DNA of 64,000 nucleotides from Parazoarcus communis (lineage in GTDB: Bacteria > Pseudomonadota > Gammaproteobacteria > Burkholderiales > Rhodocyclaceae): positions 434,001 through 498,000 of the forward strand of contig NZ_CP022187.1 of NCBI RefSeq assembly GCF_003111645.1. Direction: 5' to 3'. The notes under the pieces are model-generated. The model was given only the letters and a program-made list of their open reading frames with translations. It had not been told where the DNA came from and searched no databases. Below, in pieces: positions 1 to 64,000 of this stretch. Numbering within the stretch: the stretch's first letter is position 1; the number at the start of each line of letters is the position of its first letter. Both the position numbers and the translations under genes were made by a program.

Positions 1-1
1 G

Positions 2-1564
2 AAGGCGGTGCGCGGGGTCGAGGAACTGGGCAAGGTGCTGCCGGTGTTTGCCGAGCGCTTGCCGGACTGGCCAGCGCCGGCCGCCGAGCGGGTGCCGGTG
101 TCGCAGTTGGTGCCGGGTGATCGCATCAGGGTGCGCCCGGGCGAAGTGATTCCGGCCGATGGTGTCGTGATCGACGGGCAGGGCGAAGCAAATGAAGCCT
201 TGCTGACCGGCGAGAGCCGACCGGTATCCAAGCACTTGGGTGATCTCGTCACCGGGGGCAGTATCAACATCTCCAGCCCGCTGGTGGTGAAGGTGGAGCA
301 CGTGGGCGACGAAACCCGCCTTGCCGCCATCTGTCGCCTGATGGAGCGGGCAGCGATCGAAAAACCTGCGATCGCCGCCCAGTCTGACCGGGTTGCGGTG
401 TATTTCATCGTCACCCTGCTCGTGCTCGCGGGAGCGACCGGCGTGGCGTGGTATTTCATCGATCCGCAGCGCGCGCTGTGGGTGTTTGTTTCCGTGCTGG
501 TGGTGGCCTGTCCGTGTGCGCTATCGCTTGCGACCCCGACCGCACTGACAGTGGCAACCGATTCCATGGCACGAATGGGGGTGCTGGTGACCCGAGGGCA
601 TGCGATTGAGACGCTTGCCCGCGCCAACCATTATCTGTTCGACAAGACCGGTACGCTCACCCAGGGCAAGATGAGTCTGGAGGAGGTCGTTCCGCTGTCG
701 TCCATGTCGACGCTCGAGCTCTGTGCGCTCGGTGCGGCGCTGGAGCAGGGGTCTGAGCACCCGATCGCGGCCGGCGTACGCGATGGCGCAGCCGAGGCCG
801 TGTTGCCGGCGGTCAGCGACGTTGTGGCGATAACGGGGCAGGGGCTTTCCGGCCGGTACGCGCAGGGCGAAGCGTGGATCGGACGCCCTGATTACGTTGC
901 CGGTTGTCTCGGCTTGCCCGTGCCTGCTGCACTCGATGGGCTTGAGCAGAAGGGCGGTACTGTCATTGCACTGGGGGGGAGCAGCGGCTGGCTGGGCCTT
1001 TTCCGCCTCGCCGATGTTCCGCGTGCAGAGGCCGCAACACTGACCCGCAAGCTCAACGACGCGCACGTTCCGATGACCGTACTGTCTGGCGATGCACCTC
1101 AGGTGGTCCGCGCGGTGGCGCATGATCTCGAGATTGGCGAGGCGCATGGCGGCATGACGCCGCAGGACAAGCAGGCCTTCATTGCCGACCTGCAGTCGCG
1201 CCCGGGTGTGGTCGTGGCCATGGTGGGTGACGGCGTCAATGATGCGCCGGTGCTGGCACAGGCGCACGTCTCGGTGGCGATGGGCGGGGGGACCGATCTG
1301 GCCCGCAACCAGGCGGACATCGTGCTGTTGAGCGAAAATCTGGCCGATCTCGGCGAGGGCGCCGATCTTGCACGCCGCACGCTGAGCATCATCCGTCAGA
1401 ACCTGTGGTGGTCGTTCGCGTACAACTTCACCTCTGTTCCACTGGCCATGGCCGGACTGGTGACGCCGTGGATGGCGGGCATCGGCATGGCTGGCAGCTC
1501 GCTGCTCGTGGTACTCAACGCATTGCGGCTGCAGCGACGGCCGCACAAGAGCAAAGGCAGGTAA
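2..1564 (+). CDS. ccoI: Copper-translocating P-type ATPase CcoI/FixI (5' end outside window)
   Basis: P1B-type ATPase that moves copper across the inner membrane for cbb3 oxidase assembly. The reading frame is open to the left edge, so the start, any N-terminal metal-binding domain and the first membrane helices are missing. Visible in order are the actuator TGES motif (about nt 206), the metal-site CPC in the membrane (about nt 509), the phosphorylation DKTGT loop (about nt 641) and the hinge GDGVND (about nt 1227), followed by the last two helices. Assignment as CcoI rather than CopA rests on its place directly before ccoS and the ccoNOQP operon; a second, CopA-type ATPase lies at 16.8 kb. 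The family role is established; the exact substrate here is inferred. Confidence 0.93.
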   Translation, partial: KAVRGVEELGKVLPVFAERLPDWPAPAAERVPVSQLVPGDRIRVRPGEVIPADGVVIDGQGEANEALLTGESRPVSKHLGDLVTGGSINISSPLVVKVEHVGDETRLAAICRLMERAAIEKPAIAAQSDRVAVYFIVTLLVLAGATGVAWYFIDPQRALWVFVSVLVVACPCALSLATPTALTVATDSMARMGVLVTRGHAIETLARANHYLFDKTGTLTQGKMSLEEVVPLSSMSTLELCALGAALEQGSEHPIAAGVRDGAAEAVLPAVSDVVAITGQGLSGRYAQGEAWIGRPDYVAGCLGLPVPAALDGLEQKGGTVIALGGSSGWLGLFRLADVPRAEAATLTRKLNDAHVPMTVLSGDAPQVVRAVAHDLEIGEAHGGMTPQDKQAFIADLQSRPGVVVAMVGDGVNDAPVLAQAHVSVAMGGGTDLARNQADIVLLSENLADLGEGADLARRTLSIIRQNLWWSFAYNFTSVPLAMAGLVTPWMAGIGMAGSSLLVVLNALRLQRRPHKSKGR

Positions 1565-1566
1565 GC

Positions 1567-1800
1567 GTGGAAAGTCTCTACATCCTGATTCCGCTGTCGG
1601 TGGTGCTGGTCTTTGTCATCGGCATGCTGTTCTGGTGGTCTCTGCGCAACGGACAGTACGACGATCTTGAAGGGCCGGCCTATCGACTCCTGATGGACGA
1701 CAAGGACGAACTTCCTGATGAGCGTTGCAATGCAGCAACTGAGGGACAGACCCGCACTGATGGCAAGATCGAAAAAACCGACAGCAATCAGGGGCATTAA
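1567..1800 (+). CDS. ccoS: Cbb3 oxidase maturation protein CcoS
   Basis: A 77-residue protein with a GTG start two bases after the ccoI stop. One N-terminal membrane helix (about residues 4-26, followed by WWSLRNGQYDDLEGPA) matches CcoS, a small protein needed for cofactor insertion into cbb3 oxidase. The run GQYDDLEGPA just after the helix is the family's hallmark. The hydrophilic tail after about residue 45 is longer than in many homologues and looks unconserved. The tight spacing to ccoI implies one transcript. A longer reading of this frame would start inside ccoI and is unlikely. Confidence 0.92.
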   Translation: MESLYILIPLSVVLVFVIGMLFWWSLRNGQYDDLEGPAYRLLMDDKDELPDERCNAATEGQTRTDGKIEKTDSNQGH

Positions 1801-1811
1801 GCGTTACCCGT

Positions 1812-1825
1812 TTGATCTAGGTCAA
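1812..1825 (+). promoter_or_regulatory. FNR box upstream of a gene-free transcript
   Basis: TTGATCTAGGTCAA, one mismatch from the FNR/Anr consensus TTGAT-N4-ATCAA. A -10-like CATAAT lies at 1847-1852, which puts the expected start near 1860, about 41.5 bp from the box centre as in class II FNR promoters. No gene begins behind it before a terminator at 1932-1960. Confidence 0.75.
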
Positions 1826-1859
1826 CGGACGCTTTGAGGCAGTAGGCATAATGCCGACA

Positions 1860-1960
1860 TGGTTTTCGGATGTGCGCAGTGACGAACTGCGGTGATCTGA
1901 AAGGGTATTTTTGTCTCTCTGTTGGGGTTGGGGGTGCGTTCAAGACGCACCCTTTTTTTT
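1860..1960 (+). ncRNA. Candidate FNR-activated small RNA
   Basis: About 100 nt between a class II-spaced FNR promoter and a strong intrinsic terminator, with no convincing coding sequence. A first small hairpin (CGCAG/CTGCG, about 1876-1892) is followed by an unpaired stretch rich in T and G (about 1900-1931) and then the terminator stem. This order (hairpin, single-stranded seed-like region, terminator with eight Ts) is typical of Hfq-type sRNAs such as FnrS in enterics and AniS in Neisseria. No sequence homology to these is claimed. Boundaries are inferred from the promoter and terminator only. Confidence 0.55.
1932..1960 (+). terminator. Rho-independent terminator of the candidate sRNA
   Basis: Perfect 8-bp stem GGGTGCGT/ACGCACCC with a 5-nt loop, followed by eight Ts. 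It lies 130 bp after ccoS and separates ccoIS from the ccoN promoter. Confidence 0.85.
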
Positions 1961-2061
1961 CGCCTGTACCCGATCGGTGCGCAGTATTCTGCCGTATACC
2001 GCTGAAATGCCCCGATCCGGTGCCTGCGTGCTTTCCCCGACCCGTGCGGTGCAATACAATG

Positions 2062-2075
2062 TTGATCTGTGTCAA
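2062..2075 (+). promoter_or_regulatory. FNR box of the ccoNOQP promoter
   Basis: TTGATCTGTGTCAA, same half-sites as the box at 1812. A -10-like TATCCT at 2097-2102 places the start near 2110, about 41.5 bp from the box centre, leaving a 70-nt leader before ccoN. This fits oxygen-limited activation of cbb3 oxidase by FNR/Anr. Confidence 0.85.
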
Positions 2076-2178
2076 ATTGTAGATCCGGTCGAGCGGTATC
2101 CTTGCCGCGGATGACGAGTTACATGCCGTGATCTGAACAGTTGTACCAAGGGGTTTTTAATCAAAGAGGTGATTTCAC

Positions 2179-3609
2179 ATGCAATCGCAAGCGACTTATA
2201 ACTACAAAGTCGTGCGCCAGTTCACCATCATGACGGTGGTGTGGGGCATCGTGGGCATGCTGGTCGGTGTCATTGCCGCAGCACAGCTCGTGTGGCCTGA
2301 ACTGAACGTGCACGAGTTCCTGCACTTTGGCAGGTTGCGTCCGCTGCATACCAACGCGGTCATTTTCGCTTTTGGCGGATGCGCGTTGTTTGCAACGTCC
2401 TACTACGTTGTGCAGCGTACCTGTCATACCAAGTTGTTTGCGCCTGCACTCGCCGGTTTCACCTTCTGGGGCTGGCAGCTGGTCATCGTTCTGGCCGCAA
2501 TCACCCTGCCACTGGGTTACACCCAGGGTAAGGAGTACGCCGAGCTCGAGTGGCCGATCGACCTGCTGATCGCCGTGGTGTGGGTGTCCTACGCCGTTGT
2601 GTTCTTCGGCACGATCGCCAAGCGCAAGATCAGCCACATTTACGTGGCGAACTGGTTCTTCGGCGCCTTCATCCTGACCGTCGCGCTGCTGCACATCGTC
2701 AATAGCGCTGCCATCCCGGTGTCCTTCATGGGCATGAAGTCCTACTCGGCCTATGCCGGTGTCCAGGATGCGATGATCCAGTGGTGGTACGGCCACAACG
2801 CGGTGGGCTTCTTCCTGACCGCCGGCTTCCTCGGCATGATGTACTACTTCGTGCCCAAGCAGGCTGAGCGTCCGGTCTATTCCTATCGCCTCTCCGTGGT
2901 TCACTTCTGGGCACTGATCTTCACCTACATGTGGGCGGGTCCGCACCACCTGCACTACACCGCGCTGCCTGACTGGACCCAGTCTGTCGGCATGGTGTTC
3001 TCGCTCATCCTGCTGGCTCCGTCCTGGGGTGGCATGATCAACGGCATCATGACCCTGTCGGGCGCCTGGCATAAGCTGCGTACCGACCCGATCCTGAAGT
3101 TCCTGGTCACCTCGCTGTCGTTCTACGGCATGTCCACGTTCGAAGGTCCGATGATGTCGGTCAAGACCGTGAATGCGCTGTCGCACTACACCGACTGGAC
3201 CGTTGGTCACGTGCATTCCGGCGCACTGGGCTGGGTTGCGATGATCTCGATCGGTGCGGTGTACTTCCTGTTGCCGCGTCTGTACGGCAAGACCGAGATG
3301 TACAGCACCAAGCTGATCAACACCCACTTCTGGATTGCGACCATCGGTATCGTGCTGTACATCGCCTCGCTGTGGGTTGCCGGTGTGATGCAGGGCCTGA
3401 TGTGGCGTGCAACCAACGCGGACGGCACCCTGACCTACTCGTTTGTTGAGAGCGTCAAGGCCAGCTACCCGTTCTGGACGATCCGTCTGGTGGGTGGCGC
3501 CCTGTTCCTGGCTGGCATGGTGATCATGTTCTACAACATGGTGAAGACCATCGCCGGTGAGAAGGCATACAACGCGCCCGTGATTGCACCTGCGGCTGCA
3601 CACGCCTAA
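2179..3609 (+). CDS. ccoN: Cbb3-type cytochrome c oxidase subunit I
   Basis: Catalytic, proton-pumping heme-copper subunit of the high-affinity cbb3 oxidase in the inner membrane. The 476 residues form about 12 membrane helices. Visible ligands include the His of RPLHTNA for low-spin heme, the WYGHNAVGF helix with the CuB histidine, the HHLHY pair of CuB histidines, and the HVHSGALGW segment for the heme pair. The start is the ATG after AGAGGTG. It is first in ccoNOQP; the ccoO gene follows after 15 bp. Confidence 0.98.
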
Positions 3610-3624
3610 GCGGAGAACAAGAAC

Positions 3625-4260
3625 ATGGCTCAATCGAAACACGAAAAGATCGAACGTAACGTATTCCTGATGATCGTCCTTACGCTGATGACTGTCAGCG
3701 TGGGTGGTCTGGTGGAAATCGTTCCGCTCTTCTTCCAGCACACCACCACGTCACCGATCGATTACAAGGGCAACGAGCTCAATGTAAAGCCGTACGATCC
3801 GGTGCGCCTGGTCGGTCGTGACATCTACATCCGCGAAGGCTGCTACAACTGCCACTCGCAGATGATCCGTCCCTTCCGTGCAGAGACCGAGCGTTATGGT
3901 CACTACTCGGTCGCGGGTGAGTACATCTACGACCATCCTTTCCAGTGGGGCTCCAAGCGTACCGGTCCTGACTTGGCTCGCGTCGGCGGTCGTTATTCCG
4001 ACGAATGGCAGAAGGTTCACCTGCTGAACCCGCGCGACGTCGTGCCCGAGTCGAACATGCCAGCCTTCCCATGGCTTGATCGCCCGGTCAAGGGTGACGA
4101 TATCCAGGACAAGATGCGTGCTCTGAACAAGGTCGGCCTGCACAAGTACAGCGACGAGGAAATCGCCGCCGCGCCTGCCGCCCTCGAGGGCAAAACCGAG
4201 CTTGATGCGGTGGTTGCCTACCTTCAGGGTATGGGTACCGCACTTAAGAACGTAAGGTAA
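3625..4260 (+). CDS. ccoO: Cbb3-type cytochrome c oxidase subunit II (monoheme)
   Basis: Membrane-anchored monoheme cytochrome c that passes electrons to CcoN. It has 211 residues, one N-terminal helix (about 13-36), then a periplasmic domain with a single heme site CYNCH at residues 73-77 and the distal methionine in SNMPAFPWL. It is of normal family length. A GGAG ribosome site stands before the ATG, and it is cotranscribed with ccoN and ccoQ. Confidence 0.98.
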
Positions 4261-4276
4261 GGAAAGAGGACGCGCC

Positions 4277-4465
4277 GTGGAAATCAACGACCTGAGAATC
4301 ATCGTAACAGTCCTGGGCTTTGTCTGTTTTCTGGGGATTTGTGCCTGGGCATACAGCCGTCACGCCAAGACTGGTTTCGATGAGGCGGCGCGCCTGCCCC
4401 TGACCGATGACGATCTGCCGGTTTCGAATGACCGGCTGGAAAAGGAAGGAAAAACAAATGGCTGA
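4277..4465 (+). CDS. ccoQ: Cbb3-type oxidase small subunit CcoQ
   Basis: A 62-residue protein with a GTG start after GGAAAGAGG. One membrane helix (about residues 8-27) is followed by a polar cytoplasmic tail, as in CcoQ/FixQ, the small subunit that stabilises the complex. Its stop codon lies inside the start of ccoP (8-bp overlap), which implies translational coupling. Confidence 0.93.
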   Translation: MEINDLRIIVTVLGFVCFLGICAWAYSRHAKTGFDEAARLPLTDDDLPVSNDRLEKEGKTNG

Positions 4466-5354
4466 CTTTATCAGCGGTTTCTGGAACATGTACGTGATGG
4501 GTCTCGTGGCCCTGAGCATCCTGTTCTGTATTTTCGTGCTGGTCTCGAACATGACCAAGCGCGAGCCGGGCGAAGTCAAACTGCACGGTCACGTGTGGGA
4601 TGAGACCCTCGCGGAATACAACAACCCGCTTCCGCGCTGGTGGTTGTATCTGTTCTGGATCACCATCGTTTTCGGCATCGTGTACCTCGTGATCTACCCC
4701 GGCTTCGGCAATCACAACGCCGATCGCGGTGAGCACAGCCAGTACTATGCAGAAATGAAGGCCGCCGACGAGAAGTACGGCCCCATCTTTGCCAAGTACC
4801 AGGACATGGATCTCATGGCCGTTGCGGCGGATCCCGAAGCCAACGCGATGGGCAAGCGCATGTTCCTGACCTACTGTGCGCAGTGTCACGGCTCTGCTGC
4901 TCAGGGTGCCAAGGGCTTCCCGAACCTGACCGACGACGAATGGAACTGGGGCGGTGAGCCCGACACCGTCAAGACCACCATTATGGGTGGGCGCATGGGC
5001 GTGATGCCGGCTTTCGGTGCCGCGCTTGGCGGTGAGGGTGTCAAGGACGTTGCAAACTACGTCCGCTCGCTCTCGAACCTGGCTCACGATTCTCTGCGCG
5101 CCCAGCGTGGCAAGGAAGTCTTCGATACGAACTGCGTGGCGTGTCACGGTGCGGATGGCAAGGGCAACCCGATGCTGGGTGCGGTCAACCTGACCAACAA
5201 ATCATGGCTGTATGGTTCGTCCGAAGCGACGATCATCGAAACCGTGACCAACGGTCGTCAAAACCAGATGCCTGCATTCCAGGAGTTCCTTGGCGATGCC
5301 AAAGTTCATCTCCTCGCAGCATATGTGTTGAGTCTTAGCAAGGAACAGAAGTAA
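4458..5354 (+). CDS. ccoP: Cbb3-type cytochrome c oxidase subunit III (diheme)
   Basis: Diheme cytochrome c, the electron entry subunit of cbb3 oxidase. It has 298 residues from the ATG overlapping ccoQ, preceded by an AAGGAAGG ribosome site. Two membrane helices (about 8-30 and 62-82) show the longer, two-helix CcoP architecture. Heme sites are CAQCH at 140-144 and CVACH at 226-230, each followed by a methionine ligand region. An in-frame upstream ATG at 4407 lies inside ccoQ and is not supported. A strong terminator follows. Confidence 0.98.
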   Translation: MADFISGFWNMYVMGLVALSILFCIFVLVSNMTKREPGEVKLHGHVWDETLAEYNNPLPRWWLYLFWITIVFGIVYLVIYPGFGNHNADRGEHSQYYAEMKAADEKYGPIFAKYQDMDLMAVAADPEANAMGKRMFLTYCAQCHGSAAQGAKGFPNLTDDEWNWGGEPDTVKTTIMGGRMGVMPAFGAALGGEGVKDVANYVRSLSNLAHDSLRAQRGKEVFDTNCVACHGADGKGNPMLGAVNLTNKSWLYGSSEATIIETVTNGRQNQMPAFQEFLGDAKVHLLAAYVLSLSKEQK

Positions 5355-5361
5355 GTAGTGC

Positions 5362-5394
5362 GCTCCGGGGGCTTATGCCCCCGGAGCTGTTTTC
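5362..5394 (+). terminator. Terminator of ccoNOQP
   Basis: Perfect 11-bp stem GCTCCGGGGGC/GCCCCCGGAGC with a TTAT loop, followed by TGTTTTC. It separates ccoNOQP from ccoG. Confidence 0.85.
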
Positions 5395-5429
5395 AATCAT
5401 AAAAATAAGAATCCACTAATAAAGCGATC

Positions 5430-6857
5430 ATGAACAGCACAGCCCCGAACTCTCAAGCCAAGGTCCCACCTCCACCACCTGAACAGGATTCCCTGTACGC
5501 GGTACGACAGAAGGTCTACATGCGCGCGGTTACGGGCATCTTTGCAAACTGGCGATGGGCGCTCGTCTGGTTTACCCAGATCCTCTTTTACGGATTGCCC
5601 TGGTTGATGTGGAACGATCGGCAGGCTGTTCTGCTGCATCTGACAGAGCGAAAGTTCTATATCTTCGGCTGGGTGTTCTGGCCGCAGGACGTGTTCTTCC
5701 TGGCAATCCTGCTGATCATTTCCGCTTACGGTCTGTTCTTCTTCACTGCGATTGCCGGTCGCCTCTGGTGTGGCTACGCGTGCCCGCAGACGGTGTACAC
5801 CGAAATCTTCATGTGGATCGAGCAGAAGATCGAGGGTGACCGCAACAAGCGAATCAAGCTCGACAAGGCGCCGCTGAGCGCGAAAAAGGTCGGGATCAAG
5901 CTGGCCAAGTACGGTGCGTGGGCCGCGGTCTCGATCTGGACCGGATTTACCTTTGTCGCCTATTTCTCGCCGCTCAGCGAGTTGCTGCAGTCGGCCACGA
6001 CCTTGAGCTTCGGCCCGTGGGAGCTGTTCTGGATCCTGTTCTACGGTGGTTTCACCTACCTGTTTGCAGGGGTCATGCGTGAACAGGTGTGCAAGTACAT
6101 GTGCCCGTACGCCCGTTTCCAGAGCGTGATGTTCGACCCCGATACACTGGTCATTACCTATGACGACGCACGTGGCGAACCGCGTGGTCCGCGCAAGAAA
6201 GGTGCTGATCCGAAAACACTCGACAAGGGCGATTGCGTCGATTGCGGTATCTGTGTCCAGGTCTGTCCGACGGGTATCGACATTCGTCAGGGCATGCAGT
6301 ACGAGTGCATCGGTTGTGCTGCCTGTATCGACGCCTGTGATCAGGTCATGGACAAGATGGAGTATCCGCGGGGGCTGATTCGCTATTCGACCGAGAATGC
6401 GATCAAGAAGGGCTGGGGCAACAAGGAAATCATTGCCCACGTGTTCCGGCCGCGCACGCTGATCTACGGTTCGGTCCTGATCCTCATCAGTCTCGCCTTC
6501 GTCTGGGCGCTCGCTACGCGTGACCCCTTGCGAGTCGATGTGATCCGCGATCGCGCGTCGCTTGCCCGTGAAATCGAAGGCGGCATGATCGAAAACGTGT
6601 ACCAGCTCCAGGTGATGAACATGACGGAGAAGGCGCGTACCTTCGTGTTTTCGGCCGCGGGACTGGAAGGTATCGCCATTGGTGGCGAGCATCGCATGGA
6701 AGTTGGCTCTGCCGGCACGCAAGCGGTGACCCTGCAGGTCCATGTCCCGTATGATTCGGGCAAGCCCGGCGCGAACGAAGTCTTCTTCGAGGTCTACCCT
6801 GAAGATGAACCGAGTCTCAAGCTGCGCGAGAAGACAACATTCCTGTTCCCTCGCTGA
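5430..6857 (+). CDS. ccoG: Cbb3 oxidase assembly ferredoxin-like protein CcoG
   Basis: Membrane iron-sulfur protein (FixG/RdxA family) associated with cbb3 oxidase biogenesis; the family acts in copper reduction for CuB insertion. It has 475 residues, about five membrane helices with a GYACPQTVYTE segment typical of the family, two 4Fe-4S motifs (C269, C272, C275, C279 and C293, C296, C299, C303), a further helix around residue 345, and a C-terminal Ig-like periplasmic domain. No FNR box or good ribosome site was seen in the 35-bp gap after the terminator. The next gene, ccoH, follows after 12 bp. Confidence 0.96.
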   Translation: MNSTAPNSQAKVPPPPPEQDSLYAVRQKVYMRAVTGIFANWRWALVWFTQILFYGLPWLMWNDRQAVLLHLTERKFYIFGWVFWPQDVFFLAILLIISAYGLFFFTAIAGRLWCGYACPQTVYTEIFMWIEQKIEGDRNKRIKLDKAPLSAKKVGIKLAKYGAWAAVSIWTGFTFVAYFSPLSELLQSATTLSFGPWELFWILFYGGFTYLFAGVMREQVCKYMCPYARFQSVMFDPDTLVITYDDARGEPRGPRKKGADPKTLDKGDCVDCGICVQVCPTGIDIRQGMQYECIGCAACIDACDQVMDKMEYPRGLIRYSTENAIKKGWGNKEIIAHVFRPRTLIYGSVLILISLAFVWALATRDPLRVDVIRDRASLAREIEGGMIENVYQLQVMNMTEKARTFVFSAAGLEGIAIGGEHRMEVGSAGTQAVTLQVHVPYDSGKPGANEVFFEVYPEDEPSLKLREKTTFLFPR

Positions 6858-6869
6858 GACTTCCTGACA

Positions 6870-7382
6870 ATGAGTGTATTTGTGTCCGACAAGAAACCCG
6901 ACCCCTGGTACAAGCAGGGCTGGCCCTGGTTCCTGATCGCGTTGCCGGCAACCGCAGTTGTCGCCGGTACCATCACCATGGTGATCGCAGTCAGAACCTG
7001 GGACGGGCTGGTCGTTGATGATTACTACAAAGAGGGCAAGGCGATCGTTCAGACGATCGGCCGCACCGAGCGGGCACGTGAGCTGGGGCTGAAGGCCCTG
7101 GTTCAGGTGCGCAGCGAATCGGTACGCATCGAGGTGGCGGCTGCCGACATCGACAACGTACCCGGTGTCATTCACCTCACGATTGCGCATCCGACCCAGG
7201 GCGGGTCCGATCAGGAACTGGTCCTGAACGGGCAGGGTGGCGTGTTCGAGGGCGCTGTGGCGCCCCTGAGTACGGGCCGCTGGTTGTTTCAAATCGAAAA
7301 TGAGTCCCGCAGCTGGCGCATGAACGGGGCCGCTTACCTCCCGACAGAGACGGAAATCAGGATTGATCCATCTGGTTCTTAA
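6870..7382 (+). CDS. ccoH: FixH/CcoH family cbb3 assembly protein
   Basis: A 170-residue protein with one membrane helix (about 18-42) and a periplasmic domain. The GLVVDDYYKEGKA segment after the helix is the FixH family signature. CcoH/FixH proteins assist assembly or copper loading of cbb3 oxidase. It sits 12 bp after ccoG and is probably cotranscribed. Its place before two further small membrane proteins suggests that those may share the operon. Confidence 0.92.
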   Translation: MSVFVSDKKPDPWYKQGWPWFLIALPATAVVAGTITMVIAVRTWDGLVVDDYYKEGKAIVQTIGRTERARELGLKALVQVRSESVRIEVAAADIDNVPGVIHLTIAHPTQGGSDQELVLNGQGGVFEGAVAPLSTGRWLFQIENESRSWRMNGAAYLPTETEIRIDPSGS

Positions 7383-7405
7383 CCCGTCGAAGAAGGAGTC
7401 TCATC

Positions 7406-7561
7406 ATGGCCTGGAATGAATTGTTCAGCACCGATATCGGTCTGCTCAGTCTGTTTACCATCGGTTTTGTACTGGCGATGGCGGTGTACATTTATCGTTT
7501 TGCAAAACGGCATATTGCCGAGGATGAGCAAAAAGAGAGAACATTGGGGCACCATTCGTAA
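7406..7561 (+). CDS. Small single-helix membrane protein (DUF3149-like)
   Basis: A 51-residue reading frame with a strong AAGGAG ribosome site 6 nt before the ATG. It begins MAWNELFSTDIGLLSL, has one hydrophobic helix (about 13-33) and a charged tail. This resembles the short DUF3149 family, which I recall as conserved in beta- and gammaproteobacteria; function is unknown. It lies 23 bp after ccoH, so a role with the cbb3 oxidase is possible, but this is only a guess from position. Confidence 0.78.
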   Translation: MAWNELFSTDIGLLSLFTIGFVLAMAVYIYRFAKRHIAEDEQKERTLGHHS

Positions 7562-7699
7562 TTCAATGAGTTGGCTGGCTGTAGTCGCCAAACGCAGGCT
7601 GGCACAAATCGATTCCTGCTGGCTTGCGTAGTGCTGCTACCAGTGCGTGTCAGACGCTGGAGCAGGTCCCGTTTCATGGCACGGTAAGGAGGAGTTTCC

Positions 7700-7945
7700 A
7701 TGCAGAAATTGATTCAGGTTCTGTGGCCGTCTTTTCTGGTGGCCGGCGTGGTGGAGGCGATATTCTTTACCGTGATCAACCCTCGGGAGCTGTATTTTTT
7801 CGGGTCGCCGGTTCATCTCGACATGCTGGCGACCTATTCCATCGGGTTCTTCGCGTTCTGGCTGATCTGTGCGGCATCGAGCCTGACAACGGTCTATTTT
7901 CAACGCACTGCGGCGGAAATCAATCACCTCGAGTCAAAGCAGTAG
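7700..7945 (+). CDS. Small two-helix membrane protein, unknown function
   Basis: An 81-residue protein with AAGGAGG 8 nt before its ATG. Two hydrophobic segments (about 7-25 and 43-68) are separated by a polar loop with NPRELYFFG. I do not assign a family with certainty; similar short proteins occur near respiratory genes in Rhodocyclales. It is 138 bp after the preceding small gene, a gap in which I see no promoter or terminator. A bidirectional terminator follows after about 75 bp, so it is the last gene of the cco region. Confidence 0.7.
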   Translation: MQKLIQVLWPSFLVAGVVEAIFFTVINPRELYFFGSPVHLDMLATYSIGFFAFWLICAASSLTTVYFQRTAAEINHLESKQ

Positions 7946-8020
7946 CCGGTCTGCGCTGGCCGTGACCTGAGCCGCGCCCGGTTGGAGCGCTTCATGGTTT
8001 CCGCAGGAAAGCGTGGAGCA

Positions 8021-8060
8021 AAAAGGGAACGGCCCGCACAGCGGGCCGTTCCCTTTTTTG
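8021..8060. terminator. Bidirectional terminator between the cco region and uspA
   Basis: Long perfect stem (AAAAGGGAACGGCCCGC and its complement) with an ACA loop; A-tract on one side and T-tract on the other, so it can end transcripts from both convergent genes. Confidence 0.9.
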
Positions 8061-8074
8061 CTGGATAGCTGCTT

Positions 8075-8518
8075 TCAGCGGTAGACCAGTACCGGCGTCG
8101 TACCGTGTGTCAGCACTTTCTGTGTTTCGCTTCCGAGCAGCAGGCCCGCGATGCCTTTGCGCCCGTGAGAAGCCATGAAAATCAGATCGCAGCCGTGGCG
8201 TTCCGCTGCGTCGATGATTGCCTCATAGGGCACCTCATTGACCAGCGTGTCGGTTGCGGCGAGAACACCGGATGCATCCGCCACTGCTTTCGCGCTCGCC
8301 AGAATGCGTTCGGCTTCCTGTTGTGCCGACTTGGCGAACTGCTCGGGCGTGGTGGGGTCTATGAGAGCACCTTCGCCGTAAATCGGCATCGGGAAATCCG
8401 GTTGGGCGTAGAAAAAGGTGATTCGTGCGCCCGCATCTTTGGCGAAGGACACAGCACGTGATACGGTGCCTTCAGAAAGGGGCGAGCCGTCGGTAGGTAC
8501 GAGAATATGTTTGAACAT
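8075..8518 (-). CDS. Universal stress protein, UspA family
   Basis: Cytoplasmic UspA-fold protein of 147 residues starting MFKHILVPTDGS; the start was chosen at 8518 because GGAG lies 7 nt upstream. The C-terminal ATP-loop reads ASHG-x9-GS, i.e. the G2xG9xGS motif with the first Gly as Ala, a common variant. A textbook class II FNR promoter is seen: FNR box 8581-8594, perfect TATAAT at 8556-8551 on this strand. It is therefore likely induced when oxygen is short, as known for USPs in other anaerobes (for example Pseudomonas under Anr). Confidence 0.93.
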   Translation of the reverse strand: MFKHILVPTDGSPLSEGTVSRAVSFAKDAGARITFFYAQPDFPMPIYGEGALIDPTTPEQFAKSAQQEAERILASAKAVADASGVLAATDTLVNEVPYEAIIDAAERHGCDLIFMASHGRKGIAGLLLGSETQKVLTHGTTPVLVYR

Positions 8519-8580
8519 GTAAGTACTCCATGGGTCGCGGTGTGTATCCAATTATAGCCACCGATGCATCGCTCCCGGGC

Positions 8581-8594
8581 TTGATCAGGGTCAA
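8581..8594. promoter_or_regulatory. FNR box between uspA and the MBL-fold gene
   Basis: TTGATCAGGGTCAA, centre 8587.5. On the minus strand a perfect TATAAT (8556-8551) follows at the right distance for a start at about 8546 (-41.5). Toward the plus strand only a poor -10 (TGTTAT, 8622-8627) is seen, so control of the MBL-fold gene is possible but not shown. Confidence 0.85.
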
Positions 8595-8639
8595 CCCCGC
8601 ATCAGACGGGAAGGTTGATGCTGTTATCGGAGGTGCATC

Positions 8640-10049
8640 ATGGACATCACGTTTTATGGCGCGGCCGGTGAAGTCACCGGTTCCTGCGCAGTGGTCCGAC
8701 ATGACGGCGGTGCCTTCATGGTCGACTGCGGCATGTTTCAGGGGGGGCGCGAGGCCGGGCTCAAGAATCTCCGGGCGCTCGATTTCGACCTCGATTCCAT
8801 CGACTTCGTCCTCCTCACGCATGCGCATCTCGATCATACGGGGCTGGTTCCGCGGCTGATCGCCCTTGGGTACAAGGGACGGCTCCATGCGACGGATGCA
8901 ACGGTCGATCTGCTCGGCGTCATGCTGCTTGATTCGGCATACATCCAGGAAAAGGAGTTCGAGTGGGCGAGTCGTCGCAACCGCTCGCGTCACGGACGTC
9001 GGAGTTCCGCCGCGGCGCCGCTGTACACGGTCGAACAGGCGCGGGCCAGTCTGCACCGGCTTCAACGCGTCCAGTACGATGCACTCATTCACCCCGGGAA
9101 GGGGGTTTCCTGCCGCTTTCGCGACGCAGGGCACATCCTGGGGTCTGCGATCATTGAAGTGGATGTGATGGAGGGCGGCGCCACCCGACGGCTGGTGTTC
9201 TCAGGTGACCTCGGTCAGCCCGATCGCCCGGTGTTGCGTGATCCCTATCAGGTCCGCGCCGCGGATTACCTGTTTATTGAAACGACGTACGGCAATCGCG
9301 CTCACCGCCCCTTGAACGAGACCGAGGACGAACTCGTTCACGCCCTCAATGACACGCTTCAGCGCAAGGGCGGCAACGTCATCATTCCGGCCTTTGCGGT
9401 CGGGCGTACCCAGGAGGTGCTGTTCATCCTTGCAAAGCTGGTACGGGCGGAGAAGGTGGCGCGACTCGAGGTCATCGTCGATTCGCCAATGGCGACGGCG
9501 GTCACTGATCTCACGATGCAGCACGAGGCGCTGTGGGATGACGAGACCCGTGAGCTTTCTTCCTGGATGACGGCGAATTCAGACCGCTTTCACCTGCGGT
9601 TTGTCGCCGACGTCGAAGAGTCGATCGCGCTCAACCATCAGCGCGGCGGGCTGGTGATCATCTCGGCGAGCGGCATGTGTGATGCCGGGCGGGTGAAGCA
9701 CCATCTGCGATACAACATTGACCGCAAGGAGTGCTCAGTCATCATCGCCGGTTTTCAGGCCGCTGGCACGCTGGGGCGGCGACTGGTGGACAAGGCACGC
9801 GTCGTCACGCTTCTTGGCGACAAGGTGCCGGTGAGGGCGGATGTTTATACGATAGGCGGCTTGTCCGCGCACGCGGACAAACCTGCGCTGCTCGAATGGA
9901 TGCATCATATTGAAACGCAGCCGCGGCAGACTTTTCTGGTGCATGGCGAAACCGAGGCACGTGCGGCGTTTGGCGCCGCCGTGGCCGAGCAGCTGGGCTG
10001 GTCCGGCTTGACCGAGCCGGTCGCCGGAGAAACCTATCATCTGAGTTGA
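8640..10049 (+). CDS. MBL-fold beta-CASP RNA-processing hydrolase
   Basis: A 469-residue zinc-dependent nuclease-like protein of the metallo-beta-lactamase/beta-CASP (CPSF73/Ysh1-like) family. The zinc motif HAHLDH is at residues 61-66. The beta-CASP region contains the expected motifs, including DSPMA in the middle and a C-terminal GGLSAHAD and VHGE. The start follows GGAGG. The substrate is unknown; family members cleave or trim RNA. The recurring neighbourhood with a USP and a PHA synthase under an FNR box suggests a role in low-oxygen metabolism, by inference only. phaC follows after 46 bp. Confidence 0.9.
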   Translation: MDITFYGAAGEVTGSCAVVRHDGGAFMVDCGMFQGGREAGLKNLRALDFDLDSIDFVLLTHAHLDHTGLVPRLIALGYKGRLHATDATVDLLGVMLLDSAYIQEKEFEWASRRNRSRHGRRSSAAAPLYTVEQARASLHRLQRVQYDALIHPGKGVSCRFRDAGHILGSAIIEVDVMEGGATRRLVFSGDLGQPDRPVLRDPYQVRAADYLFIETTYGNRAHRPLNETEDELVHALNDTLQRKGGNVIIPAFAVGRTQEVLFILAKLVRAEKVARLEVIVDSPMATAVTDLTMQHEALWDDETRELSSWMTANSDRFHLRFVADVEESIALNHQRGGLVIISASGMCDAGRVKHHLRYNIDRKECSVIIAGFQAAGTLGRRLVDKARVVTLLGDKVPVRADVYTIGGLSAHADKPALLEWMHHIETQPRQTFLVHGETEARAAFGAAVAEQLGWSGLTEPVAGETYHLS

Positions 10050-10095
10050 GGTGACAGCCCAGTCTGTTTACCGCTTGAGATTCAAGGAGCAAGAA

Positions 10096-11880
10096 ATGGC
10101 CAGAGCAAGCAAGAGCACAGGCAAACGGCCTGCATCGGGCAGGACCGGAAGGCGTGCCGAAGATTTCAACCCGGGACAGGTCGTCAAGCGCGCCATGCGC
10201 GAACTCCATGACGGCGTGGAAGGTACGGTGGATCCACTTGGAATGGCCGCGCCGCTCGTCCATGCCCAGCTTGCATGGCTGGCGCATCCACAGGAACTGG
10301 CGGAGCGCTTCACCCGACTGTCGACGGACCTGTGGAAACTGCAGCTGCACTCGGTCAATCGCATGCTCGGGCTGGCGAGTTCGGACCCGATACGTCCTCA
10401 CTCCGACGACGCGCGTTTTGCCGATCCCGTATGGACGGAGTATCCGACCTGGGATTTGAGCAAGGAGTGGTACCTCGCTTTCACCCGCAACATGCAGGAC
10501 ATGCTTTACGACACCCCCGGGCTGGCGAGCAAGGAGCGCAGGCGGGCGGCATTCTGGTGGCGTAATCTGCTCAACGCGATGGCCCCCACGAATTTCTTGT
10601 GGACCAATCCGGTAGCGATGCGCAAGGCCGTCGAAACCAACGGTGAAAGCCTGACCAATGGCTTCAAGAATTTCCTCGAGGACCTCAAGGCCGGTAATGT
10701 CCGGATGACCGACCCGGACGATTTCCATGTTGGCGAGAATCTCGCCACGACGCCAGGCGAGGTGGTCTTTCGCAATAACCTGCTGGAGGTGATCCACTAC
10801 GCGCCGACGCAGCCAAAGGTGCATGCGAAGCCGATCGTGATCGTCACGCCGTGGATCAACAAGTTCTACATTCTTGACCTGGTGCCGCGCAAGAGCATGA
10901 TCCGCTTCCTCCTCGATCAGGGGATGGATGTCTTCATTACGAGCTGGAAGAACCCCGGCGCGTCCATGCGCGATTGCAGTTTCGACGATTACCTCACCGA
11001 AGGCGTGCATGCCATCATCGAGTGCGCGCGAAGCTTCACCAGGCAGGACAAGGTGCATGCAGTTGGCTACTGCATCGGAGGCACTGCACTGTCGATGTAC
11101 ATGGCATGGGCAAACCGCCATTTCCCTGAGGACCAGGTGCCGGTTGCGGACTGGACCCTGTTGACCACGCTCGTCGATTTTCACAAGCCGGGCGACATCG
11201 AGGTGTTCATCGACGAAGCCAGCATCCGCTACATCATCGACAACATGGCCAGCAAGGGCTATCTCGATGGCAAGGAAATGGCTTCCGCATTCCGCCTGCT
11301 GCGCTCGAACGGCCTGATCTGGCATTACGTTGTGCAAGGCTGGCTGTACGGCGAAACGCCGCCGCCATTCGACGTGCTGTACTGGAACATGGATACCACG
11401 CGTATGCCGTACGCGATGCATTCGTGGTACCTGCGCGAGCTTTACCTGAACAACAAGCTGATCCATCCCGACGCACTCGAGGTGGCGGGTGAGCCGCTCG
11501 ATCTCGGCCGTATCACGCAGCCGCTCTACGTCGTTTCCGCAGAGGACGATCACATCGCGCCGTGGCTGCAGACTTTCCGTGTGATTAACCATGTCACCGG
11601 TCCCAAGCGCTATGTGCTCTCGAGCTCAGGCCACATTCTTGGCATCGTCAATCCGGTCGTCACGCCGCCCAAGCGCAAGTTCTGGGCCGGTGAAGCGCAT
11701 CGCTCGGATACGGCCGAGCAGTGGCGCAATCGCACTGAAGAGCAGGCGGGCAGCTGGTGGACCGACTGGATGGACTGGGTCAAACCCCACGCCGGAGAGC
11801 TGATCGAGGCGAGGCCGGCGGCAAGCGAGCAGTTTCCTTCGCTCGCACCGGCGCCGGGAACCTATGTGCTTGAGTCCTGA
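10096..11880 (+). CDS. phaC: Polyhydroxyalkanoate synthase, class I type
   Basis: Polymerises 3-hydroxyacyl-CoA into PHA storage granules. It has 594 residues from the ATG after AAGGAGC; an upstream in-frame start at 10051 lacks a ribosome site. The lipase-like box GYCIGG holds the catalytic Cys at residue 326; the catalytic Asp (SAEDDHIAP) and His (SSSGHILG) are present. Length fits class I. No phaA, phaB or phasin gene is nearby, so this may be an additional synthase expressed with the uspA/MBL cluster. A terminator follows. Confidence 0.92.
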   Translation: MARASKSTGKRPASGRTGRRAEDFNPGQVVKRAMRELHDGVEGTVDPLGMAAPLVHAQLAWLAHPQELAERFTRLSTDLWKLQLHSVNRMLGLASSDPIRPHSDDARFADPVWTEYPTWDLSKEWYLAFTRNMQDMLYDTPGLASKERRRAAFWWRNLLNAMAPTNFLWTNPVAMRKAVETNGESLTNGFKNFLEDLKAGNVRMTDPDDFHVGENLATTPGEVVFRNNLLEVIHYAPTQPKVHAKPIVIVTPWINKFYILDLVPRKSMIRFLLDQGMDVFITSWKNPGASMRDCSFDDYLTEGVHAIIECARSFTRQDKVHAVGYCIGGTALSMYMAWANRHFPEDQVPVADWTLLTTLVDFHKPGDIEVFIDEASIRYIIDNMASKGYLDGKEMASAFRLLRSNGLIWHYVVQGWLYGETPPPFDVLYWNMDTTRMPYAMHSWYLRELYLNNKLIHPDALEVAGEPLDLGRITQPLYVVSAEDDHIAPWLQTFRVINHVTGPKRYVLSSSGHILGIVNPVVTPPKRKFWAGEAHRSDTAEQWRNRTEEQAGSWWTDWMDWVKPHAGELIEARPAASEQFPSLAPAPGTYVLES

Positions 11881-11931
11881 GTGCGCTGGCGCGTGAAGGC
11901 TTCGGCTTTCAGCACCCGGGTATCGTGAAAG

Positions 11932-11966
11932 ACGGCCTCTTGTTCGTTCAAGAGGCCGTTGCTTTT
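11932..11966 (+). terminator. Terminator after phaC
   Basis: An 11-bp stem ACGGCCTCTTG/CAAGAGGCCGT with a 6-nt loop, then TGCTTTT. It stands between the convergent phaC and Dnr-like genes. Confidence 0.75.
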
Positions 11967-11999
11967 CGGGGGACGGCAAGGACTTGAGCGGGCGAAGTG

Positions 12000-12686
12000 C
12001 TACCCGCTGTAGCGCGACAGTGCCTGCGGATTGTGAAGCGTGATGCGCTTGCCGTGAACGGTGATGAGACCATGGTCTGCCAGGTCGTGAAAGATCCGCG
12101 AAAGGGTCTCGGGCGTCAGGTTCAGCCGTGACGCGATGACCTGCTTGCTCGTGGGCAGGGAGATGTCGCAAGCCTTGGTGCCATCCTCTTCGGTTTGCTG
12201 GAGGAGGTAACCGATCACGCGCTGTGTGCTCGAGCGCAGGGAATAGGTTTCTACGTCGCGCACCATGTTATGCAGGCGGACCGCCATGCCTGCCAGAAGC
12301 TTGCGTGCAAACTGCGGATCCTGATCGATCAGGTCGGATACGACGTTCTGGCCGATATGAAGCAGCGACATGTCGGTAAGCGCTTCGGCAAAAACGGGGT
12401 AGGGGCGGTTCATGAACATCACCGCTTCGCCAAAGCTTTGCTGCGGGCCGACGATCTCGACCACTTTCTCGTTGCCCTGAGCTGACGAGAAGCCGAGCTT
12501 GAGCTGCCCTTCGGTGACGAAATAGAAACCGTGGGCAACGTCGCCGCGCTGAAACAGCAGTTCACCCTTGCCCAGGCGGCGTTCGCGGGTATAGCGTGCA
12601 ACACGTTCCAGCTCACTCTCCGACAGCTCCCCGAACAGGGAGATCTGACGGAGCTGGGTAAGGATGTCTGCGGCGGTCTGGTTCAT
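12000..12686 (-). CDS. Crp/Fnr-family regulator, Dnr-like
   Basis: A 228-residue transcription regulator with an N-terminal cyclic-nucleotide-binding-like sensor domain (residues about 15-130) and a C-terminal helix-turn-helix (PTSKQVIASRLNLTPETLSR, near residue 185). There is no N-terminal Cys cluster, so it does not carry the FNR iron-sulfur cluster. This resembles Dnr-type regulators that respond to NO through heme and control denitrification, but that assignment is tentative. The start at 12686 has AGGAG 6 nt upstream; the preceding in-frame ATG at 12701 overlaps that site. No FNR box was found in its promoter. Confidence 0.88.
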   Translation of the reverse strand: MNQTAADILTQLRQISLFGELSESELERVARYTRERRLGKGELLFQRGDVAHGFYFVTEGQLKLGFSSAQGNEKVVEIVGPQQSFGEAVMFMNRPYPVFAEALTDMSLLHIGQNVVSDLIDQDPQFARKLLAGMAVRLHNMVRDVETYSLRSSTQRVIGYLLQQTEEDGTKACDISLPTSKQVIASRLNLTPETLSRIFHDLADHGLITVHGKRITLHNPQALSRYSG

Positions 12687-12807
12687 TCCGTGCTCCTGCA
12701 TTTCACTTTCGATTCTAGCCTGCGTGGCTGAATCCTGTTTGTTCTGTCATTGTTCGGCGCCCGACCAGGGCGCACCGGTCAGCATTTTCCCCGAGGAGGA
12801 ACGAAAG

Positions 12808-13197
12808 ATGTATCAGGCGATCAAGCACATCCACGTCACCTGTGTGATTCTGAGCCTTGCCGGCTTCGCGCTCAGGGGAGTGTGGATGCTTGTTGACAGC
12901 CGTCTGCTCACACATCGTCTGACGCGCGTCCTGCCGCATGTGGTCGATACCGTGTTGCTTGGCAGTGCGATCACGCTGGCGGTGATGATCGAACAGTACC
13001 CGTTGCAGGCACCGTGGGTGACGGCCAAGGTCATTGGCCTGATCGTCTACATCCTGCTGGGCGCCGTTGCCCTGAAACGTGGCCGAACGCGCACCGTGCG
13101 CGGGGCTGCGTTTGTTGCTGCGCTGCTCGTGTTCAGCTGGATCGTGTCGGTCGCGCTCAGCAAGAACGTCGGCGGCTGGTTCGCCGTCTTTGCCTGA
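12808..13197 (+). CDS. SirB2-family membrane protein
   Basis: A 129-residue integral membrane protein with four predicted helices and the opening MYQAIKHIHVTCV typical of the SirB2 family. The start follows GAGGAGGAACGAAAG. The function of the family is not established; members occur beside regulators and tetrapyrrole or respiration genes. It lies between two Crp/Fnr regulators and is transcribed toward fnr, so it is probably monocistronic. Confidence 0.85.
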   Translation: MYQAIKHIHVTCVILSLAGFALRGVWMLVDSRLLTHRLTRVLPHVVDTVLLGSAITLAVMIEQYPLQAPWVTAKVIGLIVYILLGAVALKRGRTRTVRGAAFVAALLVFSWIVSVALSKNVGGWFAVFA

Positions 13198-13214
13198 GCG
13201 CGACAGTCCGGCGC

Positions 13215-13961
13215 TCAGCGCGCGCCGGGCTGGTGCTGAATGAGTTTCTTGAGACCGTCGTTGTCGAGAATGCGGATATGTTTCTGCTGCACCGCGACGA
13301 GGCCGTCTTCCTGAAAGCGGGAGAAGGCACGCGAGACCGTTTCCAGCTTCAGGCCCAGATAGGAGCCGATCTCTTCGCGGGTCATGCGCAGGTGAAACTC
13401 GGCGGCCGAGAAGCCACGAGCGGTGAAGCGCTGCGACATGTTGAGCAGGAAGGCCGCCAGACGCTCTTCCGCGCGCATGGAGCCCAGCAGCATCATCACG
13501 CCGTGATCGCGCACGATCTCGCGGCTCATGACCTTGTGGAACTGGTGCTGAAGGCCTTCGATCTCGCGGGACAGTTCTTCCAGCTTGGCGTAGGGAATGA
13601 CGCAGACCTCGCTGTCTTCGAGCGCAACCGCATTGCACGAGTGGAACTCGGTGCTGATGCCGTCGAGCCCGATGATCTCGCCGGTCATCTGGAATCCGGT
13701 GACCTGCTCGCGACCATCTTCGAGCAGAACGTCGGTCTTGAAGGAGCCTGCACGGATCGCATAGATGGCTTCGAAGAGTTCGCCTGCGCGATAGAGCGGC
13801 TGCTGACGCTTGATCTTCCGACGCCCGCCGACAAGTTCGTCGAGGCGGTTGAGTTCAGTGTCAGTCATGCCGAACGGCAGGCACAGCTCCAGCAGATTGC
13901 ATTGTGAGCATGCGGTTTTGAGCCCCGCCGCGGTGATCGGCACCGTCGCCTTCATTTGCAC
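13215..13961 (-). CDS. fnr: Oxygen-sensing regulator FNR/Anr
   Basis: Crp/Fnr regulator of 248 residues with the 4Fe-4S cysteine set: C18, C21 and C27 (C-x2-C-x5-C) plus C109. The HTH recognition region TREEIGSYLGLKLETVSRAFSRF contains the E-x2-S-R pattern that reads TTGAT half-sites. It is therefore the probable activator at the four FNR boxes in this region. The GTG at 13961 is used because GGAG lies 10 nt upstream; the ATG two codons later is an alternative. Its divergent promoter with hemN holds an FNR box, so self-regulation is likely. Confidence 0.95.
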   Translation of the reverse strand: MQMKATVPITAAGLKTACSQCNLLELCLPFGMTDTELNRLDELVGGRRKIKRQQPLYRAGELFEAIYAIRAGSFKTDVLLEDGREQVTGFQMTGEIIGLDGISTEFHSCNAVALEDSEVCVIPYAKLEELSREIEGLQHQFHKVMSREIVRDHGVMMLLGSMRAEERLAAFLLNMSQRFTARGFSAAEFHLRMTREEIGSYLGLKLETVSRAFSRFQEDGLVAVQQKHIRILDNDGLKKLIQHQPGAR

Positions 13962-14008
13962 TGTAAACTTGCTCCGATTCCGGATTGGGGGTAGTCAGAA
14001 TGTTGCCG

Positions 14009-14022
14009 TTGATCCAAGTCAA
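14009..14022. promoter_or_regulatory. FNR box between fnr and hemN
   Basis: TTGATCCAAGTCAA. The expected hemN start would be near 14057, with a -10-like TTGTTA around 14047-14052. On the minus strand no good -10 is visible at class II distance, so the effect on fnr may be repression or none. Confidence 0.8.
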
Positions 14023-14077
14023 CCACAAAACGCCGGCTTTCTGCCATTGTTAAGTAACACATCGACGCAGCCAGACC

Positions 14078-15469
14078 ATGACCAGCCAGACAGACCTAAT
14101 CTTTGATCCCCAGTTGATTCGACGATTCGACATCAACGGGCCTCGCTATACGTCGTATCCCACCGCAGACAGGTTTGTGGAGGCATTCGATGCACAAGCA
14201 CTGACAGACTGGCTGGGAAAACGTGCCGTTGGCGGTGTGAGCCGACCGCTGTCATTATACTTCCACATCCCCTTTTGTAACACGATCTGCTATTACTGCG
14301 CCTGTAACAAGATCATCACCAAGGATCATGGCAGGTCTGCCAAGTATCTGAATTACCTGGAAAAAGAGATCGAAATGCAGGCGGCGGCCCTGGGGGGGAC
14401 ACGTCAGGTCACGCAGTTACATCTCGGGGGTGGAACGCCGACCTTCCTCTCGCACGCGGAGATGCATCAGTTGATGGATGCGGTCCGCAAGCACTTCAAC
14501 CTGGTGCCGAATGGCGAGTACTCGATCGAGGTCGATCCGCGCAAGGTGGATTTCGACACCGTCGAAATGCTGGCCAACCTCGGCTTCAATCGCATGAGCG
14601 TCGGCGTGCAGGACTTCGCCGAGGACGTGCAGATTGCGACCAACCGCGTGCAAAGCGTCGAAGAGACGAAGCTCGTCATCGACGCGGCGCGGGCAACCGG
14701 CTTCAAGTCGATCAGCATGGACCTGATCTATGGTCTGCCCAAGCAGAATGTGATCAGCTTCAACCGCACGCTGGAGCAGGTGCTCGAACTCTCGCCCGAT
14801 CGAATCTCGCTGTACAGCTACGCGCACCTGCCGGGACTGTTCAAGCCCCAGCGCAGGATCATTCCGATCGACCTGCCGTCAGCGGACTCCAAGCTTCAGA
14901 TTCTGCAGCTTGCCATCCGTCGCCTGACCGACGCCGGCTACGTCTATATCGGCATGGACCATTTCGCGAAGCCGGATGACGAACTGACCGTGGCGCAGCG
15001 GCAGGGGCGCCTGCACCGCAATTTCCAGGGCTATTCGACCCAGGCCGAGTGCGACCTGCTTGCCTTCGGTGTGTCGGCGATCGGCAAGATCGGTCCGGTC
15101 TACGCGCAGAACGTCAAGACGCTCGACGAGTACTACGATGCCCTCGATCGCGACGAGCTGCCCGTACTGCGCGGCATTGAGCTCACCGCCGACGATCTCC
15201 TCCGGCGCTCGATCATCCAGGCGCTGATGTGCCATTTCGAGCTGTCGATCGAGTCGATCGAGATTGCACACCTCATCAAGTTCCATGAGTACTTTGCTGA
15301 CGAGATCGCCGACCTCAAGGAAATGGAAGAGGCTGGGCTGGTGAAGATCGACAAGGACTGGATCAGCGTGCTGCCCGCGGGCCGTCTGCTGGTGCGCGGG
15401 ATTGCGATGTTCTTCGATCGCTATCTGCGCTCGGATCGCGAGCGCGCCCGTTACTCCCGGGTGATCTGA
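14078..15469 (+). CDS. hemN: Oxygen-independent coproporphyrinogen III oxidase
   Basis: Radical-SAM enzyme converting coproporphyrinogen III to protoporphyrinogen IX without oxygen, for heme synthesis under anoxic conditions. It has 463 residues, the usual length for true HemN rather than the shorter HemW. The radical-SAM site is C-x3-C-x2-C in CNTICYYCAC (about residue 66-75), and the N-terminal RYTSYPTAD typical of HemN is present. The divergent FNR box fits the known anaerobic induction of hemN. Confidence 0.96.
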   Translation: MTSQTDLIFDPQLIRRFDINGPRYTSYPTADRFVEAFDAQALTDWLGKRAVGGVSRPLSLYFHIPFCNTICYYCACNKIITKDHGRSAKYLNYLEKEIEMQAAALGGTRQVTQLHLGGGTPTFLSHAEMHQLMDAVRKHFNLVPNGEYSIEVDPRKVDFDTVEMLANLGFNRMSVGVQDFAEDVQIATNRVQSVEETKLVIDAARATGFKSISMDLIYGLPKQNVISFNRTLEQVLELSPDRISLYSYAHLPGLFKPQRRIIPIDLPSADSKLQILQLAIRRLTDAGYVYIGMDHFAKPDDELTVAQRQGRLHRNFQGYSTQAECDLLAFGVSAIGKIGPVYAQNVKTLDEYYDALDRDELPVLRGIELTADDLLRRSIIQALMCHFELSIESIEIAHLIKFHEYFADEIADLKEMEEAGLVKIDKDWISVLPAGRLLVRGIAMFFDRYLRSDRERARYSRVI

Positions 15470-15537
15470 CCGGGCGGGGAGGCGCGGTGCAGCGTAGAAT
15501 GCGCGCACCGCATCAAACGCTTCATAGCTGATTGAAC

Positions 15538-16251
15538 ATGCCCGAAACCGGTTATCTCGCCGTCTTCCTGATCGGCCTCCTTGGAGGCACTCACTGTGTA
15601 TCGATGTGCGGCGGCATTGTCGGAGCGCTTACGGTACAGGTGCAGACGCCATCGAGTCGCAGTCGGCAGTGGCCGATTCATCTCGCCTACAACCTTGGCC
15701 GGATCACCACCTACACCTGCATTGGTGCCGGACTCGGCGCGCTGGGCTCGGTCGGCATGCTCTACGATGGCGTTCTGCCGGTCCAGATCACGCTCTACGT
15801 GCTCGCGAACCTCATGCTGGTGGCGCTCGGGCTCTATCTCACCGGATTCACCAAGCTGCTCGTTCCGGTAGAGCAGCTCGGTCACCGCCTGTGGCGCCGC
15901 ATTCAGCCGCTGAGCCGTCGCTTCCTGCCTGCCCGCTCGGTCAAGCAGGCCTTGCCGCTTGGCCTGCTGTGGGGCTTCCTGCCTTGCGGACTGGTGTATT
16001 CGGTGCTGGCGACTTCCCTGGTAACCGGCTCTGCGCTGCGTGGTGGGGGGCTGATGCTGGCTTTCGGGCTTGGCACATTGCCCAACCTGATGCTGGCCGG
16101 CATGCTGTTCAAGCGTTTTCGTGACATCACGCGCAATGGCAAGGTCCGCTTCGCCTCGGGCTTGCTGGTGCTCGGCTTCGGCGTGTTTGGCCTGTTCCAC
16201 GCCCAGACGCTGGGCGGGCAACTGTGGAGCGGAGTGGTGTGCGCGGTCTGA
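15538..16251 (+). CDS. SafE/DsbD-like membrane protein
   Basis: A 237-residue protein with six or so membrane helices. It opens with the family motif GGTHCVSMCGG (about residues 17-27) of the sulfite exporter TauE/SafE or DsbD_2-type group. Members often lie beside cco genes and copper ATPases, and some are thought to act in copper or redox handling for oxidase assembly; the present role is inferred from its position between hemN and the copper module. No clear ribosome site is seen; ATG at 15538 is preferred over TTG at 15532. A -10-like TAGAAT lies about 40 bp upstream. Confidence 0.85.
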   Translation: MPETGYLAVFLIGLLGGTHCVSMCGGIVGALTVQVQTPSSRSRQWPIHLAYNLGRITTYTCIGAGLGALGSVGMLYDGVLPVQITLYVLANLMLVALGLYLTGFTKLLVPVEQLGHRLWRRIQPLSRRFLPARSVKQALPLGLLWGFLPCGLVYSVLATSLVTGSALRGGGLMLAFGLGTLPNLMLAGMLFKRFRDITRNGKVRFASGLLVLGFGVFGLFHAQTLGGQLWSGVVCAV

Positions 16252-16292
16252 GCGCCGCCTTCAGAGCAATGGTTCAGCGCTGACGCGAGGTC

Positions 16293-16703
16293 TTACTCGC
16301 TCGACAGTGCGCGAAGGATCGGACAGGGGGCGGGGGCATCAGTGCGCTGACAGCACCCAACCAGTTCGGTGAGCGCGTTGCGCATTTCCTGCATCTGCCG
16401 GATGCGGGCATCCAGCAGTTCGATCTTGCTTCGCGCCAGTGCGCGCGCGCGGTCGCGGTCGGTGTCCTCGTTGAGCGCCAGCAGGTCATCGATTTCTTCA
16501 AGCGAAAACCCCAGTTGCTGTGCCCGGCGAACCGCGCGCAGACGGGCAAGTTCGCGCTCGCCATACACCCGATAGGCGCCGCGTTTCTGCTGAGGTTCTG
16601 CGAGCAGGCCACGGCGTTGATAGTAGCGGACGGTTTCCACGCCCACGCCTGCTGCCTTTGCAAGTGCGCCGATCGTAAGCCCCTTGCTTGTTTGCTCATT
16701 CAT
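16293..16703 (-). CDS. MerR-family metal-responsive regulator
   Basis: A 136-residue MerR-type activator: N-terminal winged HTH (IGALAKAAGVGVETVRYYQRRG), dimerisation helix, then a metal loop with GCC and CPIL near the C-terminus. The residue equivalent to MerR Cys82 is not Cys (DTDRDRARA), so a mercury-type three-Cys site is absent; two-Cys binding of Cu(I), as in CueR, fits the divergent copA. The start at 16703 lies only 3 bp from the -35 of the copA promoter, so it probably binds there and also controls itself. Confidence 0.9.
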   Translation of the reverse strand: MNEQTSKGLTIGALAKAAGVGVETVRYYQRRGLLAEPQQKRGAYRVYGERELARLRAVRRAQQLGFSLEEIDDLLALNEDTDRDRARALARSKIELLDARIRQMQEMRNALTELVGCCQRTDAPAPCPILRALSSE

Positions 16704-16706
16704 TGC

Positions 16707-16738
16707 TTGACTCCGTACATGAGTACGGGGTTTACACT
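16707..16738 (+). promoter_or_regulatory. MerR-type copA promoter and operator
   Basis: The -35 TTGACT (16707-16712) and -10 TACACT (16733-16738) are 20 bp apart, the over-long spacer characteristic of MerR-controlled promoters. The spacer holds the perfect dyad CCGTAC-ATGA-GTACGG (16713-16728), extended by flanking ACT and GGT. Confidence 0.88.
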
Positions 16739-16774
16739 GCGCTCTATCGAATCGTCCCGCAAGGGAGAAACTCA

Positions 16775-19009
16775 ATGACCGCACAATCAACATCATCGGC
16801 AGGTCCGGCGCAATCAGCGTCCGCTAACGCAACGCTTGAACTCGCCATCAGCGGCATGACCTGTGCTGCATGTTCCACCCGCCTCGAGAAGGTGCTCAAT
16901 CGCCTTCCCGGTGTCGAGGCCACGGTCAATCTTGCAACCGAGCGTGCAGTCCTCCACTTTGAGCCTGGCGCGCTTACGCTCGATGCGGCGAAAGCAGCCG
17001 TCGAACGTGCCGGATTTGGTGCGAGCGAGGCGGCCACCATTGTGCGTGAAGAGGCCCGTGCGAAGCAGAAAGCGGCGTGGGACGTCGAATTGCGGCATTT
17101 CTGGATTGCTGCGGCGCTCACCCTTCCTCTGGCGCTGCAGATGCCGGCCATGTTCGGCCTGTGGCCGGGCGGTGAGGTGCAGCACGACCTTGTACCGCGC
17201 TGGCTGCAGCTGTTGCTGGCAACGCCCGTCCAGTTCTGGCTTGGTGCGCGCTTCTATCGTGGCGCCTGGGCCTCGCTGCGCGGTGGCGGTGCGAACATGG
17301 ACGTCCTCGTCGCGCTCGGCACCTCAATGGCGTATTTCTACAGTCTCGTGGTGACGCTGGCTGGACGGCACGATCTGCACGTGTATTTCGAAGCCTCGGC
17401 GATGATCATCACCCTGATTCTGCTCGGCAAGCTGCTTGAGGCACGGGCCAAGGCCCGCACCACGGCAGCGCTCGATGCCTTGCTGCGCCTGCAGCCGAAA
17501 ATGGCGCGTATCGAACGCGATGGCATGCTGGTCGAGGTGCCGGTCGAGAGCCTGTCACCGGGTGCGGTGTTCGTGCTGCGCCCGGGCGATGCCGTACCGG
17601 TGGATGGCGTGGTCGAGGAGGGCAATTCGGCCCTGAACGAAGCCATGCTCACCGGAGAAAGCCTGCCGGTGGACAAGCAGCCGGGCGACAAGGTGTTTGC
17701 CGCCACGGTGAATGGCGATGCCGTGCTGCGTTGCCGTGCCACCGGCGTGGGTGCCAGTACCCTGCTGGCGGGCATCATCCGCCTGGTCGAGCAGGCGCAA
17801 GGCTCGAAGGCGCCCGTGCAGCGTCTGGCGGACCGCATTGCGGCGGTATTCGTCCCAGTGGTCGTGGCCATTGCCAGCCTCACCTTTGCAGCATGGTGGC
17901 TGTGGTCGGGCGATTTCCAGCTGGCCCTGATCAATGCAGTGGCAGTGCTGGTGATCGCCTGCCCGTGTGCGCTTGGCCTTGCAACGCCGACGGCGATCAT
18001 GGTGGGTACGGGGCAGGGCGCGCGCGCCGGGATGCTGGTAAAGAACGCCGAGGCCCTCGAGCTGGCAGAGCGGCTGACGGTGCTCGCGGTGGACAAGACC
18101 GGGACCGTGACCGAAGGCAAGCCGGCCGTGACCGATGTTGTACCGACTGGAGGCTGGACAAGATCGACCCTGCTTGCGGCGGCTGCGGCGCTCGAGCAGA
18201 GCAGCGCCCATCCGATTGCCGCTGCGGTGGTTGAGGCCGCGCAGGCCGAGGGGCTGACGCTGGAGCGGACGAACGATGTTCGCGCCGTCGCCGGAAAAGG
18301 AGTGGAAGGCAGGGTGGGCGATCAGCTGGTCATGCTGGGCGCGCCCGCCTTTCTGGTGGCGCAGGGCGTTTCCGTTCCCGACGCAGACAGTACGCCGCTC
18401 GCCGCCGAAGGCAAGACGCTCGTCGCCGTGGCCATCGACGGCATGTATGCGGGGGTGATTGCGGTTGCAGATCGCGTACGCAGCGACTCGGCTGGCGCGG
18501 TCGAACGCCTGCAACGAAACGGTGTGAAAGTGGTGATGCTGACCGGTGATCACCCCGCAACGGCGAAGGCCATTGCCGAGCAGACGGGCATTGCGGAGTG
18601 GCGCGCCGGGGTTCTGCCGGCAGACAAGGCTGCTGCGGTGAACGCGCTGAGGGCGTCAGGCGAGCGTGTCGGCATGGCGGGCGACGGCATCAACGATGCG
18701 CCGGCGCTGGCGGCCGCGGACGTGTCGTTTGCGATCGGGGTGGGCGCCGACGTCGCGGTCGAGGCGGCGGACATCACCCTGGTGCGCAACAGCCTGCATG
18801 GTGTGGCCGATGCCATCGACCTGTCGCGCGCGACCTTGTCGAAGATTCGGCAGAACCTTTTCTTTGCCTTTGTCTACAATGTGCTCGGCATCCCCCTTGC
18901 TGCAATGGGGATGCTCAATCCCGTAGTGGCCGGGGCGGCGATGGCCATGAGCTCGGTATCGGTGGTCAGCAATTCATTGCTGCTCAAGCGCTGGAAGCCT
19001 GGGCGGTGA
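16775..19009 (+). CDS. copA: Copper-exporting P-type ATPase CopA
   Basis: Cu(I) efflux pump of the inner membrane, 744 residues, start after AAGGGAG. One N-terminal heavy-metal-associated domain with GMTCAAC (about residues 26-32), eight membrane helices, CPC in helix 6 (VIACPCALG), the phosphorylation loop DKTGT, hinge GDGINDAP, and the Cu(I)-site residues YN in helix 7 and MxxSS in helix 8. Control by the divergent MerR-type gene is visible in the promoter. The pump protects against copper; the other ATPase, at the left edge, probably serves oxidase assembly. Confidence 0.96.
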   Translation: MTAQSTSSAGPAQSASANATLELAISGMTCAACSTRLEKVLNRLPGVEATVNLATERAVLHFEPGALTLDAAKAAVERAGFGASEAATIVREEARAKQKAAWDVELRHFWIAAALTLPLALQMPAMFGLWPGGEVQHDLVPRWLQLLLATPVQFWLGARFYRGAWASLRGGGANMDVLVALGTSMAYFYSLVVTLAGRHDLHVYFEASAMIITLILLGKLLEARAKARTTAALDALLRLQPKMARIERDGMLVEVPVESLSPGAVFVLRPGDAVPVDGVVEEGNSALNEAMLTGESLPVDKQPGDKVFAATVNGDAVLRCRATGVGASTLLAGIIRLVEQAQGSKAPVQRLADRIAAVFVPVVVAIASLTFAAWWLWSGDFQLALINAVAVLVIACPCALGLATPTAIMVGTGQGARAGMLVKNAEALELAERLTVLAVDKTGTVTEGKPAVTDVVPTGGWTRSTLLAAAAALEQSSAHPIAAAVVEAAQAEGLTLERTNDVRAVAGKGVEGRVGDQLVMLGAPAFLVAQGVSVPDADSTPLAAEGKTLVAVAIDGMYAGVIAVADRVRSDSAGAVERLQRNGVKVVMLTGDHPATAKAIAEQTGIAEWRAGVLPADKAAAVNALRASGERVGMAGDGINDAPALAAADVSFAIGVGADVAVEAADITLVRNSLHGVADAIDLSRATLSKIRQNLFFAFVYNVLGIPLAAMGMLNPVVAGAAMAMSSVSVVSNSLLLKRWKPGR

Positions 19010-19039
19010 AAGCGGGTTGTTTCTCAAGGAGAATGAACG

Positions 19040-19249
19040 GTGACTGAAGTGACGATCAAGGTGGCTGGCATGAGTTGTGGCGGCTGCGTGCGCAACGTAA
19101 CCGGCGTGCTCAAGGCGCTGGCCGGCGTGGATGACGCCGAGGTATCGCTCGAACAGGCCACGGCGACCGTGCGGTTCGACCCTTCGAAGGTCGATGTTGC
19201 CGGTTTGCGCCAGGCTATCGAGAATGCCGGCTTCGACTCGCCGGCGTGA
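19040..19249 (+). CDS. copZ: Copper chaperone CopZ (heavy-metal-associated domain)
   Basis: A 69-residue single HMA domain with metal site GMSCGGC (residues 10-16), the typical size and fold of CopZ, which carries Cu(I) in the cytoplasm to CopA. The GTG start has AAGGAG upstream. It lies 30 bp after copA, so it is probably on the same transcript. Confidence 0.92.
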   Translation: MTEVTIKVAGMSCGGCVRNVTGVLKALAGVDDAEVSLEQATATVRFDPSKVDVAGLRQAIENAGFDSPA

Positions 19250-19298
19250 CCCGCTCTTATATCTTATAATTCGGACACTTTTTCCACGGGAGGGTTAA

Positions 19299-19826
19299 AT
19301 GGGCTTAGACCTCGTAAAAGCCGGCAAGGACTTGCCGAACGATATCAACGTCATCATCGAGATCCCGGCGCAAGCCGATCCGATCAAGTTCGAAGTCGAC
19401 AAGGAAAGCGGCGCAGTTTTCGTTGACCGCTTCATGGGTACTTCGATGCGCTACCCGATCAACTACGGGTACGTGCCGCACACCGTTGCTGGCGATGGCG
19501 ATCCCGTGGATGTGCTGGTTGTGACGCCGTTCCCGCTGTTCCCCGGTGCAGTCATCCGCTGCCGTCCGGTGGGCGTGCTCAAGATGGAAGACGACGGCGG
19601 CATGGATGCCAAGGTTGTTGCAGTCCCCGTCTCCAAGCTCACCCCGCTGTACGACAAGGTGCAATCCACCGACGACCTGCCGGAACTGCTGATGAAGCAG
19701 ACCGTGCACTTCTTCGAGCACTACAAGGATCTCGAGCCCGGCAAGTGGGTCAAGATCCTGGGCTGGGGCACGGTTGATGAGGCCCGTCAGGAGATCCTCA
19801 ACGGCGTGGCCGCCGCAGCCAAGTAA
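19299..19826 (+). CDS. ppa: Inorganic pyrophosphatase
   Basis: Soluble family I pyrophosphatase, 175 residues, which hydrolyses PPi to phosphate and drives biosynthetic reactions. The signature DGDPVDVLV (about residues 65-73) with metal-binding aspartates and the [10 protein letters not shown] segment are present. Start after GGGAGGG. A strong terminator follows. Confidence 0.97.
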
Positions 19827-19857
19827 GGCTTGCGACCGGCCCGGGCCGGTCTCGCAC

Positions 19858-19885
19858 AAAAACCCGCTTTCGAGCGGGTTTTTTT
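19858..19885 (+). terminator. Terminator of ppa
   Basis: Stem ACCCGCT/AGCGGGT with a TTCG loop, flanked by an A-tract and seven Ts; may work in both directions. Confidence 0.88.
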
Positions 19886-20049
19886 ATGTGGGACTGCCCG
19901 TGTCGTTGCCTTTCGGCAGCCACCGGTGCACACGCGCTTGTCGCCGTCAGGTCGTCAAAGGATCATAATCAGGGTGTTGAAACGACGATGATTGGCGATT
20001 GCCTCCGTCAATTCCTGCGGTGGTGCTCGCCATAAGGGGGCGTGTCATC

Positions 20050-20337
20050 ATGAGCCACAAACATCTGAACCTGCTGCGCACGATCTTTCAAGACCCCGTC
20101 AACGGCAATATCCACTGGCGAGAAGTCGAATCCCTGCTGCAGAACCTCGGCGCAAGCGTCGAACCGGCGCATGGCGCGAGATTCCGTGTCGTGCTGAATC
20201 AGGTCGAATTCTTCCTGCATCAACCTCATCACAGCAGTACGTGCACCAAGCAGGACATCAAGATGCTGCGAGAGCACCTCGCGCATGCCGGCGTCAGTCC
20301 GTCTGCCTACGAAGAGCAAGCCAGACAGCAACAGTAG
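20050..20337 (+). CDS. Orphan HicA-like protein
   Basis: A 95-residue protein resembling the HicA toxin fold (double-stranded RNA-binding-like): LLQNLGASVEPAHGARFRVVLN followed by HQPHH. HicA toxins are usually 60-80 residues and cleave mRNA; the catalytic His normally in a GSHH-type turn appears here as GARF, so activity is doubtful. No HicB antitoxin gene flanks it. Similar stand-alone proteins occur in many proteobacteria and are labelled HicA by similarity. The ATG at 20050 is the most likely start; ribosome site weak. Confidence 0.7.
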   Translation: MSHKHLNLLRTIFQDPVNGNIHWREVESLLQNLGASVEPAHGARFRVVLNQVEFFLHQPHHSSTCTKQDIKMLREHLAHAGVSPSAYEEQARQQQ

Positions 20338-20406
20338 CCATGCGGTCCGGACACGCTCAGCCCGTTTCCACGGGCTGAGCGTGCTGCCGCTTGCATGGAC
20401 CGAACT

Positions 20407-21084
20407 TCAGGCCAGCAGTTGCAGCAATGCCTTTGCGGCCGGTTCGGACGAGGCGGGGTTTTGCCCGCTGATCAACAGGCCGTCAGTGACGACGTAAGGC
20501 TGCCAGTCCGCTGCCTTGGCGTACAGGGCGCCGCTCTCCTTGAGCATGTCCTCGACCAGGAATGGCACCACCTTGGTCAGGCCAACGGCCTCTTCTTCGG
20601 TGTTGGTGAAGCCGGTGACCTTCTTGCCTTGCACGACCGGAGCGCCGGCGGCGGTTTTCGGGTGGCGCAGCACGCCGGGTGCATGGCAGACGGCAGTAAC
20701 CGGTTTGCCGGCAGCCAGCATGCCCTCGATGAGCTTGATCGAGGCAGGGTCTTCTGCCAGATCCCATAAGGGGCCGTGCCCGCCGGGGTAGAACACGGCG
20801 TCGAACGCTGCCGCGGACACGCTGTCGAGCCGGCGTGTGTTGGCCAGTTCGTTCATGGCTGCCGGGTCGGCCTTGAAGCGTCGGGTTGCTTCGGTTTCGA
20901 AGGCGGGATCGTCACTCTTGGGGTCAAGCGGTGGCTGTCCGCCGAGGGGCGAAACCAGGGTGAGAGTGGCGCCGGCTTCCTTGAAGCTGTAGTAAGGGGC
21001 CGCAAACTCTTCGAGCCAGAATCCGGTTTTCTCTCCGGTCGAGCCGAGGGTGTCGTGTGAGGTCAGTACCATGAGAATGTTCAT
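20407..21084 (-). CDS. DJ-1/PfpI family (Hsp31-like) protein
   Basis: A 225-residue protein of the type-1 glutamine-amidotransferase-like DJ-1/PfpI superfamily. The nucleophilic elbow is AVCHAPG (Cys near residue 130) and a YPGGHGP loop stands before it, as in Hsp31/HchA-type glyoxalase III or chaperones. The start at 21084 follows AGGAGCAGGAA. It is downstream of an oxidoreductase and alcohol dehydrogenase in the same direction, with a gap of 150 bp. Role in methylglyoxal or reactive carbonyl stress is inferred from family and neighbours. Confidence 0.9.
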   Translation of the reverse strand: MNILMVLTSHDTLGSTGEKTGFWLEEFAAPYYSFKEAGATLTLVSPLGGQPPLDPKSDDPAFETEATRRFKADPAAMNELANTRRLDSVSAAAFDAVFYPGGHGPLWDLAEDPASIKLIEGMLAAGKPVTAVCHAPGVLRHPKTAAGAPVVQGKKVTGFTNTEEEAVGLTKVVPFLVEDMLKESGALYAKAADWQPYVVTDGLLISGQNPASSEPAAKALLQLLA

Positions 21085-21234
21085 TTCCTGCTCCTGATCG
21101 TATAGCAATGTCTTATTGGGCCGGCGTGGGACCGGGCGCCCGGGATTTCCATCCATGGGCGCCGTCCTGCACGCCTGCATTGGCTCATCGCCCCTGCATC
21201 TGCGTCTGCGCCTGCGCCTGCGGGGCGAGATTGA

Positions 21235-22281
21235 TCATGAATTTGCGACGCGTACCAGCAACTTGCCAAAGTTACGCCCTTCGAGCAGGCCCATGAAGGC
21301 TTGCGGCGCATTCTCTAGGCCGTCCACGATGTCCTCGCGGAACTTGATCTTGCCTTCCTTCAGCCAGGCACTCATCTGGGTGAAAAACTCGTTGTAGCGA
21401 TGGCCGTAGTCATCAAAGATGATGAAGCCCTGCATCTTGATGCGCTTGACGAGCAGCGTGCGTGTGAGCAGGCCGAGGCGGTCGGGCCCAGCGGGCAGTT
21501 CGGTGTCGTTGTAGTGGGAGATCATCCCGCACAGCGGAACCCGTGCGCCGGTGTTGAGCAGGGGCAATACCGCGTCGAAAACCGCTCCGCCCACACTCTC
21601 GAAATACACATCGATTCCGTTGGGGCATGCCGCGGCCAGCGCAGCTGGCAGATCGGGGCTGCGGTGATCGATGCACGCATCGAAGCCGAGCTCCTCCACC
21701 ACATAACGACACTTCTCGCTGCCGCCTGCGATACCCACCACGCGGCAGCCCTTGAGTCTCGCGATCTGGCCCACAAGTGCGCCTACGGCGCCGCTGGCGG
21801 CGGCGACCACGACCGTGTCCCCCGCCTTTGGCTGGCCGATGTCGAGCAGGCCCATGTAGGCGGTGAAGCCGGGCATGCCGAGTACGCCGAGCGCCATCGA
21901 GGGCTGAGCCATGTCTGGAGCGAGCTTGATCAGGCCGGTGCCATCCGAGATGGCGTAGTCCTGCCAGCCGGAAAAGGAGAGTACGAGGTCGCCCGCCTGA
22001 TAGTCAGGATGTTGAGATGCCTCGACCTTTGCGACCGTGCCGCCGACCATGGTTTCGCCGATGCCGACCGGCGCTGCATAGGACGGACCGTCGCTCATGC
22101 GGCCGCGCATGTAGGGGTCGAGTGACAGATACAGGGTGCGCAGCAGCACCTGACCCGCTGCTGCTTGCGGAATCGGTGCTTCGTCGATGCGGAAGTTGGC
22201 GTCGACCGGCGCACCGACAGGGCGCGAGTTGAGCAGGATGCGGCGGTTGCGGGTGGTGTTCTGTTTCATCTGTTCAGTCAT
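21235..22281 (-). CDS. NADPH-dependent zinc-free oxidoreductase, CurA-like
   Basis: A 348-residue member of the medium-chain reductase superfamily without catalytic zinc, related to curcumin reductase CurA and leukotriene B4 dehydrogenase. It reduces activated carbon-carbon double bonds with NADPH. The nucleotide-binding motif is AASGAVGALVGQ (about residue 158), and LDPYMRGRM near the N-terminus is typical. Start at 22281 follows AAGGGG and lies 1 bp after the stop of the alcohol dehydrogenase gene, so both are one operon. Confidence 0.92.
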   Translation of the reverse strand: MTEQMKQNTTRNRRILLNSRPVGAPVDANFRIDEAPIPQAAAGQVLLRTLYLSLDPYMRGRMSDGPSYAAPVGIGETMVGGTVAKVEASQHPDYQAGDLVLSFSGWQDYAISDGTGLIKLAPDMAQPSMALGVLGMPGFTAYMGLLDIGQPKAGDTVVVAAASGAVGALVGQIARLKGCRVVGIAGGSEKCRYVVEELGFDACIDHRSPDLPAALAAACPNGIDVYFESVGGAVFDAVLPLLNTGARVPLCGMISHYNDTELPAGPDRLGLLTRTLLVKRIKMQGFIIFDDYGHRYNEFFTQMSAWLKEGKIKFREDIVDGLENAPQAFMGLLEGRNFGKLLVRVANS

Positions 22282-22282
22282 T

Positions 22283-23440
22283 TCAGCGTGCCCCTTCCAG
22301 AATGGTCCGGCTGACGGCCGGGGTGATGTCCTTGTGCTCGCCAAGCTTCGTCATGCCGTGGACCTCGAGCTGGGCGACGATGTTGTCGATGGCCTCAGTG
22401 CCGAGCTCGTAGTCGGCGAGCCGGGTCTTGACGCCGAGCGACTCGAAGAACTGCGCGGTGCGGCGGATGGCCTCGTCGATGCGCTGGTCCTCGGTACCGC
22501 TGTCGATCTGCCACACGCGGGCGGCGTACTGCAGCAACTTGTCGCGCTTCTGTTCGCGCTGAACGTTCAGAAGCGAGGGCAGTACGATGGCCAGGGTGCG
22601 GGCATGGTCGATGCCGTGAGCCGCCGTGAGTTCGTGACCGATCATGTGCGTCGCCCAGTCCTGAGGTACGCCGGCGCCGATCAGTCCGTTCAGTGCCATC
22701 GTCGCAACCCACATCAGGTTGGCCCGTACATCCGCGTCTTCGGGGGTCTCAAGGGCTTTTGGTCCGATCTCGATCAGGGTTTGCAGCAGACCTTCAGCAA
22801 AACGGTCCTGCACCATGCCGCCGACGGGGTAGGTGAGGTATTGCTCGACGGTGTGTACAAAGGCGTCGACCACGCCGTTGGCGATCTGTCTGCGCGGCAG
22901 GGTGTAGGTCTTGCTCGGGTCGAGCACCGAGAAGCGCGGGAACACGTGGGGGCTCAGGAAGGCGAGCTTGGTCTGGGTTTCGCTGCGGGTAATGACCGCT
23001 CCGCAGTTCATCTCGGAACCCGTCGCGGGCAGGGTCAGCACGCTGCCGAAGGGCAGTGCGCCCTCTACATTCTGGCCGTGGGTGAGCAGGATCTCCCACG
23101 GATCCCCGTTAAAGTTCACTGCGGTCGCGACGAACTTGGTGCCGTCGATGACCGAGCCACCGCCCACCGCGAGCAGGAAGTCGAGCTTTTCGCTGCGGAT
23201 CTGCTCGACCGCCCGCATCAGCGTTTCGTAGGTCGGATTCGGCTCGATGCCGCCGAATTCGCGCACCGTTCGTGCGCCCAATGCCGATTTGACTTCATCC
23301 AGCGTGCCGTTCTTCTGCGCGCTGCTGCCGCCGTAGAGGATCAGCACACGGGCGTCCGATGGCACCAGCTCGGCGAGGCGGGAGATGGTTTCAGTGCCGA
23401 AAACGATTTTCGTCGGGTTGTAGAATTCAAAATTCTGCAT
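22283..23440 (-). CDS. yqhD: Iron-containing alcohol dehydrogenase, YqhD-like
   Basis: NADPH-dependent aldehyde reductase of 385 residues. The opening MQNFEFYNPTKIVFG and GGGSVIDGTK cofactor loop are as in YqhD/BdhA; metal ligands appear in the Asp-rich helix and the H-x3-H-x11-H run (ATHMIGHELTAAHGIDH). It detoxifies short aldehydes such as methylglyoxal or acrolein in known cases. A NemR-like operator lies 18 bp upstream, overlapping the likely -10. It heads the operon with the CurA-like gene. Confidence 0.93.
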   Translation of the reverse strand: MQNFEFYNPTKIVFGTETISRLAELVPSDARVLILYGGSSAQKNGTLDEVKSALGARTVREFGGIEPNPTYETLMRAVEQIRSEKLDFLLAVGGGSVIDGTKFVATAVNFNGDPWEILLTHGQNVEGALPFGSVLTLPATGSEMNCGAVITRSETQTKLAFLSPHVFPRFSVLDPSKTYTLPRRQIANGVVDAFVHTVEQYLTYPVGGMVQDRFAEGLLQTLIEIGPKALETPEDADVRANLMWVATMALNGLIGAGVPQDWATHMIGHELTAAHGIDHARTLAIVLPSLLNVQREQKRDKLLQYAARVWQIDSGTEDQRIDEAIRRTAQFFESLGVKTRLADYELGTEAIDNIVAQLEVHGMTKLGEHKDITPAVSRTILEGAR

Positions 23441-23457
23441 TTATATATTTCCTGTAA

Positions 23458-23472
23458 TAGACCGGTCGTCTT
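23458..23472. promoter_or_regulatory. NemR-like operator in the yqhD promoter
   Basis: TAGACCGGTCGTCTT, 14 of 15 bases identical to the palindrome at 24170-24184 in front of the TetR gene. It is immediately upstream of yqhD, where a bound repressor would block the promoter. Confidence 0.75.
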
Positions 23473-23554
23473 GGTGTTGGGTAAAAGTCGGCTTGTGAGG
23501 GTGATGCATAGCCGGAGAGGGTTTGAATAAACGGTAGAGCGTCTGTTCTGACGC

Positions 23555-24148
23555 TCAGGGAGCCTGTTTCAGCAGTTGCCGGGTGGTGGTCATGGCCGCT
23601 TCGAGCGCACTGCTGTCACGACGGATCTTGGTCAGTACCGTTGCACCCAGCCAGAGGTTGTAAAGCGTCAGGGCGCACTTGTCGGCATCGATTTCGGCGG
23701 GCAGTGAGGCGTCCTGCTGTGCCTCCCGAATGCAGCCGGCGATGAGTTCGACAATGCTGCTGGTGCCGCGCGCAAGTGCAATCCGCATCGGCTCCGAGAT
23801 GTCTGACACTTCTCCGCCCAGTTTTACCGCGAGGCACTTACCGTCGGTGCCGTCGCTGGCCTGGGTGTCGAGCCACTGCTGCCAGTAATTCATCAGGCGC
23901 TCGCCAGCCGATCCGCCGCCGCTGTTCAACAGGTCGGACAGGCGCGAGCGATAGCTGGAGAAATAGCTGTCGAGCAGCGCTTCGCCGAACGCTTCCTTGG
24001 ATTTGAAGTAGTGGTAGAACGAACCCTTGGGTACGTCGGCAGCCGACAGCAGTTCGTTGAGCCCGACGGCGGAGAAGCCCTTTCCCAGGATGATGGGTTT
24101 GGCGGTATCGAGAATGTGCTGACGCACGTCGGTGTGTTCGGTGACCAT
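23555..24148 (-). CDS. TetR-family repressor, NemR/AcuR-like
   Basis: A TetR regulator with N-terminal HTH (LNELLSAADVPKGSFYHYFKSKEAF) and a C-terminal domain with Cys residues in DGKCLAVKLGGE and IAGCIREA, as in the NemR/AcuR subgroup where a Cys senses electrophiles. The ATG at 24148 gives 197 residues; an upstream ATG at 24169 would lie against the operator, so it is less likely, though neither has a good ribosome site. It probably represses itself and the yqhD operon through the matching palindromes. Confidence 0.9.
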   Translation of the reverse strand: MVTEHTDVRQHILDTAKPIILGKGFSAVGLNELLSAADVPKGSFYHYFKSKEAFGEALLDSYFSSYRSRLSDLLNSGGGSAGERLMNYWQQWLDTQASDGTDGKCLAVKLGGEVSDISEPMRIALARGTSSIVELIAGCIREAQQDASLPAEIDADKCALTLYNLWLGATVLTKIRRDSSALEAAMTTTRQLLKQAP

Positions 24149-24169
24149 GGGGCGAACGATACACTCCAT

Positions 24170-24184
24170 TAGACCGGTCGTCTA
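24170..24184. promoter_or_regulatory. NemR-like operator in front of the TetR gene
   Basis: Palindrome TAGAC-CGGTC-GTCTA just upstream of the regulator. The outer half-sites match those of E. coli NemR boxes (TAGACC...GGTCTA type). Confidence 0.78.
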
Positions 24185-24225
24185 GTGCCTGGCTCCGTGC
24201 GGGGGCAGTTTTTCTGTAATGAAGC

Positions 24226-24495
24226 TCAGATCGGCGTGATCTCGCTCATGCGGCACTTGGCAGTGCCAAGGTCGGTTGAAACAAGCAAGGGATAGACGGC
24301 ACCGTGATAAGGCCCGAACGTGCCGATGTTGAAGCCGATTACGCGGCCTTCGACCTGTCCGATCCGTACCCGGCGGCCAATGCAGTAGCCGTCCTGTATG
24401 GCGCTTGCGATGGCATGTTCGATGGAGCCATGCCAGTGGTTGGGGTCTTCGTTGCTGCGATCGCCGTCAACGATGACAAGTTGCGTCCTGTTCAT
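24226..24495 (-). CDS. Conserved-looking small protein, unknown function
   Basis: An 89-residue soluble protein starting MNRTQLVIVDGDRSNED, with a GAGG ribosome site 7 nt before the ATG. It contains a short beta-rich core (RRVRIGQVEGRVIGFNIGTFGPYHGAVYPLLV) that might form an SH3-like barrel; no known family is recognised. It is transcribed in the same direction as the TetR gene 78 bp downstream but without evidence for a shared role. Confidence 0.65.
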   Translation of the reverse strand: MNRTQLVIVDGDRSNEDPNHWHGSIEHAIASAIQDGYCIGRRVRIGQVEGRVIGFNIGTFGPYHGAVYPLLVSTDLGTAKCRMSEITPI

Positions 24496-24717
24496 GATGG
24501 GCCTCTGTCAGTTGTTCCAGACGGATTGCTCTTGCTATTACTAACGGCAACTGCGTCCCGGTCTTGACTTACTGTCGACTCAATAGTGCGCTCATGTTGT
24601 GCGCTTTGACACGATTGATCGATTTTTCGGTACGCAGAATCGCGATTTGTCGCTTTTTTGCAATCTTCGTGTGATTCATAGGGTGCCGGGTGATGATTCC
24701 CGGTGGCGCTGGACGCC

Positions 24718-25848
24718 TCATGTATTGCGAAAAGGCGAGCGTTCGGAGAGCTCGTCCAGATAGAACTGGATGCCAGTGCTCTCCTGCTCCAGAAAGCGGT
24801 CGACCGCATCGCGAAAGCGCCGGTCTGCGATCCAGTGGGCCGAGCGGGTGACGACCGGCTCAAGACCGCGCGACAGCTTGTGCTCGCCCTGGGCGCCGCC
24901 TTCGAAACGGCTCAGGCCATGGCGAATGCAGTAGTCGATCGCCTGGTAGTAGCACAGCTCGAAGTGCAGGAAGGGCAGGGGCTCGGTCGCACCCCAGTAA
25001 CGTCCGTACAGGGCTTCCCCGTCGCAAAGGTAGAAGGCGCCCGCAAGCGCTTCGCCATCGCGCTCGGCGAGCAGCAGACGTACGCCGTCCGGCATGTCGC
25101 GGGCCAGCGTGGTGAAGAAGTCGGGGGTCAGATACGGGGTCGAGCGGTGCAGGGCGTAGGTCGTGGCGTAACAGCGGTAGAAGAACGCCCAGTCGGATGC
25201 AGTGGCCGTATGTCCGTCGAGCCAGCGTATCGACAGTCCGTGGCCTCCGGCGCGACGGCGCTCCTGGCGGATCTTCTTGCGCTTGTCGTGGTTGAGGTGG
25301 GAGAGGAAAGCGTCGAAGTCGGCATACCCGGCGTTATGCCAGTGAAACTGCACGCCGTTGCGCAGCATCATGCCGGCTTCGCGCATCCAGAGGCCTTCCT
25401 CCTCGGTCGGAAACAGCAGGTGGAAAGACGACAGTCCGCTGTCCGCCGCCAGTGCGAGCACCGCGGCGAGCAGCGTCTTGCGGTCGTCCGTGCTGCGTCC
25501 GAACAGGCGCGTACCGGGGATGGGGCAAAAGGGCAGGGCGGATAGCCATTTGGGGTAGTAATCGAGGCCATTGCGCGCGTAGGCGTCTGCCCAGGCCCAG
25601 TCGAAGACGTACTCGCCGTAGGAGTGGACCTTCAGGTACAGCGGCATGGCCGCGACCAGTTCGCCATCGTGCCAGAGGGTGGCGTGCTGTGGCGTCCAGC
25701 CGGTTTTTCCACCAACACAGCCGGTGCTTTCCAGCGTGCTGAGGAATGCGTGGGACAGGCAGGCCTGTCCGCCAGCGATGGCGTTCCATTGCGCAGCTTC
25801 GATGTCGACGAGGGATGGGATGAGATGGAAACCGTTTTTCTCGGACAT
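24718..25848 (-). CDS. GNAT-like acyltransferase (FemAB/DUF482 type)
   Basis: A 376-residue soluble protein of the peptidogalycan/FemAB-like N-acyltransferase group (PF04339). Family features seen are the N-terminal QACLSHAFLSTLE, the middle HLNHDKRKKIRQERRR and the C-terminal RFEGGAQGEHKLSRGLEP. The substrate of these proteins is not established. Start taken at MSEKNG (25848), as homologues begin similarly; the ribosome site is weak. The upstream 200 bp to nadE hold the two divergent promoters. Confidence 0.88.
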   Translation of the reverse strand: MSEKNGFHLIPSLVDIEAAQWNAIAGGQACLSHAFLSTLESTGCVGGKTGWTPQHATLWHDGELVAAMPLYLKVHSYGEYVFDWAWADAYARNGLDYYPKWLSALPFCPIPGTRLFGRSTDDRKTLLAAVLALAADSGLSSFHLLFPTEEEGLWMREAGMMLRNGVQFHWHNAGYADFDAFLSHLNHDKRKKIRQERRRAGGHGLSIRWLDGHTATASDWAFFYRCYATTYALHRSTPYLTPDFFTTLARDMPDGVRLLLAERDGEALAGAFYLCDGEALYGRYWGATEPLPFLHFELCYYQAIDYCIRHGLSRFEGGAQGEHKLSRGLEPVVTRSAHWIADRRFRDAVDRFLEQESTGIQFYLDELSERSPFRNT

Positions 25849-26044
25849 TTTTCTGTCTTTACTGTCGGGCGGTGTTGGATGGCTCGCGACTGCCTGTTTT
25901 TTGTGCAATTGCAAAAAGTGCTTTGCATGCAACTGCTTGAGCATGGTGCCCCGCTCTTATCCACAGCTTTGCCCACGCAGTCTGTGAAGATTTTGGCGCT
26001 ACGCACCGCAGCGGCACGGGCTCGACGCGGTATAGTTATATCCC

Positions 26045-27661
26045 ATGAATACCACGCTTTCGATCGCTGTTGCCCAGCTTAATTTCACCGTTGGCGATCT
26101 CGCTGCCAACGCGGACCGCATTATCGATGCCATCGCGCGCGCGCGCGCTGCGGGGGCCGATCTGCTGTTGACGCCAGAGCTCGCGCTTGCCGGTTACCCG
26201 CCGGAAGACTTGCTGCTGCGCCCGGACTTCTATCGCGCCTGCGATCGCGAGCTGCAGCGCATTGCGCAGGCCGCAGACGGGCTGTGTGTCGTGGTCGGCC
26301 ATCCGCAGCAGCGTGGTGAGCGACGCTATAACGCGGCCACCGTGATTACGAATGGTGAGATTGTCGCGACCTATCACAAGCACCTTCTGCCCAATTACGA
26401 AGTCTTTGACGAGCTGCGCTATTTCGAGGCGGGTTCGGATGCCTGTGTGTTCAGCCTGAAGGGCGTGAAGCTGGGCATCAATATCTGTGCGGACGTCTGG
26501 GCGCCGGGGCCTGCGGATGCTGCACGTGCGGCGGGGGCCGAGGTGCTGCTGTCGCTCAATGCCTCGCCTTACCATGTCAACAAGCAGGCGCTGCGCCATG
26601 AAGTCCTGCGCGAACGGGTAAGCGAAACCGGCCTGCCGGTGCTGTATTGCAACATGGTGGGTGGGCAGGACGAACTCGTGTTCGACGGTGGCTCCTTCGC
26701 GCTCGATGCCGACGGAGCGCTCGCCTATCAGGCCAGCGCATTCGAGGAGCGGGTCGATATCCTGGCCTTGCGCGACGGACGCTGGGTGTCGGATATCCGC
26801 TGCGAGCGGTCGGGGACGGAGGCCGAGGTGTACGAAGCCCTGCGGGTGGGCGTTCGGGACTATCTCGGCAAGAACGGTTTTCCGGGTGTGATCATCGGCC
26901 TGTCGGGCGGTATCGACTCGGCGCTCACGCTCGCGATTGCGGTCGATGCGCTGGGCGCAGACCGTGTGCGTGCGGTGATGATGGCCTCGCCCTACACCGC
27001 GCAGATGAGTCTTGACGACTCGCGCGAGATGGTGCGCCGGCTTGGGGTACGCTATGACGAGATTCCGATCGAATCGGTGATGAAGGGCTTCGAGGCGCTG
27101 CTTGCGCCGCAGTTCGAAGGCTTGGCGGCCGATACGACCGAGGAGAACCTGCAGAGCCGGATTCGGGGCATGATCCTGATGGCGCTGTCGAACAAGACCG
27201 GTGCCATCGTGCTGACCACCGGCAACAAGAGTGAAATGGCGACCGGCTACGCAACGCTGTACGGCGACATGGCGGGTGGCTTTGCGGTACTCAAGGACAT
27301 TTACAAGACGCTGGTCTATCGTCTGTCGAACTGGCGTAATTCGGTCGGCGAGGTGATTCCGCAGAACATCATCGACCGTCCGCCGTCGGCCGAACTGAAG
27401 CCGGATCAGACCGACCAGGACAGCTTGCCCGAGTACGAGGTGCTCGATGCCATCATCGAGGCCTACATGGAGCGTGACGAGTCGCCGCGGGAGATCATCG
27501 CCGCAGGCTACCCTGCAGCAGACGTGCGGCGCACCGTGGGCATGCTCAAACGCAACGAATACAAACGCCGGCAATCCCCGGTTGGTATCCGCGTGACCCA
27601 GCGTGGTTTCGGCAGGGATTGGCGTTATCCGATAACATCGCGCTATCAGGACGAATATTGA
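26045..27661 (+). CDS. nadE: Glutamine-dependent NAD+ synthetase
   Basis: Two-domain enzyme of 538 residues making NAD from deamido-NAD with ammonia freed from glutamine. The N-terminal nitrilase-type domain shows its Glu (TPELALAGYPPED), Lys (YHKHLLPNY) and Cys (GINICADVW); the C-terminal synthetase domain has the PP-loop SGGIDSALT (about residue 288). Located 48 bp before glnB and probably cotranscribed with it, an arrangement common in betaproteobacteria. Confidence 0.96.
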   Translation: MNTTLSIAVAQLNFTVGDLAANADRIIDAIARARAAGADLLLTPELALAGYPPEDLLLRPDFYRACDRELQRIAQAADGLCVVVGHPQQRGERRYNAATVITNGEIVATYHKHLLPNYEVFDELRYFEAGSDACVFSLKGVKLGINICADVWAPGPADAARAAGAEVLLSLNASPYHVNKQALRHEVLRERVSETGLPVLYCNMVGGQDELVFDGGSFALDADGALAYQASAFEERVDILALRDGRWVSDIRCERSGTEAEVYEALRVGVRDYLGKNGFPGVIIGLSGGIDSALTLAIAVDALGADRVRAVMMASPYTAQMSLDDSREMVRRLGVRYDEIPIESVMKGFEALLAPQFEGLAADTTEENLQSRIRGMILMALSNKTGAIVLTTGNKSEMATGYATLYGDMAGGFAVLKDIYKTLVYRLSNWRNSVGEVIPQNIIDRPPSAELKPDQTDQDSLPEYEVLDAIIEAYMERDESPREIIAAGYPAADVRRTVGMLKRNEYKRRQSPVGIRVTQRGFGRDWRYPITSRYQDEY

Positions 27662-28048
<387 letters not shown>

Positions 28049-28057
28049 TCGGGCTTG

Positions 28058-28084
28058 CCCCGGCTCGGGTTGCCGGGGTTGTTC
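28058..28084 (+). terminator. Terminator after glnB
   Basis: Stem CCCCGGC/GCCGGGG with a 7-nt loop, then TTGTTC; lies between convergent glnB and the Smr gene. Confidence 0.7.
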
Positions 28085-29126
28085 AGCGACGGGCTGCGTT
28101 CGGTGCCCTCATCAGCACCAGCAGGGCTCCGCCGCCGCCATCGTGCGGCCCCGCCTGGCAGAAGGCGAGAATCTCTTCGCGCTGAGCGAGCCAGCCGCGC
28201 GAGAGTTGCTTGAGAATGGACACCCGTCCGGGTGAGCCCAGTCCCTTTCCATGTATCACCCGAATGCAGCGCCGGCCCTGTTGCAGGCTGTGCGCGAGAA
28301 AGTGAGCGAGCGCATCGCGTGCTTCGTCACGGGTCAGACCATGCAGGTCGAGTTCGCCCTGGAGCACCCAGCGCCCGCGGCGCAGATCGGTCAGCACGCG
28401 TCTGGGCAGGCCGGGGCGAAGGAAGGCGGCCTCATCGCCCATATCCAGGCGGTCTTCAAAGGTCAGCGGGGCGGAGAGCGATTCGCTCAAGGCCTCGCGC
28501 TCGTCGGCTTCACGCTTGAGTGGTGCGGGAGCCGGGGCGTTTGTCGGTAGTTCGACCCGATTGCGGTCGTCGATCTGTTGCGCACCGCGTGCTGCGAGGC
28601 GGAACAGCTTGGAAGGATCGGACAGGTCGGCGTCAGGTGGCAGCACGACAGGTGGCATTTCGCCGGGAGCAAGGCTGGTCTTGTCTGTGGTCTCGGGTTC
28701 ATCCGATGAGTAGACGCGGCGACTCGGCGCCTGTCCGAGAACGACCCGGCCACTGTCAGCAATCGGCGTGACGTCGGCATACGCTGCGTACAAGGGGTCG
28801 TCTGTCTTGCGGGCGGGGGCAGGTTCAGGCGCTGCCTCGGGCGTCTTGCTGCGCGGAACCGGGGCAGGGCGAGGCGTGTCGATTTCGGCGCGGTCCTGCC
28901 TGGCCAGCGGTGCGACGCCGGCCTGCGAGCGTCTAAAAAGCTCGAGATCGTCGGCGTCGGTTGGTGCATCCGGCGCCGGGGTTTGCTTTCTTGCCGTTTC
29001 GGCGGGCACGCCAGACGGTGCGGTGCGCCCCCTCAGGGCCGCGAGGGCCTTGAAAGGGTTGTCTGCACGTTTGCCTGCATCCACTTTTTTGGTGCTTGCG
29101 GATGCCGGGCGTGACTGGCGTGCCAT
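28083..29126 (-). CDS. Smr-domain protein
   Basis: A 347-residue protein with a long, Pro/Ala-rich and probably disordered N-terminal two thirds and a C-terminal Smr (small MutS-related) domain. The domain shows LDLHGLTRDEA and RVIHGKGLGS, the conserved LDLHG and HGKG motifs of this nicking endonuclease-like fold. The cellular task is not settled for stand-alone Smr proteins. It starts 21 bp after trxB and is likely in its operon. Confidence 0.9.
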   Translation of the reverse strand: MARQSRPASASTKKVDAGKRADNPFKALAALRGRTAPSGVPAETARKQTPAPDAPTDADDLELFRRSQAGVAPLARQDRAEIDTPRPAPVPRSKTPEAAPEPAPARKTDDPLYAAYADVTPIADSGRVVLGQAPSRRVYSSDEPETTDKTSLAPGEMPPVVLPPDADLSDPSKLFRLAARGAQQIDDRNRVELPTNAPAPAPLKREADEREALSESLSAPLTFEDRLDMGDEAAFLRPGLPRRVLTDLRRGRWVLQGELDLHGLTRDEARDALAHFLAHSLQQGRRCIRVIHGKGLGSPGRVSILKQLSRGWLAQREEILAFCQAGPHDGGGGALLVLMRAPNAARR

Positions 29127-29147
29127 CGGCGCTTGTGCGGCCCGGGC

Positions 29148-30164
<1,017 letters not shown>

Positions 30165-30367
30165 TCAATCGATTCGATAGCCGCCGCCAATTGAAGGCAG
30201 GAGCGTGGAAGGCAGCGGACGGAGCGGCCTCGCAGCCGGTGACCGGAAAGCACCGGTGGTCTCGCGGCCCATGTTGAGCAGCGTTACCACCCATTCGTTT
30301 ATACTCTCGCCCATCATATAAACTCAGACGATCGTTGCCGTTCAAACGCCCGCCAGACGGAGACTTC

Positions 30368-31039
30368 ATGAGTCAAGCTACTTCGGTTTCAATCACTGCT
30401 CTCAAAACCTTCCCGCTGTTCGTCGGTTTTCCGGACGACGTGCTCGCATCGGTCGCGCGTGTTGCGATGATGCGGCGTTTTCCGCGCGGGCAGTCAGTGG
30501 TCCGTGCGGGCGATCGCACCGATTATGTCTATTTTGTATTGACCGGCAGCCTCAAGGTGGTGGTCAGCGACGAGGACGGGCGCGAGGTCATCCTGTCCAT
30601 CCTCGGGCAGGGCGAACTCTTCGGTGAAATGGGCATGTTTGGCGAACAGCCCCGTTCGGCTTCGGTGGTGGCGGTGGTGGCGGCTGATCTGGTGATGATT
30701 TCCAAGCAGGATTTCCGCCAGCTGATGCAGGAAAACTTCGAAGTCGCATGGCGCATCATGTGCAATCTGGCTGAGCGTCTGCGCAATGCGGACCGAAAGA
30801 TCGAAAGCCTTGCGCTGATGGACGTGTACGGCCGGGTCGCAGGTCTGCTGATCGAGATGGCCGAGGATGTCGATGGCGAGACGGTTGTGGTACGCAAGAT
30901 TTCCAAGCAGGACATTGCCAAGATGATCGGGGCCTCGCGCGAGATGGTGAGCCGGGTCATGAAGGACCTCGGCCAGCAAGGGCTCATCGAAGAGACTTCG
31001 CAGGGCATTATTCTGCGTGACCGTCTGAGCGAGATCTGA
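30368..31039 (+). CDS. Crp-like transcription regulator
   Basis: A 223-residue Crp/Fnr-family protein. The sensor domain has a phosphate-binding cassette [18 protein letters not shown] close to that of cAMP-binding CRP/Vfr (Glu and Arg-Ser in place), so a cyclic nucleotide may be the ligand. The C-terminal HTH is [22 protein letters not shown]. Start at MSQATS after GGAG. It lies between trxB and ftsK; the regulon is unknown. Confidence 0.92.
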
Positions 31040-31181
31040 GTATCGAAACCTGTCCCGAGGCACGCCGGCGGGCGCTGGCTGTGTGCCAGTTTGTTTCGCG
31101 GGGCAACATCGGGGGCGGCGGGGCCGGCTGATCGCATATAATCGGGGTCCGTCGTTCCTGTCCCGATTGCAGATCCTCCTG

Positions 31182-33473
31182 ATGCTGTCTCGCTCGTCAT
31201 CCCGTTCCCAGCCTCTGCCCGAAAAAATCTCGCTGTTGTTGCAGGAAGCTCGCTGGCTGATTCTGGGCGTGATGTCGCTCTATATCGGTCTGGTGCTGCT
31301 GGGCTACAACAAGGCCGATCCGGGCTGGTCCCACGCCTCTGCGGTATCGCGCGTCAGCAATCCCGGCGGACGCTTCGGTGCGTGGCTGGCCGATCTCCTG
31401 CTTTATCTCCACGGCATTTCGGCCTGGTGGTGGTTCGTCTTTCTCGGCTACGCACTGATGTGGGGGCTGCGGCGGATCAAGAAGCAGCTCACGCTTGATC
31501 GCCGCTCCTTCTTCTTCGTGTTCGCGGGCTTTCTGGTTGTGCTGGTGACCAGCAGCGCGCTCGAGTTTCTCCGTTTTCATTCGCATGGCGCATCCTTGCC
31601 GCTCACGCCCGGTGGTCTGTTCGGCATGGAATTCGGACAGATCGTGCAGCGCAACTTCGGCTTTACCGGCGGCACCTTGCTGCTGCTGGCGCTGATGGCG
31701 TCCGGCCTGTCCTTGTTTACCGGCATCTCCTGGCTGTCTGCTGCTGAGCGCATGGGCGGCCTGATAGAACAGGCGGTGTTTGGCACCCAGGACATGTGGA
31801 AGCGCTGGCAGGACCGCCGCGTTGGCCAGGAGGTGGCCCAGAAGCGTGAAGCGGTCATCGAGACCCGGCGGCGCAAGGTCGAGCAGGCGCCACCGCAGCC
31901 CCTCCGCATCGAGCCCGCAGTGGTCGAAGTGCCGCGTTCGCCACGGCTCGAGAAAGAACGTCAGCAGAAGCTGTTTACCGATGTCGGCGACGGCGCGATT
32001 CCGCCGCTGGGCCTGCTCGACCCGCCAACGGTCAATGGTGAACCGCCTTCGCCTGAGGCGCTTGAATTTACCTCGCGTCTGATCGAAACGAAGCTGGCCG
32101 ATTTTGGCGTTGAAGTGAAAGTGCTCGCGGCCTATCCCGGCCCGGTCATCACGCGCTACGAAATCGAGCCTGCCGTCGGCGTGAAAGGCAGCCAGGTGGT
32201 GAATCTGGCCAAGGATCTGGCGCGTGCGCTGTCGATGGTGTCGATCCGCATGGTGGAAACCGTGCCCGGCAAGTCCTGCATGGCGCTCGAACTGCCGAAT
32301 CCAAAGCGCCAGACCGTGCGTCTGTCGGAAATTCTCGGCTCGCGAGCCTACAACGACATGAATTCGCCGCTTACGGTGGCGCTGGGCAAGGACATCGGCG
32401 GTCAGCCGGTGGTCGCCGATCTGGCAAAGATGCCCCATCTGCTGGTGGCGGGTACCACGGGTTCGGGTAAGTCGGTCGGTATCAACGCGATGATCCTGTC
32501 GCTGGTGTACAAGAGCGAGCCCGAGCGCGTGCGCCTGATCATGGTCGACCCCAAGATGCTGGAACTGTCGATCTACGAAGGCATTCCGCACCTGCTGGCC
32601 CCGGTCGTGACGGACATGAAACACGCGGCCAACGCGCTCAACTGGTGCGTGACCGAGATGGACAAGCGCTACAAGCTGATGGCAGCGGTTGGTGTGCGTA
32701 ACCTTGCGGGCTTCAACAAGGCTGTGGTGGAAGCGCGCAAGAACGAAACCCCGCTCACCAACCCGTTCTCGATCACCCCGGAAAGCCCCGAGCCGCTCGA
32801 AACCCTGCCGTACATCGTGGTCGTGGTCGACGAACTCGCCGACATGATGATGGTGGTGGGCAAGAAGGTCGAAGAACTGATCGCCCGTCTGGCACAGAAG
32901 GCGCGGGCAGCAGGCATCCACCTGATTCTTGCCACCCAGCGTCCTTCGGTCGACGTCATTACCGGTCTGATCAAGGCCAACGTGCCGACGCGTATTTCCT
33001 TCCAGGTGTCGAGCAAGATCGACTCGCGCACCATCCTCGACCAGATGGGTGCCGAGGCACTGCTGGGCATGGGTGACATGCTCTATCTGGCGCCGGGTAC
33101 CGGCCTGCCGGTGCGGGTGCACGGCGCGTTCGTGGCCGACGAGGAAGTGCACAAGGTGGTAGATCACCTCAAGCGTCTGGGGCCGCCGGACTACATCGAC
33201 GGGATTCTGGCCGCGCCCGAGGACGATCTCGAGGCTGCGCTTGGCAGTGGGGGCGAGGGTGGCGACACCGAAACGGATGCGCTCTACGACCAGGCGGTCG
33301 AGATCGTGGTCAAGACCCGTCGCCCCTCCATTTCACTGGTGCAGCGACACCTGCGCATTGGCTATAACCGTGCGGCGCGCCTCATCGAACAGATGGAGCG
33401 GGCGGGGCTGGTGTCGCCGATGGGCAGCAACGGCAACCGCGAAGTGATCGTGCCGCCGAAGGAAGGCGAATGA
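31182..33473 (+). CDS. ftsK: DNA translocase FtsK
   Basis: Septal DNA pump for chromosome dimer resolution and segregation. It has 763 residues from the ATG at 31182 ([10 protein letters not shown]), four N-terminal membrane helices, a short linker, the RecA-like motor with Walker [10 protein letters not shown] and Walker [10 protein letters not shown], and the C-terminal gamma winged helix that reads KOPS ([22 protein letters not shown]). The short linker is typical outside enterics. Overlaps lolA by 4 bp, implying coupled translation. Confidence 0.96.
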
Positions 33474-34099
33474 ATATGAAAGCTCTCAAGCTCGCTGTGG
33501 CGATGGTGCTGACGCTTGCTGCGGGTTCGACACTGGCGGCAGACGCGATTGCCCAGTTGCGCCAGTTTGTTTCGGTGACGCGCAGCGCGGAAGGTGAATT
33601 CGAGCAGACCGTGGTGGCGCGCTCGGGGCGCAAGCCGCAGCAGGCGGCGGGCCGTTTCGCGTTTTCACGGCCGGGCAAGTTCCGCTGGGAATACGAACTG
33701 CCTTACCAGCAGCTGCTGGTAGGCGATGGCGAGCGCCTGTGGTCGTGGGACCGCGATCTCAACCAGGTTACGGTACGCCCGATCGGCGATGCGCTGGGCG
33801 CTACGCCGGCGGCGATCCTGTTCGGCCAAGGCGATCTGGAGAAGGACTTCGTGCTTGGCGAAGGTGGCGACAGCGACGGCCTGTCCTGGGTCGATGCCAG
33901 CCCGCGCAAGGCCGAGAGCAGTTTTGAGTCGATGCGCATCGGTTTGCTCGACGGCCAGCTCAAGCGCATGGAGTTGCGTGACAACTTTGGTCAGACCACG
34001 CTTATTCGTTTCACCCGCCTGCAGGCCAACCCCGCGCCGGACGCAGGGCGCTTCCGTTTTGTGCCGCCTGCCGGTGCTGACGTGATCGGTACGCCCTGA
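33470..34099 (+). CDS. lolA: Outer-membrane lipoprotein carrier protein LolA
   Basis: Periplasmic chaperone taking lipoproteins from LolCDE to LolB. It is 209 residues with a signal peptide ([19 protein letters not shown], cleavage after about TLAA) and the [10 protein letters not shown] strand of the family. It overlaps the ftsK stop by ATGA; ftsK-lolA-rarA is a frequent order in proteobacteria. An alternative ATG lies at 33476. Confidence 0.95.
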
Positions 34100-34109
34100 C
34101 GCACTGCCG

Positions 34110-35444
34110 ATGAGCGATCTTTTCGAATCACAATCGCCGCCAAGCGTGCCGCTGGCAGAGCGCATGCGCCCGGCCACGCTGGACGAAGTGGCCGGGCAGC
34201 GTCATCTGCTCGGGCCGGGCAAGCCGCTGAGGCTGGCTTTCGAGTCGGGCAAGCCGCACTCGATGATCCTGTGGGGGCCGCCGGGTGTGGGCAAGACCAC
34301 GCTGGCGCGCCTGATGGCAAAAGGCTTCGATGCCGATTTTCTGGCTCTGTCCGCGGTGTTCTCGGGCGTCAAGGAGATCCGCGAGGCCATACAGCAGGCC
34401 CAGGCAGCCAAGGCGCGCGGCCGGCACACGATTCTGTTCGTGGACGAAGTCCACCGCTTCAACAAGTCGCAACAGGACGCCTTTCTGCCCTTCGTCGAAC
34501 AGGGCCTCGTCACCTTCATCGGCGCGACCACCGAGAACCCGTCTTTCGAGGTCAACTCCGCATTGCTGTCGCGTGCGGCGGTGTATGTGCTCGAGTCGCT
34601 TGATGCGGAGACGATGAATGGGCTGTTCGAACGTGCGCGCCTGATCGCCTGCCCCGAGCTTGAAGTGGACGAGGCGGCGCGCGAACGCCTTGTCGGCTTT
34701 GCCGATGGCGATGGGCGTCGCCTGATGAATCTTGTCGAACAGATTCAGGTTGCAGCCGAAACGGCCGGTGTGAATCCGGTTGGTGCCGAGTTCGTCGATC
34801 AGGCCCTGTCGCGCAACCTGCGTCGTTTCGACAAGGGAGGCGAGGCCTTCTACGATCAGATCTCGGCCCTGCACAAGTCGATTCGTGGCTCGAACCCCGA
34901 TGCCTCGCTCTACTGGCTGTGCCGGATGCTGGATGGTGGCGCCGATCCGCACTACATCGCCCGTCGTCTGCTGCGGATGGCGGTGGAGGATATCGGCCTT
35001 GCAGACCCGCGGGCGCAGGAGATCTGCCTGAACGCCTGTGCAACTTACGAACGCCTGGGCTCGCCCGAAGGCGAGCTTGCGCTTGCCCAGGCCGCCATCT
35101 TTCTGGCGTGCGCGGCCAAGTCGAACGCGGTGTACAAGGCCTACAATGCGGCGCGCAAGCATGTGGCCGAGTCCGGTTCGGAACCGGTTCCGCTGCACCT
35201 GCGCAATGCGCCGACACGGCTCATGAAGTCGCTCGGCTACGGCAAGACCTACCGTTACGCACACGACGAGCCCGAAGCCTATGCGGCAGGCGAGAACTAC
35301 TTCCCTGAAGGCATGGCAGCGCCGGGCTGGTATCAGCCGGTGCCACGCGGAATGGAAGCGAAGATCGCCGACAAGCTCGCACATCTGCGCCGCCTGGACG
35401 AGGCCGCTGACGCGCGACCCGACCCGGCGCAGACTTCACGCTGA
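34110..35444 (+). CDS. rarA: Replication-associated recombination protein A
   Basis: AAA+ ATPase of the RarA/MgsA/WRNIP1 family acting at stalled forks, 444 residues. Walker A GPPGVGKTTL (about residues 54-63), Walker B FVDEVHRFN, sensor and tetramerisation regions, with the C-terminal AYNAARK and LRNAPTRLMK segments. It lies 10 bp after lolA in the same operon. Confidence 0.96.
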   Translation: MSDLFESQSPPSVPLAERMRPATLDEVAGQRHLLGPGKPLRLAFESGKPHSMILWGPPGVGKTTLARLMAKGFDADFLALSAVFSGVKEIREAIQQAQAAKARGRHTILFVDEVHRFNKSQQDAFLPFVEQGLVTFIGATTENPSFEVNSALLSRAAVYVLESLDAETMNGLFERARLIACPELEVDEAARERLVGFADGDGRRLMNLVEQIQVAAETAGVNPVGAEFVDQALSRNLRRFDKGGEAFYDQISALHKSIRGSNPDASLYWLCRMLDGGADPHYIARRLLRMAVEDIGLADPRAQEICLNACATYERLGSPEGELALAQAAIFLACAAKSNAVYKAYNAARKHVAESGSEPVPLHLRNAPTRLMKSLGYGKTYRYAHDEPEAYAAGENYFPEGMAAPGWYQPVPRGMEAKIADKLAHLRRLDEAADARPDPAQTSR

Positions 35445-35478
35445 CGACTGCGAAATGATGGATTTGATGCGGAGAGAC

Positions 35479-35742
35479 TCAGTGCGGCAGAGGGTGGTCG
35501 GTCATGAACTTCGAGCACAGGTCACGCGCCACTGTGGCCTTGTCGGTTTCGCCACGAGCGTCGGCTTTCTCGATCAGGTCGAGCATGTAACGCGTCAACA
35601 GTACGACCCCTTCGGGGGTCTGCACCAGACCGCAGGCCATCTGAGCGGCCGCACAGTCGGGAATGCCTTCATGTTCGGCAATCAAGGCAACTTCGTCTTC
35701 AGTGAGATCACAGTAGTCCAGGCAGTCTCGAATGGATAGCAT
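35479..35742 (-). CDS. Small conserved-type protein, unknown function
   Basis: An 87-residue acidic, Cys-containing soluble protein (MLSIRDCLDYCDLTEDEVALIAEHEGI) with a strong GGAGGAG ribosome site 6 nt before its ATG. It is mostly helical by composition; no domain is recognised. It is convergent with rarA and divergent from serS. The upstream promoter region is unusually AT-rich with an 11-bp direct repeat. Confidence 0.75.
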   Translation of the reverse strand: MLSIRDCLDYCDLTEDEVALIAEHEGIPDCAAAQMACGLVQTPEGVVLLTRYMLDLIEKADARGETDKATVARDLCSKFMTDHPLPH

Positions 35743-35862
35743 CCTTTACTCCTCCAGTTGTGTGCTGTCTGACGCAGCTTTGTTTCCCCATTCCATTTTA
35801 TGCTTTGGCGTTTCATTTACAAGAAAATTTATGCTTTGAATGTGTTGTAAGCGATTGTTTTA

Positions 35863-35868
35863 TATAAT
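35863..35868 (+). promoter_or_regulatory. Likely -10 element of serS
   Basis: TATAAT inside the AT-rich 260-bp gap before serS, giving a leader of about 130 nt. No -35 at the usual spacing is convincing. Confidence 0.5.
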
Positions 35869-35999
35869 CAATTTGTGCAGTGTACCATTTTGGTGCAATC
35901 TCGAAATTCGCTTTTTGGCCCTTGGCTTAGACGCCTGAGCAACAGCAAGTTCTCAGCTGCCCTGTCTAAATATTTGATTCAAAACCGCTTCAGGAATAA

Positions 36000-37295
<1,296 letters not shown>

Positions 37296-37305
37296 GCCAC
37301 CCTGC

Positions 37306-38691
37306 CTACTCCTGTCGGCTCAACCGCAGTTGCGGTGAGCCCGACAGGGTAGGGCTGACAACATGCAGGCGGGTCAGAATGTCGTGAAAGTTGCGCACGT
37401 TCTCGGTCATGATGACCGCCTCGCCACCCCGTGCGGGTCCCGACTTCAGGCGCGCCGCATACTCTGGCCGCGACATCAGCGGCAGCACGGACTTCATCTC
37501 CCACCACGAAGTTTCATCCTTGCCCAGCCGGCGAGCGATCGCGCGCGCGCCGTTGAAGTGCCCCATCCCCAGGTTGTACGCCGCTGTTGCCATCCACAGG
37601 CGGTCCGGAGATGGAATTTCGTCCGGCAGCTGGTCCACCATCATTGAGAAGTAGCGGGCGCCGCCCAGGATGCTCTCGCGCGCATCCAGGCGGTTGCTCA
37701 CCCCGAGGCGGTCTGCCGTTTCCGAGGTCAGCATCATCATCCCGCGCACCCCGGTGCGTGAGGTGGCCAGCGGGTCCCAGTGTGACTCCTGGTAGGCCAT
37801 GGCCGCGAGGTAGCGCCAGTCGATGCCGGTCTTCGCTTCTGCATCCTGAAAGTGCTTGAGGTAGCGGGGCAGGCGCTCCTGAATGCGGGCAAGAAAGGTG
37901 GTGATGTCCTGTTCGTCGAGTCGCCGGACGTGGCCGAAATAGCGGTCGGTGATGCGGGCAATCAGGCCGCCCGACCGCGCCTCCTCAATGAAGGTGGCAA
38001 CGTGCCCGGCCAAGCCACCGTCACCTTCGATCGGCAGAGCCCAGGCAACATGGCTCTTGACGGGCAACTCGTAGGCCACGGTAAGTTCGGGCGCGATCTG
38101 TGCTGCCACGCTGTAATGAACGCGGTCGGTTGCGACGAGGTCGTGCCGGCCTTCGGCGAGCTGGGCGAGCAGCACCTGATCGCCCTCGCGTGCGGCGTAC
38201 TTCGCGGTAAGGGTCGGAACCCGTCTGCGGATGCGATCGATGGTCTCCGACGATAACGAGCCCCTGCGCACGGTCACCGTGCGTCCAGCGAGATCGCTTT
38301 CACGCGTGATCTCGGGACTCCCCGCTGTGCCGACCAGAACATATTCGACGTCCCGCAGCGGTGCCGACCAGCGCAACGGAAAGCGATCATTGCGTGCGAG
38401 CCCGGCTGCAGCCATGTGGGCCTCGCCATTGAGTACGGCATCGATTGCCCGCGCTGCATCAGGGTAGATAACGTAGTGTACAGGCACCCCGAGAGATTCC
38501 CCGAGGCGCTCCAGCAAGTCGTGCTCAAAACCCGAGATCGTGCCGTCCTCGTCCTCCCGGTACGAGATCGCATCTATCCGCGTGGCGACCCGCAGCTCGC
38601 CCTGCGTCCGGAAGTCGGGCAGGCGGGCTGGCGGCTGTGGCTCACAGGCAGCAAGCAGAAGCGTGGAAAGAAACAGAAGGAAAAGGCGCAA
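37306..38691 (-). CDS. mltF: Membrane-bound lytic transglycosylase MltF-like
   Basis: Cleaves peptidoglycan glycan strands. The 461 residues begin with a lipoprotein signal (LLLAAC, lipidation at Cys16), then a periplasmic solute-binding-like domain (about 28-260) and a C-terminal SLT domain with the catalytic Glu in YQESHWDP and downstream GVRGMMMLT and AAYNLG. Domain order is that of MltF. The last codons lie inside a long perfect hairpin shared with the serS 3' side. Confidence 0.94.
   Translation of the reverse strand: MRLFLLFLSTLLLAACEPQPPARLPDFRTQGELRVATRIDAISYREDEDGTISGFEHDLLERLGESLGVPVHYVIYPDAARAIDAVLNGEAHMAAAGLARNDRFPLRWSAPLRDVEYVLVGTAGSPEITRESDLAGRTVTVRRGSLSSETIDRIRRRVPTLTAKYAAREGDQVLLAQLAEGRHDLVATDRVHYSVAAQIAPELTVAYELPVKSHVAWALPIEGDGGLAGHVATFIEEARSGGLIARITDRYFGHVRRLDEQDITTFLARIQERLPRYLKHFQDAEAKTGIDWRYLAAMAYQESHWDPLATSRTGVRGMMMLTSETADRLGVSNRLDARESILGGARYFSMMVDQLPDEIPSPDRLWMATAAYNLGMGHFNGARAIARRLGKDETSWWEMKSVLPLMSRPEYAARLKSGPARGGEAVIMTENVRNFHDILTRLHVVSPTLSGSPQLRLSRQE
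37311..37348. terminator. Hairpin between convergent serS and mltF
   Basis: Arms CCTGTCGG/CCGACAGG with an almost continuous inner stem (ACCGCA/TGCGGT); no T-tract. It overlaps the end of mltF and may act as a two-way terminator or mRNA end protector. Confidence 0.5.
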
Positions 38692-38858
38692 GGGCGTCGT
38701 TTGCTCGATGAGGTCGCCGGATTCTGCGCGTAGCCTCTCCGATCTGCAATCAACCTGTGAGCCGTGCTGCGTTGCGCAATGCTGCTTTGATCGAAGTCAT
38801 GAAACAGACTTGAGCGAGATGGTAAATTAGCGTTTCATTAAATACTGCTGGAACCCCC

Positions 38859-39206
38859 ATGTCCAAATCCTTTACCCAGATCACCGGTGACGTCTCTTAA
38901 GCCCTTGGCAACCTGCGCTCCGAGATCCCCGACACCATGCAGGCATTCGGCGCCATGTCGAAAGCTGCAATGAAGGCGGGCGCCCTGTCTGCCCTCGACA
39001 AGGAATTGATCGCACTGGCGATCGGCGTCTCTTCGCGCTGCGACGCCTGCGTCGGTTTTCACGTCAAGGCGCTGATTCGTCTCGGTGTAACGCGCGAGCA
39101 GCTTATGGAAACCCTTGCCGTATGCACCTACATGGGCGGCGGCCCGGCCCTGATGTATGCAGCAGAAGCCGTGCGCGCTTTCGACGAATTTTCGCCCACG
39201 GCCTGA
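38859..39206 (+). pseudogene. Carboxymuconolactone decarboxylase/AhpD-like gene with in-frame stop
   Basis: The frame starts MSKSFTQITGDVS at 38859, meets TAA at 38898-38900, then continues without another stop as ALGNLRSEIPDTMQAFGAMSKAAM to 39206. Read through, it would be an AhpD-like protein of about 115 residues with the redox motif CDAC-x3-H intact. The part before the stop matches the usual N-terminus of such proteins, so the stop looks like a point mutation. Reinitiation at ATG 38937 would give 89 residues keeping the active site, so some function is possible. Confidence 0.75.
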
Positions 39207-39264
39207 AATTCGTTCGAACCCCTTCACTTTTTCCGCGAATGGTCTATAATCGCGACCTTCGAGC

Positions 39265-39427
<163 letters not shown>

Positions 39428-39478
39428 TCGGTGGCGTACAAGCACCAGCAGCATTTCTGATTTTTAGGAGATGTTGCG

Positions 39479-40786
39479 ATGAGTTACTTGACGTTTCACC
39501 ACGGTTCCTACTACTTCCAGCTTCGCGTCCCCAAGCCCCTCGTTGAGCACCACGGTCCGCTGATCCGAACCAATCTTCAGACCGTAGATGAGCGTTTCGC
39601 GAAGATAGTTGCGCTCAAACTTGCAGGCGACTGGCTCTCTCGTTTCGAAGCAGATCTCGCCGGTCTGGCTTCATCCGAGGTTGAAGCGATTGGTTCTTCC
39701 CTTGCGTCTCAGCACGTGGACATTTCAACCACGAGAAACGACAACGACGTCAGTATCGGATCCATTCCCTCACCGCTACCGAGGCGAAAGCCGCCCGCAT
39801 CGGCTGCCAACACAGTATCTGACGACAGCTTGCTCGTTGGTTGGAAACGCATCGATCCCGACCGCGCGTCAACGACGGTTCGGGAAATGCGTGCTGCGAT
39901 CCGTTTCTTTCGTGCCCAATGCAAGCTGCCTTGGTCCGAAGTGGCCCGTGCAGACATCGCAAGTTTTCGCGATCAACAGCTAAAGAAAGGGCTTGCACGA
40001 AAGACCGTTGCGAAACGTGTCGGCATGATCTCGACGCTGCTTCAGACCGGTTTCGATGCCGGGGTATTGCCCTCAAATGTTGCACGAGGCCTCAAGATAC
40101 CCAAGGCGGACATCCCAACAATCGTGCGCCGAATCTTCACGGCTAACGAACTCACCCGCTTGTTTGATCTCCCTGCCTATCGAACGGGTGTTCGCCCTGC
40201 TGGCGCTGGCGGGGAGGCGTGCATCTGGATCCCGATGATTGCCCTCGCAAGTGGTCTCCGGCTTGAGGAGATTGCACAGCTTCGTACCATCGACATCCTG
40301 AACGACCCCGAGCACGGCGTACTGATTCGCGTCACAGATGAAGATCCCGAGCAACGGGTCAAGACCGAGGGCTCAAAGCGGATCGTTCCAGCCCACGCTC
40401 AGTTGATCCAGTCCGGGTTCGTAGATTACATCTCTGACGTCCGCGCAGCTCGGCAAAAGTGGCTATTTCCCGCACTTGACCCTGACCACGACGGTCGCCG
40501 AGGCGCGAACTTTGGGAAGTGGTTCATGCGCCAACTGCGCTCCAGAGGTGGGGTGAACGTTCAGGATCCACGACTCGTCTTTCATTCATTTCGCCACACG
40601 TTCAAGACGCTTTGCCGCGCTGCAGAGATTACTAAAGACGTGCATGACGCCCTAACAGGTCATGTCTCGGGTTCAGTCAGTCGCACGTATGGCGAAATGC
40701 CCATTGCTCCACTCGTTCGCGCTGTTGAACGGATCAAGCTTCCTGTCAACTTGCCGCGGATTGTTGGAGGTGTCCGCAATGATTGA
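39479..40786 (+). CDS. int: Tyrosine recombinase (island integrase)
   Basis: A 435-residue site-specific integrase: N-terminal strand-rich arm (MSYLTFHHGSYYFQLRVPKPL), central SAM-like core-binding domain (about 145-215), catalytic domain with Arg in LASGLRLEEIAQL, H-x2-R in FHSFRHTFK and the last His/Tyr in GHVSGSVSRTYGE. AGGAG lies 9 nt before the ATG. Lying 125 bp from the 3' end of tRNA-Ser, it is the probable integrase of this island. The next gene overlaps it by 8 bp. Confidence 0.93.
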   Translation: MSYLTFHHGSYYFQLRVPKPLVEHHGPLIRTNLQTVDERFAKIVALKLAGDWLSRFEADLAGLASSEVEAIGSSLASQHVDISTTRNDNDVSIGSIPSPLPRRKPPASAANTVSDDSLLVGWKRIDPDRASTTVREMRAAIRFFRAQCKLPWSEVARADIASFRDQQLKKGLARKTVAKRVGMISTLLQTGFDAGVLPSNVARGLKIPKADIPTIVRRIFTANELTRLFDLPAYRTGVRPAGAGGEACIWIPMIALASGLRLEEIAQLRTIDILNDPEHGVLIRVTDEDPEQRVKTEGSKRIVPAHAQLIQSGFVDYISDVRAARQKWLFPALDPDHDGRRGANFGKWFMRQLRSRGGVNVQDPRLVFHSFRHTFKTLCRAAEITKDVHDALTGHVSGSVSRTYGEMPIAPLVRAVERIKLPVNLPRIVGGVRND

Positions 40787-41666
40787 CCTCGCACGTTTGT
40801 CGCACAAGCAAACCGGGCTATATCGCAAAGCAACTAGAAAGATACTGAAACGGCAGATTACGGGGTTTGTCGATTGTGCCCTGCGCGCGCCTCGGCTTTG
40901 GATCCGGCTGCGTGCTGAGCCGCTTGTGCGTCGGCACATTGCAATAGATCAGGGTTGGAATACGGCGGTCTCTGGGCTTGCTGGCTCATTAGCGGGCTTC
41001 GCTGCCGATCTGGATTGCTTATTGTGTCGCGGGTATCAGAATGCGCTCGAGGTTTGGCTTGAAGTTCCTGAGCTCTGCGAGCGATACCTGGAGCACGGGC
41101 TCCTTAACCTGACTTTCGATTTTCTCTCCATTGAGCAGATTGGTACCAGTGTTGCCCGCGAGAGGCTCCTATCGGCACGGCATCATCTCGAAGTATGCAT
41201 CCTGCAGCTAGCTGCTGCGGATGCACGAGCGTCTCGTGCCTTGGATGCATCCGCGAGCATCCCGCTTTTGCTTAATGCAATCGGTCGGAGCTCCGTCGGC
41301 TGGCCGACCGTTGGAGGCGCGGTGCTTCTCTTGCCCGAGTTGATGTTCGCGCGTTATCTAGAGCACCAAAGCGAAAGCTTCGAGGTCCGTGATCCGGGTA
41401 GCAGTCTGGTGAGCTTTGAGCTCGTTTCCAGGGGCGTAATCTTTCACTTCGACAGCGCATGCGTGAGCGATGACTCAGCGCAAAGAGGCGGGCATTACGT
41501 TGAACTCAGCGCGTCGCTCATTGAACAGCCCGGCAGTGTCGTTGCATTCATGCAGCACGTTGGAATACAGCTGCGGCGCGCCGGGGTCGGGCGAAGCGAA
41601 GATGCGCCCACGCTTGCTCAGTTACTCAGCCCGACCTCGCTCTGGCACGGCCGGGAGGGTACATGA
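40779..41666 (+). CDS. Unknown protein translationally coupled to the integrase
   Basis: A 295-residue protein starting at the ATG that overlaps the integrase stop by 8 bp, with a GGAGG-like site (TTGGAGGTG) upstream. No domain is recognised; it looks soluble, largely helical, and rich in Leu and Arg (SHKQTGLYRKATRKILKRQ near the start). The coupling suggests it works with the integrase, perhaps as a directionality or accessory factor, but this is not shown by sequence. The next gene is convergent, 8 bp away. Confidence 0.7.
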   Translation: MIDLARLSHKQTGLYRKATRKILKRQITGFVDCALRAPRLWIRLRAEPLVRRHIAIDQGWNTAVSGLAGSLAGFAADLDCLLCRGYQNALEVWLEVPELCERYLEHGLLNLTFDFLSIEQIGTSVARERLLSARHHLEVCILQLAAADARASRALDASASIPLLLNAIGRSSVGWPTVGGAVLLLPELMFARYLEHQSESFEVRDPGSSLVSFELVSRGVIFHFDSACVSDDSAQRGGHYVELSASLIEQPGSVVAFMQHVGIQLRRAGVGRSEDAPTLAQLLSPTSLWHGREGT

Positions 41667-41674
41667 TGCCCCCA

Positions 41675-43267
41675 TCAGCTTGTCATTTCCGAGCGGGCGG
41701 GTTGAGTGTCGATAACGAGACTGTTCAGGGTCGGGGCTGCACACATCAAGTCTTCAGCCGTCAACAGCTCAGCCGGATCGTAGTGCCTGTCGTGTATGTC
41801 GATATCCGCGTGCCCCAGGAGACGCCGCCGGACACGCGGATCAACTCCAGCGCGGCGAAGGTTCACCCCGGCGGTGTTGCGTGTGGATTGGAGAACAAGT
41901 CTGCGATCAGACGAGATCATGCGGAGGGTGCGGTTGAGACGCTTGCTCTCGGCGTTCCCAAAGTGCCCGTACTTGTCGGGGGTCGCGTCAGGAAAGAGCC
42001 TTTGACCGGACGCCACTCTCGCGTCGATCCACTTTCTAAACTCCGTGAGCCCAGTGAGATCGATTGGGATCTCACGGACCGATGTGCCGTTTTTCAGAGT
42101 GTGCTCATCATCGCTGAAAGCCACGGAGAACTGATTCCCGGCGAGATGCTCAATATCCGTCGCTTTCAGTTGAAGGACTTCGCCCAGTCGTGCGCCGGTG
42201 AGCGTCATGAGCTCCACCAGGCGGACGTCGTCCTCCGGAAGCTCGCGGTCTTCAATGGCTGTCCTGAACGCCTGAAGCTCTTTGCCCGTGAACGGGTGTC
42301 TTTTGCGGTGCATGAGGGCGGTCCGGGGAACGAAGCGTTTGCACAGTGTTCCCCCTGCTTCCGAAACCGGCGTTATCAACGATGCCAAAATCGTCAGCTT
42401 GTCGCGAATTGTAGTCGCCGTGTTTCCATCCTCTTGCCACTGAAGAGCAAGGCGTTCGAGATCTGCCGCGGTCAGCAATTCGACAGGCCGTCGTTGCAGC
42501 ACGACCGCAAGCTGGAGCGCGATCCGCTCAAACTTGGCGCTTGTTTTCGGCCGGACCGGCTTGCTGAGCCGTTTGAGCCGATCACGCCGCAGAGTCTCGA
42601 GTTTTGCCGCATCTGTACCGAACACTTCGACAAGGGGCAGCATTTCGTCCGCGTTGACGCTCAAGTCCGTCAACTTTCGTGTGCCGTCGAGAACATCGAG
42701 CCAGTGTCTCGTGATCGAGACTTGGTCAGCATTGAAGGCGTCGACGAAGGCCCGCTGCTCAAGCTCACTCATGTCGAAAACAACCGAGTGGTTTGCTTCC
42801 AGTTCGCAAAGAGCGCACGCGGCCGCAGTCGATTCTCCCCGTTTTGCCGCATGCTTGAGCGTCAAGAGCGTCCTGTGACTCTCACTTTCCTCTCTGCCCC
42901 AAGCGTCCGCATCGGAAGCCCGAAGTGCGTCGAGTCGACGCTTCAATGCCCCGAGTTTAACCGCTCGAATCGACGCAAGCACGCGGTTGGTCATTCGTTC
43001 GTCGATGTGAATGCGTTCTATCTTGACGCACGTCCGCGTAGCCTGTCGCTCAGCCGAAGACATGCCTCTTGCGTCTGCAAAGCGCTTTATCCAACACGCC
43101 CACAGTTCCTTCGCACGAAGTTTTGCAGCCCCCTCCGATACTTTGCCGATCGCGACTCGGATCGTCGTTCTGTTCCCGAAGTTGGAGCGGAGTCCAGTCG
43201 GCACCCGGATCTGAAAAACCCACCGTTCTCGCTTGGTCTCATACGTCAAGTAGTTCGCTTTACACAT
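41675..43267 (-). CDS. Second, divergent tyrosine recombinase
   Basis: A 530-residue integrase-like protein with an N-terminal strand (NYLTYETKRERWVFQIRVP) as in phage-type recombinases of islands, a core-binding region around residues 230-310 and a catalytic domain with the first Arg in TGARLGEVLQL and a final GHADIDIHDRHYDP. The box II motif reads QSTRNTAG, so the usual His before the second Arg is Gln. The ATG at 43267 has GAGA upstream; a GTG at 43321 would add 18 residues. Activity is likely but not sure. Confidence 0.88.
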   Translation of the reverse strand: MCKANYLTYETKRERWVFQIRVPTGLRSNFGNRTTIRVAIGKVSEGAAKLRAKELWACWIKRFADARGMSSAERQATRTCVKIERIHIDERMTNRVLASIRAVKLGALKRRLDALRASDADAWGREESESHRTLLTLKHAAKRGESTAAACALCELEANHSVVFDMSELEQRAFVDAFNADQVSITRHWLDVLDGTRKLTDLSVNADEMLPLVEVFGTDAAKLETLRRDRLKRLSKPVRPKTSAKFERIALQLAVVLQRRPVELLTAADLERLALQWQEDGNTATTIRDKLTILASLITPVSEAGGTLCKRFVPRTALMHRKRHPFTGKELQAFRTAIEDRELPEDDVRLVELMTLTGARLGEVLQLKATDIEHLAGNQFSVAFSDDEHTLKNGTSVREIPIDLTGLTEFRKWIDARVASGQRLFPDATPDKYGHFGNAESKRLNRTLRMISSDRRLVLQSTRNTAGVNLRRAGVDPRVRRRLLGHADIDIHDRHYDPAELLTAEDLMCAAPTLNSLVIDTQPARSEMTS

Positions 43268-43409
43268 CAACGTCTCACGGACCCACTTCGTGTCAGCAGC
43301 GAGACGAAGGGGGTGCGTCACGTGTTTGTGAGCTGCTGACTGCGAGTCTAGCGACTAGGGCGCGGTTCAAACGGGGCGGAACGAAAAAAGTGCGCCGAGG
43401 GGATAAGTG

Positions 43410-43610
43410 ATGGGGAATCAGAAAAAATCTCAAAGAGTTGCGCCAGTTGCTATACGGGGTGCAGTCCCTACTGATGGACCCGCCGCTGGGTTGGTCGGAC
43501 TGCCGCCCCCGGTCGACGCGCTCATTTCGCTCCTCGTCGAACGTCTCGTGCTTGATCTTGATCTTGAGCATGCGAAGGCGACGTCAAGATCTGGAGAAGA
43601 TACGGAATGA
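43410..43610 (+). CDS. Small leader protein coupled to the serine recombinase
   Basis: A 66-residue frame starting at ATG 43410 after AGGGGATAAG and ending in the overlap ATGA with the recombinase start. It begins MGNQKKSQRVAPVAIRG and has a hydrophobic stretch VDALISLLVERLVLDLDLEHAKA that may be a helix or coiled coil. No family is known to me. The 4-bp overlap and proper ribosome site make it likely a real gene; it could be a regulator or partner of the recombinase. Confidence 0.6.
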   Translation: MGNQKKSQRVAPVAIRGAVPTDGPAAGLVGLPPPVDALISLLVERLVLDLDLEHAKATSRSGEDTE

Positions 43611-45355
43611 GTACTTCGGCAACACTGCTGCAAGTGGCAGCGTCAACTTTGGCGTTCTATGCGCGCTACTCTGATGAATCACAAAGCCCGACGTCGATCG
43701 ACGATCAACTTCGACGTTGCAGGGACATCGCCGAGCGACACGGTTACCCGACATCCAACGCCCTGGTGTTCACTGACGAAGAGGTGTCGAGCTTTCGAGC
43801 TGACAAAGCTGCGTCTCGCGAGGGCTATCGCAAGCTCATGGACGCCTGGGAGCAGGGGCGGATCGACATACTGATCGTCGATGAACTGAGCAGACTTGCG
43901 CGGAACGGGCGCCAGCAACTCGAGCTGTTTGAGTCGATCGACTCGACCGGGGTCCGCTTTTTGACAGCGAACGGGATTGACTCAGCGCTTGAGGGTTGGC
44001 GGTTGGTCTTCAACATACAAGGCATGATGGCTCAAGAAGAGAGCAGAGCGACGAGCTTTCGCGTGATACGCGGGATGCGCGGGCAGCTTGAACGTGGCTA
44101 CATGATTGCGCAGCCCCCGATCGGCTATCAATCAGAGCGGGTCCTTGAGAATGGCCGCGAGTTGGGTACAAAGTGGAGTGTTGATGAGGCAAGTGCCAGC
44201 CTCGTGCGTGAAATGTACGCGCGGCGCGGCAAAGGTGAGTCGTTCGGAAGCATTGCTGCTTGGCTCAACGGGTGCGGAGTTCCCACGCCCCGCAACGGTC
44301 GACTGTGGCGAGCGGCTGGCATACAGCGGCTGCTAGAGAACGCCATTTATCGCGGTGAATTCATTCTGAACGGTAGCTCATTCGCGAAAACAAAGGCGAG
44401 GAAGCTTCGGAAGAAAACAAAATTGACCCCGCAGGCGATCTCGTTCGATCGCCCGCTGCTCAGGATTGTTTCCGATGAAGTGTGGTACGCAGCTCAACCC
44501 CGTTCAAGAAGTGGTGAGGGACGTACTCAGTACGGAGGTGGGCGAAATATCTACTCGGGGTGGATGCGCTGTGGTCACTGCGGTTCTTTGCTATCAGCGA
44601 CGTCGGGCGGAAGCGCGTTCTCGTGCGGGGGGTGTATCTCGAACCGGCGAGCGGCTGATCCGGCGGCACCCGCCGCGGTTCCCACTATATCGAAGAGAGG
44701 CATCGAACAGGTCGTGCGACACGCCCTCAGCTACACGCTGAGTGCTGATCGGTTAGACGAGCTTCGTGAGCGCTTGAAAGAACGCCTTTCCGAGGACCCT
44801 GAGTCCGAACTCAAACGACTGCGGCTTGCCCGCGAGCACGCGAAGCAACGTGCGCAGAGAGTGCTGCGCTTGATCAGCCTGGATCCCGATTCTGACGAGC
44901 TGGCGGAGACCGAATACGCCGCAGCAAAAGATGCGCTGAAAGTCGCGGAGCAGGCGCTCAAACGAGCGGAGGGGTCCGCAGACGTGCTCCTGAAGCGAGA
45001 TCTGGTAGCCCAGTTGAGCCTCACACCCGAGGATTTGGCCGGGAAGCTGCTTGATGGTGAACTTGAGGTCGCACATGTCAGAACTGTTCTATCCAGGCTT
45101 TTCTCGCACTTCGTGCTGACGGGACGGGAAGGGCGCGTCTCGATTTTTCATATCGAGTTTAGGCCGGGCGTGGCTGCCGCGTGGTTGACTGATAGTGCCG
45201 TTGTGGACGAGAGCATTTGCGCCCTCGAAGTGCGCATATCGTGCAGCGCAAAACGGCCGGTCGAGTGGAAACTTGAGGCGCAGCGGGTCAAACCGCGCTC
45301 ACCACTACCCTCGGGTCCGGGTCACGAGGTCACGAGGTCACGAGGTCAATCGTAA
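43607..45355 (+). CDS. Large serine recombinase
   Basis: A 582-residue serine integrase/transposase-like protein. The N-terminal resolvase domain shows FYARYSDESQSPTSIDDQ with the catalytic Ser, then DELSRLARN; a recombinase DNA-binding domain with PPIGYQ follows, and a zinc ribbon (RCGHCGSLLSATSGGSAFSCGGC, about residue 315) and coiled coil (about 390-460). It is of the large class able to integrate or excise DNA. A tandem 8-bp repeat lies in its last codons before the KfrA-like gene. Confidence 0.93.
   Translation: MSTSATLLQVAASTLAFYARYSDESQSPTSIDDQLRRCRDIAERHGYPTSNALVFTDEEVSSFRADKAASREGYRKLMDAWEQGRIDILIVDELSRLARNGRQQLELFESIDSTGVRFLTANGIDSALEGWRLVFNIQGMMAQEESRATSFRVIRGMRGQLERGYMIAQPPIGYQSERVLENGRELGTKWSVDEASASLVREMYARRGKGESFGSIAAWLNGCGVPTPRNGRLWRAAGIQRLLENAIYRGEFILNGSSFAKTKARKLRKKTKLTPQAISFDRPLLRIVSDEVWYAAQPRSRSGEGRTQYGGGRNIYSGWMRCGHCGSLLSATSGGSAFSCGGCISNRRAADPAAPAAVPTISKRGIEQVVRHALSYTLSADRLDELRERLKERLSEDPESELKRLRLAREHAKQRAQRVLRLISLDPDSDELAETEYAAAKDALKVAEQALKRAEGSADVLLKRDLVAQLSLTPEDLAGKLLDGELEVAHVRTVLSRLFSHFVLTGREGRVSIFHIEFRPGVAAAWLTDSAVVDESICALEVRISCSAKRPVEWKLEAQRVKPRSPLPSGPGHEVTRSRGQS
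45320..45351. repeat. 8-bp tandem repeats upstream of the kfrA-like gene
   Basis: Three perfect copies of GGTCACGA at 45320-45343 followed by a partial GGTCA, ending 70 bp before the KfrA-like start. Right after them TAACGT recurs twice (45352 and 45363). Coding for the last residues of the recombinase, they may also be binding sites (iteron-like) for the KfrA-like protein. Confidence 0.6.
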
Positions 45356-45406
45356 CGTTCCATAACGTAACGGAGCACAAACTACACACGCTGGCGGAGG
45401 CAAGAG

Positions 45407-46027
45407 ATGCGACAGACGACGATTACAGCGGCTGAAGTAAGGGGGCATGCGGAGCAGATGCTTGCACGAGGTGAGCATCCGACCGCGCGTGCTATGCGTG
45501 CAGCGCTAGGTCGGGGAAGCATGGATACAATACTAAGGTTTCTGAACGAGTGGAGCGAGGTGCGTGAGCGGCAGAAACTCTCACCCGTAACACTTCCGGA
45601 GGAGATCGAGCGCGGGATTCAGAGCTATCTCGTTGAGCAGGTTTCTCGTGAGACAGCCGGGCTTCGACTAGCGCTCGACGCGTCGCGTCGCGACAATTCG
45701 GACCTGCTTGCGGAGTCGGCGGACTTGCTTGCGCGCTTTGAGATGAGGGAGCAGGAAATCCAGCGGCTTCAGGATCATTTGTCGAAATCAGATGGTCAGC
45801 TCTCGCTAATCAGGCAAGAGCTTAGCGAATGGCAGCTGCGGGCGTTGACGGCTGCCGAGGAGGCTGCTGCGTTACGTGCCAAGGTAAAAGATGCGGAGGC
45901 GCTATCCGCAAAGGTAGCCGAACTTCAATCAAATTTGGAGTCAGAACGGACATCGCGAATGGCTGCAGAAGTCATCGAACTGCGGCGGCGGTTGGCACGA
46001 CCAAAGCAACGCAGTGCAAGCAGCTAG
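45407..46027 (+). CDS. KfrA-like DNA-binding coiled-coil protein
   Basis: A 206-residue protein with an N-terminal helix-turn-helix of the KfrA_N type (ITAAEVRGHAEQMLARGEHPTARAMRAALG...TILRFLNEW, residues 5-50) and a long coiled coil (about 75-195). KfrA proteins of plasmids bind repeats in their own promoter and aid partition. GGAGG lies 9 nt before the ATG. Its pairing with a serine recombinase suggests a role in element maintenance, by inference. Confidence 0.82.
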   Translation: MRQTTITAAEVRGHAEQMLARGEHPTARAMRAALGRGSMDTILRFLNEWSEVRERQKLSPVTLPEEIERGIQSYLVEQVSRETAGLRLALDASRRDNSDLLAESADLLARFEMREQEIQRLQDHLSKSDGQLSLIRQELSEWQLRALTAAEEAAALRAKVKDAEALSAKVAELQSNLESERTSRMAAEVIELRRRLARPKQRSASS

Positions 46028-46393
46028 CTGTGCAGTCTCGGGAGTAGGGGTAATCTCAATCTTTTGGCATGGTTTCGGGATTGCACGAGGGTTGCGAAGG
46101 TTCTCCAGTGGCTACGAAATACGCTCTCATCGTCGCAGTGGTGACTTGAGCCAAAGATTTTTAGCGCCAGTGCGATTTGTAAGCCAAGGCGGAAGGCTGG
46201 TCGTCGGCCATTGCTGACGCTCATGGTCAGCGGAAGGAGTGGCTGCCATCAGGCAGTCAGCTGTCATCCAGGCTACTTTAGGGTCGAACGGCATCTTTCC
46301 CTGCTGCCGGCTGGCAGGATCCGACCCAATCGTGCCGTTCGTCTGCCTAACCAGACCCATCGGACGCCTCGAAACGTGGGGCGGTTCAGTGCT
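46028..46393. other. Gene-free gap between kfrA-like gene and gajB
   Basis: 366 bp with no supported gene; the two flanking genes converge. I see neither an att copy of the tRNA end nor a clear terminator. Confidence 0.6.
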
Positions 46394-47671
46394 TCACGCG
46401 AAGGGAGGCCGGCCCATATGGGCAGATGCCTGCACAAGAACAACGCATCGCTCTTTCGCGCGTGTCACTGCGTTATAGAGCAAACGCCTCTTCTGGTCGT
46501 CGCTGCCACCCACCGCTGCCGGCCAGAGAACAATGACGTTGTCAAATTCTCGGTTCTTGGCACCGTGAACCGTCATCCCCTTCCATCCACGAACTTCGCT
46601 TCTTCGAGATTGACGGCGCTGGGTAAAGGATTGCTCGACCAACTTTACGACCTCATCCTTTGAGAACTCCACCTTCGACCTGGTCCGACGTTGAATCTCC
46701 AGCCATTCGGTCACATCCCTGGCTGTTCTAGCGTCACCAGCAGCCGCGAGGACGGCTGCGATAGAAGGACCATCAGCTTGGTCCGCAAGTTGGATCGTTG
46801 CGAGATACTCGGTTGCAGCTTTTGCTTCAGACTGTTCCCACGGGATGCTGTACGGGCCTGCACCTTTTTTGGTCTTGTTCTCAGCGGCCCAGGCCAATGC
46901 AGCTATGGCAAAAGCTCTATGGGTTGGCGTGATGATTGCAACACTCTTGCCTCCGCCGTACCAGCGCAAATTGGAGTTGATCCATGCACCAGCCAGCGGT
47001 GGAGTCGAAGTTTGCGCAATCACGAAGAATTTCTCTGACTTAGGCGCTTCGCCGGCGCGAATCGCTCGAGCTGCATTGAGCAACTCATCGACCTTAGTCC
47101 GACGCGGCTGCGTAAGTTCTTCAGGCGCGCATACCAGAGAGAGCCACGCGCATGCCGGATTGGGTCGAAGCTCCTCACTGAGGCATTGAAACTCGTCGGC
47201 AGCAACGAAGACCTCCAACCTGTTGGCCAGACCTGCAACCATGCCAAGACGATTCACGGTCATGTCTTGGGCTTCGTCCACGACAAGGATAGGAAACGTC
47301 GCCGCCACCCAGTTTCGGACCTCCTTGACCTGCGCGAGGGCACTGGCAGCTTCACATACGCTTTCGTACTCACTCGGTGCGATGTTCACAAAGCCGAGAG
47401 CGGCGGCAAGCGAACGCCAACGCCGAACCAGACGCCATGCAAAGCTGTCAATAGTCGCGCATTCCGTTTTGCCCTTCAGGTTCTGAAGCATCCCGAGACG
47501 CTCTTCCAAACGCCTACGAGATCCATGCATGAATGTGAGCGCTAGGACTTTCTGACCGACTTGGAGAGGTGTTGCGTCCAGATACGCAGACAGCGATTCC
47601 ATGAGTTTGTGGGTCTTGCCGCAACCAGCACCACCGGTGAACGCGCGGACCGTCACGGCTGAAACACCCAC
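46394..47671 (-). CDS. gajB: UvrD-like helicase, Gabija GajB-like
   Basis: A 425-residue superfamily 1 helicase: Walker A GGAGCGKT (residues 13-20), Walker B VVDEAQDM, motif V-like TVHGAKNREFDNVIV, motif VI YNAVTRAKERCVV. Somewhat short for SF1A helicases, as GajB proteins are. It overlaps gajA by 19 bp; the GTG at 47671 has GGAG upstream, and a GTG at 47656 overlapping the gajA stop by 4 bp is an alternative. In Gabija, GajB joins GajA in a complex that stops phage by attacking DNA. Confidence 0.85.
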   Translation of the reverse strand: MGVSAVTVRAFTGGAGCGKTHKLMESLSAYLDATPLQVGQKVLALTFMHGSRRRLEERLGMLQNLKGKTECATIDSFAWRLVRRWRSLAAALGFVNIAPSEYESVCEAASALAQVKEVRNWVAATFPILVVDEAQDMTVNRLGMVAGLANRLEVFVAADEFQCLSEELRPNPACAWLSLVCAPEELTQPRRTKVDELLNAARAIRAGEAPKSEKFFVIAQTSTPPLAGAWINSNLRWYGGGKSVAIITPTHRAFAIAALAWAAENKTKKGAGPYSIPWEQSEAKAATEYLATIQLADQADGPSIAAVLAAAGDARTARDVTEWLEIQRRTRSKVEFSKDEVVKLVEQSFTQRRQSRRSEVRGWKGMTVHGAKNREFDNVIVLWPAAVGGSDDQKRRLLYNAVTRAKERCVVLVQASAHMGRPPFA

Positions 47672-49443
47672 ACTCCATGGGCTCCGCGAACAAAGTGCTG
47701 AGTCGTTTCATCGCCAGCACAAGCAGAAGCCAGACCGCTCAGCAGGTCTGCCGCCCGCTTCCTACAGGCTGGCGTCGTAGCAATGGCTTCGGCAAGACTT
47801 TCATAGGCGATGATGTCCATCTTCTTCGTCTTCAGGTACGCCACTACCGCCGCACTCGAAGCAGGAGGCTGCGGAGATATATCAGCCAGCTTTTCTACCA
47901 CTGTCGGCTCGTCCGCACTGAGAATCCACCCGATGGCATCCTCAATCATTGCGCCGTCGTGCCAACGGATGATCGCACTTGGCGGCGCGGCGCCTTGCCT
48001 TAGTTGATCCGCATAGTCCAGTCCAGCTGCGTCGCCGTCGACCAGACAGCACACGCACTTGTGAAGCCGCCGCATCAGTTTGTGAGTTTCAATGACTTTC
48101 GCATCTTCTGTGGGAACCACGCCGACTTCGATGCCGAAGGGGCGCCTCATCGTGTCGATCCATCCTTCGGTCATCATCAAAGGCCTAAGGATGCAGCGCA
48201 GTAGTTGGAAATCGGCTCTGCCTTCTGGAACGAGGAGTGCAGGTTGCATCAATGCACTCAATACATCGATCCGGCTGTGTTGGAAGAACTTGCGTTTCCA
48301 GTTCGGAGCCGCCGCGGTGAGTGGGCTTGCCAGGAATGGCTCGGCTGAAAGAACGCCATCATGCTTCTTTAAGATCAGCACCGAGGTCGGATCTGCGATG
48401 CTGGCAACGAGCGGCGAATGGGTCGTCACGAAGGTCTGAGTGGACAGCGCTTGAACACGCTGAACCAAGCGCTGCTGTGCAGAAGGTGGGAGATGGACTT
48501 CCGGCTCCTCCAGAGCCATCAAAAACTCACCACCGCTTGCAGCGCGGGCGCGACCGAGTTCGAGCAGCAGTAGTAGGCCTTGCATGGACACCAGGCCGCT
48601 GCCCTGTCTCGCCGCGGGAATACTGAAGCCATCGGTTCCAGCAAAGTGAGCTGAAACTGCCTCCATCACAGACCGGCTGTCGGTGCTGGTGAGCCGCAAC
48701 TGGACTTTCGGAGCATTCGGAAATGAAAGCGCAAGCTCGTTGTTCAGATTCTGGATCAGCGGTTGAATACCGGGATCAGCGTCGATTGGCTGAGCTGGCG
48801 CCCGCAGACGATCTCGTTCAGCGAGCAGTGCATCCGCAGGTTGAGCAGCTGCCGCCAACACGGTGCGCTTGAAGAGCTCGTTCCCCCATGAAAAGACTTT
48901 GTCCCAGGTCCGGCTCGCACGCACGAGATAGAAGCTCAGCTCCTGTATGAGCTTGCCTGGGACGGAGGCCGGTGCCTCATCTGCGAAAGGATCGATGGGT
49001 TCATCGTGGTCATAAAAGTAGCGCACGGTCTCCACTGCCAAGCTGTCCTGATCGAAGCGCGCTTGAACGCCGAGCTGACAGCACAGCTTCCACGCAGGGT
49101 TCTTGCGCGCGGGATGCACATGGCCTGTCACCTCGTCAAGCCATTTGACAACCGCCCTCTCATCACGAAACCACTGGCTACTCTGCTCTGGGTCGTCACC
49201 GGGAAAATCGGTGACCGTTGCTACGACTTTGATCCTATCGGCAGCCTGTGGGTTGGACCCGAAGAAGTCATGCTCGGTCAGTTCGCGAACAAGGCGATCT
49301 CTGCCAAGCACGAGAGTCAAAGCTTCGATCAGGGTAGTCTTGCCGGTGTTGTTGTCTCCGACAAGAACGGGATGTCTGCCGAACTGCACAAAGCCACTTC
49401 TTACGCCCCGAAAGTTCTCGATTCTCAAGTTGGCTATTCGCAT
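47653..49443 (-). CDS. gajA: OLD-family ATPase-TOPRIM nuclease, Gabija GajA-like
   Basis: A 596-residue protein with an ABC/SMC-like ATPase half (Walker A GDNNTGKTT at 29-37, signature GSGLVSMQGL, Walker B FLMALEEPEVH, then THSPLV) and a C-terminal TOPRIM nuclease half (LLVPEGRAD with Glu, and VDGDAAG with Asp). This is the architecture of class 2 OLD nucleases, which pair with UvrD-like helicases as Gabija. Start after AAGGAAGAG. An inverted repeat (GTGGGT/ACCCAC) stands in its leader. Confidence 0.88.
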   Translation of the reverse strand: MRIANLRIENFRGVRSGFVQFGRHPVLVGDNNTGKTTLIEALTLVLGRDRLVRELTEHDFFGSNPQAADRIKVVATVTDFPGDDPEQSSQWFRDERAVVKWLDEVTGHVHPARKNPAWKLCCQLGVQARFDQDSLAVETVRYFYDHDEPIDPFADEAPASVPGKLIQELSFYLVRASRTWDKVFSWGNELFKRTVLAAAAQPADALLAERDRLRAPAQPIDADPGIQPLIQNLNNELALSFPNAPKVQLRLTSTDSRSVMEAVSAHFAGTDGFSIPAARQGSGLVSMQGLLLLLELGRARAASGGEFLMALEEPEVHLPPSAQQRLVQRVQALSTQTFVTTHSPLVASIADPTSVLILKKHDGVLSAEPFLASPLTAAAPNWKRKFFQHSRIDVLSALMQPALLVPEGRADFQLLRCILRPLMMTEGWIDTMRRPFGIEVGVVPTEDAKVIETHKLMRRLHKCVCCLVDGDAAGLDYADQLRQGAAPPSAIIRWHDGAMIEDAIGWILSADEPTVVEKLADISPQPPASSAAVVAYLKTKKMDIIAYESLAEAIATTPACRKRAADLLSGLASACAGDETTQHFVRGAHGVWVFQP

Positions 49444-49459
49444 TCTTCTCTTCCTTTTT

Positions 49460-49477
49460 GTGGGTGTTCAGACCCAC
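49460..49477. promoter_or_regulatory. Inverted repeat in the gajA leader
   Basis: GTGGGT-N6-ACCCAC, ending 16 bp before the gajA start, next to the ribosome site. It may be an operator or a small mRNA hairpin. Confidence 0.4.
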
Positions 49478-49875
49478 GGACTCAGTCTTCCAAGTGCCTT
49501 TACTCGCTAGGAGACTTCCAGCGCCGATGGCCTCCGTGACGCTCAGTCAGGAGACCAGGGCGGGTATGGGCAAAGCCCTTCTCGCCACTGCGATTACGGA
49601 CGGAGTCGAACCTGCCCGCAGCCTCAATCGTGCTGACCAATGGGGACTGGGGTTTCGATTTCAGGCAATGCGCGCCGCAAGCCTCCATCGCCGCCAACTG
49701 ACGGTTGCGGCGCCAGAAAGCAGCCGTCGACCAATGGCGGCTACTGGCCGATAATACGCGTTGAGCATCATCCCCGATAGCTGCTGGCCGCCATGAGTTC
49801 CGGAATCAGGCTCCGATTAACACCAGGGAGCGATCATGGATCAGTGAACATTCGGAAGCTTGGAACAAGGGGACG
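49478..49875. other. Gap between gajA and the integrase relic
   Basis: About 400 bp with several inverted short repeats but no supported gene; probably contains the gajA promoter and decayed element DNA. Confidence 0.5.
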
Positions 49876-50015
49876 TTGGTTGGGCAGAAGGCGTCACTCA
49901 CGCCCAAAGACATCTGGGCCATCGGCATCCACCTGAAGAACGCTCACGCGGTGCGCGACTTTGGCCATGTTCAACCTCGCGATCGACAGCAAGCTTCGAG
50001 GCTGACCGCAACGGC
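49876..50015 (+). pseudogene. Decayed integrase fragment
   Basis: Encodes SLTPKDIWAIGIHLKNAHAVRD in one frame, then MFNLAIDSKLRG in another, matching as I recall the N-terminal part of a widespread short integrase family (LKPKHVWAIRxRLQ...RDLALFNLAIDSKLRGCDL). An extra T in GACTTTGGCC appears to cause the frameshift and a stop follows at GGC-TGA. Only a relic of a gene that is normally about 200 residues. Confidence 0.65.
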
Positions 50016-50102
50016 AGACACCGTCAATGGACCAATCGCCGAAGCCCGTTGCTGGGAAAATCTGGGCAAAGACCTATTTGTCGATATAAACGAGGGACAA
50101 CG

Positions 50103-51638
50103 GTGACGAAAAAGAACACAAGTCAGCCCGACAAACCAGAAGACATCGCAGAGGATTTCTTCGACAAGGAGACTGACCCGGCGCCTAAAGGTGGGCTCGG
50201 CGATGGCCTCGAGCTTAGCGCCAAACCCGACTCCGACGCCGAGGCGATGCTGGTGTCACTAAATCAGTGCATCTATGGCGGCGAAGACTGCGTCGAGATC
50301 TATGCACATGGCGAGGCCTATCCCAAAGACGGGACGGAGAAGACCCGGAAAACGGTGCTTCTCGCACGTGTGACCGAGCGCGCGCTCACCATGTTCCCGC
50401 TGGTTTCGGCCTCGTATCGGCCCACGTTCCTGACCCCGAAGTATGACGAGTTGACCACGATCACCGTGCTAGCCGAAGAGGGTGAGCCCTGGTGGCTGCC
50501 TGAGGACATCATGGACTTCGACGCCATGCTCGAAAGCCTGCCCACTGGCTTTGGTCGCCACGCCAAATACGGGCTGGGCTTTAAGTGGGAGTACCGACTG
50601 ATCCCACTCGCAATCCTCGAAATGCACGGCATCACCGAGCTAGTGATCGAGCCGGGCAATGGCGCGTCAGCAGAGCTGCCCAAGTTCAAGCTGGGCATCG
50701 ACCGGTTCTCGGCGATCAAACGATCCATCGACTCGATCACCACGCGCTCACGAGCGCGGTCGCTGCGCGAACGCCAGTTGCTTGCCTTTAATGAGTTGCT
50801 GCACGTTGCCGATCCAGCCCAGTTCGAGCGGCGTTTCCCCAAGGTGGCGCCCGGCGAAATCTATGAGTTGGTCAAGCTAGGCGGGCGCGCGCAGAACCGC
50901 AGCCCCGGCGACCGCCTCGCGGCGGCCACGGTCATCCGCGATGACGCAGCCAAGATTGCCGCGGATCAGCCGTCGCAATTGCTGGAGCTCAAGGCAGTCA
51001 TTGAGCAGGTTACGTTGAAGGAACTGATCGCCAAGATCGAAGACATGCTCAGCAAGAACCTGCCCGAGCCGAAGTGGCAAGCATTCTTCAAGGCCAACCC
51101 CTTCGTCCTGGGGCTAGCATTCCCCCATCCGGTGATCATGATTCAAGACCAGGCGCACGTCGGCGGCACGATGCTGCGTGGCGCTGGCGAGAGCATCGTG
51201 GATTTCTTGTTCGCACAGAGGTTTACCGGCAGCCTCGCCCTCATTGAGATCAAGCGCCCTGCGACCAAGCTAATTGAGACCAAGACATTCCGAGGCGACC
51301 TGCATGCGCCACACAAGGACTTGACCAGCACGATGGCGCAAGTGCTCGACCAACGCTTCCAGCTCTTGAACAACTTCGCAGCTAAGTCCCATGACCCCGG
51401 GCTCAAAGACACGCACGTTTCAGCGGTCCACTGCATCGTGATTGCCGGCACAGCGCCGACCGCGATCCAAGAAAAGCGCTCGCTGGACCTGTTCCGCCAC
51501 TCCTCAAGGGACGTGGTTGTAGTCACGTTCGACGAACTACTGGACAAGCTGCGCGAGATTTTGCGCCTGATGACCGCGGGGGTGCCTGGACCTGCGCCGA
51601 CTCCCGCCCCACCGGCAGATAACAATGACCTCTTTTGA
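50103..51638 (+). CDS. sduA: Shedu-like anti-phage nuclease (SduA)
   Basis: A 511-residue protein with a C-terminal DUF4263 (Shedu) nuclease domain, about residues 320-480: WQAFFKANPFVLG, then VDFLFAQRF and ALIEIKRPAT, giving the Asp and Glu-x-Lys of a PD-(D/E)xK fold. The first 300 residues are an unfamiliar domain, with IYGGEDCVEIYAHGEA near residue 58. The GTG start has GAGG 7 nt upstream; an open frame up to 49860 runs through the relic and is not supported. Shedu acts as a single-gene phage defence. Confidence 0.83.
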   Translation: MTKKNTSQPDKPEDIAEDFFDKETDPAPKGGLGDGLELSAKPDSDAEAMLVSLNQCIYGGEDCVEIYAHGEAYPKDGTEKTRKTVLLARVTERALTMFPLVSASYRPTFLTPKYDELTTITVLAEEGEPWWLPEDIMDFDAMLESLPTGFGRHAKYGLGFKWEYRLIPLAILEMHGITELVIEPGNGASAELPKFKLGIDRFSAIKRSIDSITTRSRARSLRERQLLAFNELLHVADPAQFERRFPKVAPGEIYELVKLGGRAQNRSPGDRLAAATVIRDDAAKIAADQPSQLLELKAVIEQVTLKELIAKIEDMLSKNLPEPKWQAFFKANPFVLGLAFPHPVIMIQDQAHVGGTMLRGAGESIVDFLFAQRFTGSLALIEIKRPATKLIETKTFRGDLHAPHKDLTSTMAQVLDQRFQLLNNFAAKSHDPGLKDTHVSAVHCIVIAGTAPTAIQEKRSLDLFRHSSRDVVVVTFDELLDKLREILRLMTAGVPGPAPTPAPPADNNDLF

Positions 51639-52134
51639 CGCCGATTCGACAGGTCGGCAAGCCCCCCCGATGACGAGCCAAAGCGCGTATCACCAAATCA
51701 CAACGGGAGTTGGCTTTCACCGATGTTTGAAATGAGAAGCTGCTGCTTGGTAGTGCCAGCTATTGAATGTCCGGTAACTGGTGCAGTTCAGCCCGATTCC
51801 GCGCCTTAGGCCAAGGGCCGCTCCGGCCGATCAGCAGACCTTGGGCTGCGTACGAGGTCCCATTTGCATCAGTCCTCGTACCGTTCATAGGGCTTATATG
51901 CGGCGGTTGGCAACAACCTTTTCATCCCGTTCTGGGACCACAATGAAACAAATATGTGTTTGCCAATGTGAGTGTTTGTTGAGATGCTTTTCTAATGATT
52001 TCAGTACCTTGTTTGAAGCTCTTTGCAAACACGCCGGCTTGTGATCAAGACGCTACCGGTTGGTAGCCCCTCGGGCTGTAACTAGGATGTGTCTACGAGA
52101 TACTGCAGCGATGAAACTTACGAGGAGGCGTGCC
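51639..52134. other. Gap after the Shedu gene
   Basis: 496 bp without a supported gene. Contains a short stretch that resembles intergenic relics but I cannot assign it; no att copy of the tRNA end was seen. Confidence 0.55.
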
Positions 52135-52368
52135 ATGGACTGTGAGACGCTGCCTGATTTCTCAAGGCTATCGGAGGACGAACGTGCGTCGTATATCGAC
52201 GAACTTGCGCACGATGTATGGTCTGACTCGGACGCTGCGGTGCAGTATCTGACGACGCCATCGAAACACTTTGGGGGAGTGTCGCCGGTAGATATTTCAA
52301 GATCGTCAGACGGTGCGAGCAAGGTATGTATTCAGCTGTTCAGGCTCTATTACGGTATTTTTCAGTGA
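52135..52368 (+). CDS. Orphan MbcA/ParS/Xre-type antitoxin-like protein
   Basis: A 77-residue protein with a strong GAGGAGG ribosome site. The C-terminal half (AVQYLTTPSKHFGGVSPVDISRSSDGASKVCIQLFRLYYGIF) resembles the toxin-binding domain (formerly DUF2384) of antitoxins that partner RES-domain toxins: xWLxTPN-x-LxGxxPxD. It lacks an Xre HTH and no RES toxin gene is adjacent, so it is either an orphan or a remnant of such a system. Confidence 0.6.
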   Translation: MDCETLPDFSRLSEDERASYIDELAHDVWSDSDAAVQYLTTPSKHFGGVSPVDISRSSDGASKVCIQLFRLYYGIFQ

Positions 52369-52436
52369 GTGCTGATCTGATTTGTATTTCCTGAAGCAAC
52401 GTACCTTGAGTCGAGTTCGGTAGCTCTCCTCTGGTT

Positions 52437-52823
52437 TCATGCCTCTGGCTCTCGGCAGGAGGCCACCACCTTGTTGCCGTCCAGATCGAGGATGTAGGCG
52501 GCGTATGCGTTTGGCGCGAATGGGCGTGGCCCTGGGGCGCCTGCATCGGTTGCGCCGAGCTCCATGGCACGTCGATGAAACTCTCTGATCGACGAACGGT
52601 CTGGCGCCAACAGGCCAATGGTTGTGCCGTTGCCATGGCTTGCTGTATTTCCGTCGCGTGGGTAGAGGACGATGAACTGGGGGTGCTCGTGACCCCAAGC
52701 GCAAGCCTTGCCTTCAACATGCATTAAACGCTTCATGTGCAGTGGTTCGAGTACGGCATCGTAAAACACCCTGGCACGCTCGAGGTCCGAAGTGCCAAGG
52801 GTTACATGGGTAAAAATGCTCAT
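52437..52823 (-). CDS. VOC-family (glyoxalase/bleomycin-resistance-like) protein
   Basis: A 128-residue metal-binding VOC-fold protein starting MSIFTHVTLGTSDLERARVFYDAVL; candidate metal ligands are the His near residue 5 and Glu/His in the C-terminal half. Start at 52823 has AAGGA upstream. It lies 31 bp after the acyl-CoA synthetase gene on the same strand and may be in its operon. Substrate unknown. Confidence 0.85.
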   Translation of the reverse strand: MSIFTHVTLGTSDLERARVFYDAVLEPLHMKRLMHVEGKACAWGHEHPQFIVLYPRDGNTASHGNGTTIGLLAPDRSSIREFHRRAMELGATDAGAPGPRPFAPNAYAAYILDLDGNKVVASCREPEA

Positions 52824-52854
52824 GATCGATTCCTTTGTGCGGGCGTCGTCGCAA

Positions 52855-54486
52855 CTATCGTTTGCTGACCTTGATGTCAGTCGTTTCAAGGTCCCAAGTG
52901 TTCGGGGTCTTTCCTTCGTCTCTCAATTGATACTTGAGAACGCGACCCTGCGGATTCTTGGGCATTGAGTCGCGGAACTCGATATAGCGGGGCAGGGCGT
53001 AATAGGGAACGGAATCGACGGCCCATTTGAACAGGTCTTCTGGGCTCAGAGCACAGCCTGGTTTGAGGATGGCAGTGACTTTGACGTCGTCTTCGCCTTT
53101 GTCCGATGGAACAGCGTGAACCGCGACTTCCTCTATTGAGGGATGAGCGGCGAAGGCTGCCTCCATTTCGAAGCTGGAGATATTTTCCCCACGACGCCGC
53201 AGGTAGTCCTTTTTGCGGTCGACAAAATAGAAGAAACCTTCGTCGTCGAATTTTCCGATGTCGCCCGTGTGGAACCACATGTTGCGCATCAGCTTCATCG
53301 TGTCGGCAGGACGTCCCCAATATCCCATGAACATGATATCTGGGCGCTGGGGTCTGACGACGATCTCGCCCGGCGTGTTGGCGGGTAGTTCGCGGTCGAG
53401 GTCGTCAACGATGCGCACATCGAAATCCGCAATGCGCTTGCCTGACGAGCCTGGCGCTGCATATTCGCCACCAGGCAGCGATGTGATCACGCTTGCCTCG
53501 GTGAGGCCGTAGCCGTTGCCCCCCACTTGCTTTGCGCCAAAGCGCTCACGCCAGATTCGCTTCGAGTCCTCTGTAAATGGGTTTCCTCTGACGGTGTGGA
53601 TCTGGCCGAAACAGCGTTTCATGGACTCGTTGTCGGGTGCCAGGGCGAGCAGACCACCCATACCTCCGAGGATTGACGCGATGGTGGCGCCGCTGCGCTC
53701 GACCTCCTGCCAGAAATTCGATACCGAGAATCGCTGTACGATTGCAACTCGCGCACCAACCATGATGTTCGACAGAATTCCAACGCACAGCGCGTTCATA
53801 TGGAATAGCGGAAGCGGTGTGATCGTCACATCGTTCTCTGTAGCTGGACCTGCACGCAATTGAAGGCGCGCAAGATTACACATGTAGTTGTAGCTGAGCA
53901 TGCACCCTTTGGAAGGTCCGGTTGTTCCAGACGTATAGACGATGCATGCAAGCTCCCAAGGGTTGGGCTTGGTTTCGATTGGAGTTTGGTCTGAACCGCG
54001 ATGCTCATCCAGCGGTGCCATCTGAATTGAGCAGGGCGGAAGCTCGGTTGCGACGCCTCGGTACAGGATTAGACGCACATCTGACAGCCCGTCTGCCACC
54101 TGTGCAATCCGCTCAAGATAGGCCGCTTCGCAAATGACGATGGCAGCTTTGGAATCGGCGATCTGGTGGCGCAGGAACTCGCCTCGAAGAGCCGTGTTGA
54201 CTGGCACGCTTACGGCACACAGTTTGTTGATCGACAACCAGCTGGTAACCGCGTCGATGTTGTTGTCGAGCATGCTCAGCACTGTATCGCCAGACTTGAC
54301 GCCGAGCGTTGCGAGCGAGTTTGCAAAACACGTAGAAAGCTGATCTAGCTCGCCGTAGGTGAATAGCTCGCCACCGAAATCGAGCAGAACCCGGTCAGAG
54401 TGTGCGGCGACTGCGCGATCCAGCGCAGCAATTACCGTATCTTGCTGACCAACCGACCATGATTCCGGATTACCCATGCCTGCCAT
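52855..54486 (-). CDS. Acyl-CoA synthetase (AMP-forming)
   Basis: A 543-residue ATP-dependent CoA ligase of the ANL superfamily, closest in feel to the CaiC/long-chain group. Motifs: YTSGTTGPSKG for AMP binding, YGLTEASV, and the C-terminal hinge and lysine region (GRVLKYQLRDEGK with the catalytic Lys). ATG at 54486 follows AGGAG; an upstream frame to 54585 is not supported. It probably activates the carboxylic-acid substrate of this cluster; which one is unknown. Confidence 0.9.
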   Translation of the reverse strand: MAGMGNPESWSVGQQDTVIAALDRAVAAHSDRVLLDFGGELFTYGELDQLSTCFANSLATLGVKSGDTVLSMLDNNIDAVTSWLSINKLCAVSVPVNTALRGEFLRHQIADSKAAIVICEAAYLERIAQVADGLSDVRLILYRGVATELPPCSIQMAPLDEHRGSDQTPIETKPNPWELACIVYTSGTTGPSKGCMLSYNYMCNLARLQLRAGPATENDVTITPLPLFHMNALCVGILSNIMVGARVAIVQRFSVSNFWQEVERSGATIASILGGMGGLLALAPDNESMKRCFGQIHTVRGNPFTEDSKRIWRERFGAKQVGGNGYGLTEASVITSLPGGEYAAPGSSGKRIADFDVRIVDDLDRELPANTPGEIVVRPQRPDIMFMGYWGRPADTMKLMRNMWFHTGDIGKFDDEGFFYFVDRKKDYLRRRGENISSFEMEAAFAAHPSIEEVAVHAVPSDKGEDDVKVTAILKPGCALSPEDLFKWAVDSVPYYALPRYIEFRDSMPKNPQGRVLKYQLRDEGKTPNTWDLETTDIKVSKR

Positions 54487-54679
54487 GCTCTCGTCTCCTG
54501 TGCCCAAGGGATGCCCTACCGGGCTTTGCGTGCCGTTAGAATGATTTTGGATGCAAAACATAAACATAAAACGTAAAACTGTCAAACAAACAACGGAAAG
54601 ACTTCGGTCGCCTGGGCGAAGTGATGCCTCGCTTTCGCGAGAAGGCTACAATCCGGCTATGAAAAAGGGAGACGTAGCA

Positions 54680-55366
54680 ATGGAGGATGTGAGCGCGATG
54701 CCTGAGGGTGACGTAGCGCCGAAGAGCGCGCGCACGAGAAAGGCCTCTGGCGCGGACGCGGGGACTGGCAAGGTGCGGGCGGTACGCCGGAATCGGCGAT
54801 CCGACAGCACCATTCAAACAATTCTTGCTGCTGCAGAAGAAGTGATTCTGCAGTCAGGGGCGGATCGAATCTCCATACTCGACGTCTGTGTCCAAGCGGG
54901 GATTTCCCGCGGTACGTTCTACCGCTATTTTTCCTCACAAGAAGACTTGCTTGATGCTTTTTCGCGCCACAAGCGCGACCGCTTTCATAAGGCCCTTGGT
55001 GAGGCGCTTGAGCCCTACGTCGACCCCGATGAGCGCTTTGAGGCGGTAGTCCGCTTTATCGATGACTACCTCGAGAACAGCCGCTCAAGGCGCCTGCTGA
55101 TTGTTGCACCTGAGTATGCGATGCGCTGGTTTCAGCGCATCTTCCATGACTCGGTTGTCCGTTTCCAGGATGCGCTAAGTCTCGTATTTGATGCTTGGGA
55201 GACCCGGGCAGGAATCGTTCTTGATCGTGAGCTTGTTTGCGAACTCCTTGTTCGCTACATCCTCAGTGAGCAACTTGTTCCCGCTGGTCCCGAGCGGAAA
55301 AATCTGCCACGTCGTCTTGAGCGGCTTGCCTCCATGTTGATGTCGGGGCGTATTGCACGACGCTGA
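54680..55366 (+). CDS. TetR-family regulator
   Basis: A 228-residue TetR regulator: a basic N-terminal tail, HTH (ISILDVCVQAGISRGTFYRYFSSQEDLL, about residues 65-92) and an alpha-helical ligand domain. The start at 54680 follows GGGAG; earlier ATG codons have no site. Divergent to the acyl-CoA synthetase; the 190 bp between carry a short palindrome TTTTG-GATG-CAAAA at 54545-54558 that might be its operator. Confidence 0.9.
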   Translation: MEDVSAMPEGDVAPKSARTRKASGADAGTGKVRAVRRNRRSDSTIQTILAAAEEVILQSGADRISILDVCVQAGISRGTFYRYFSSQEDLLDAFSRHKRDRFHKALGEALEPYVDPDERFEAVVRFIDDYLENSRSRRLLIVAPEYAMRWFQRIFHDSVVRFQDALSLVFDAWETRAGIVLDRELVCELLVRYILSEQLVPAGPERKNLPRRLERLASMLMSGRIARR

Positions 55367-55385
55367 CGTCTGTCTGAAGGGCGCT

Positions 55386-55400
55386 TTGACTTGACGTCAA
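55386..55400. promoter_or_regulatory. TTGAC-N5-GTCAA palindrome before the FAD oxidoreductase gene
   Basis: TTGACTTGACGTCAA, followed by AAC, 105 bp before the FAD oxidoreductase start. The same half-sites, spacing and following AAC recur at 57866-57880. Confidence 0.65.
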
Positions 55401-55505
55401 ACCGAACTTCTTTGTCCCTTCCGCTGGCGTGCTTCAATCTTTATTGCATGTTCAATCGAACACTGCCATCAAAGAAGAAGATCCGGCCCCCCGGAAGGAG
55501 ACTGC

Positions 55506-57086
55506 ATGAATACGTCCAACCAGTACGACGTGGCAATTGTCGGTGGTGGTCACAATGGCTTGTCTGCCGCCTGTTATTTGGCTGAGGCAGGCAAGCGCGT
55601 GATCGTCATAGAGGCCCGAGACAAAGTCGGAGGGATGGCCTCCAGTGGTTACCTCATTCCCGAGGCGCCGCAACACCTGATTCATCCATGCGCACTCGAC
55701 CTGATGTCGTTGCGTGTTCATCCAATGATGCCTCAGGAGTTGCAGCTTGAGCGGCATGGATTTCGTCAGGTCGAGATGTCGCCGGGTTACGTCTACGCGC
55801 ATCCAGACGGCAGTTCTCTGATTTTCTGGCGAGACCCGGCGCAGACCGCAAATGAGATCGCACGCTATTCGGCGCACGATGCCGAGGAATTTCTGTCATT
55901 AATGACACTGGTCAATGCTTTTGTCGACATGGCCGTGCCCATGATGCGTGTTGATCCGATGCAGCGGAATTTCAGAGCAAAGTGGCAGGCTCTTAAGGCC
56001 GTGCTACGAAATCGTCATCTCAAGCCTGAGATCATGGCGCTGGTTGGTAGTCCGGCTTACACCTCGATCATGGAGCGCTTTGAGCATCCCGTCGTGCAAT
56101 CGGCATTGTGCTGTTTGCTTGGCGCGGCGGGGCCGATCGCCAACGAGGCGACTGGGATTTACTTCGCTTTGCTCGGATTCATTCATCGCTTCGGTCTTGG
56201 ACGCGCTGTGGGCGGCATGCAGACGCTGTCGAATGCGCTGGGTGCGCGGTTGGCCGAGCTTGGTGGTGAGATCATACTTTCTGCACCAGTCGCTGAAATC
56301 GTCGCGGAAGGTGGCAAGGCGACCGGTGTCCGGCTGAAGGACGGGCGCCTCATTAAGGCCCGTGCCGTGGTTGCGTCGATTCATCCCAAGATGGCGCTGG
56401 AGATGGTTACTCCGGGAGCGCTCGACCGTCGCACGTTGACGCGGGTTGCGCTGGCCCCGTCGAACGCGCATGGTGCATCCCCGCTAAAGGTCGATGTCGC
56501 GCTCAACGGACTGGTTAGCTATCAACGTCTCGAAGCAAAACGGAACGATGGGATCAGCTTGCGCAAGTGCGTGATTCTGATCGGTACCTCGGAAGGCGTG
56601 CTGGACAACTTCCGCTGCGCGGCTCGCGGAGAGGTCTCGAATCAGCCGTACATGTGGGTTACGGCCCCCACTGCCGTTGATCCGACACAGGCACCGCAAG
56701 GACAGGATGTCGCCTACCTCTACCCCGTCGCCATGCCGGTCGAGCCGCGTGAGGGCTGGGAGGTTCTTCGCGACACGGTTGCGCAGCAGGTGGTGGATCA
56801 GGCTGCCAACTACATGGAAGGCCTTAAGGAGTTCGAAATCGCCCGACGCATCGAAGCCGCACCGGATTTGGCCGCAAGGCTAAATGTACATCGTGGTTGT
56901 GTCGTGCATATCGACACCAGTACGACCCGGTCTTCATCAATGCGCCCTGCTGCGGGTCTTGGTGGCGACACCTTGCCCATCGCAGGTTTGTTTCTCGGCG
57001 GCGCGGGTATTCATCCTGGTGGCGGGGTCAACGGATTGCCCGGCCGTATTGCCGCTGGTCGTGTGAAGCGGTTCCTGGCTGCTTGA
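55506..57086 (+). CDS. FAD-dependent oxidoreductase of the phytoene-desaturase-like group
   Basis: A 526-residue flavoprotein. The N-terminal Rossmann site VGGGHNGLSAAC (residues 13-24) followed by VIEARDKVGGMASS and the C-terminal GAGIHPGGGVNGLPG match the crtI/PYROXD2-type amine oxidase and desaturase superfamily. GAAGGAG lies before the ATG. Located alone between two regulators, it carries an operator-like palindrome upstream. Likely dehydrogenates a hydrophobic substrate; which is unknown. Confidence 0.88.
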   Translation: MNTSNQYDVAIVGGGHNGLSAACYLAEAGKRVIVIEARDKVGGMASSGYLIPEAPQHLIHPCALDLMSLRVHPMMPQELQLERHGFRQVEMSPGYVYAHPDGSSLIFWRDPAQTANEIARYSAHDAEEFLSLMTLVNAFVDMAVPMMRVDPMQRNFRAKWQALKAVLRNRHLKPEIMALVGSPAYTSIMERFEHPVVQSALCCLLGAAGPIANEATGIYFALLGFIHRFGLGRAVGGMQTLSNALGARLAELGGEIILSAPVAEIVAEGGKATGVRLKDGRLIKARAVVASIHPKMALEMVTPGALDRRTLTRVALAPSNAHGASPLKVDVALNGLVSYQRLEAKRNDGISLRKCVILIGTSEGVLDNFRCAARGEVSNQPYMWVTAPTAVDPTQAPQGQDVAYLYPVAMPVEPREGWEVLRDTVAQQVVDQAANYMEGLKEFEIARRIEAAPDLAARLNVHRGCVVHIDTSTTRSSSMRPAAGLGGDTLPIAGLFLGGAGIHPGGGVNGLPGRIAAGRVKRFLAA

Positions 57087-57127
57087 TCCTCGGTGTGCCC
57101 GTACGGCGGAGGTGTGGCGGTTTCAGA

Positions 57128-57823
57128 TCAGTTCCGCTGCTCGGGTGGCAGAGGACGCTTTAGTGAATGGCAGTCACTGCGCTTTGCCTCGATTGCAGCC
57201 ATTACGAAATCCACCGAATAGCGCCGCCAGATGTCGGCATCCTCGTCGCGGTTTAAATCGAGTCCGCACAGGGTCGCTACCGTGTAGCGACTCACGTAGG
57301 CGCTTGTCGTTGTTTGCACCGCGGCAGCGAGGAAGAGGTCTGGATCGACATCCGACCGAAACTCGCCGGCCCTGACACCACGCTCGATGGTGTCGCGCAT
57401 CTTTTCTTTCAGCTTGGGAGCGAGATCCGTAAAGCTGTTGCGCGGTGTGATGTGATTCTCGTGATAGCGAATTCCCTCTTGGGCGAGTGCGCTCAGCATT
57501 GGATCGCTATAGGGGCTGATCATGTGATTGAGTAACGTGCGCAGCGCCTCTCGCGGCGGAAACTGGTCCAGTTCGATGGCGACCAGATCGATCATAGTTG
57601 TTGCCGATGATTCGTCAAGCACGCACGCAAAAAGCTCCTCTTTGCTTCGGTAGTAGTGATAGACGAGTTGCTTTGTCACGCCCGCGGCCTGAGCGATGTC
57701 ATCGATACGCGCATCTGCAAGGCCTTTGGCCGCAAAGGCCTGGCGCGCCGCTTCCGCAATTCGTCTCAGCGTCTCGCGTTTGTCGGGGGATGGACGCTCT
57801 GACGGCTTGCCTGAGTTTGTCAT
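57128..57823 (-). CDS. TetR-family regulator of the P450 cluster
   Basis: A 231-residue TetR repressor: HTH ARIDDIAQAAGVTKQLVYHYYRSKEELF (about residues 40-68) and a C-terminal domain ending in a basic tail. The ATG at 57823 lacks a good ribosome site; a start at 57880 would place the operator in the coding region, so it is unlikely. The palindrome TTGAC-N5-GTCAA lies between it and the P450 gene, so it probably controls both. Confidence 0.88.
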   Translation of the reverse strand: MTNSGKPSERPSPDKRETLRRIAEAARQAFAAKGLADARIDDIAQAAGVTKQLVYHYYRSKEELFACVLDESSATTMIDLVAIELDQFPPREALRTLLNHMISPYSDPMLSALAQEGIRYHENHITPRNSFTDLAPKLKEKMRDTIERGVRAGEFRSDVDPDLFLAAAVQTTTSAYVSRYTVATLCGLDLNRDEDADIWRRYSVDFVMAAIEAKRSDCHSLKRPLPPEQRN

Positions 57824-57865
57824 GGGATTCTGAAAGGGTAGGACATAAGGACAAGCGTAACGCAC

Positions 57866-57880
57866 TTGACTCGAGGTCAA
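57866..57880. promoter_or_regulatory. TTGAC-N5-GTCAA operator-like palindrome
   Basis: TTGACTCGAGGTCAA with following AAC, in the 176 bp between the TetR gene and the first P450. Same half-sites and spacing as the site at 55386. Confidence 0.72.
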
Positions 57881-57999
57881 ACGAAGCGCGGCCCAGATTC
57901 AGTCTTGGTGGACGATCTCACGATAACATGTGATCAGAAACTAAAAAAATGATCATATTTTACGGCCCAGTGCCATGTGAGCATAACAAGGAGACTGAA

Positions 58000-59277
58000 T
58001 TGAGCAGCGATCTGAACGACCTCGACCTGAAGAGTGCCTATACGGCTGTTTCCGACACCTACAAGGGTACTGGAGACATCCACGCAGCCTGCCGCGAGAT
58101 GCGTGACAAGTCTCCGATTTTTGTGGGTGACTTCATCAAGCAGTTTGGCGTGCCAACCAATGCGGGTTTGCAGCAGGGTACGCGTCCGACCTTCGCGCTT
58201 TTTCGTTATCACGATGTGATGAATGTGTTGCGTGATGCGACCACATACACAAACAGCTTCATTCTCGAGGGCTTGGGCGCTGCCTTCAGCGACGGTCTGT
58301 TCATTCTAGGCATGGACGGAGAGGCACACCGTCGCGTTCGCGCGCTGTTGCAGCCCGCGTTCATGCCCGACACCGTGAACAAGTGGCGTGACACGATGGA
58401 AACGCTGATCAGGAAGGATTTTCTGGAGCCACTCGTGCCACAGAAAAAGGCCGATCTGATGGAGTTCGGGCTCTACTTTCCTATCCGCATCATGTACGCC
58501 CTGATGGGCTTTCCGACCCAGGATACCGACAAGTACAAGAAGTACGCCGCCTGGACGCTGGCAATGGTCGGTGGGAATCAGATTGACCCGACCAAGGTGG
58601 AAGAGGCCCGCCGTAATGCTGGCACTGCAGCCAAGATGCTCTACGACTCAATCATGGAGGTCGTTGTTGCACGGCGTGCCGCAGGCAGCCAGGGTGACGA
58701 CCTGATCGGCCGCTTGCTGCGTGCGGAATACGAGGGCGAGGGGCTCGACGACCATCAGGTCGTTACCTTCGTGCGCTCGCTACTGCCTGCGGCGGGCGAG
58801 ACCACGACGCGTACCCTGGGGTCGGTGCTGACCTTGCTGTTCAACACACCGGGCACGCTTGAGCGCATCAAGGCGGATCGCAGCCTGGTGCCCAAGCTGA
58901 TCGACGAGACCATCCGCTACGAGCCACTGGCAACGTTCAAGGTGCGCGAGGTCGCCAAGGACGTGGAGTTCTACGGCGTGAAGATTCCAAAGGGTTCTTT
59001 CGTGCAGTGTCTGGTTGTCTCGGCGAACCACGACGGCGAGATTTTCGAGAACCCGGATGTGTTTGATATTGATCGCAAGCAGAAACCTAGTTTCGGCTTC
59101 GGGTTTGGGCCGCATATGTGCATCGGTCAGTTTGTTGCTAAGGTCGAGATCGCCTGTGCGATCAACTCTATCCTCGACCTCTTCCCTAACATTCGACTTG
59201 ATCCTGACATGCCGCCGCCGGTGATCGAGGGTGCCCAGTTGCGTGGCGCATCCCATGTGCACGTGATCTGGGATTGA
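58000..59277 (+). CDS. Cytochrome P450 (first of two)
   Basis: A 425-residue soluble bacterial P450. TTG start with AAGGAG 8 nt upstream; an ATG at 57949 has no site, and the paralogue's N-terminus aligns with the TTG. I-helix AAGETTTR, K-helix E-x2-R in DETIRYEP, heme loop FGFGPHMCIGQF with Cys thiolate. Needs an electron donor; no ferredoxin gene is nearby in the window. Close to the P450 at 63.1 kb, so they may act on related substrates. Confidence 0.95.
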   Translation: MSSDLNDLDLKSAYTAVSDTYKGTGDIHAACREMRDKSPIFVGDFIKQFGVPTNAGLQQGTRPTFALFRYHDVMNVLRDATTYTNSFILEGLGAAFSDGLFILGMDGEAHRRVRALLQPAFMPDTVNKWRDTMETLIRKDFLEPLVPQKKADLMEFGLYFPIRIMYALMGFPTQDTDKYKKYAAWTLAMVGGNQIDPTKVEEARRNAGTAAKMLYDSIMEVVVARRAAGSQGDDLIGRLLRAEYEGEGLDDHQVVTFVRSLLPAAGETTTRTLGSVLTLLFNTPGTLERIKADRSLVPKLIDETIRYEPLATFKVREVAKDVEFYGVKIPKGSFVQCLVVSANHDGEIFENPDVFDIDRKQKPSFGFGFGPHMCIGQFVAKVEIACAINSILDLFPNIRLDPDMPPPVIEGAQLRGASHVHVIWD

Positions 59278-59292
59278 GGCAGGAAGCGGCCC

Positions 59293-60324
59293 ATGAGAAC
59301 CTTCAAGACAATCCCTCAGCGAGGCGACTTCGCTTATCAATGCCTGGTTGCCCCGCAAAAGGTGAGCGGAACCAAGCTGGCGGACCTACGAGACCATTTC
59401 GGGCTAAAGCTCACAAAGCACATGCCGTTCGGTAGCGTACGGGACGAGGAGGGGCATATCTACTCAGTCGTGCGCGCGGTCAATGCTCCCAACAGCACGC
59501 CGAATCCGACCAAATTCATTTACCAGTCGACACGGATTGATAACGCCCATATCCGCGTGGACAAGGAACGGATCGCACCGCGGGCGATGACAATGTTTCC
59601 CAAGCGCTGGCTCGAAGGCGATACGGCGTGCTGGTCGAGCATTGACGGAGAGCCGGGTGAGCCGTGGCTGATCACCGCTTCCGGGGAGCGTTTCAGCTGG
59701 AAGGAGGACGGCCTCCTCGACATCGCCGGCTCGCTGATCGGAAATGGAATGCAGTGGTATTTACCCGGTGAGCATTGGGGCACCTTCTACGTATCACAAC
59801 TCTACGATGTGGCTGGTACTTGCGAAGGACGCCCTGTGAAGGGGGTGATCGCGCTCGATCAGGCTTGGATGGCAGAGGGAGGCGCCATTCACTTCCAGAA
59901 AGACCTTGTAGTGAACAACAAGATGCACGTCATCTGGTGGAGTTTTGCCACAATTTACACGGACGGCAGTTGGGATGCGGGCTCGTTCATGGTGGGCCAT
60001 GACAATCTCGGCTATGCAATCTTCCAGAATGATCGCGGCGAGGTGTACTGCACGACCGACATCGAGGGCGAAGTGCGACACAAGGACGGCAGCTACTTTG
60101 CCGAATACGCCCGTATCGTTGTCGATGGCAAGGAAGCGTGGGAGTTTTTACCCGATCCGAAGGGAGAGATGATGGATTTCGTCGGAGGCTTTCCCATCAC
60201 CGCGCAGCAGGAGGGGCGATGGCGAAAAGTAGGTGACGAGCGCGAGCCCGATCGCTGGATGGCCTGGGGCGAATCGGATCGTCGAAATGGTTCGGCACGT
60301 AACCGGTATGGATGCGATCTCTGA
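59293..60324 (+). CDS. Unrecognised protein in the P450 cluster
   Basis: A 343-residue soluble protein starting MRTFKTIPQRGDFAYQCLV. It is rich in aromatic residues and beta strands (WYLPGEHWGTFYVSQLYDV, WWSFATIYTDGSWDAGSF), which suggests a beta-barrel or lipocalin/hydratase-like fold (AttH/CrtC type), but I cannot name the family. It is 15 bp after the P450 and probably on the same transcript. Possible role: hydration or binding of the P450 substrate, by inference. Confidence 0.65.
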   Translation: MRTFKTIPQRGDFAYQCLVAPQKVSGTKLADLRDHFGLKLTKHMPFGSVRDEEGHIYSVVRAVNAPNSTPNPTKFIYQSTRIDNAHIRVDKERIAPRAMTMFPKRWLEGDTACWSSIDGEPGEPWLITASGERFSWKEDGLLDIAGSLIGNGMQWYLPGEHWGTFYVSQLYDVAGTCEGRPVKGVIALDQAWMAEGGAIHFQKDLVVNNKMHVIWWSFATIYTDGSWDAGSFMVGHDNLGYAIFQNDRGEVYCTTDIEGEVRHKDGSYFAEYARIVVDGKEAWEFLPDPKGEMMDFVGGFPITAQQEGRWRKVGDEREPDRWMAWGESDRRNGSARNRYGCDL

Positions 60325-60364
60325 GCTGCGATACCCCCTTCTCAACCCACTGACAGGACTGGAC

Positions 60365-60721
60365 ATGAGTATCGACGCGAACGCAATTGAGCACTTCATT
60401 CACACGCAGATTTCCTGCTGGAATCGTAATGATAAAGACGGCTTTCTTGCTGCCTATCGTGAAGCCGCTCCGGGAGGCCTGTCGATCGAGTATGTCGGCC
60501 GTCCGGCAGCAGACGGCTGGGCAGTTCTTGAGGGCATGTGGGAGCAGCAGAATGCAAAGATCGAGATTGAAGAGGTCACGATGATCGTGAATGCCAACGA
60601 AGCAGCCTGCCATAACCGGAACAAGGTGAAGGGTGCGAGCATGGCCATCGAGACTATCGAGGTCTATCGGTTTGGCGAGGACGGCACACTTTCCGTTCGC
60701 TACTTCATTCGTCACCCATGA
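60365..60721 (+). CDS. SnoaL/NTF2-like protein (first copy)
   Basis: A 118-residue NTF2-fold protein starting MSIDANAIEHFIHTQISCWNRNDKDGF. The start aligns with that of the paralogue 440 bp downstream. SnoaL-like proteins often are isomerases, dehydratases or hydratases of cyclic compounds. It is 40 bp after the 343-residue gene. Confidence 0.85.
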   Translation: MSIDANAIEHFIHTQISCWNRNDKDGFLAAYREAAPGGLSIEYVGRPAADGWAVLEGMWEQQNAKIEIEEVTMIVNANEAACHNRNKVKGASMAIETIEVYRFGEDGTLSVRYFIRHP

Positions 60722-60806
60722 TCTGGGCGCTATCGACAGGCACGTCTGCGTCAGATAAAGTTGTACACAAAAATATAAAGTGATCAATAAAAAGGAGGCC
60801 TCAGCG

Positions 60807-61208
60807 ATGGGACGTGTGGACCCCGCAGCAATCGAGCGCTTCATGCGCGGTCAGGTGACGTGCTGGAACGCCCACGACAAGCCTGGTTTCATGGCGCACT
60901 ATCGCTCAGTCGCATCAGAGGCGCTCGATATTGCATACGCCGGACGTGACGAACAGCAGGACGGGTGGTTTGTCATCGAGGAGATGTGGGACAAGCACAA
61001 CGAGCGCTTCGAGCTTGAGGTGCTCAACACCATCATCAACGGCGACGATGTCGCGGTACATCATCGCAACTGCATCCGTGGCACTGATCTAGTGATCGAG
61101 AGCATCGAAACCTACCGCTTCTCGCCTGGCAGGCTCTCGGTGTGCTATTTCCTCCAGCCGCCGTCGAGCGCAGAAGTCGATCTCGCGCAATTCCGCGGAT
61201 TTGCCTGA
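60807..61208 (+). CDS. SnoaL/NTF2-like protein (second copy)
   Basis: A 133-residue paralogue of the preceding protein (MGRVDPAAIERFMRGQVTCWNAHDKPGF against MSIDANAIEHF...). AGGAGG lies 9 nt before the ATG; an upstream GTG at 60780 has no good site. The 85-bp AT-rich gap between the two genes may hold a promoter. The two could form a heterodimer or have split substrates, by inference. Confidence 0.85.
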   Translation: MGRVDPAAIERFMRGQVTCWNAHDKPGFMAHYRSVASEALDIAYAGRDEQQDGWFVIEEMWDKHNERFELEVLNTIINGDDVAVHHRNCIRGTDLVIESIETYRFSPGRLSVCYFLQPPSSAEVDLAQFRGFA

Positions 61209-61253
61209 CGCTACACTGCTTGACTCAGGCCTCCATTCTTGCAGGAGAAATCT

Positions 61254-61763
61254 GTGGCGCGTATTCCGCCTGTTCCACTCGACGAGTTGCCGCCCGCACT
61301 TGCGGACGCTGTCGCGAAAGGTCTTGCAAACCGGATGCTGAGCTCCCCTGTGCCAGTGCAAGTCTGGGCGCATCGCCCTGACATTGCGCAGGCTTGGCTT
61401 GCGGCACTTGAGACAATGCATTTGCACGGAGTACTTGATGCGCGTCTAAGGGAGTTGGTGCGGCTGAGGATCGCTGCAATCACGACATGTAAAGCCTGCC
61501 AGGTCGCGCGGAAAAACGATGATGTGAGCGAGGAGGATATTTCGTGCCTCGGCAGCGACGATCCGCGCTTCTCTCCGACAGAGCAGGTCGCGTTGCGTTA
61601 TGCCGAACTCTTTGCCGGTGACTATCTGTCGATCGACTATTCCATCTTCAAGCGATTGGGTGAGCATTTCACGGCAGCCGAGATTGTCGAACTCAACATG
61701 TTCTGCGCACTGATGCTGGCCGGAGGACGCATGACCTACGTTCAGCAGGCCTACGAGGAATGA
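61254..61763 (+). CDS. Carboxymuconolactone decarboxylase-family protein
   Basis: A 169-residue AhpD-like protein. GTG start after AGGAG. The redox motif CKAC lies near residue 85 in ITTCKACQVARKN, but the His usual three residues after the second Cys (C-x2-C-x3-H) is Arg, so full peroxidase activity is doubtful. It may be an isomerase or thiol enzyme of the cluster. The MFS gene follows after 18 bp. Confidence 0.87.
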   Translation: MARIPPVPLDELPPALADAVAKGLANRMLSSPVPVQVWAHRPDIAQAWLAALETMHLHGVLDARLRELVRLRIAAITTCKACQVARKNDDVSEEDISCLGSDDPRFSPTEQVALRYAELFAGDYLSIDYSIFKRLGEHFTAAEIVELNMFCALMLAGGRMTYVQQAYEE

Positions 61764-61781
61764 TGTGATGAGCGCTGCCGC

Positions 61782-62972
61782 GTGAATGCAGAGCCCGCGG
61801 AGCTGACTACTGATAGCAACCCCATGCGCGGTGCGCTCTTTGCCTTGATCGTTTGCCAGGTAGGTCTGCATGCGTGCCTGCAGGGTGCTCGTCTGGCGGT
61901 TCCGCTCTCGGTTCTGCGAATGGGCCATGACGCATGGTCGGTTGGCGTGGTGATGATGATGTTCGCCATTATTCCGGCCCTCTTTGCGATTTCGGCCGGA
62001 CGTCTTGCGGATCGTCGGGGTTATCACTTTCCTGTCCGGATCGCAGCCGCACTCTCGCTCAGTGGCACTGTGATCGGCGCGTTGATGCCGAGTTTTGCCG
62101 GGCTATGCACTGCGGCTGCACTATGCGGAGGTGGCGCCGGCTTCGGCATGATCGCAATTCAACGTACGGCAAGCCGGTTTGCGCGCAACGACGCGGACCG
62201 GTTGCGGGTGTTCAGCTGGATTGCCTTGGCTCCCGCGCTTGCTGCACTGCTTGGCCCGCTGCTGGCGGGCACGTTGATCGATCACTTCGGCTTCCGTATT
62301 GCCTTCGTCGGTCTTGCCATGCTGCCGGTGATTTCGCTCCTTGTTACGTGCGCCGTTCCACATGAAGTGCCGGTCGCCATCGATGCCAGCGTACGGAAAA
62401 AGTATTCGGTGCGAGAGCTACTGAGAATGCCTGGTTTCGCACGTCTGCTATTCATAAACTGGCTTGTTTCCGCAAGTTGGGATGTGCACGGCTTTGCCCT
62501 TCCCGTGCTTGGCGTGGAGCGCGGCCTGAGTGCATCGACCTTGGGCGCGGTGCTTGCTGCTTACGCTGTGGCCTCGATGGCAGTGCGCCTGGTAATTCCG
62601 TTCATTGCGGAGCACCTTCCTCGCCGTCACCTGCTCCCCGGCGCGCTGGCATTGACCTGTCTTGTGTTTGCCCTCTATCCCTTGCTCGAAAGTGCATGGG
62701 CGATGGCGGGCTGTGCGGCAGTGCTGGGGATCGCATTAGGCGCGATTCAACCGGCGATTCTGACCACTCTGCACAATGTTACGCCACGACAGCATCACGG
62801 TGAGGCACTCGCGCTGCGCTCGATGTCCGTTCATTTGTCGATGATGGGGATGCCGCTGATCTTTGGCCTGATCGGCGCGAGCGTCGGTGCGGCTGCGCTG
62901 TTCTGGGTGATGGCGGTTTCACTCGGTATTGGCAGCCTGGAGGCCCGGCGCCTTGCGGCAGCACATGACTAG
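61782..62972 (+). CDS. MFS transporter
   Basis: A 396-residue major facilitator with about 12 membrane helices and the loop GRLADRRGYH between helices 2 and 3. GTG start at 61782; an alternative ATG at 61827 (MRGALFALIVCQVG) would cut the polar N-terminus. Direction of transport and substrate are unknown; its place at the end of the P450 operon suggests uptake of the growth substrate or export of a product. Confidence 0.88.
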   Translation: MNAEPAELTTDSNPMRGALFALIVCQVGLHACLQGARLAVPLSVLRMGHDAWSVGVVMMMFAIIPALFAISAGRLADRRGYHFPVRIAAALSLSGTVIGALMPSFAGLCTAAALCGGGAGFGMIAIQRTASRFARNDADRLRVFSWIALAPALAALLGPLLAGTLIDHFGFRIAFVGLAMLPVISLLVTCAVPHEVPVAIDASVRKKYSVRELLRMPGFARLLFINWLVSASWDVHGFALPVLGVERGLSASTLGAVLAAYAVASMAVRLVIPFIAEHLPRRHLLPGALALTCLVFALYPLLESAWAMAGCAAVLGIALGAIQPAILTTLHNVTPRQHHGEALALRSMSVHLSMMGMPLIFGLIGASVGAAALFWVMAVSLGIGSLEARRLAAAHD

Positions 62973-63068
62973 GGCAGGTTAGCGGAGGCGGATGGTCCGC
63001 GCTAAATAGTTACTTGGCGGCTGATAAGATATAAGGCACTATTCTAAAAAGTGTTCAATAAACGTCGA

Positions 63069-63091
63069 GGCGGGCCCGTGCAAATCCCGCC
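63069..63091 (+). promoter_or_regulatory. Stem-loop in the leader of the second P450
   Basis: GGCGGG/CCCGCC with an 11-nt loop, about 40 bp before the P450 start. A promoter-like AAGATATAAGG (about 63026-63036) lies upstream, and CACT...AGTG half-sites (63037-63053) may be an operator. Confidence 0.4.
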
Positions 63092-63129
63092 GGGACCGTC
63101 AAGACAGTAAGCCGACGAGGAGACAGATC

Positions 63130-64000
63130 ATGAACAATGCCAAGAATGTGACGCTTGAGGATGCATTTGCCGGGGTGGCTGATAATTATCGTGGCGAGGA
63201 CGTCGATCTCAACGCGATCTATCGCGAGATGCGCAAGAACTCGCCCATCATTGCCGAGAACTTCATGGGCAAGCTCGGTGTCCCGAACATCGCCGGCCTT
63301 GATGCCAATCGGCCCACGTACACCGTGTTCAAGTACAAGGACGTGATGAACGTGTTGCGCGATGCGACCCACTACACCAGTGGATTCATCGCAGAGGGAC
63401 TCGGCGCCTTTTTCGACGGCCTGATCCTTACCGGTATGGATGGCGAGGCACACAAGAAGGCTCGGGGACTGCTGCAGCCGATCTTCATGCCGGATGTCGT
63501 CAATACGTGGCGCGACAGCAAGATGGACCCGATCGTGCGCAACGAGTATCTCCTGCCAATGGTGTCGGAGAAGAAAGCTGACCTGATGGAGTTTGCGCTC
63601 TATTTTCCGATTCGCCTTATCTATGCACTGATTGGATTTCCCGACGATAAGCCAGAGAAGGTCAAGCAATATGCGGCATGGGCGCTGGCGATTCTTGCCG
63701 GCCCTCAGGTCGACGCCGAGAGGGCTGCGCTCGCACGCAAGGCTGCAATGGAGGCGGCGAAAGCACTCTACGATGCAGTCATGGAGGCTGTGGTCGAGGT
63801 CAGGCGCAATGGCGCCGAAGGCAACGATCTGATCAGTCGGTTGATTCGTGCCGAGTACGAAGGCCGCAAGCTCGACGACCACGAGATCACCACTTTTGTT
63901 CGCTCGCTGCTGCCTGCTGCGGGTGAAACCACAACCCGTACCTTTGGCTCACTGATGGTGCTGCTGCTTGAACGCCCCGAGTTGCTCGAACGGATCCGCA
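63130..64000 (+). CDS. Cytochrome P450 (second of two, 3' end outside window)
   Basis: Open frame from ATG 63130 (GAGGAGACAG upstream) to the window edge without a stop, 290 codons. It begins MNNAKNVTLEDAFAGVADNYRG and matches the first P450 along its whole visible length, for example RDATHYTSGFIAEGLGAFF, GMDGEAHKKARGLLQP and AAGETTTRT (I-helix). The heme-binding part lies beyond the window. A recent-looking duplication of the first P450. Confidence 0.93.
   Translation, partial: MNNAKNVTLEDAFAGVADNYRGEDVDLNAIYREMRKNSPIIAENFMGKLGVPNIAGLDANRPTYTVFKYKDVMNVLRDATHYTSGFIAEGLGAFFDGLILTGMDGEAHKKARGLLQPIFMPDVVNTWRDSKMDPIVRNEYLLPMVSEKKADLMEFALYFPIRLIYALIGFPDDKPEKVKQYAAWALAILAGPQVDAERAALARKAAMEAAKALYDAVMEAVVEVRRNGAEGNDLISRLIRAEYEGRKLDDHEITTFVRSLLPAAGETTTRTFGSLMVLLLERPELLERIR

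Follow-up and report, generated by a model that had tools for sequence, protein, structure and literature searches.

FnrS of E. coli and relatives is reportedly an FNR-activated, terminator-ended small RNA (sRNA) that acts in trans. Among betaproteobacteria, meningococcal AniS and gonococcal FnrS are Hfq-dependent, FNR-controlled sRNAs made under oxygen limitation, and their targets have also been described as elusive (PMC4176332, PMC5362039). RF02278/S17S (Betaproteobacteria toxic small RNA; ncS27 or bdhR1 in Burkholderia) undergoes processing and has an invariant seed of about 27 nt (PMC11722255, PMC5688073), and repression of mRNAs by pairing at their ribosome-binding sites has been demonstrated for S17S in Bordetella (PMC11722255; the Burkholderia RNA is covered in PMC5688073); the S17 paper makes no mention of FNR control (PMC11722255). 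Here we analyzed the region between ccoS and ccoN in a window of 64,000 nucleotides of Parazoarcus communis (NZ_CP022187.1, assembly GCF_003111645.1, 434,001-498,000, forward strand; coordinates below are window positions unless marked otherwise). We are fairly confident that this region carries an independently transcribed regulatory sRNA of about 100 nt, made from an FNR-activated class II promoter, whose seed would block the translation of target mRNAs. It represents a new family of a known, FnrS/AniS-like kind.

The resemblance to E. coli FnrS lies in this FNR-activated, terminator-ended, trans-acting kind, here predicted, whereas genomic place and seed are different; that to AniS and gonococcal FnrS lies in the FNR-controlled kind of sRNA, a likeness by description rather than by direct comparison of the sequences. 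Over 1780-2180 the Rfam FnrS covariance model gave no match, and Rfam as a whole gave no relevant family, either at the gathering threshold or at E values up to 5, which bears out, as far as Rfam families go, the lack of evident homology to FnrS and AniS expected in the original prediction. We also found no description of a ccoS-ccoN sRNA in open-licence papers. SorY (RF02651) showed a weak similarity over 1900-1960 (20.5 bits, E 0.058), well short of the 111 bits of its gathering score. In style the closest relative is RF02278/S17S, from which the ccoS-ccoN sRNA is distinct: both have an invariant seed that starts CU-rich (UGUCUC...) and a terminator ending in a U tract, but the seed is GUCUCCUCCACCCUCCUCC in RF02278 and GUCUCUCUGUUGGGGUUGGGG in the ccoS-ccoN sRNA. 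Direct reading found GUCUCCUCCACCCUCCUCC to be absent from the latter, and the RF02278 covariance model (cut-off 50 bits) had no match in 1780-2180. The P. communis genome holds three RF02278 copies, all away from ccoS-ccoN (contig positions 2193590, 2770966 and 3404879). The first of them (2193590) is found about 1.3 kb upstream of erpA, and in several other genomes of the family a copy stands within a few kb of this gene.

The sRNA gene and its promoter are very likely real, judging from the arrangement of elements between ccoS (1567-1800, + strand, TIGR00847) and ccoN (2179-3609, + strand, TIGR00780) and from its preservation in relatives. An FNR box, TTGATCTAGGTCAA, with one departure from TTGAT-N4-ATCAA, stands at 1812-1825 (+), as read from the sequence, a pattern count and comparison with relatives, and is followed after 21 nt by a -10 element, CATAAT, at 1847-1852 (+), which is CATACT in most relatives. 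Both the spacing, which recurs in relatives, and the centre of the box, at about -41 from the predicted start near 1859, are those of a class II FNR promoter, confirming the near-consensus box and class II spacing proposed beforehand. The predicted sRNA of about 102 nt spans 1859-1960 (+), with its start placed by the -10 element and its end by the U tract, and is backed by conservation. Its predicted fold (-38.2 kcal/mol vs -26.0 for shuffles, z = -4.0) runs from a 5' hairpin at 1863-1903 (+), of species-variable sequence and retained folding potential in the compared genomes, through an open stretch to an intrinsic terminator at 1930-1960 (+). The open stretch holds the near-invariant single-stranded seed GTCTCTCTGTTGGGGTTGGGGG (1913-1934, +, by alignment) with an 18-nt core, TCTCTGTTGGGGTTGGGG, inside it (1916-1933, +, by alignment). 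The terminator, recognized by fold and covariation, consists of a stem-loop within 1930-1954, GGGGGTGCG-TTCAAGA-CGCACCC, and T8, its stem covarying between species, and would give the transcript a U7-8 tail. The sRNA region contains no conserved gene, and the open reading frames there are chance ones whose frame differs between genomes; the strong terminator after the first box, with no gene between them, is as originally described. Further downstream, a second FNR box, TTGATCTGTGTCAA (2062-2075, +), identified by sequence and pattern count and kept in relatives that lack the sRNA, and a -10 element read from the sequence, TATCCT (2097-2102, +), form the ccoN promoter.

Sites of the form TTGAY-N4-RTCAA number four in the 64-kb window, against 0.13 expected from shuffles. 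The likely regulator, fnr, is encoded about 11 kb from the sRNA (13215-13961, - strand; NF008365 Fnr, above cut-off), and its product shows, on reading the sequence, an N-terminal CxxCxxxxxC motif and an ETVSR recognition helix. We consider FNR control of the sRNA very likely. Two further near-consensus FNR boxes were observed in the window, one at 8581-8594, flanked by genes resembling those of a universal stress protein (8075-8551, -) and a metallo-hydrolase (8640-10049, +), and one at 14009-14022, about 50 nt upstream of fnr.

In a BLAST search with positions 1795-2000 against 151 genomes of the same GTDB family, 113 genomes from 53 of the 68 genera matched, with the hits clustering on 1907-1964; with 113 of the 151 genomes matching, the arrangement is not a matter of chance. 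All of the best 30 loci lie between ccoS and ccoN, and in 29 of these 30 an FNR box is followed at 19-22 nt by a -10-like hexamer. When aligned, these loci vary in the 5' part and share an invariant GnCTCTCTGTTGGGGTTGGGGGTGCG-loop-CGCACCCTTTTTTT. An exact scan of GTDB genomes for the 18-nt core TCTCTGTTGGGGTTGGGG recovered at least 120 loci, among them Azoarcus, Parazoarcus, Aromatoleum, Thauera, Pseudothauera, Denitromonas, Zoogloea, Uliginosibacterium, Dechloromonas, Azonexus, Accumulibacter, Sulfuritalea, Oryzomicrobium, Tepidiphilus and Ca. Desulfobacillus. Among the 120 exact-core matches listed, 114 are linked to cco genes (ccoS and/or ccoN adjacent) and 110 have an FNR box; of the four listed cco-linked loci that lack the box, two have less than 50 nt of upstream sequence. 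Among these matches, 104 of 109 loci have the -10 element 21-22 nt downstream of the box, compared with about 2.8 per position in shuffled controls. Because a scan of this type forces identity of the core, we took 39 further loci, mainly of lower BLAST ranking: the core was free of mismatches in 35 of them amid diverged surroundings, the mismatches in the other four were confined to its last few G positions, and an FNR box was present in 35 of the 39. Terminator stems were paired in 99% of alignment cells, with double changes in four of seven pairs, and none of 500 shuffles was as good, while the 5' parts of 107 loci varied in sequence and folded with a mean z of -2.5. Comparison among genomes thus shows the gene, its promoter architecture, the seed and the terminator alike: box, -10 element, seed and terminator occur together across most genera of the family, so that the conservation in relatives on which the original prediction hinged is present. 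The core is almost unchanged across the Azoarcus/Thauera/Dechloromonas group, and the conserved element is about 1907-1960 plus the promoter, slightly narrower than the 1812-1960 first proposed.

We also inspected the sequence upstream of ccoN in 15 genomes of the family without a BLAST match. Three of them have a second box together with an RNA that is exact or recognizably related; a fourth (locus L300, genome G055) has an FNR box and a terminator upstream of ccoN with the seed diverged to GTGGTCTGGGTTCGG, which suggests that the seed can change in rare lineages. Most of the remaining genomes have a single box near ccoN and no terminator, and relatives that lack the seed usually lack the first FNR box and the terminator as well. 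This retention of only the ccoN-proximal box where the sRNA is missing agrees with the earlier view that the second box serves ccoN and the first has no coding target. Other families of the order as a rule have one box, and among them we saw such an RNA in only two genomes of two families (G321 and G340). In five Zoogloea-like loci ccoS, the FNR box and the sRNA remain together, followed by an rlmN-like gene, with ccoN elsewhere, and in six Sulfuritalea/Desulfobacillus-like loci Rrf2-like and/or fnr-like genes lie between the sRNA and ccoN (gene identities in both groups read from the sequence). Since the sRNA persists where ccoN is displaced, it is a gene of its own and no ccoN leader. In the Sulfuritalea/Desulfobacillus-like lineage an fnr-like regulator gene and the FNR-box sRNA are thereby found side by side. 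Searches beyond the family with a model of the element returned, class-wide, terminator-like matches only (about 22-28 bits) with no cco context, and blastn against a plasmid collection returned no match. A second model match in the P. communis genome (503139-503190, 27 bits) was rejected, as it has no seed. In one genome of another family of the class (L073, about 1500-1545, G785), ATCTCTGTTGGGGTGGCAACACCCCTTTTTTT combines part of the seed with a different terminator and has no cco genes nearby; it is either a chance occurrence or a very distant relative.

These comparisons bear on two readings that dispense with a separate regulatory RNA. The hairpin might merely terminate the upstream ccoIS operon, with the first FNR box a spare or remote ccoN site; the terminator does come directly after ccoS and FNR boxes are expected before ccoN, but the unpaired seed upstream of the stem is more strictly conserved than the stem itself, the -10 element keeps a fixed class II spacing from the box, and box and terminator are usually absent where the seed is absent, all of which leaves this account improbable. 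It is similarly improbable, and slightly more so, that the element is a cis-acting leader or attenuator of ccoN, with an FNR-driven start at 1859 and regulated termination at 1960. Such a leader would explain the near-constant position, mostly 170-380 nt upstream of ccoN, yet ccoN has its own FNR box and -10 element downstream of the terminator, no alternative partner is seen for the terminator stem, and RNA and box are kept together in the Zoogloea-like loci and those with Rrf2-like or fnr-like genes, where ccoN is not adjacent.

Two further readings accept a transcript and give it another role. That its G-rich seed acts as a sponge at low oxygen, capturing RF02278/S17 double-hairpin RNAs by their C-rich seed GUCUCCUCCACCCUCCUCC, draws on the presence of both RNAs in the same genome, with its three RF02278 copies, and on a duplex of -19.2 kcal/mol, below the composition-shuffle means of -12.5 and -15.7. 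However, 31 and 98 of 1000 shuffles did as well as the real duplex, which is barely better than composition predicts and has interrupted pairing, and the role of the seed's UCUCUCUG half would go unexplained; we hold this to be very unlikely. A small conserved peptide is hardly credible and was rejected, even though some frame is open through the core in 99 of 110 loci and CATGG is common near the start site: the open frames are spread over all three frames (58/45/72), only 23 of 110 loci have an ATG where the transcript is predicted to start, third codon positions vary as little as the other two, and the core itself shows length changes of a single base.

Under the regulatory sRNA reading, FNR would bind 1812-1825 under oxygen limitation and activate the class II promoter, so that transcription would start near 1859 and end at the terminator at 1930-1960. 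The resulting RNA would consist of a 5' hairpin of variable sequence, the almost invariant single-stranded seed GUCUCUCUGUUGGGGUUGGGGG and the terminator, whose U7-8 tail is suited to Hfq and suggests that this chaperone may be used. The seed would then pair with mRNAs whose ribosome-binding region resembles CCCAACAGAGA, blocking their translation, and the mRNAs affected under this model would be those containing CAACAGAG. We consider seed pairing with repression probable. The first bases of the open seed, UCUCUCUGUUGGGGUUGGGGG, are complementary to ribosome-binding sites of the AGAGA type.

The clearest candidate target came up by chance. Two of the few exact-core matches that have no cco neighbors (L089 and L189) proved to lie on the strand opposite a ribosome-binding region, which reads GCCCCCAACCCCAACAGAGAGAACACATCATG or a close variant of it; the gene behind these sites belongs to the TusE/DsrC family, and its product is 85-87% identical to a protein of G010, a genome that carries the sRNA, which is itself assigned to this family (TIGR03342). 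The same tusE gene in G010 has a near-perfect copy, CCCCCACCCCCAACAGAGAGA. Predicted sRNA-tusE duplexes in the three genomes have energies between -41.5 and -45.9 kcal/mol (z between -6.8 and -8.9); the near-perfect pairing, about 20 nt long, covers the ribosome-binding site and was seen in these three related genomes only. The best predicted target is this tusE/dsrC-family sulfur-relay gene in three related genomes, and we lean towards its being a true target in the Desulfobacillus-like lineage. In the P. communis genome, allantoicase and folE2 each have a one-mismatch seed site at the gene start, and a BenC/MmoC-like oxygenase reductase has a shorter site, which is kept in a second species of the genus; these are candidates only. 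Seed-complement sites in this genome number 16, compared with eight for one scrambled control, a weak comparison and a weak twofold excess because ribosome-binding sites are rich in AGAG. Family-wide, exact seed complements upstream of ATG showed no excess over reversed-pattern controls (about 12 vs 10 and about 27 vs 24, counted by hand after removal of the sRNA's own antisense matches). The cco genes were weak as targets (mean z from -1.2 to +0.8) and were rejected, as was erpA as a conserved target beyond the Azoarcus-like group, since it is not conserved across the family.

Rhodocyclales-type bacteria such as Azoarcus, Aromatoleum, Thauera, Dechloromonas, Zoogloea and Accumulibacter matter for denitrification, anaerobic aromatic degradation and wastewater phosphorus removal. 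Their oxygen/nitrate switch is usually attributed to FNR-type proteins, and an FNR-driven RNA present in nearly all of them would supplement it with regulation at the post-transcriptional level. An 18-nt seed that almost never changes while its surroundings do would imply many constrained targets. It is possible, if doubtful, that this sRNA, whose single seed is the same in most genera of an order-sized group of denitrifying and wastewater bacteria, stops the translation of TusE/DsrC, Fe-S and oxygenase-linked genes at low oxygen. If so, it would be a core and so far undescribed part of their oxygen response, encoded next to the cbb3 oxidase and, in some lineages, also next to fnr. The tusE/dsrC leaders themselves (L089 about 5000-5075, L189 about 985-1060, L222 about 1440-1525) carry upstream ATTCCCGACTAATAATGTCAAGTATA or a close variant, a sequence that resembles an IscR type 1 operator.
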